Source of the DNA: a virus
Direction: 5' to 3' (one strand)
Length of the DNA stretch: 22,599 nt
IMG/VR virus record: IMGVR_UViG_3300017735_000113
Location: 1-22,599 of that record
Made by a program: the position numbers and the translations under genes
Part shown: piece after piece, positions 1 to 22,599 of the stretch
How positions within the stretch are numbered: the stretch's first letter is position 1
Layout of the letters: each line of letters opens with the position of its first letter
The notes under the pieces: generated by a model
Told to the model about the DNA's origin: nothing
Seen by the model: the letters and a program-made list of their open reading frames with translations, nothing else
Database searches by the model: none

Positions 1-2
1 AC

Positions 3-281
3 TGTCCAGAATTTGTAAGTAATTTGACTAGATGGGCTGATATCATTCGTAAAACTTTTGCTGAAGGTGGTGTTGATGAAGTAATCTCTACTCGTCGCCT
101 TACTCATATCATTCGTGCTTTTTCAATTTTTGGAAACGAGATGAAGTCTATTACTGTTTGTCTTAATCGTTTTGATGAAGAAACCAAACAGTCATTCCTT
201 GATCTTTATGATAAAATCATGACACCTATGGATGATACGGATCAACAAAGTCAGACTATTGACGTATTCACTTACTCTTGA
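3..281 (+). CDS. cobS: CobS-like AAA+ ATPase, C-terminal part (5' end outside window)
   Basis: This reading frame is open from the left edge and ends at TGA 279-281, so only the last 92 or so residues are present. The text around ISTRRLTHIIRAFSIFG resembles the C-terminal part of the AAA+ ATPase annotated as CobS in many T4-like cyanophages (the MoxR/CobS group; the cellular homologue is a cobaltochelatase subunit). The Walker motifs would lie upstream of the window and cannot be checked. The tail after about residue 75 is acidic and polar. In related phages the role of this protein is unproven; a cobalamin-related or remodelling function is inferred from family only. The internal TTG at 24 is not taken as the start because the frame continues upstream of it. 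A sigma70-like promoter for the downstream genes lies inside its last codons. Confidence 0.6.
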   Translation, partial: CPEFVSNLTRWADIIRKTFAEGGVDEVISTRRLTHIIRAFSIFGNEMKSITVCLNRFDEETKQSFLDLYDKIMTPMDDTDQQSQTIDVFTYS

Positions 282-287
282 TATAAT
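259..287 (+). promoter_or_regulatory. sigma70-like promoter, TTGACG-17-TATAAT
   Basis: The -35 hexamer TTGACG is at 259-264 and the -10 hexamer TATAAT at 282-287, separated by 17 bases. It sits at the 3' end of the CobS-like gene, pointing into the gp45-gp44-gp62-regA cluster. Transcription would begin near 294, downstream of the ATG at 290, so it can serve the genes from 444 onward but not the 54-aa ORF from its own ATG. The match suggests host-polymerase (early) transcription of replication genes. Confidence 0.55.
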
Positions 288-289
288 AT

Positions 290-454
290 ATGGAGTTATC
301 TCTAACGGAAACGGAAGTGGAGAGTGTTTTAAGTGCTCTCCGATTGGGTGGTAATCCTGCCCTATATCAAAAACTTAAAATTGCAAACGACCTCATGAAA
401 AGGGGGTTACCATATAAAAAAATTCTCCGTGAACAATACGGTTATGTCATCTAA
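290..454 (+). CDS. small hypothetical protein, 54 aa
   Basis: ATG 290 opens a 54-codon frame, MELSLTETEVESVL..., ending in TAA 452-454 and overlapping the next gene by 11 bases. The protein is charged, with a predicted helical centre (ALYQKLKIANDLMKRG) and a Tyr-rich tail; no family is recognised. It fills the gap between the CobS-like gene and the DUF3310-like gene and runs in the same direction. No good Shine-Dalgarno precedes it, and the start lies only two bases after a TATAAT box. If that promoter is the main one, the mRNA would lack this ATG, so the ORF would rely on read-through from upstream. Confidence 0.55.
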   Translation: MELSLTETEVESVLSALRLGGNPALYQKLKIANDLMKRGLPYKKILREQYGYVI

Positions 455-737
455 ATTCAAATACGACGAGGAAAAACTTCTCAACGAACTGCAAGACTAC
501 ATTGCTTCAACATACAACCAACATTATTCTTCTGGAAATGCCAACATTCAAACGTTGGATCTGATTGAATCATGTGGAGACGCTGAGTCATTTTGCCGCA
601 GCAACATTCTAAAGTATGCTTCGCGGTATGATAAGAAAGGCACTGCTAGACGTGATATTATTAAGATCCTTCACTACGGCTTGCTCCTTCTTCACTTCTC
701 TGATAAATCTAAAACTACTGAACCCTATCCTCAATGA
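444..737 (+). CDS. DUF3310-like protein, 97 aa
   Basis: The start chosen is ATG 444 (MSSKFKYDEEK). A GTG at 429 would add five residues. The C-terminal half shows the DUF3310 pattern seen in many phages: a GDAESFCRSNILKYASRYDKKG stretch in which an N-x-x-KY-x-x-R-x-x-KG core is followed by RDIIKILHYGLLLLHF. The N-terminal half is predicted helical with a YYASxY-like tyrosine-rich region. DUF3310 has no firmly established activity, although some members are labelled nucleotide kinase in databases. The gene overlaps gp45 by ATGA (734-737), which suggests translational coupling to the sliding clamp and expression with replication genes. Confidence 0.6.
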   Translation: MSSKFKYDEEKLLNELQDYIASTYNQHYSSGNANIQTLDLIESCGDAESFCRSNILKYASRYDKKGTARRDIIKILHYGLLLLHFSDKSKTTEPYPQ

Positions 738-1399
738 ATATTTCCACGGAAACTCTAAATGTTTTGAAAAATTTTTCCAGTATTAGTCCATCGTTGGTGG
801 TAAAAACTGGTAGTATTCTTCGTACTATTTCTCCCATGAAAAATATTTACGCGAAGTTTACATCCACTGAAGTCTTTCAAAAAGACTTTGCTTTATATGA
901 TTTGAATGAGTTTCTTGGTGGTCTTTCGCTATTCAAGGATCCTGAGTTTGCATTTGATGAAACTCATATCAAAATCAAAAGTGGTCGATGTGAATCGATG
1001 TACTTCTATTCTGATGCAAGTGTAATTACTGCTCCACCAGAAAAAGATATTGATCTTCCATCTGAAGATGTTACTTTTCAATTGTCTGATGAAGATCTAA
1101 ATTCTCTTCTTAAAGCATCATCTGTCTACCAATTGCCAGATCTTTCTTTAATTGGTGATGGTCGTAAAATGAATCTGGTTGTTCGTGATAAATGTAACAA
1201 CGGTTCTAACGTTTATAATGTAGATGTTGGTGAAACCAGTTCTACATTTTGTTTCAATTTTAAAGTTGAAAATCTCAAAATTTTGCCAGGTGTGTACAAT
1301 GTAACTATCTCAAGTCCAAATCTTTCTGTGTTTAATCACACTCGACTTGACCTTTGCTACTGGATTGCACTTGAACCTGACTCCACTTATGAATCGTAA
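734..1399 (+). CDS. gp45: DNA polymerase sliding clamp, T4 gp45-like
   Basis: The protein has 221 aa against 228 in T4. It carries T4 gp45 landmarks: LKNFSSISPS near the N-terminus, the FALYDLNEFLGGLSLF stretch at about residues 54-69, and the C-terminal LEPDSTYES, equivalent to LEADSTHDF in T4. The family forms a trimeric ring on DNA that tethers the polymerase; in T4 it also links late transcription to replication through gp33 and gp55. It starts by ATGA overlap with the DUF3310-like gene and overlaps gp44 by 11 bases. The gp45-gp44-(two inserted genes)-gp62-regA order is inverted relative to T4, where regA-62-44-45 is the transcribed order. No anomaly is seen in the coding frame. Confidence 0.93.
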   Translation: MNISTETLNVLKNFSSISPSLVVKTGSILRTISPMKNIYAKFTSTEVFQKDFALYDLNEFLGGLSLFKDPEFAFDETHIKIKSGRCESMYFYSDASVITAPPEKDIDLPSEDVTFQLSDEDLNSLLKASSVYQLPDLSLIGDGRKMNLVVRDKCNNGSNVYNVDVGETSSTFCFNFKVENLKILPGVYNVTISSPNLSVFNHTRLDLCYWIALEPDSTYES

Positions 1400-2336
1400 A
1401 AATTTCCTTTGGGTTGAACAATATCGTCCTCAAAAAGTTGAGGACTGTATTCTTTCTGATGATGTAAAAAAAACCTTTCAGGAATTTATTGAAAAAGGAG
1501 AGATCCCCAATCTTCTTCTTTGTGGTCCTGCAGGTATTGGAAAAACTACAATTGCGAAAGCACTTTGTACTGAACTTGGGGTAGACTCTTATGTAATTAA
1601 TGGATCCGATGAAGGAAGATTTCTTGACACAGTGCGAAACCAGGCAAAGAACTTTGCTTCGACCGTATCACTTCAAGGACATGGTAAACCAAAAGTCATC
1701 ATTATTGACGAAGCTGATAACACAACCAACGATGTACAACTCTTACTTCGGGCGAATATTGAGGCGTTTCATAGCAACTGTCGATTCATCTTCACCTGCA
1801 ACTACAAAAACAAAATCATTGAACCACTCCATTCAAGATGCGCCGTCTTTGACTTTTCTTTCAAAGGAAGAGAAAGAGCTACTGTTGCATCAAAATTCTT
1901 TACGAGAGTCACGAAAATCCTTCGTGAAGAAGAAGTTGAGTTTGATCCCAAGGTTGTTGCAGAAGTTGTCCAAAACTATTTCCCAGATTTCAGAAGAACG
2001 TTAAATGAATTGCAGAGATATTCTGCATGTGGAAATATTGATACTGGTATTCTGACTTCAATGTCTGAAGTCAATCTAACTGGTCTTATTGATTCTTTGA
2101 AAACTAAAAATTTTGCTGGTGTTCGTAAATGGGTTGTTGATAACTTAGACAATGATGTGACTGTTGTAATCCGTAAAGTTTATGACGCACTTTATAATGC
2201 ACTTGAACCTATGTCTGTTCCACAGGCTGTTTTGATTCTTGCTAAATATCAGTATCAGGCTGCATTTGCTGCAGATCAAGAGATTAATACTCTTGCATGT
2301 TTTACAGAATTGATGTGTGATTGTAAATTTAAATGA
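1389..2336 (+). CDS. gp44: clamp loader large subunit, T4 gp44-like AAA+ ATPase
   Basis: ATG 1389 (MNRKNFLWVEQYRP) gives 315 aa, matching the 319 aa of T4 gp44; upstream starts in this frame lie inside gp45 and are not needed. Walker A is GPAGIGKT at residues 46-53, Walker B is VIIIDEAD at 103-110, and the SRC motif that supplies the arginine finger is at 149-151. The region after about residue 200 has the FPDFRRTLNELQRYS box shared with T4. It is the ATPase subunit that, with gp62, opens and loads the gp45 ring. It overlaps gp45 by 11 bases and the next gene by ATGA, so clamp, loader and the inserted gene are probably co-translated. Confidence 0.94.
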   Translation: MNRKNFLWVEQYRPQKVEDCILSDDVKKTFQEFIEKGEIPNLLLCGPAGIGKTTIAKALCTELGVDSYVINGSDEGRFLDTVRNQAKNFASTVSLQGHGKPKVIIIDEADNTTNDVQLLLRANIEAFHSNCRFIFTCNYKNKIIEPLHSRCAVFDFSFKGRERATVASKFFTRVTKILREEEVEFDPKVVAEVVQNYFPDFRRTLNELQRYSACGNIDTGILTSMSEVNLTGLIDSLKTKNFAGVRKWVVDNLDNDVTVVIRKVYDALYNALEPMSVPQAVLILAKYQYQAAFAADQEINTLACFTELMCDCKFK

Positions 2337-3445
2337 TTCTTAATCCAGAAGATACCATATACGCATACGATAAGATCAAGGAAGCTTACGGTTCTATTAA
2401 CCGTATCGATGACTTCTTTCGTATGAAGAAGATGGAAAGAATTGATAAGATTCCTACTCCTCTTTTTGGTATGTCTCATGAAGATGATCTGTTCCAGGAT
2501 TTTTCTATGCATCCTGAAGACATGAATTTTCGTATTGTTCAACCAGATCACAGCACGTTTAATACTCTTCTGGAAATGACTGCATCATTTACCTACGAGG
2601 AAGCACCAGGTAAAGAGATGAAACTAATGATCCAGGAGACTACCACAGGCACCGCTGTGGGGTTCATCAAACTGGGTTCACCTATCATCAACTCTAAACC
2701 TCGTAACCAGTGGTTGGGAGGGGTGCCAGACCTTACCATTTTTAACAAGCGTGCTATCATGGGATTTATTATCGTTCCCACTCAACCGTTTGGGTTTAAT
2801 TATCTTGGTGGTAAACTTCTGTCTATGATTTGTTGTAGTCATGAAGTTCGTGAAATGCTAAATAAGAAGTACGACACAGAAATGTGTTTGTTTGAAACAA
2901 CATCGCTGTATGGTAATATCAAAGGAACAAGTCAATACGATGGACTAAAACCATACCTTCGTTATCGTGGAGATACAGAATCTAAATTTCTGTTGACTCT
3001 TCCAGACTTCATTTATCATGATTTGAGTAAGTGGTTTATTGAGAGAAACGGCGGTCCTTTGATTCACAAAGGTGCTTCAAGTCGTAAACTTAAGATTCAG
3101 ACTAAGATGATTTCTATCATCAAAAATTCTCTTAAACAACATAACCCAGATACATATACAGAGTTTGTTGCTTTCATCAAATCAAAACAAGATGTGACAA
3201 CACAGAAGCGTTTCTATATGTCTGACTATGGATATGAAAATTCTAGAGATGTCATTCTTGGTAAAACTGAAACACTAATTCCTAATAAACAAAATTTTGA
3301 CAAATTTTATTTGGAAAATATGGTACAATGGTGGAAACGAAAAGCTTCCAATCGTTACCAAAAACTTGTAAACGAAAATTATCTGAGAACAGATCTTGAA
3401 GTTTGGAATTCTAATACTATGAACACTATTGATATTATCAGATGA
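2333..3445 (+). CDS. DUF4338 (DruA)-like protein, 370 aa
   Basis: The middle of the protein (about 105-215) reads like the DUF4338 core known from DruA, the hallmark protein of Druantia anti-phage systems. In order there is a GTAVGFIKLGSP strand, a PRNQWLGG loop (RDxWIGW in the family), NKRAIMGFIIVPTQPFGFNYLGGKLL (the NxRFLILP...LAS segment), KKYDTEMCLFETTSLYGNIKGTSQYDG (the YG...LLETFVD...GTxY segment) and LRYRG. DUF4338 has no established biochemical activity. The gene is fused by ATGA overlaps to gp44 upstream and to the glycosyltransferase-like gene downstream, so it is a stable member of the replication operon rather than a stray cargo gene. The family call comes from motif order by eye and needs a profile search. 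An alternative is a cyanophage-specific family of unknown fold. Confidence 0.45.
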   Translation: MILNPEDTIYAYDKIKEAYGSINRIDDFFRMKKMERIDKIPTPLFGMSHEDDLFQDFSMHPEDMNFRIVQPDHSTFNTLLEMTASFTYEEAPGKEMKLMIQETTTGTAVGFIKLGSPIINSKPRNQWLGGVPDLTIFNKRAIMGFIIVPTQPFGFNYLGGKLLSMICCSHEVREMLNKKYDTEMCLFETTSLYGNIKGTSQYDGLKPYLRYRGDTESKFLLTLPDFIYHDLSKWFIERNGGPLIHKGASSRKLKIQTKMISIIKNSLKQHNPDTYTEFVAFIKSKQDVTTQKRFYMSDYGYENSRDVILGKTETLIPNKQNFDKFYLENMVQWWKRKASNRYQKLVNENYLRTDLEVWNSNTMNTIDIIR

Positions 3446-4785
3446 ATCTAACTTCTTTTTTATCCGATGGCGTAAATCGTAAAAAAACTATCCGTATACT
3501 TGTCTATCCCAATATTACATTTACAAAGGATCTGACAAAAGATAGTTATATTCAGGTAATCACTAATATGATTGCCGAACTTAATAATATCAGAGATGAC
3601 TTGTTCTTTTACCTAGTCCTACCTGAGTATTTGGAGTGTCTTGATTTTCCTAATACAAAGCAGTACTTCCTAAGAGTACCAACGTATCCTCCTACGATGC
3701 GTTCACACTTTGATGTGTTTGAGTTTAAAAAAATTGTTGGTCATGATATCGATATTGATCTTGTATTCTCACATCTTCCCGAACATACACATGATGTAAA
3801 AAATGTAATTAGCAATGTAACTCATCATAGTCCTGCATACTTTGGGTATTCTCATTGGTTTGACTTGGATGAAGTTGTTGCTTGGAGTCATCCAAGTTTC
3901 AATCAAAACTTGCTCGGTATTCTTGAGATGGATAGATGTTATATTAACACACAGTCTCAGAAAGATTTGGTTTTAAATCAAGCCACAAAAGTACTAAACA
4001 GAAATACAATTGAAACACTGGATGAAATTCTTACTGTACAACATCTAGGCGTTCGTAGGAAAGATATTAATCGATCTGTGGTGCCATATCGTAAGACAAT
4101 TGTATTCAATCATCGTCCAGAGACATATAAAGACTACAAAAATTTCATGTGTATCATGAAAGAACTTAGGAAACAACGTCAAGATTTTAATGTCTGGGTT
4201 CCTTTACTTGAAAAATCTTCCGAGAGTTGGATATCTACTGAAAAATTTGATAAGAAAGGATATTACAAAAAACTATCTGAGTGTTGTGTTGGATTTTCTC
4301 CCAAACAATTATATGGCGGATGGAGTGTTTCTACTACAGATGGTTTAATGAATGGTTGTCCATTCATCATGTATGATGCTGATTACTATCATGAACTAAA
4401 TCCTACTGCTGATTTCTTTTCTAACAATGGTGAAGCAATTACTTTGATGCATAAGTATCTTGATGATGCCACTTATCGTGCATCTAAGTCTGTTGAGTCT
4501 ATGAGTTATCTCGAAGATAATCTAATCTATGAAGATGAGATTGTGACAATGAGTGAACACATAGACTATATGATGTGTAGATTAAAAAGCACTGAAACTG
4601 AAGTTACTGAAAAACTTATAAATTTAATTCGGGAAAATGGTTTCATGACAAAAAAAGAATTGTTTGGTGAACACCTAGGATGGGGACGTGGAATTAAGTA
4701 TGGTCCTTATAGACGTGCCCTATTGAATCATCCAAACATTTATGATACACTATCACCCAACCCCGAATATTGCTGGATCGACTAA
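3442..4785 (+). CDS. GT-B-like glycosyltransferase with C-terminal winged-helix-like tail
   Basis: This 447-aa protein has two Rossmann-like halves. Residues 15-60 begin with KKTIRILVYPN and a run of hydrophobic strands. Residues 215-345 look like the donor-binding half of GT-B enzymes: KTIVFNHRPETYKDY, then CCVGFSPKQLYGGWSVSTTD and GLMNGCPFIMYDADYYHEL, where the Gly-Gly-x-Ser plus a downstream acidic patch resembles the GT4-type sugar-nucleotide site. Residues 385-447 form a separate small domain with an aromatic tail that could be a winged helix. The donor, the acceptor and even the GT family number cannot be read from the sequence. Its position between clamp-loader genes suggests, as inference only, action on DNA or on a replication-stage target. 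It is ATGA-coupled upstream, and its TAA shares a base with the gp62 start. Confidence 0.55.
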   Translation: MNLTSFLSDGVNRKKTIRILVYPNITFTKDLTKDSYIQVITNMIAELNNIRDDLFFYLVLPEYLECLDFPNTKQYFLRVPTYPPTMRSHFDVFEFKKIVGHDIDIDLVFSHLPEHTHDVKNVISNVTHHSPAYFGYSHWFDLDEVVAWSHPSFNQNLLGILEMDRCYINTQSQKDLVLNQATKVLNRNTIETLDEILTVQHLGVRRKDINRSVVPYRKTIVFNHRPETYKDYKNFMCIMKELRKQRQDFNVWVPLLEKSSESWISTEKFDKKGYYKKLSECCVGFSPKQLYGGWSVSTTDGLMNGCPFIMYDADYYHELNPTADFFSNNGEAITLMHKYLDDATYRASKSVESMSYLEDNLIYEDEIVTMSEHIDYMMCRLKSTETEVTEKLINLIRENGFMTKKELFGEHLGWGRGIKYGPYRRALLNHPNIYDTLSPNPEYCWID

Positions 4786-5165
4786 TGAAAGTAGAACTAA
4801 AAGACTGGTTGAACAGTATCAATACAACAAAGAAAAATCTTATTGATGAGGATCCAGATTTAAAATATCCTGCATATATTATAAACAGATGTATGTCTGG
4901 ACATTTGGATAGTATTCTTTTGGCTAATGAGATGAATATTAATAATCATCTTGATCCTAAGTTACAATATGACTTTTTTATAAATATTGTGAGACCAAAA
5001 AAACGCTATGCGCCTTGGTTGCGAAAAGATACAATCAATTCACTTGAATTGGTCAAGGAATATTATGGGTATAGTGACGAAAAGGCACGAATGGCTCTTA
5101 AGATTTTGACCGATGATCAACTTGAATACATCGCTAAAAAACTGGATCATGGAGGCAAAAGATGA
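4785..5165 (+). CDS. gp62: clamp loader small subunit, T4 gp62-like
   Basis: The start is ATG 4785 inside TAATG, giving 126 aa (MKVELKDWLNSINTTKKNL). A TTG further upstream lies in the previous gene and is not used. Cyanophage gp62 is shorter than T4 gp62 (187 aa) and has the same blocks: YPAYIINRCMSGHLDSILLANEMN, LDPKLQYDFFIN, RPKKRYAPW and YYGYSDEKARMAL. It has no ATPase motif, as expected, because gp62 is the non-catalytic subunit that bridges gp44 to the clamp. In T4 the 44 and 62 genes are adjacent and coupled; here two genes are inserted between them. It ends in ATGA with regA, as in T4 where regA and 62 are neighbours. Confidence 0.85.
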   Translation: MKVELKDWLNSINTTKKNLIDEDPDLKYPAYIINRCMSGHLDSILLANEMNINNHLDPKLQYDFFINIVRPKKRYAPWLRKDTINSLELVKEYYGYSDEKARMALKILTDDQLEYIAKKLDHGGKR

Positions 5166-5581
5166 GTGCTGAGATAGAGGTTAAATGGTCACCAGACCAA
5201 ATGGTTGAAGTTACTCTGAATGAACCAGATGATTTCTTAAAAGTCCGCGAGACTCTAACACGTATTGGAGTTGCATCTCGTAAAGAGAAAAAAATATTTC
5301 AATCCTGTCACATTTTACATAAACAGGGTAAATATTATATTGTTCATTTCAAAGAACTTTTTGCTTTGGATGGCAAAAGATCGAATCTCTTTGAAAATGA
5401 TGTTCAACGTAGAAACAGAGTCACTCAACTCCTACAGGATTGGGGTCTCGTAAATATTGTAGACGCTGAAAGAGTCCAGGACTCTGCACCTTTAAGTCAA
5501 ATAAAGGTATTGTCTTATAAAGACAAAGGAGACTGGACTCTTGAGAGTAAGTATAATATTGGTAAAAAGAAAACTAATTAA
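5162..5581 (+). CDS. regA: RegA translational repressor
   Basis: The protein has 139 aa. The core is close to T4 RegA: VEVTLNEPDDFLKVRETLTRIG, then FQSCHILHKQGKYYIVHFKELFALDG, RRNRVTQLLQDWGLVNIV and a YNIGKK end. RegA binds ribosome binding sites of early phage mRNAs, including its own, and blocks translation. The N-terminus is about ten residues longer than in T4 because the first residues (MSAEIEVKWSPDQ) precede the conserved strand. It begins by ATGA overlap with gp62. Its TAA overlaps the stop of the converging minus-strand gene by four bases, so there is no room for a separate terminator. Confidence 0.94.
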   Translation: MSAEIEVKWSPDQMVEVTLNEPDDFLKVRETLTRIGVASRKEKKIFQSCHILHKQGKYYIVHFKELFALDGKRSNLFENDVQRRNRVTQLLQDWGLVNIVDAERVQDSAPLSQIKVLSYKDKGDWTLESKYNIGKKKTN

Positions 5582-6159
5582 CAGTCGTTAAACACTGATC
5601 CAACTTGAGAACCAAGTGAAGATCCTGCCTTCTGACCTAGAAGCAATGCCCAACCACCTGCTAGCCATCCAACGTATGGGATACCCATTACAGCAGGAAC
5701 AGCAACACCAGCAGCGATAGCACTACCTGCCATTGCACCTTGTGACCGTGCTCCAGCGTCCGCCACGAGACACTCTGCTTCTTTTGCAGTTAACTTTCCC
5801 TCATCATCTGTTGCACCCCCTAGGTTGCGAGTGCCTTCACGGGTGAACTGATCTGTGCGCCATTCACGGCGACTCTCTGTGCCGCCACCAAAGAATCCTT
5901 TCTTGGTAACATCAGAAGATAATGATCTTTGTGATTCTAAAACCTTAGGATCATCAGCACGGAATTCAATTTCATAACCATCCTTACCTGCCTTAATTCT
6001 ATAAGAAGAATAAGGACCACGAGGAAGATTGAATGTAGGAGGTTGAACTACAGGTTCAGGTTCCTGTTTGAAAACATATCCAAGCAGACCTATATGTGCT
6101 ATAGCAAATATAGATCCTACAGCAATAGCAACCACCTTTACTGGTGAATTACTTTGCAT
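5578..6159 (-). CDS. membrane-anchored protein with glycine-zipper-like C-terminus, 193 aa
   Basis: ATG 6159 is chosen because GGAGAA lies just upstream; the frame extends 12 codons further but without a ribosome binding site. One membrane segment is at residues 8-29. It is followed by a proline-rich linker (EPEPVVQPP), a charged middle, and a Gly/Ala-rich tail at about 138-190 with small-residue repeats (GAMAGSAIAAGVAV, GSSLGSQVGSVF) of glycine-zipper style. Three cysteines include one at the very C-terminus. No enzyme motif is seen. It follows the holin-like gene by an 11-base overlap behind a late-type promoter, so a virion, envelope or lysis-stage role is possible but unproven. It resembles conserved hypothetical proteins of T4-like cyanophages. 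Confidence 0.65.
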   Translation of the reverse strand: MQSNSPVKVVAIAVGSIFAIAHIGLLGYVFKQEPEPVVQPPTFNLPRGPYSSYRIKAGKDGYEIEFRADDPKVLESQRSLSSDVTKKGFFGGGTESRREWRTDQFTREGTRNLGGATDDEGKLTAKEAECLVADAGARSQGAMAGSAIAAGVAVPAVMGIPYVGWLAGGWALLLGQKAGSSLGSQVGSVFNDC

Positions 6160-6433
6160 CTTTCTTCTCCAGTGTAGGTGCTTGCTTTGAATCATCCTTC
6201 TTCTTAGAAGGCATCACACCAAACGTAGCTAAAGTTCCAGTAAAAACACTGGCAATAAATGTGGGATCGATATTTTTTTGAGGAACGCCAGGAACAGTTA
6301 CATAATTAAGAGTCAGAATTGCTGCTGACCAACCAAGAATAATAACTCGGACGAGAGTTGATACACCCTCATCCGCCCACTCAAATTTGTTTTCCTTTTT
6401 GGCTTCCTCTTTCTTCTGGGTATTTGAGTCCAT
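6149..6433 (-). CDS. holin-like small membrane protein, 94 aa
   Basis: The layout is that of a class II holin: a charged N-terminus rich in Lys and Glu (residues 1-22), a first hydrophobic segment at about 24-45, a short turn with PGVPQKNIDP, a second hydrophobic segment at 58-74, and a strongly charged tail (PSKKKDDSK...). A T4-type late promoter candidate (ATAAATA on the minus strand, 6455-6461) lies 22 bases upstream of the start, which suits a lysis-stage gene. It overlaps the downstream 193-aa gene. No endolysin gene is seen in this window, so the holin reading rests on topology and timing alone. It could equally be another two-helix membrane protein. Confidence 0.5.
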   Translation of the reverse strand: MDSNTQKKEEAKKENKFEWADEGVSTLVRVIILGWSAAILTLNYVTVPGVPQKNIDPTFIASVFTGTLATFGVMPSKKKDDSKQAPTLEKKDAK

Positions 6434-6454
6434 GAGTAAAGAGTCAGGCTCTTC

Positions 6455-6464
6455 TATTTATTTA
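6455..6464 (-). promoter_or_regulatory. T4-type late promoter candidate (minus strand)
   Basis: On the minus strand the sequence reads AATTAAATAAATAG, which includes ATAAATA, the T4 late -10 element recognised by gp55 and gp33. It lies 22 bases from the ATG of the holin-like gene, the usual distance, and follows the stop of the 69-aa gene. No -35 box is needed for such promoters. Confidence 0.45.
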
Positions 6465-6465
6465 A

Positions 6466-6675
6466 TTATAATCTAATATTTAACCATGGAAAAATTGGAT
6501 CTATGACTCCAATAAGTCGAAGTAAACCCTCAGCAAAAAGTGCGAGAACAACCCAACCAACACACATACTGATAATTCCAGCATTACGATTATGTTTTCG
6601 TATGGCATCATCAATCATCTCCTGACATTTTTCTTCAGTAACATAGTGACTAGGTTTTATTTCATGCATCCTCAT
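6466..6675 (-). CDS. small membrane protein, 69 aa
   Basis: The frame starts at ATG 6675; an alternative ATG at 6669 would shorten it by two residues. The first half is hydrophilic (EIKPSHYVTEEKCQEMIDDAIRKHNRN). One long hydrophobic helix covers about residues 32-58 (AGIISMCVGWVVLALFAEGLLRLIGVI), followed by a short tail. This is a cytosolic head with a C-terminal membrane anchor. No function is recognised. It overlaps the 27-aa ORF upstream, so it appears to be the third gene of the minus-strand string that begins at 6912. Confidence 0.6.
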   Translation of the reverse strand: MRMHEIKPSHYVTEEKCQEMIDDAIRKHNRNAGIISMCVGWVVLALFAEGLLRLIGVIDPIFPWLNIRL

Positions 6676-6745
6676 TGTACCAAAAATCTTCCCAATCTTT
6701 AGCAGAATCAGTTACATCTTCTATTGTACGAGACTCTTCGTTCAT
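6662..6745 (-). CDS. micro-protein, 27 aa, acidic
   Basis: The frame MNEESRTIEDVTDSAKDWED... ends in TGA at 6662-6664. A GGAG motif lies 10 bases before the ATG, the ATG overlaps the stop of the 56-aa gene as ATGA, and the end overlaps the 69-aa gene. The peptide is acidic with a Trp/Tyr-rich end. No family is recognised. The linked arrangement, rather than the length, is the reason to list it. Confidence 0.4.
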   Translation of the reverse strand: MNEESRTIEDVTDSAKDWEDFWYNEDA

Positions 6746-6912
6746 TGGGAATATTCTCCAATCATATCTAAAATATCGTTTAAGGTTTGATTTGCAGCGT
6801 CTAGTTCGAGTTCGTTGTATTTTCCATATTTTCCATGACGATTGTAAACGTGATCTTTTAATTTGTAAACTCTTGCGAGCACATCAACTTTAGTCAAACT
6901 TCCACGTGGCAT
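6742..6912 (-). CDS. conserved small cyanophage protein, 56 aa
   Basis: ATG 6912 gives MPRGSLTKVDVLARVYKLKD..., which ends with NDILDMIGEYSQ. The pattern of LTKVDVLxRVYKLKDxxYNxxGKYG and a helical C-terminal half is one I recall from many T4-like cyanophages as an unnamed small protein. It is predicted soluble and helical, with a Lys/Asp-rich surface. It is the first gene of the minus-strand string; the hsp20 terminator lies just upstream, so its promoter must sit in the 30 bases between or further back. Function is unknown. Confidence 0.6.
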   Translation of the reverse strand: MPRGSLTKVDVLARVYKLKDHVYNRHGKYGKYNELELDAANQTLNDILDMIGEYSQ

Positions 6913-6940
6913 TACAATAACTTCAAGTAAACTATATATA

Positions 6941-6980
6941 AAAAAAAGACCCCTTCTGGTTTTTGCCAGGGGGGTCTTTT
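6941..6980 (-). terminator. strong, bidirectional-looking terminator after hsp20
   Basis: AAAAGACCCC (6944-6953) pairs with GGGGTCTTTT (6971-6980), and the inner CTGG pairs with CCAG. On the minus strand the stem is followed by seven or more T, so it should stop hsp20 transcripts. On the plus strand TCTTTT follows, which also gives partial activity. It separates hsp20 from the five-gene minus-strand string. Confidence 0.8.
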
Positions 6981-7004
6981 GTTGCGACGACGATATAAAA
7001 CTAT

Positions 7005-7451
7005 TTATTCAATATCATATGTCTTTAACTTTTGGTGGTCTGGAATAATTTTTTTCAAATCAACAATCAACATACCATTTTTAAAATTCACACCTGTAAC
7101 TTCAACATCGTCAGATAAGTTGAAACCTCTAGCGAATGTGCGAGTTGCTACTCCACGGTGCATGTACTCTACATCATCATCTTCTTTTGCAGATTTGGAC
7201 TTGATGATTAAAACATTGGTTTCTGTAGTGACTTCAATGTCATTCCTAGACCATCCGGCTAGTGCTAATTCGATACGCCATTTGACGTTAGATTCTTTTA
7301 CAATATTATATGGAGGATATTGTCCACCAGGATGATTCGATCCATATGAATGTAACCTGTGGAAAACATCATCAAGTCCGACACTATATTTTCCCATAGC
7401 ATCAAGAATTTTGCCCATGTCACTGGACGTGTAACGTGTAAGTCCCGTCAT
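7005..7451 (-). CDS. hsp20: Hsp20 small heat shock protein (alpha-crystallin domain)
   Basis: ATG 7451 (MTGLTRYTSSDMGK) has AGGAG seven bases upstream, so the longer in-frame start at 7499 is rejected. The product is 148 aa. An N-terminal region of about 50 residues precedes an alpha-crystallin domain that starts at PPYNIVKESNVKWRIELALAG, continues through IEVTTETNVLIIKS, includes the GVATRTFARGFNLSDDVEV box typical of bacterial class A/IbpA proteins, and ends with VDLKKIIP. Hsp20 is an ATP-independent holdase and is nearly universal in T4-like cyanophages, where it may aid virion assembly or protect host proteins such as photosystem components; that role is inference. A late-type CTAAATA motif (minus strand, 7513-7507) lies 56 bases upstream. 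Confidence 0.93.
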   Translation of the reverse strand: MTGLTRYTSSDMGKILDAMGKYSVGLDDVFHRLHSYGSNHPGGQYPPYNIVKESNVKWRIELALAGWSRNDIEVTTETNVLIIKSKSAKEDDDVEYMHRGVATRTFARGFNLSDDVEVTGVNFKNGMLIVDLKKIIPDHQKLKTYDIE

Positions 7452-7506
7452 TTTATGCTCCTTATTAAGCGAGTTTTTTTGTATGATCCCCGAAGGCAAT
7501 CAAATT

Positions 7507-7513
7507 TATTTAG
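7507..7513 (-). promoter_or_regulatory. late promoter candidate for hsp20
   Basis: The minus strand reads CTAAATA, a variant of the T4 TATAAATA element, in an AT-rich stretch 56 bases before the hsp20 ATG. It faces away from a similar element at 7585-7592 on the plus strand, so the intergenic region 7500-7623 would hold divergent late promoters. Confidence 0.35.
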
Positions 7514-7555
7514 ACAATAATTACAAAATATAATTGTAATGTTTACCGCAATACA

Positions 7556-7573
7556 TTTACGGGTTCCCGTAAA
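7556..7573. repeat. perfect hairpin between divergent genes
   Basis: TTTACGGG (7556-7563) and CCCGTAAA (7566-7573) form an inverted repeat separated by two bases. It is not followed by a T-tract on either strand, so it is not a standard terminator. It lies between the divergent late-type motifs of hsp20 and the exported-protein cluster and could be an operator or an mRNA 5' structure. Confidence 0.5.
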
Positions 7574-7584
7574 AAAACCTTAGT

Positions 7585-7592
7585 CTAAATAA
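7585..7592 (+). promoter_or_regulatory. late promoter candidate for the 7624-9325 cluster
   Basis: CTAAATAA lies in an AATAAATATA context 32 bases before the ATG at 7624. A second CTAAATA at 7616-7622 is too close to the ATG to be its promoter. The element fits late expression of structural-type genes. Confidence 0.35.
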
Positions 7593-7623
7593 ATATAGGT
7601 ACATATTACAATAAACTAAATAC

Positions 7624-8121
7624 ATGAATAAAGCGTTTTTAGCTTTTGGAATGCTACTGATGACCGCTTCTGCAGCAAGTGCAGGCGGACTTGTATCAAA
7701 ACACTCTTCTAGTGTTCAACTTACAGTTGATGCTGCCAGAACTCAGGCAACAAGAATTGGTTCCTCATTTAGTATCTCAGGAACAAACATCGGTACTACT
7801 GATGGCACCACAGCAGATGCTGTTTCTACTGGTACTATTACCAATGGAATTTATTCTCCAGGCACTATTGAAGCAGTCCAAGGAACTGCAGAATCTGCTT
7901 TCTCCTTCTCTCAGTCTTATACTCAAGGCGATGTAGTCCCAACTGCTGCTCCTACTGTAGGAGCTGTTCCTAACTTCAGTAATGTAACTTCTTATACTGC
8001 TGGTACTGCTGGAACATTAGCAGGTACAGTCACTTCTGCTGGTCTTCTAACCGTGACGGCTGGTGGTGCTGGTACTACTGCTACTGGACAATTCGTAAGC
8101 GAGATCACTGTCATTGACTAG
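7624..8121 (+). CDS. exported Gly/Thr/Ala-rich protein, virion-type, 165 aa
   Basis: The N-terminus is a clear signal peptide: MNKAFLAFGMLLMTASAASA with cleavage likely after ASA at residue 20. The mature part has low complexity and is rich in Thr, Ser, Gly and Ala, with repeated VTSAG, TVTAGG and TAGT strings and no cysteine; this points to a beta-rich surface or fibre-like protein. It resembles conserved secreted-type proteins of T4-like cyanophages. It ends in TAG (8119-8121), and the next gene starts 11 bases on with AGGAG in between, so the three proteins of this block should be co-expressed. Whether it is a virion part or acts in the host periplasm cannot be told. Confidence 0.65.
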   Translation: MNKAFLAFGMLLMTASAASAGGLVSKHSSSVQLTVDAARTQATRIGSSFSISGTNIGTTDGTTADAVSTGTITNGIYSPGTIEAVQGTAESAFSFSQSYTQGDVVPTAAPTVGAVPNFSNVTSYTAGTAGTLAGTVTSAGLLTVTAGGAGTTATGQFVSEITVID

Positions 8122-8132
8122 GAGTGTTAGAG

Positions 8133-8579
8133 ATGACCCATTTTGGAAAGACAATCACAAGTATTGTGATGTCTGTGGTGGGAGTAAGTGTCACACTTGT
8201 TCCTGTTCAAGCTGTTCCTGTGGTGCCAAACTTCACTCAGGGCTCAATGACAAGCCGAACGGAGACTACTCAGAAGATAACTGAGACCATCAATTCGATG
8301 GACTATAACACTGGGTATCAGTATTCTGCTACTGGTTCTGGTGTAACAGCATCTGGAAACCTATCACCAGGAACAGGTGCTACCAATGTAACTATTAATG
8401 GAGTGACTTCATCATGGACTGGAGCAACAAGCAAGCCAACGTTCACACAGACGACACCAGGAGCAGCGTTTCAGTTCACAGAAACTTATCGAGGCCCTGG
8501 TTTAAGCAATCAAACACTTATTCAAAGAGTGACCGAGGTAGAAAGTTTCACAGATACCACAAGTATTTTCTCGCAGTAA
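8133..8579 (+). CDS. exported protein, cyanophage-conserved, 148 aa
   Basis: ATG 8133 follows AGGAG at nine bases. The signal peptide MTHFGKTITSIVMSVVGVSV...PVQA probably ends near residue 27. The mature protein is Thr/Ser/Gly-rich, then ends in a better conserved block containing FQFTETYRGPGLSNQT and VESFTDTTSIFSQ, which I associate with a small family found in T4-like cyanophages. No enzyme motif is present. It is a sister of the gene before it in composition and export signal. The following ORF in the -1 frame begins inside it. Confidence 0.6.
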   Translation: MTHFGKTITSIVMSVVGVSVTLVPVQAVPVVPNFTQGSMTSRTETTQKITETINSMDYNTGYQYSATGSGVTASGNLSPGTGATNVTINGVTSSWTGATSKPTFTQTTPGAAFQFTETYRGPGLSNQTLIQRVTEVESFTDTTSIFSQ

Positions 8580-9325
8580 CTTTATTATTTGCTAATCCTT
8601 CTTATGCTGAAACTGTTGGTGGTGTGTCTGCTACTGCTAATCCTGTTGCTAACTCTTCAGGCTCCGTTACAAACCAAGCTATTCAAGTCCTTCAGGGACC
8701 ATACATTACAAACACATACGGAGGCGGGATTCAGTGTCAAGGTCCCACTCGCAATTTCACTCCGTATGTAACAGGAAGTGTCTCTGCTTCTAAACCTTTT
8801 GAAGATTATTATAATGACCCAGTATACGATGTCACCGATAACTTTGGTGCCTTCGATGATGACGGGAATCCAATTGGAGATGGAATCATTGATAATCCTG
8901 GCGACATCCTCTTCCATAAGAGAACTAGAACAGGACAGAAAGATAATTATAGTTTAGGTCTAGGGTTCTCTATGACATGGAGCACACCTACAGATAAGAA
9001 ACTACAAGACCTTTGTAAGCAAGCAGCATCAACACAGATTGAATTGACTAGTCAGTTAGTTGCTAATAAAAGATTGGACTTTGAGATAGCTCGTCTTAAA
9101 AATTGTGGTGAGTTAAAGTTAAAAGGAATCCAATTCCATCCTAAGAGCCCTTACTATAAAGTATGTGCAGATGTCTTAGTAAACAATCCACCAGGACATA
9201 AGCATCCACACTACCATGAGATTCCTAGAGTTTCTTCTTCTTCCGAGGGAAAACAGACCGCAATACCCGTACTGCCTCATTCATCTGACGCTGCTCTGCT
9301 CGGCGCTCCCCTGACGACAAAATAG
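8414..9325 (+). CDS. exported/structural protein with unclear start (303 aa from the only ATG)
   Basis: The recognisable protein starts with a signal-peptide-like stretch, KYFLAVTLLFANPSYA then ETVGG, at residues 50-70 of this frame. It continues with GGGIQCQGPTRNFTPYVTGS, PFEDYYNDPVYDV, a Ca-site-like DDDGNPIGDGI run, TRTGQKDNYSLGLGFSMTWSTP, CKQAASTQIELTSQLVANKR and CADVLVNNPPG. This block is widespread in T4-like cyanophages as an unnamed structural-type protein. The frame has no ATG, GTG or TTG just before the signal peptide; the only ATG is at 8414, deep inside the previous gene, which would put 50 foreign-looking residues in front. A -1 frameshift from the previous gene, a rare start codon or an indel are alternatives. 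The last 33 codons overlap the opposite-strand gene. Confidence 0.55.
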   Translation: MDWSNKQANVHTDDTRSSVSVHRNLSRPWFKQSNTYSKSDRGRKFHRYHKYFLAVTLLFANPSYAETVGGVSATANPVANSSGSVTNQAIQVLQGPYITNTYGGGIQCQGPTRNFTPYVTGSVSASKPFEDYYNDPVYDVTDNFGAFDDDGNPIGDGIIDNPGDILFHKRTRTGQKDNYSLGLGFSMTWSTPTDKKLQDLCKQAASTQIELTSQLVANKRLDFEIARLKNCGELKLKGIQFHPKSPYYKVCADVLVNNPPGHKHPHYHEIPRVSSSSEGKQTAIPVLPHSSDAALLGAPLTTK

Positions 9326-10037
9326 GAGGTTTCTTACCACGTAAGGTAGCAATCTTTTTCATAACTTTCTTAACCGCTGGTTTGACTGCTTTTAATAGTA
9401 TGTCCGCCAGCGGTTTTGCTAGTAATGCTGATGATGTAGCGATGACAGCAATACCACCTACCTGCATAACTTGACCACCACTAGGTAGACCAGCAACAAT
9501 TTGTGTAGGTAGAGGAACTGGTTCTGTTATCTGAACACATGTCTTATCGATGAGTTCATAACCAACAACTTCCTTTCTAAAACCTTCTACTAATGTTCCT
9601 ACAGGTTCCTGTGCTTGCTGTACCTTAGTAGGACATTCTACATTAGCAGTAGCTGGTGGTGGTGATTTTGGTGTATCTGTTTTTGGTGTTGGTGGTGTAG
9701 GTTTATCTGGTGTTCTGTTATCCACCTGAGGTGGACCAGTCATAATCATCTGGTTTGGTTCATAAGAAATAGGATTAAAATTGGGAACACCAGAATCGCA
9801 AAGCGTAACCACACCATTAGGATCATCCTCTCTTAATTGATTATTTTTAGCAGTATTAGTTTCAGTCGCTTCAACACATCCTGGTATATTAACCACAGGC
9901 ACACCAATGTTAACAACTACTGGAGCTGCTAGTGGTATAGATGTTGAAGTGTTATTAAAGTCATAGGTGGGGATAGTATTAATTTGAATATCACTAATAC
10001 GAATATCCCCGCCTGTAATGATGGGTATCTCGGGCAT
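9225..10037 (-). CDS. cyanophage-conserved virion-type protein, 270 aa
   Basis: The N-terminal 55 residues are rich in Ile, Pro and Val (PEIPIITGGDIRISDIQI, SIPLAAPVVVNIGVPVVNIP) and suggest a beta-solenoid or peptide-like capping region. After two short cysteine-containing segments comes a proline-rich linker at 108-130, then a single hydrophobic helix at about 193-215, and a strongly basic tail ending RKKKKL. No catalytic motif is seen. Proteins of this layout are conserved in T4-like cyanophages and are usually assigned as structural or hypothetical. The start shares a base with the stop of the 57-aa gene (TAATG). The 3' end overlaps the convergent gene by 101 bases, which is unusually long. 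Confidence 0.6.
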   Translation of the reverse strand: MPEIPIITGGDIRISDIQINTIPTYDFNNTSTSIPLAAPVVVNIGVPVVNIPGCVEATETNTAKNNQLREDDPNGVVTLCDSGVPNFNPISYEPNQMIMTGPPQVDNRTPDKPTPPTPKTDTPKSPPPATANVECPTKVQQAQEPVGTLVEGFRKEVVGYELIDKTCVQITEPVPLPTQIVAGLPSGGQVMQVGGIAVIATSSALLAKPLADILLKAVKPAVKKVMKKIATLRGKKPPILSSGERRAEQRQMNEAVRVLRSVFPRKKKKL

Positions 10038-10210
10038 TATAATCTATTGCAGTCTCTTGAAGGAATTAATTGATATGCCATTTTGTCTCTCAACTGATTG
10101 ACACGATCTTCATTATACTGTTTGAAGTTGCCACGCTTCTCTACTTTCTTATAGTAGTGTAGCGCATTGAGGATGATAGCGTAGTCCTCCATATCTAATT
10201 CAAATTTCAT
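10037..10210 (-). CDS. small protein, 57 aa
   Basis: The frame reads MKFELDMEDYAIILNALHYYKK..., and its C-terminus is MAYQLIPSRDCNRL. It has ATGA overlap with the gene before it (stop 10207-10209, start 10208-10210) and TAATG overlap with the gene after it, which strongly supports a real coding unit. The protein is helical, with a Tyr-rich centre and a basic second half. I recall similar small proteins in cyanophages, with no assigned function. Confidence 0.6.
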   Translation of the reverse strand: MKFELDMEDYAIILNALHYYKKVEKRGNFKQYNEDRVNQLRDKMAYQLIPSRDCNRL

Positions 10211-10434
10211 AGTCCAGGAATAGCACCGCCAGTTGTACTAGGAAGTTCTGGCATTGCAGAATCCATCATTCCAGGAAGAGCACCAGTAATTGCTTCAGTA
10301 GCGTGCTTAGTGACCTGTTCTTTTACACCATCGATAATAGCATCTTTCTGGAGGTATACATAAGTACCTCCACCAATAATACTTGCTACTCCTAAAAACG
10401 ACAGAATAGCGAGAGCATTAACTACTTTTTGCAT
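10207..10434 (-). CDS. small single-pass membrane protein, 75 aa
   Basis: The N-terminal hydrophobic helix (ALAILSFLGVASIIGGGTYVYL, about 6-28) is followed by an amphipathic segment KDAIIDGVKEQVTKHATEAI and a Pro/Gly-rich tail ALPGMMDSAMPELPS...GGAIPGL. The same architecture is conserved in many T4-like cyanophages. It could be a signal-anchor protein; no cleavage site is obvious. It is the first gene of a three-gene minus-strand string, 25 bases downstream of a CTAAATA late-type motif. Confidence 0.62.
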   Translation of the reverse strand: MQKVVNALAILSFLGVASIIGGGTYVYLQKDAIIDGVKEQVTKHATEAITGALPGMMDSAMPELPSTTGGAIPGL

Positions 10435-10458
10435 GATTAATATTTAAGACGTACATCT

Positions 10459-10465
10459 TATTTAG
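10459..10465 (-). promoter_or_regulatory. late promoter candidate for the 10434-9225 string
   Basis: The minus strand reads CTAAATA 25 bases before the ATG at 10434, resembling the T4 late element. It is back-to-back with the early-type promoter at 10472-10500 on the plus strand, so early and late transcription units would diverge here. Confidence 0.4.
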
Positions 10466-10471
10466 AAGTGC

Positions 10472-10500
10472 TTGACTAAATAGGGTATAGGGTCTATAAT
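10472..10500 (+). promoter_or_regulatory. sigma70 promoter, TTGACT-17-TATAAT
   Basis: TTGACT at 10472-10477 and TATAAT at 10495-10500 are separated by 17 bases, a near-perfect host promoter. Its start near 10507 coincides with the first bases of the riboswitch-like RNA. A CTAAATA late-like string (10476-10482) overlaps the -35 box. Confidence 0.8.
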
Positions 10501-10506
10501 AGATCC

Positions 10507-10564
10507 ATCGTTCATCCCCCGAAAGGAGGACGCAAGTAAGTCGCGGAACGGAGCCGTTCATCCC
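10507..10564 (+). ncRNA. glutamine riboswitch / Downstream-peptide-like leader RNA
   Basis: The leader matches the published glnA / Downstream-peptide RNA pattern, which occurs in cyanobacteria and cyanophages and binds L-glutamine: CGTTCATCC, a short C-rich/G-rich helix, GGACGCAAGTAAGTCGCG and GAACG. Helix P1 is CGTTC (10509-10513) with GAACG (10546-10550). A second copy of CGTTCATCCC at 10555-10564 can pair with the same GAACG, giving a GAACGGAGCCGTTC hairpin that covers GGAG, the ribosome binding site of the small gene at 10565. Ligand-stabilised P1 would free GGAG, so a glutamine-ON translational switch is inferred. The direction is not established by the sequence. Confidence 0.75.
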
Positions 10565-10729
10565 ATGCTAGAACTATTATTCTATACATCCCTCACTTGT
10601 CAACAAGCCGATTCAATTATGTTTCGGATGAAAGCAAATGAGAATATTCCTGCCGAATATAAGGTGGAATTGATTGAGGTCATGAAGGAATCAACCCCTG
10701 AATGCTACCCATGGGACGCAAACGACTAA
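10565..10729 (+). CDS. riboswitch-controlled small protein, 54 aa
   Basis: The frame is MLELLFYTSLTCQQADSIM... and ends ...STPECYPWDAND. Proteins of this type (hydrophobic start, LTCxxA, helical middle, ESTPEC..PWDAND end) are common in T4-like cyanophages and are the short ORFs that gave the Downstream-peptide RNA its name. The GGAG at 10550-10553 is 11 bases from the ATG and lies in the alternative hairpin of the leader. Function is unknown; the control element suggests a response to nitrogen status. It is not a classic signal peptide. The next gene follows after 39 bases and probably shares the transcript. Confidence 0.65.
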   Translation: MLELLFYTSLTCQQADSIMFRMKANENIPAEYKVELIEVMKESTPECYPWDAND

Positions 10730-10768
10730 AGGAACGGATTAAAATCCAACTACTTTAGGAGTAACACA

Positions 10769-10936
10769 ATGAATACACTTAACCTGATTCGTAAGCAGAT
10801 CAACAAAGCTGCTGCACTTCACGACGCACAGATCTCTCACACCTCATATCGTGGTGTTGATTATGATACACGTTGTGTAGAATCAAAAGAGACCCATGGT
10901 ACATTCTGTTATCGTGGTAAGCTCTATACTAAGTGA
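10769..10936 (+). CDS. DUF4278-like small protein, 55 aa
   Basis: The start MNTLNLIRKQINKAAALHDA has AGGAG eight bases upstream (TTTAGGAGTAACACAATG). The second half holds two YRG motifs, TSYRGVDYD and FCYRGKLYTK, the signature of DUF4278, a short family found in cyanobacteria and their phages. Function is unknown. It is strongly conserved between T4-like cyanophages as far as I recall. It is followed directly by the fused terminator/promoter at 10949-10987, so it ends the riboswitch transcript. Confidence 0.7.
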   Translation: MNTLNLIRKQINKAAALHDAQISHTSYRGVDYDTRCVESKETHGTFCYRGKLYTK

Positions 10937-10948
10937 GTAACTTACTAT

Positions 10949-10975
10949 AAAGAAAAGGTTGACACCTTTCTTTTT
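10949..10975 (+). terminator. terminator whose loop is the next promoter's -35 box
   Basis: AAAGAAAAGG (10949-10958) pairs with CCTTTCTTT (10965-10973), with one bulged A at 10953, and CTTTTT follows. The six-base loop is exactly TTGACA, the -35 element of the promoter at 10959-10987. It lies 13 bases after the DUF4278-like gene. Confidence 0.55.
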
Positions 10976-10987
10976 ATATGATATTAT
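10959..10987 (+). promoter_or_regulatory. sigma70 promoter, TTGACA-17-TATTAT
   Basis: The consensus -35 TTGACA is at 10959-10964 and TATTAT at 10982-10987, with 17 bases between. The start would be near 10992-10995, just ahead of a small hairpin and a strong terminator, which suggests a very short transcript or an attenuated leader. Confidence 0.7.
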
Positions 10988-10991
10988 ATAA

Positions 10992-11042
10992 CTTCCGTGT
11001 GAAGGAAGTTAACAGAGAGGGTTACAAACCCTCTCTTTTTTT
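10992..11042 (+). ncRNA. candidate ~50-nt RNA or attenuated leader
   Basis: A sigma70 promoter is followed at once by the inverted repeat AACTTCC/GGAAGTT (10990-10996 / 11004-11010) and then by the terminator ending at 11042, with no ORF in between. The outcome would be an RNA of about 50 bases. Alternatively it is the leader of the 56-aa gene at 11175, with the terminator acting as attenuator. Which is right depends on the transcription start and on read-through. Confidence 0.4.
11014..11042 (+). terminator. strong Rho-independent terminator
   Basis: AGAGAGGGTT (11014-11023) pairs with AACCCTCTCT (11027-11036), a 10-base perfect arm, followed by seven T. Its apex GGTTACAAACC recurs in the terminator at 11358-11388. 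Confidence 0.88.
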
Positions 11043-11174
11043 GTCTTTAAGTAACAATTTAACAAATGTTAGTGAATTAACACAAAGTACTATACATAGT
11101 AGTAGAACGCAGTGAGGTGATGATATATTTTATTTGTTCTCATATATTATGTAATTAATTGTTAGGAGGATATT
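11043..11174 (+). other. AT-rich non-coding leader with palindrome TACTAT-AC-ATAGTA
   Basis: This 132-base stretch holds no ORF of note. It contains the perfect inverted repeat TACTATACATAGTA (11088-11101) and ends with AGGAGG before the next ATG. No convincing -35/-10 pair with 16-18 base spacing was found, so the promoter of the next gene is unclear. With 10937-11042 it makes up the 238-base gap between the two small genes. Confidence 0.4.
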
Positions 11175-11345
11175 ATGCACAACATTCTTTCTAGAGGTCA
11201 GCTTAGCGAGTGGAAACACTTTGAATCTACCGTCAATAGTTTAGAATCAGATTTAGATGTAATTAATGATTACTATGAATGTCTGATCGAATGCGACGAG
11301 AAGGCCTCAATCTGTAAAAGGATTTGTAAGAGGGTACTTATGTAG
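11175..11345 (+). CDS. small protein, 56 aa, cyanophage-conserved
   Basis: ATG 11175 follows a near-ideal TTAGGAGG ribosome binding site. The product, MHNILSRGQLSEWKHFESTV..., is helical, with an acidic middle (DLDVINDYYECLIECDE) and a basic C-terminus carrying four cysteines in all. I recall related proteins with NILSxGQxxEWK in other T4-like cyanophages; function is unknown. It ends in TAG and is followed 12 bases later by a strong terminator, so it is monocistronic. Confidence 0.65.
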   Translation: MHNILSRGQLSEWKHFESTVNSLESDLDVINDYYECLIECDEKASICKRICKRVLM

Positions 11346-11357
11346 TAAATATATCAT

Positions 11358-11388
11358 AAGGGGTGGTTTACAAACCTCCCCTTTTTTT
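11358..11388 (+). terminator. Rho-independent terminator after the 56-aa gene
   Basis: AAGGGGTGGTTT (11358-11369) pairs with AAACCTCCCCTT (11372-11383) with one mismatch, followed by a T-run to 11388. The apex contains TTTACAAACC, like the terminator at 11014-11042. A TATAAT (11392-11397) follows closely, at 18-19 bases from TTTACA/TTACAA, so a weak promoter may be embedded. Confidence 0.85.
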
Positions 11389-11406
11389 GTGTATAATTAG
11401 TAATAT

Positions 11407-11691
11407 ATGAATTGTATTATCATGGATTTTGAACGTGTAGAAAGAATTTCGCAACAGATCAATACTTCATCTTATTGTACTAAACAAGAATTAATTGCTG
11501 CTATTCTGAGAGAAACTGCTCGTGACTTTCCAGCATTCAGAACTGCTGCTAAACCAAATGAATGGGAACGTGGTTATCATTGTGTACTAACAACACTAAA
11601 TGATATTGCAAATGAGATGGATCAATATGTAAAAAAATTAAATAATGATCATGAATATGGTTACGAATGGACTCCATTGAATAAAGACTAA
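11407..11691 (+). CDS. hypothetical protein, 94 aa
   Basis: The frame starts at ATG 11407 (MNCIIMDFERVERISQQ); ATG 11422 (MDFERV) is an equally possible start, and neither has a clear ribosome binding site. A TATAAT box at 11392-11397 would leave a very short leader. The protein is mostly helical and hydrophilic, with ELIAAILRETARDFPAFRTAAKPNEWERGYHCVL in the centre and an acidic/aromatic end. I do not recognise a family. It shares a base with the start of the next gene (TAATG at 11689-11693). Confidence 0.6.
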   Translation: MNCIIMDFERVERISQQINTSSYCTKQELIAAILRETARDFPAFRTAAKPNEWERGYHCVLTTLNDIANEMDQYVKKLNNDHEYGYEWTPLNKD

Positions 11692-11885
11692 TGCTTACTA
11701 TTTGGATTCATACTGTAGCATTCTTTCAGGTTGTGATAATGAACTGTATCCATCCTGTGAATTGGGATGCTTGTTATCGTGTGGACCAGTGGTTGGTGCC
11801 TGAAGTTATTGAAGGATACAAAATCTGGTCTGGTAAAAAACATCCCTATCAAAATGAAAAAAATTATCTAAACAATAAGTTTTGA
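11691..11885 (+). CDS. small hypothetical protein, 64 aa
   Basis: The start overlaps the previous stop (TAATG), supporting coupled translation. The first 17 residues (MLTIWIHTVAFFQVVIM) are hydrophobic and could be a membrane anchor or uncleaved signal; the remainder is aromatic and charged (HPVNWDACYRVDQWLVPEV, WSGKKHPYQNEKNYLNN). No family is recognised. It precedes the plastocyanin gene by 66 bases. Confidence 0.5.
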   Translation: MLTIWIHTVAFFQVVIMNCIHPVNWDACYRVDQWLVPEVIEGYKIWSGKKHPYQNEKNYLNNKF

Positions 11886-11904
11886 TGTCAAAACAAACTG
11901 TATA

Positions 11905-11933
11905 GACTATGGCATAATACTATCATAGATAGT
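11905..11933 (+). promoter_or_regulatory. putative promoter/operator before petE
   Basis: TGGCATAAT (11910-11918) resembles an extended -10 element, but no good -35 is present. Immediately downstream is the perfect inverted repeat ACTATC-ATA-GATAGT (11919-11933), where a start site would be. The shared TACTAT.CATAG core links it to the palindrome at 11088-11101. Confidence 0.35.
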
Positions 11934-11951
11934 GTAGTCATATAAAGGAAT

Positions 11952-12275
11952 ATGAGGTTCTTTTTTGTTATCCTTGCTACACTGTTTTTTTCTGCTCCAT
12001 CATGGGCAATTGATGTTACAATGGGTTCGGGTGGAAACTTGATTTTTGATCCTTCTGATGTTACAATCAATGCAGGAGATACTGTCCACTTTGTGAATGG
12101 TATGCTTCCTCCTCACAATATTATTGTTGAGGGTCGTGCTGATCTTTCCAGAGAGTCATTAATGTTCAATCCTGGTGAGTCACAAGATATTCTTTTCGCT
12201 GATGCTGGTGATTATAATTTCTTTTGTGGACCACATCAAGGAGCGGGAATGATTGGTAAGGTACATGTCCAATGA
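11952..12275 (+). CDS. petE: plastocyanin
   Basis: The 107-aa precursor begins with a signal peptide, MRFFFVILATLFFSAPSWA, with cleavage after residue 19, so the protein should go to the thylakoid lumen. The cupredoxin fold is seen in the FDPSDVTINAGDTVHFVN block, and the type-1 copper ligands are complete: His55 (PPHN), Cys92, His95 and Met100 in the C-x2-H-x4-M arrangement. Plastocyanin carries electrons from cytochrome b6f to photosystem I or a terminal oxidase; phage copies are thought to sustain electron flow during infection. An AAAGGA site lies about five bases from the ATG. Its TGA overlaps the talC frame as ATGA, so an electron carrier and a carbon enzyme are translationally linked. 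Confidence 0.95.
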   Translation: MRFFFVILATLFFSAPSWAIDVTMGSGGNLIFDPSDVTINAGDTVHFVNGMLPPHNIIVEGRADLSRESLMFNPGESQDILFADAGDYNFFCGPHQGAGMIGKVHVQ

Positions 12276-12949
12276 TTTACACTCACAACTATATGAAAAT
12301 TTTTCTTGATACTGCAGACCTAAATGAAATTCGTGCTGCTAATGAAACTGGTTTGATTGATGGGGTGACTACTAACCCTACTCTTATTTTAAGAAGTGGA
12401 AATGATTTATACTCTACTGCAAAACTTCTTGCACTAGAGTATCCTCACTTTGAAAGTATTTCTACAGAGGTTGTTGCTGACACCGCTGAAGAAATGATTG
12501 ACCAGGCACAACAGTATATTAACATTGGTCCTGCCATTACGATTAAACTTCCATGCACAGTTGAAGGACTAAAGGCATGTAGAGTGTTGAATCGAGAAGG
12601 TATCAAGACAAATGTGACTCTTGTCTTTAGTGCTGCTCAGTCAGTTCTTGCTGCAAAGTCAGGTGCTACTTATGTGTCTCCTTTTGTAGGACGACTTGAT
12701 GATCAATCTATCGCTGGATTGGAAGTTATTCGTTCTATCAGTGAACTATATTGTAGGTACGGTGTAAAAACTAAAGTACTTTCTGCTTCTATTCGTAGTG
12801 TACAACGCGCTGTACGATCTTGGTATAATGGTGCCGAAGTCGTAACAATGCCTCCTAAAATTTTCTGGGAGATGTATAATCATATTCTTACTGAAGATGG
12901 TTTGGATAGATTTCAAAAAGATTGGGATGCGGCAAAGTTAGAAGTATGA
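12272..12949 (+). CDS. talC: transaldolase, TalC / fructose-6-phosphate aldolase type
   Basis: The family N-terminus MKIFLDTADLNEIR starts at ATG 12293; the ATG at 12272 overlaps the plastocyanin stop and adds seven residues. Which is used is uncertain, although the ATGA coupling favours 12272. Numbering from MKIF, GVTTNPT is at 24-30, the Schiff-base lysine is K85 in ITIKLPC (the same number as in E. coli FsaA), and VTLVFSAAQ, YVSPFVGRLDD and KTKVLSASIRS follow in family order. The length of 218 aa is typical of short cyanophage TalC. In cyanophages it is linked to the pentose phosphate pathway, supplying NADPH and ribose for nucleotide synthesis. It continues by ATGA into a micro-protein and gnd. 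Confidence 0.95.
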   Translation: MIYTHNYMKIFLDTADLNEIRAANETGLIDGVTTNPTLILRSGNDLYSTAKLLALEYPHFESISTEVVADTAEEMIDQAQQYINIGPAITIKLPCTVEGLKACRVLNREGIKTNVTLVFSAAQSVLAAKSGATYVSPFVGRLDDQSIAGLEVIRSISELYCRYGVKTKVLSASIRSVQRAVRSWYNGAEVVTMPPKIFWEMYNHILTEDGLDRFQKDWDAAKLEV

Positions 12950-13038
12950 GTGGACTATTCGTTTTTGGTTTCATCACACTAATGGTTATTGCCATGGAGA
13001 TAACATGGTCTGTAAAAAATAAAGGAAGACTAAAATGA
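12946..13038 (+). CDS. micro membrane protein, 30 aa
   Basis: The frame MSGLFVFGFITLMVIAMEIT... starts in ATGA overlap with the talC stop and ends in ATGA overlap with gnd, so the linkage supports translation. Residues 4-22 form one hydrophobic helix, followed by a basic tail (KNKGRLK). No family is recognised. It is one of several one-helix peptides in this region. Confidence 0.5.
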   Translation: MSGLFVFGFITLMVIAMEITWSVKNKGRLK

Positions 13039-13511
13039 AAGTTGGAATGATTGGTTTGGGTCGTACTGGTGAAGGTATGGCCCGCCGTATGATTGAAAAG
13101 GGAATTGAAGTTTGGGGTTATAGTAGTACTAACTACGAGAATGCCTGTGGGCAATATGAAGCAGGATATATTAGTGGATGTGTAACCTCGATAGAGTATC
13201 TTGTCCAAGCAGTTAAATCTGATGGTAAGAAGTTCACTAGTGCTGGTAGGATTCCTGGTATTTTTCAGATGACATGTCCAGAGCAAAAAGCAGAAGACAC
13301 ACTTGATGAGTTGTTACCATTACTCGAAGAGGGTGATATTATCATTGATCATAGCACCAGTGATATTTCAAAATGTCAGGAACTTCAAAAGTATTGTAGT
13401 AAGTTAGGTATCTCATATATCTTCTCTGGAGTATATGGAGATACCCATGCTGTCAATGCATGTTCTAAAATTTTCCAATCGCTATCACCAGGTAATGCCT
13501 TCCGAATTTGA
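13035..13511 (+). CDS. gnd: 6-phosphogluconate dehydrogenase-like protein, N-terminal domain only
   Basis: The start MKVGMIGLGRTGEGMARRMIEKG has the GxGxxG dinucleotide motif (G7, G9, G12). The GQYEAGYISGC segment and IIIDHSTSD (D105) follow as in phage 6PGDH, then ISYIFSGVYG. At that point the family normally continues with the GGxxG loop and then the large alpha-helical catalytic domain (GxGHxxKMxHN). Here only about 25 more residues follow, DTHAVNACSKIFQSLSPGNAFRI, and the frame stops; the product is 158 aa, about half the usual phage length (about 330 aa). No continuation is seen in the other frames, so this is a deletion, not a frameshift. It may be a decaying auxiliary gene or a free NADP-binding domain. 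It follows talC in the usual pathway order. Confidence 0.8.
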   Translation: MKVGMIGLGRTGEGMARRMIEKGIEVWGYSSTNYENACGQYEAGYISGCVTSIEYLVQAVKSDGKKFTSAGRIPGIFQMTCPEQKAEDTLDELLPLLEEGDIIIDHSTSDISKCQELQKYCSKLGISYIFSGVYGDTHAVNACSKIFQSLSPGNAFRI

Positions 13512-13680
13512 TTACGTTGAAGCACCTACAGAAGGTAAAGTTGATAAGTGGGGGTTTACTATCAAACCCACTATCAGTGATGATGAACTAATTCTTCGAT
13601 GTTTGAAGAATGCACCTTGTGGATCTGATAGAAAACAGGCAATTAAATTAATTAAAATCTACGAGGATAAAATTCAATGA
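13495..13680 (+). CDS. small hypothetical protein, 61 aa
   Basis: ATG 13495 lies just inside the 3' end of the gnd-like gene in another frame, with CCAGG upstream. The product, MPSEFDYVEAPTEGKVDKWG..., contains TISDDELILRCLKNAPCGSDRK and a helical end. It is not the missing half of gnd, having no match to the 6PGDH catalytic domain. It looks like a free-standing small protein that now abuts the deletion end. Its TGA overlaps the next ORF as ATGA. Confidence 0.55.
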   Translation: MPSEFDYVEAPTEGKVDKWGFTIKPTISDDELILRCLKNAPCGSDRKQAIKLIKIYEDKIQ

Positions 13681-13808
13681 CTCTAGCCCATGTCCTACTT
13701 TTCGGATCACTACCATTTATATGTGCCACCGCATATTTCGGGTACAGAAGAGGTGAAAATAACTATTATGAAACCGACGCCTACTCAGGAAATGGAACAG
13801 CGCATTAG
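13677..13808 (+). CDS. micro membrane protein, 43 aa
   Basis: The frame reads MTLAHVLLFGSLPFICATAY... and ends ...SGNGTAH. A single hydrophobic helix at residues 3-22 is followed by a tyrosine-rich polar tail (RRGENNYYETDAYS). The start overlaps the previous stop by ATGA. It overlaps the next gene in a different frame by 41 bases. The function is unknown, and the linkage is the chief support. Confidence 0.5.
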   Translation: MTLAHVLLFGSLPFICATAYFGYRRGENNYYETDAYSGNGTAH

Positions 13809-13992
13809 GATGCGATTTGCATTTGCTATGTCTGCTTTTGGGAGAATGTTTTTACCTCATGGTATAACACCAGAAATGAGAGCACTCTGTAATGAATGGT
13901 CTCAGATTGAAGATCAACCACCTCAAGGTGATTTATATCTGGTAGACAGATATTTTCTAGAACTTTGGAAAACTAAAAATAATAATTTTTAA
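13768..13992 (+). CDS. hypothetical protein, 74 aa
   Basis: ATG 13768 (MKPTPTQEMEQRIRMRFAFAMSAFG) follows GAGGTG about 12 bases upstream. The frame is open from 13690, but the extra residues match the shadow of the 43-aa gene. The protein is helical and soluble, with RMFLPHGITPEMRALCNEW and a C-terminal YLVDRYFLELWKTK. No family is recognised. It lies between two micro membrane proteins and probably shares their transcript. Confidence 0.55.
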   Translation: MKPTPTQEMEQRIRMRFAFAMSAFGRMFLPHGITPEMRALCNEWSQIEDQPPQGDLYLVDRYFLELWKTKNNNF

Positions 13993-14007
13993 ATTGGAAT
14001 CACGATT

Positions 14008-14094
14008 ATGGATTTATCTCATTTAGTATTAATACTAATTCCAATAATGTTTGCACTTGTTATATTTTTTGCATCAGTGCTTACAGATCAATGA
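14008..14094 (+). CDS. micro membrane protein, 28 aa
   Basis: The frame MDLSHLVLILIPIMFALVIF... is almost entirely one transmembrane helix. It overlaps the following start by ATGA (14091-14094). The upstream sequence TTGGAATCACGATT has a weak GGAA ribosome binding site. It is too short for homology, and support is by position and hydrophobic pattern only. Confidence 0.45.
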   Translation: MDLSHLVLILIPIMFALVIFFASVLTDQ

Positions 14095-14249
14095 TGTTAC
14101 AGTTTGCTAGATTCTGCGGTACAGTATTAAATAATCCATATGGATTAGGACTCATGGCATGGTGTCTAGTCTTCGTTCCTATTATTGGTATGTGGGCAGT
14201 TCACAAATACGATTGGCAACACTGGGAACCGTTCAAGAAGAAACACTAA
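14091..14249 (+). CDS. small membrane protein, 52 aa
   Basis: The frame starts MMLQFARFCGTVLNNPYGLG and then has a hydrophobic helix (LMAWCLVFVPIIGMWAV, about 21-37) and a Trp/Lys-rich cytosolic tail (KYDWQHWEPFKKKH). The positive tail suggests an N-out or loop-type insertion. The ATGA overlap with the gene before it supports translation. It closes the petE-talC-gnd transcription unit, 28 bases before the terminator/promoter element at 14278. Confidence 0.5.
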   Translation: MMLQFARFCGTVLNNPYGLGLMAWCLVFVPIIGMWAVHKYDWQHWEPFKKKH

Positions 14250-14277
14250 ATAATTTTGACCCTCCTGCATGCCATCG

Positions 14278-14310
14278 AAAGGCCCCTTGACATTTGTTGT
14301 GGGGTCTTTT
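14278..14310 (+). terminator. terminator with the next promoter's -35 in its loop
   Basis: AAAGGCCCC (14278-14286) pairs with GGGGTCTTT (14301-14309), nine pairs including one G-U, followed by TCTTTTAT. The 14-base loop begins with TTGACA, the -35 box of the promoter at 14287-14315. It ends the petE-talC unit. Confidence 0.7.
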
Positions 14311-14315
14311 ATAAT
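14287..14315 (+). promoter_or_regulatory. full-consensus sigma70 promoter, TTGACA-17-TATAAT
   Basis: TTGACA at 14287-14292, 17 bases, and TATAAT at 14310-14315 form a perfect consensus host promoter. The start is near 14322, about 16 bases ahead of ATG 14338. It would drive the DNA polymerase operon early in infection. Confidence 0.88.
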
Positions 14316-14337
14316 GGATGCATATCCCACTACGTCT

Positions 14338-14571
14338 ATGAACCTTAAAGTAATACAACTAGTTGATGGTACTCATATCATTGCTGATGTGGAACAATTA
14401 GAAGAAGAACCATCTTGTTATCTTAAGAACTGTTATCTTATCAACGAAGAAACTGATACTCTTGTAGAGTGGCCTCGATATAGTTCAGAAAGAGAAGCAC
14501 TAATCTTTTCCAATAGAATTCTAACTATATCAGAACCACACGCTGATATTGTCAAACTGATGCCTTCATGA
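14338..14571 (+). CDS. small protein upstream of polymerase, possibly Sm-like fold
   Basis: ATG 14338 (MNLKVIQLVDGTHIIADVEQLEEEPSC) is chosen because the in-frame ATG at 14314 lies in the -10 box and would not be transcribed. The 77-aa product begins with a strand pattern LKVIQLVDGTHIIADV, then CYLKNCYLI, then REALIFSNRILTISEP, similar to the Sm1/Sm2 order of LSm-type RNA-binding proteins. That is a fold-level resemblance by eye only. Similar proteins precede gp43 in other T4-like cyanophages. It ends in ATGA with gp43, so a role near polymerase translation or RNA handling is conceivable but unproven. Confidence 0.6.
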   Translation: MNLKVIQLVDGTHIIADVEQLEEEPSCYLKNCYLINEETDTLVEWPRYSSEREALIFSNRILTISEPHADIVKLMPS

Positions 14572-17057
14572 AGTTTTACACTAACGTCCAACTTGTCGGA
14601 AACACTATCCTATATCGTGGATATGAATATGGAGAACGTGTAATTCATCGTGATTCATTTTCCCCAACATTGTTCGTCACTGCTAATAAAGAAACGAAAC
14701 ATAAAACGCTGGATGGTAAAAATGTAAAACCAATTAAATTTGAATCTGTTCGTGAGGCAAGAGACTTCATGAAACGGTATGAAGGTGTACAAGACTTTGA
14801 TGTCTTTGGGTACGAAAGATTTTTGTATCAGTATATCTCGGACAAAAATCCACAGGAAGAGATGAAGTTTGATATGTCTGTAATGAATATCATGTCTCTT
14901 GATATTGAGGTTCAAGCAGAAAACGGATTCCCTAATGTTGAAGATGTTGCTGAAGAAGTTCTTTGCATTACAGTTAAAGATTTCAACTCTAAACAATTGA
15001 TTACTTGGGGTGTTCGTGATTATGATAATACTAGAAAAGATGTAAAGTATATTTACTGTAACAATGAGAAAGATCTTTTACTGAAGTTTCTTGACTATTG
15101 GGTGCAGAATACACCTGATGTTATTACTGGTTGGAATGTATATCTTTATGATATCCCATATCTTGCTCGTAGAATTGATCGCATCTTAGGAGAGAAGTAT
15201 AAAAAATCCCTTTCTCCATGGAATCTAGTCCAGGAAAGAGAAATTTATATTCAAGGTCGCAAGAATCTTGCTTATAATCTTGCAGGGGTTTCTTGTCTTG
15301 ATTATCTTGATCTATACAGAAAGTTTACTTACAGTAATCAAGAGTCTTATCGACTTGATCATATTGCTATGGTTGAACTCGGTGAACAAAAACTAGATCA
15401 CTCGGAGTTTGATACCTTCAGAGATTTCTATACAGGTAACTGGCAAAAGTTTATTGATTACAACATTCATGATGTGGAACTTGTTGACCGTATGGAAGAC
15501 AAGATGCGATTGATTGAGTTGTGTTTGACTATGGCATATGATGCACGTCAAAACTATGAGGATGTTTATTCTCAGGTAAAAACGTGGGACAATATCATTT
15601 TCAATTTCTTGAGGAAGGACAACATTGTTGTTCCTCAAAAAACTAGTCACAATAAAGATTCTGCGTACGCTGGTGCTTATGTCAAGGAACCGATTCCTGG
15701 AAGTTATGATTGGGTGGTGTCTTTTGATCTCAACTCTTTGTATCCTCATCTCATTATGCAGTACAATATCTCGCCCGAGACTTTACAGGAATCTAGACAT
15801 CCAACAGTTACAGTTGATAAGATCCTTGAGAAACAGGTCGAGATAGACGGTGAGTATGCTGTATGCGCTAATGGTGCTCAGTATCAAACTGACATCCAAG
15901 GATTTCTGCCCAAATTGATGTCCCAGATGTATAATGATCGTGTAGTATTCAAGAAAAGAATGCTTGCTGCGAAACAAGCATATGAACACAAACCAACAAA
16001 AGAATTAGAGAAAGAAATTGCACGTTGTAATAATGTGCAAATGGCAAAGAAGATCTCTTTGAACTCTGCTTATGGTGCTATCGGTAATGAATACTTCCGT
16101 TACTTTAAACTTGCCAATGCAGAAGCAATCACTTTGTCTGGTCAAGTTTCTATTCGTTGGATTGAGAATAAAATGAATGCGTACATAAATAAACTACTCT
16201 CAACCGAGGAAGTGGATTATGTCATTGCATCTGACACTGATTCAATCTATCTTAATCTTGGACCTCTTGTTACTAAATTTTTTAGTAATAAGTCTGACAA
16301 TAAAACATCAATTGTTTCCATACTTGATAAGATCTGCCAAGAGAAATTGGAACCATTCATCGATGCCTCTTATCAGGAACTCGCGACGTATGTTTCGGCA
16401 TTTGAACAAAAGATGCAAATGAAACGTGAGAACATTGCTGATCGTGGTATCTGGACTGCCAAGAAACGTTACATTCTCAATGTATGGGATAGTGAAGGTG
16501 TTCGATATGAAGAACCCAAGATGAAAATTATGGGTCTTGAAACGGCGAGATCTTCAACGCCTGCTTTCTATCGAGATAAACTTAAGAAAGCATTTACAAT
16601 TATTATTAACAAGTCAAATGACGAATTGATTAAGTTTATCAATGATGTAAAGGTAGAAACTAAAAAACGAGATATTGCCGAAATTTCATTTCCACGAGGA
16701 TTGAATGGATTATCTAAGTACAAATCTAGTTCCAATCTTTATTCTAAAGGAACTCCAATTCATGTTCGTGGTGCATTACTATATAATCATCACATCAGTA
16801 AATTAAAACTGGGTAATAAGTATCCAGTGATACAAGAGGGTGAGAAAATTAAATTTTGTTATTTGAAAAAACCAAACCCAATTGGGGAAAATGTTATTGC
16901 TTATCTTCAGACAATGCCCAAAGAATTCAATCTGGAGAAATATATTGACTACGATCTACAGTTCAATAAAAGTTTCTTGGAACCTCTGAGAAACGTTGTT
17001 GAAACTATTGGTTGGCAAGTTGAAAGAAAAGGTACACTCGAATCATTTTTTGTATAG
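14568..17057 (+). CDS. gp43: family B DNA polymerase, T4 gp43-like
   Basis: The 829-aa protein (T4: 898) has both activities. The 3'-5' exonuclease shows SLDIEV near residue 110, [10 protein letters not shown] and then a YNIHDVELV box (Exo III region). The polymerase domain has motif [19 protein letters not shown] near residue 385, motif [15 protein letters not shown] near 495, motif [11 protein letters not shown] near 553, and the thumb [10 protein letters not shown] near 632. All catalytic aspartates are present. It starts by ATGA overlap with the 77-aa gene and ends in TAG eight bases before uvsX. In T4 the gp43 mRNA is autoregulated by a leader operator; here the start is inside the previous gene, so such an operator would overlap coding sequence. 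Confidence 0.97.
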
Positions 17058-17065
17058 GAATTATT

Positions 17066-18085
17066 ATGTCATTTTTAAAATCAGTTATTTCGGAGTTGGA
17101 CAATGAGTATGCATCTATTGCCGAAGACGGCATCGCCGCTGGGGATTGTGACACGTTTGTGGATACTGGCGCTTACATCTTCAACGCTCTTGTGTCTGGC
17201 AGCATTTACGGTGGTCTCCCATCAAACAAAATTACCGCACTTGCAGGAGAATCATCAACTGGTAAAACCTTCTTCGCTCTGTCGATAGTAAAATACTTTT
17301 TGATGCAAAATCCAGATGCTCAGGTAATCTACTTTGAATCTGAATCTGCAATTACAAAAACAATGCTTTCTGATCGTGGTATTGATGTTAAACGTTTAGG
17401 TTTGGTGCCAGTTACTACAGTTCAGGAGTTCAGAACTCAATCTATCAAGATTGTGGATGAGTACACCAAACTCAAGAAGAAGGACCGCCCGCCCCTGATG
17501 TTTGTTTTAGACTCTCTTGGTATGCTCTCAACTACTAAGGAGGTTGAGGACGCTTCTGCAGGTAAGGAGACTCGTGATATGACTCGGGCTCAAGTAGTCA
17601 AATCTATTTTCAGGATTCTATCTTTGAAACTGGGTCGAGCAGGTATCCCTCTGGTGATTACTAATCACACTTATGATGTTGTTGGTTCGTATATGCCACA
17701 GAAAGAAATGGGTGGTGGTTCTGGTCTCAAGTATGCTGCATCTACTATCATCTATCTTTCAAAATCAAAGGAGAAAGATGGTACTGAAGTTGTCGGTAAC
17801 ATAATCAAATGTAAAGCATTTAAATCTAGATTCACTAAAGAGAATTCTATGGTTGCTACACGTCTTTACTATGATGAACGTGGATTAGATCGTTATTATG
17901 GGTTACTTGAGTTGGGTGAAAAGTATGGAGTTTTTGAGAAATCAGGAAACCGTTATAAGATTGGGGAGTCTAGTGTATATCCCAAATCTATTCTTGCTGA
18001 TCCAGAAAAGTATTTCACACCAGAAATTATGCAAGCCCTTGACGAAGCTGCTCAAAGGGAGTATAGTTACGGTAGCTTTGAGTGA
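17066..18085 (+). CDS. uvsX: RecA-like recombinase, T4 UvsX-like
   Basis: The protein has 339 aa. Walker A is GESSTGKT at residues 61-68; [11 protein letters not shown] near 145-150 is Walker B; the [15 protein letters not shown] loop and the [13 protein letters not shown] block follow as in T4 UvsX. It catalyses strand exchange for recombination-dependent replication and repair, loaded by UvsY (not in this window). GGAATT at 17057-17062 lies close before the ATG, giving a weak ribosome binding site. It ends in TGA two bases before the helicase ATG, so polymerase, recombinase and helicase form one operon. Confidence 0.95.
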
Positions 18086-18087
18086 CC

Positions 18088-18753
18088 ATGAAGATTGAAT
18101 CAAAAATTCTTTGTCATCTTATCAACGATGAAAAGTATTTACGAAAAACTTTGCCATTCATAAAAGACATTTATTTTGATAGTATCAGTGAAAAAATAAT
18201 CTTTCAGGAGATTGTTAATTACATGAATGAGTATGACGGTGTTCCTAATAATACTGTGCTCAAGATTGAACTTGAAAAGAGGAAAGATATATCTGAGGAG
18301 ATCTATCGAGAATCTGTTGGAATGATCGACGGTTTTTGTATAGAAAAAACTGATCCTCAATGGTTACTAGATACTACTGAGAAGTGGTGTAAAGAAAGAG
18401 CAGTGTATCTTGCTCTAATTGAGTCTGTCAAGATCGCAGATGGTCAAGACAGTACTAAGAGTCGTGATGCTATTCCATCTATTTTGCAACAAGCATTAGG
18501 AGTATCATTTGATGATCATATCGGTCATGACTACATTCAAGATGTTGAAGAACGATATGATTTCTACCATAGGTCAGAAGACAAAATTCCATTCGATCTG
18601 GATTTCTTCAACAAAATTACAAAGGGTGGTCTTCCTAACAAAACTCTCAACATTGCTCTTGCAGGCACTGGTGTGGGTAAGTCTTTGTTTATGTGTCATG
18701 TTGCCTCTGCTGCTCTTAGTCAGGGTAAAAATGTTTTGTACATTACCATGTAG
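18088..18753 (+). CDS. gp41: replicative helicase gp41, N-terminal part (ends at in-frame amber)
   Basis: ATG 18088 gives MKIESKILCHLINDEKYLRK, the family N-terminus; a GTG at 18082 lies in the UvsX stop. The fragment contains the N-terminal helical domain and the start of the RecA-like core, with Walker A AGTGVGKS at residues 192-199, and stops at TAG (18751-18753), codon 222, in the text VLYITM-stop-MAEE. In T4 gp41 this site reads YISMEMAEE, so one G-to-T change in GAG explains the stop. The rest of the helicase continues in the same frame with no gap. The fragment alone has Walker A but no Walker B and should not unwind DNA. Confidence 0.9.
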   Translation: MKIESKILCHLINDEKYLRKTLPFIKDIYFDSISEKIIFQEIVNYMNEYDGVPNNTVLKIELEKRKDISEEIYRESVGMIDGFCIEKTDPQWLLDTTEKWCKERAVYLALIESVKIADGQDSTKSRDAIPSILQQALGVSFDDHIGHDYIQDVEERYDFYHRSEDKIPFDLDFFNKITKGGLPNKTLNIALAGTGVGKSLFMCHVASAALSQGKNVLYITM

Positions 18754-19458
18754 ATGGCGGAAGAAAAGATCGCTGAAAGAATAGACTCAAATTTATTGAA
18801 TGTAAATATAAAAGATCTTGTTGATCTACCAAAACAAATGTTTACAAGTAAGGTGGAGAAAATTTCAAAGAAGACACAAGGAAAACTTATCATTAAAGAA
18901 TATCCAACTGCATCTGCTCACGTTGGTCATTTTAAAGCATTACTTAACGAACTAAGTCTAAAGAAAAGTTTTGCTCCTGATATTATTTTTATAGATTATC
19001 TTAATATTTGTTCTTCTAGTAGACTCAAAGGTGCCATTGTTAACTCATATACTTTTGTAAAATCTATTGCTGAAGAGATCAGGGGTCTTGCTGTGGAATA
19101 TAATGTTCCTATTGTGTCTGCAACACAAACTACTCGTTCTGGTTATGGTAATTCCGATGTAGAAATTACAGATACATCAGAATCTTTTGGTCTTCCTGCT
19201 ACCGCTGACTTTATGTTTGCTCTTATCTCGACAGAAGAATTGGAAGAGATGAATCAGATTATGGTCAAGCAGTTGAAGAATAGATACAATGATGGAAACG
19301 TCAACAAAAGATTTGTCATTGGTATTGACAGATCGAAGATGAAGTTGTATAATGTAGAGGCAAGTGCCCAGGGTAACATCATTGATGCAGGTAGAGACTC
19401 TGATGTGGTGGAATCCTTGGACAATAAAATTCGTAACTTTGAAGGTTTTACCGTATGA
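18754..19458 (+). CDS. gp41: replicative helicase gp41, C-terminal part (after the amber)
   Basis: The frame continues straight after TAG with MAEEKIAERIDSNLLNVNIK, the expected helicase sequence. It holds Walker B DIIFIDYLN (D at residue 81 of this piece), the PIVSATQTTRSGY motif with the sensor glutamine, and a KNRYND segment likely to bear the arginine finger. Total length with the first part is 456 codons, near T4 gp41 (475 aa). The frame is otherwise intact, with no sign of decay, which argues that the whole protein is made or was until recently. An ATG follows the TAG directly (ATGTAGATG), so reinitiation could make this piece as a separate subunit. It ends in ATGA with mazG. Confidence 0.9.
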   Translation: MAEEKIAERIDSNLLNVNIKDLVDLPKQMFTSKVEKISKKTQGKLIIKEYPTASAHVGHFKALLNELSLKKSFAPDIIFIDYLNICSSSRLKGAIVNSYTFVKSIAEEIRGLAVEYNVPIVSATQTTRSGYGNSDVEITDTSESFGLPATADFMFALISTEELEEMNQIMVKQLKNRYNDGNVNKRFVIGIDRSKMKLYNVEASAQGNIIDAGRDSDVVESLDNKIRNFEGFTV

Positions 19459-19859
19459 CCGTAAACACTGATGCATATCTTGAGTTTGTGAATGCCGTCA
19501 CATCTCAATCTAGTAAAGATGCTGATGCATTTGAGTATCGTATTCAAGAACTTCGTGGAGAAGGATTTGAAACGCATCGACTTCTAACTGCTGCTGTAGG
19601 AATGTCTGCTGAGGCAGGTGAGTTTACTGAAGTTGTAAAGAAGATTATCTTCCAAGGTAAACCAGTAAACGAAGAGAACATGTTCCATCTTAAACGTGAA
19701 CTTGGAGACATCATGTGGTACGTTGCACAAGCATGTATGGGTCTCAATGTTTCTCTTGATGAAGTGATTGAGATGAACGTGGATAAACTCAAAGCACGTT
19801 ATCCTGGTGGTGAGTTTGATGTTCACAAATCTGAGAATCGTCAGGAAGGTGATGTCTGA
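19455..19859 (+). CDS. mazG: MazG nucleotide pyrophosphohydrolase
   Basis: The protein has 134 aa. The MazG metal-binding pattern is complete: E53-A-G-E56 in MSAEAGEFTEVVKK and E82-L-G-D85 in RELGDIMWYVAQ. The family hydrolyses nucleoside triphosphates to monophosphates and pyrophosphate. Cyanophage MazG was first proposed to lower host (p)ppGpp but has been shown to prefer dGTP/dCTP-type substrates, pointing to recycling of host DNA nucleotides. It follows the helicase by ATGA and shares a base with the next start (TGATG), so it is expressed with the replication operon. Confidence 0.92.
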   Translation: MTVNTDAYLEFVNAVTSQSSKDADAFEYRIQELRGEGFETHRLLTAAVGMSAEAGEFTEVVKKIIFQGKPVNEENMFHLKRELGDIMWYVAQACMGLNVSLDEVIEMNVDKLKARYPGGEFDVHKSENRQEGDV

Positions 19860-19978
19860 TGGATGGTGCAGTATACGCTTGGAATTCTATGTCCTATGGA
19901 GAAGGATTTCTTTTCTCCGTCTGGATTTTAGGAATGTATTTTATCAAACTGAAAATGGATCAAAGGTTTGGACGATGA
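19859..19978 (+). CDS. micro membrane protein, 39 aa
   Basis: The frame MDGAVYAWNSMSYGEGFLFS... has one hydrophobic segment (GFLFSVWILGMYFI, 16-29) and a basic tail LKMDQRFGR. It starts at TGATG with the MazG stop and ends at ATGA with the next gene. No family is recognised; the two-sided overlap is the main support. Confidence 0.5.
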   Translation: MDGAVYAWNSMSYGEGFLFSVWILGMYFIKLKMDQRFGR

Positions 19979-20133
19979 GTAAAAAATCATTTAAGAATAA
20001 GCATCAACAGCAATGGGAGTGGGAAGAAACTCCTGAGACTAAGGCAGCAATTGCTGCTCTTCATGAAGGTATTCGTCAACGTAAACTAAAATCCGACGAC
20101 GACAAATTTAACTACGATACATCAGGAAAATGA
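19975..20133 (+). CDS. small hydrophilic protein, 52 aa
   Basis: The frame MSKKSFKNKHQQQWEWEETP... has a basic start, an acidic Trp-rich patch, a helical centre (TKAAIAALHEGIRQRKLKS) and a polar tail (DDDKFNYDTSGK). It is charged throughout, with no membrane segment. It is ATGA-coupled on both sides. I do not recognise a function. Confidence 0.55.
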   Translation: MSKKSFKNKHQQQWEWEETPETKAAIAALHEGIRQRKLKSDDDKFNYDTSGK

Positions 20134-20363
20134 AATTACTTACACTAGACGACTATCAAAGAGCAGGTGAAACATTCTGGCCTAAGTATTGGTATGTTTC
20201 TAAAGAACTTGGTGAAGGTGCCAAGACAGAAGACATCTTAAAAGTTATGGAAGCTGTTGGTGGTGTTGCTCTTAAATTGGCACTGGAAGAGAAATCAGCA
20301 GGTCCATTCGGGTTTAATAAAACAAAAGAGGGGGAAGGTGACCTGAATGACAGCATTAATTGA
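20130..20363 (+). CDS. hypothetical protein, 77 aa
   Basis: The frame MKLLTLDDYQRAGETFWPKY... is soluble and helical, with KTEDILKVMEAVGGVALKLALEEKSAGPFGF in the centre. Similar small proteins near mazG are known to me from T4-like cyanophages but without a function. It starts by ATGA and overlaps the next gene by 17 bases. Confidence 0.6.
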   Translation: MKLLTLDDYQRAGETFWPKYWYVSKELGEGAKTEDILKVMEAVGGVALKLALEEKSAGPFGFNKTKEGEGDLNDSIN

Positions 20364-20556
20364 ACCTACAGATCCACGGTATTTTAGATGTACGTCTGAT
20401 GGATCTTATGACCGACATACATACAAAGTTGTCTTTAATAATAGTAAAGCACTAAAGTTTGATAGTTGGGAAGAAGCACAGGCCTGTTGGTTTGAGAAGA
20501 AAGCACTAGGACAGTTTAAAACTATTGAAGTTCTAGATAGAAAAAGAATGCCATGA
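20347..20556 (+). CDS. small hypothetical protein, 69 aa
   Basis: The start ATG 20347 is preceded by GGGGGAAGGTG, a good ribosome binding site inside the previous gene. The product (MTALIEPTDPRYFRCTSDG...) looks like a compact beta-rich domain: YKVVFNNSKALKFDSWEEAQACWF, KALGQFKTIEVLD. The KxDSWEEAQACWF helix is conserved-looking. No family is assigned. Its TGA overlaps the following ORF as ATGA. Confidence 0.55.
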   Translation: MTALIEPTDPRYFRCTSDGSYDRHTYKVVFNNSKALKFDSWEEAQACWFEKKALGQFKTIEVLDRKRMP

Positions 20557-20666
20557 ATTCCTGGGCATTACTCTACGATATATTAAATGGTACTTTCGAT
20601 GAAGTATATCCTATCGTTGAAGAAACTGAAGAAGATGTAATTGAATCTGAAAATGAATCTAAATAG
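20553..20666 (+). CDS. acidic micro-protein, 37 aa
   Basis: The frame MNSWALLYDILNGTFDEVYP... ends in a very acidic tail (IVEETEEDVIESENESK). It starts by ATGA overlap with the 69-aa gene and its TAG is the first base pair region of the terminator stem at 20665. It is the last gene of the polymerase operon. Confidence 0.5.
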   Translation: MNSWALLYDILNGTFDEVYPIVEETEEDVIESENESK

Positions 20667-20688
20667 AGGGTAGGAACCCTCTTTTTTT
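20665..20688 (+). terminator. Rho-independent terminator of the polymerase operon
   Basis: AGAGGGT (20665-20671) pairs with ACCCTCT (20676-20682) around an AGGA loop, followed by seven T. It ends one base before the ATG of the next gene. A CTAAATA late-like motif (20658-20664) overlaps its left edge. Confidence 0.85.
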
Positions 20689-20689
20689 A

Positions 20690-22021
20690 ATGGCTTTTGA
20701 ACCATCGGAAGGATTATATGCAGGATTGTCATTTGTTTCTACTAGTGATTTAAATGCTGCAAAATCGGATATCAATAAATTTAAAGATTTATATTTTGTT
20801 GCCCTAGAAACTCTTAAGACTAGTAACAAGATTAAAGATGGTGCTGGCAATCAAACAAGAAATGGATTAATTAAAGAAATAGATTTAACAGATAATAAAG
20901 ATCCTAAAAAAGAGAAAGAAATATACAGTGATTTAGCTGGTGTCATAGGTGCTGTTTTAGCAACTAGAACTAAAGCTCTAAGAAATAAAATACCTACAGC
21001 AGTTTATCTAACTGGTAATAAATGGCATTCTGATGTAGAAAAATTTAAAATTAATGCTTATGGTATGGCTGATTATAATTCATCTGATTTAATTTTAAAA
21101 TCGGATGATGTTGGTGTAAGAAAACATTATACAGGTATCTCTTTAAAGAAAAAAAGAAAGTTGCAGAATGAAAGTCCTACAATGATTAATAATGCTTTCT
21201 CAAAATTTATTGAAGGAAATGATTTTGTAGATGTCAGAAAAGGATTGGATGAACATCGTAAGAAATTTTTTGCTGGAGTAATAAAAGAAGCTGCTCAACC
21301 AGGTAATCCTCTTGCATTGTATGCAAGGGCAAATAAATCAATAAGTTCTTTAGATCCAGATAAACTATCTGACGCTGAAATTTTATGGGACACTAAAATT
21401 GTTAGAATGAAAAATGGTAAACCAAAAAGAGAAGCTCTAATTAATTTAAAGTCGGAATCTGATCTTGCAGATTTAACTGGAGATGTATTAAATCCAAAAG
21501 TTAAAGATCAATTTAGAAAATTTGTAAACGAAAAGTTGGGTAGCACTACATCAAAATTAAATCCTTTATTTCAAGGGTTCCTTGATATTATGAATAGGAA
21601 AGATGTTAAAGATAAATTAGCTAATGGATTGTTGAATAGAGTATTGAAACTTAAACTTTTAGATGAACTTAGTACTTGGAAATCAAATCAATTTGATTTT
21701 TATTTGATAGAAGGTGTTGGAGATTATAACCCAACCAATCAAACTGCAACTATCTCTAATGCTTCTGTTTATGATATTCATAGTGTGATAGTTGAGATTG
21801 CACGGATGACAAAGGAACCAGCACTCATGGAACTTGATAATGATTCATTGAAACCAGGTAAAGCAAAAGTAAAATTTACTTTAAAAAAAGGAAAACTTCC
21901 TATATTAAAAATTGAATTGCGATATAAAGGATCATTTACTGCGATGCCTCAATTTTTTGCAACAATGACAGATGAATTTAAAGAGATCTTACATGATGCT
22001 GGTGATATCACCAGGATGTAG
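20690..22021 (+). CDS. hypothetical protein, possible PD-(D/E)XK-type nuclease, 443 aa
   Basis: The protein starts MAFEPSEGLYAGLSFVSTSD. Residues 75-155 have an order seen in restriction-type nucleases: a helix with acidic residues (KEKEIYSDLAGVIGAVLATRT), strand and Trp (AVYLTGNKWHSDV), then YNSSDLIL with D133, and YTGISLKKKRK with a Ser-Leu-Lys in place of the usual E/Q-x-K. The remainder is helical and Lys-rich, with no second recognisable domain. This reading is by eye and tentative; a virion or DNA-binding role is also possible. The gene is richer in A/T codons (TTA, AAA, AAT) than the neighbouring replication genes. It begins one base after a terminator and has no host-type promoter of its own that I can find, which hints at late acquisition or late transcription. 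Confidence 0.5.
   Translation: MAFEPSEGLYAGLSFVSTSDLNAAKSDINKFKDLYFVALETLKTSNKIKDGAGNQTRNGLIKEIDLTDNKDPKKEKEIYSDLAGVIGAVLATRTKALRNKIPTAVYLTGNKWHSDVEKFKINAYGMADYNSSDLILKSDDVGVRKHYTGISLKKKRKLQNESPTMINNAFSKFIEGNDFVDVRKGLDEHRKKFFAGVIKEAAQPGNPLALYARANKSISSLDPDKLSDAEILWDTKIVRMKNGKPKREALINLKSESDLADLTGDVLNPKVKDQFRKFVNEKLGSTTSKLNPLFQGFLDIMNRKDVKDKLANGLLNRVLKLKLLDELSTWKSNQFDFYLIEGVGDYNPTNQTATISNASVYDIHSVIVEIARMTKEPALMELDNDSLKPGKAKVKFTLKKGKLPILKIELRYKGSFTAMPQFFATMTDEFKEILHDAGDITRM
21999..22014. repeat. perfect 16-base palindrome CTGGTGATATCACCAG
   Basis: The palindrome lies within the last codons of the 443-aa gene. Its left arm CTGGTG can alternatively pair with CACCAG at 22033-22038, which is followed by TTTTT, so it may be part of a terminator-like structure ahead of the promoter at 22025. 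Confidence 0.55.
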
Positions 22022-22024
22022 GGC

Positions 22025-22053
22025 TTGACACCCACCAGTTTTTCTAGTATAAT
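22025..22053 (+). promoter_or_regulatory. full-consensus sigma70 promoter, TTGACA-17-TATAAT
   Basis: TTGACA at 22025-22030 and TATAAT at 22048-22053, with 17 bases between. The ATG of the next gene is at 22060, only six bases after the -10 box, so the transcript is expected to be leaderless or nearly so. The spacer contains CCACCAGTTTTT, the right arm and T-run of a possible terminator. Confidence 0.88.
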
Positions 22054-22059
22054 ACAGAC

Positions 22060-22599
22060 ATGGCTAAGAACACACACCTAGAACACCTTGAAGACGATAT
22101 CCTCAATCTTGGATCTGCAGGGGGGAAGTCTTCTATTGCTTTCTTAAAATCTCTGGGTGCTATGTTAACTCAGGGAGACAAGAATAAATCTGTCAATATT
22201 ACTACTAAATGGGATGGAGCTCCCGCTGTAATTTGTGGAATTGAACCAGTATCAGGAATGTTTTTCGTTGGTAACAAATCTGTATTTGCAAAAACTGAAC
22301 CAAAGCTTTGTTTTTCGACAGAAGATGTCGATGACTTCTATCCTACCAGTGGACTCAATCAAATTCTTAAGGACTGTTTGAAATATCTTTCACAGTTAAA
22401 TATAGATGGTGTAATACAAGGCGATCTTTTATTCACTGAGAATACAAAAACAGTTACTAACGTTGGTGGAAAACGATGTGTAACATTTACTCCTAATACA
22501 ATTACCTATGCGATACCGTTGGATACAGACCTTGGTCAACGTGTTAATTCTTCTAAGATTGGCATTGTGTTCCATACCACTTATTCTGGCTCTACTATG
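22060..22599 (+). CDS. ligase-fold (KxDG) nucleotidyltransferase-like protein, DUF6267-like, partial
   Basis: The 180 residues present run to the right edge. TTKWDGAPAV at 48-57 fits motif I (KxDG) of the DNA/RNA ligase and capping-enzyme superfamily, with K50 the presumed AMP-accepting lysine. FFVGNKSVFA at 68-77 resembles the following strand pair, and IDGVIQGDLLF at 115-125 resembles motif III with an acidic residue. Motifs IV and V would lie outside the window. I associate this text with the cyanophage family DUF6267, whose biochemical role is not established to my knowledge. Ligation of nicks, RNA repair or nucleotidylation of another target are all possible. It has its own perfect early promoter, apart from the polymerase operon. 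Confidence 0.6.
   Translation, partial: MAKNTHLEHLEDDILNLGSAGGKSSIAFLKSLGAMLTQGDKNKSVNITTKWDGAPAVICGIEPVSGMFFVGNKSVFAKTEPKLCFSTEDVDDFYPTSGLNQILKDCLKYLSQLNIDGVIQGDLLFTENTKTVTNVGGKRCVTFTPNTITYAIPLDTDLGQRVNSSKIGIVFHTTYSGSTM

Follow-up and report, generated by a model that had tools for sequence, protein, structure and literature searches.

Gp41 of phage T4 (PDB 8dtp; the E227Q mutant is in 8g0z and 8gao) carries the motif YI(S/T)M-x-MAEE, which includes Glu227, and the T4 primosome study describes gp41 E227Q as an inactive mutant that does not hydrolyze ATP (PMC10359460). In cyanophages, the corresponding genes, described as gp41 or DNA primase-helicase (P-RSM6, syn9, ACG-2014d), have approximately 73-74% DNA identity with the gene considered here over 72-73% of its length. 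The same motif is found in this gene, with TAG in the place of Glu227.

The gene lies in a virus fragment of 22,599 bases (the window, that is, the whole analyzed stretch of DNA), where the order polymerase-uvsX-gp41-mazG is that of cyanophage P-RSM6, the latter having one more ORF between uvsX and gp41, absent from the window. All four genes are on the plus strand. The intact DNA polymerase gene gp43 (14568..17057, terminated by TAG) is 66% identical to the polymerase of Synechococcus phage S-CAM4 over 100% of the length; it is followed by intact uvsX (17066..18085, assigned by Pfam RecA and the P-RSM6 order), by gp41, and by an intact mazG-type gene (19455..19859), the 3' part of which falls into a strain-variable block (see below). 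The window also carries a gnd-like gene and genes that we take, from our own reading of the sequence, to be tal and plastocyanin-like. Given the P-RSM6 gene order, the S-CAM4-like polymerase and the tal, gnd-like and plastocyanin-like genes, the fragment most likely originates from a cyanophage-like T4-type myovirus.

Several other features of this region were observed. The 6-phosphogluconate dehydrogenase-like gene (13035-13511) is limited to the NAD-binding domain and has a 158-aa product; we considered a truncated or broken gnd and rejected it, as the same 158-aa gene is kept in many cyanophages (up to 97.5% identity in Synechococcus phages, with a family of its own, PHROG 3646), and thus it is a real short gene. 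The intergenic segment 10511-10565, just before a short ORF, consists of GTTCATCCCCCGAAAGGAGGACGCAAGTAAGTCGCGGAACGGAGCCGTTCATCCC with GTTCATCCC at each end; the Rfam search produced no match, for this element included. Terminator-like hairpins followed by T runs are found near short ORFs at 11013-11043 (GAGAGGG..CCCTCTC) and 11360-11391 (AGGGGTGG..CCTCCCCT). In three related loci gp43 is broken at the same place, approximately residue 470-479 (L044:4532-4688, L114:3861-4497, L126:8936-8300), the two matching parts being in different frames and separated by about 150-640 bases, possibly by an intron, a split gene or a homing element.

Translation of 18088-19458 yields 456 codons with a single internal stop, TAG in codon 222 (18751..18753), in the context TACATTACCATG-TAG-ATGGCGGAAGAA. 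The N-terminal part (18088..18750, 221 codons) contains the Walker A motif GTGVGKS in approximately codons 193-199, with T194, G195, G197, K198 and S199 invariant in relatives, and matches positions 161-389 of the profile of PHROG 19, DnaB-like replicative helicase (E=6e-59), while the C-terminal part (18754..19458, 234 codons and TGA; also recognized by Pfam DnaB_C) matches positions 391-589 (E=2e-63). Since the two matches run from 161 to 389 and then from 391 to 589, exactly one residue is missing. The read-through product can be aligned with T4 gp41 (8dtp) over nearly the whole length (E=9e-102), with Glu opposite the stop, and both 8dtp and PHROG 19 give the full-length T4-type match if the halves are combined. 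This agrees with the original prediction, made from the window alone, of a T4-like gp41 gene with one in-frame amber codon and both flanks intact in the same frame. According to the PDB alignments, where wild-type T4 gp41 has Glu in the column of codon 222 and 8g0z has Gln, this codon corresponds to Glu227, the catalytic glutamate of the ATPase. The prediction had placed the stop between the two Walker motifs; this needs correcting in that the TAG does more than separate them, as it sits on the catalytic glutamate itself. This glutamate of the MEM motif is thus absent from the window record.

A contig belonging to a second IMG/VR dataset (L132) matches the window from end to end at 13371-22599, with 99.8% identity, 17 mismatches and no gaps, and has a Glu codon in position 222. 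Sixteen of the 17 mismatches fall within 19658-19943 (probability about 1e-23 if they were evenly spread), and the sole mismatch in the other approximately 8.9 kb is position 18751. The stop is thus not a feature of the lineage. The block 19658-19943 comprises the 3' end of the mazG-type gene with the adjoining downstream sequence, three of the four checked mazG differences are silent, and the block looks like a local recombination or an ordinary strain-variable segment. The window (22599 bases) and this contig (9229) end at the identical base though they are separate records, which suggests a shared assembly break point, caused by strain branching or a repeat. The same population is represented by three more contigs (L140, L141, L142), each of which, aligned to the initial 3-9 kb of the window, shows one to four differences; these are all silent except one Asn vs Asp. 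This near-identity indicates that the window record is otherwise accurate in its first 3-9 kb, and, since the checked differences from same-population contigs are mostly silent, the stop contrasts with the natural variation.

The comparison with related phages gave a similar result. Codon 222 is Glu in all 138 related loci that cover the site (GAA in 79, GAG in 59), and none has TAG; as the search patterns used to collect the relatives left this codon unspecified, the count is free of selection bias. Together with the 8dtp alignment it bears out the original expectation of Glu in the stop position, and it lends no support to a split or suppressed helicase of the lineage; in particular, a programmed split is not kept among near relatives. 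No TAG-bearing copy was revealed when 2.9 million viral contigs were scanned for the exact or a degenerate sequence, though near-identical records may have escaped these searches, and no match to the site with any codon was found in the scanned bacterial and archaeal genome contigs. Among the 138 loci, gp41 is also broken by TAA in codon 28 (L127) and by a frame change (L062:7367-8705); such scattered breaks, about 1% per contig, are what one would expect if metagenome assemblies contain occasional errors and, rarely, dead alleles. Approximately 4.4% of all single-base changes in the gp41 gene of the window create a stop.

Both halves of gp41 are under strong purifying selection, with no decay. 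Compared with a relative having 89% DNA identity (L139), dN/dS is 0.10 in the N-terminal part and 0.06 in the C-terminal part, the reference value for the intact uvsX and polymerase genes in the same comparison being 0.06, and in 91 columns invariant in other relatives the window differs only in codon 222 and one conservative Leu-to-Ile replacement. The stop is therefore either recent or not real. A lineage losing gp41, with another helicase replacing it, would account for an essential gene that carries a nonsense codon, and the remainder of the genome lies outside the window; however, the low dN/dS in both halves, the lack of further decay and the intact copy in the near-identical contig make this very unlikely, and pseudogene decay as such is ruled out by dN/dS and the invariant columns.

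The use of TAG elsewhere in the window was also considered. No internal TAG occurs in the polymerase, uvsX, clamp, clamp-loader or mazG genes. The TAG of the polymerase (17055-17057) is a normal terminator, as there is no conserved extension after it and the next in-frame stop is six codons on. The original prediction had listed several ordinary TAG terminators; two of these, in the polymerase and in the gene at 7624-8121, are real, whereas the ORFs ending in TAG at 11343, 13806 and 20664, having only 59, 45 and 41 codons, are weaker evidence, and a better example is the TAG at 22019-22021, which ends a 443-aa ORF. Its claim that general reassignment is unlikely holds, and general TAG recoding is ruled out by the clean conserved genes and the TAG-terminated polymerase.

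Amber suppression or read-through, in which a suppressor tRNA of the host or the phage would fill the TAG and yield full-length gp41, is consistent with the intact and selected frame downstream of the stop, and the tRNA could lie elsewhere, since the window covers 22.6 kb compared to approximately 170-190 kb in related cyanophages. Gln is a common outcome of amber suppression. Insertion of Gln here would make an inactive helicase, Gln in place of Glu227 being ATPase-dead in T4 gp41. In general, a stop on a catalytic residue allows read-through hypotheses to be judged easily. A suppressor inserting Glu would be required, as Gln abolishes ATP hydrolysis (PMC10359460). The search for a suppressor, proposed in the original prediction, produced no tRNA genes in the window, no tRNA with the CUA anticodon in 41 related loci, and no tRNA of any kind in contigs of this population that extend beyond the window by up to 7 kb on its upstream side. 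Given also that the polymerase and other genes end normally in TAG, and that neither the near-identical contig nor any relative has the stop, suppression is very unlikely. A minority strain with a true amber codon and a Glu-inserting suppressor tRNA, from the host or from a gene lying elsewhere, that would act as a conditional replication switch, is extremely improbable.

The ATG at 18754, directly after the TAG, could in principle allow reinitiation and a two-piece helicase made of N- and C-terminal polypeptides, as had also been proposed. However, this codon encodes the conserved Met of the MEMAEE motif, invariant in relatives; no Shine-Dalgarno-like sequence is present upstream, and it is not evident as a start codon. 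The catalytic Glu would be missing from both pieces, and among DnaB-type helicases neither a Gln version nor two chains without Glu is expected to unwind DNA. With none of the 138 relatives, nor the near-identical contig, having a stop in codon 222, we regard reinitiation as exceedingly doubtful.

The window record contains a stop that an otherwise identical contig and all relatives lack, in a gene with no sign of decay. The TAG is almost certainly a private G-to-T change in one metagenomic contig, which we infer to be either a base-call error or a rare dead allele, not something tolerated. On this reading, the variant sits in a T4-type gp41 gene that is otherwise intact and unremarkable, and it has no programmed function. 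The consensus base may be wrong, owing to damage in the library or, where coverage was low, to a read error; alternatively, the contig may have caught a rare nonsense allele, in which case the helicase of that virion would be non-functional. In our judgement, a consensus error is slightly favoured and probable, and a true rare lethal allele is a possibility of some weight. As several reads normally contribute to a metagenome consensus, and the site is covered by just a single further contig of this population, a real minority allele has to be considered. A search of the literature on G-to-T library artefacts found nothing that directly concerns metagenome consensus errors. Of the options in the original prediction, a base-call error or a defective genome is thus the one supported by the near-identical contig and the relatives. 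More generally, before a lone in-frame stop in a metagenomic contig is read as recoding or as a split gene, it should be compared with contigs from the same population.

Stop-codon-reassigned phages, crAss-like and others (PMC11210395, PMC10607447), resemble the window in having an in-frame TAG in a conserved gene, and recoded phages such as phAss-1 have TAG in many ORFs (41 in phAss-1). The window differs from recoded phages: no suppressor tRNA was found in the sequences scanned, there is one in-frame TAG only, and TAG is the normal terminator. The TAG in gp41 is not evidence for a new split, suppressed or recoded helicase.
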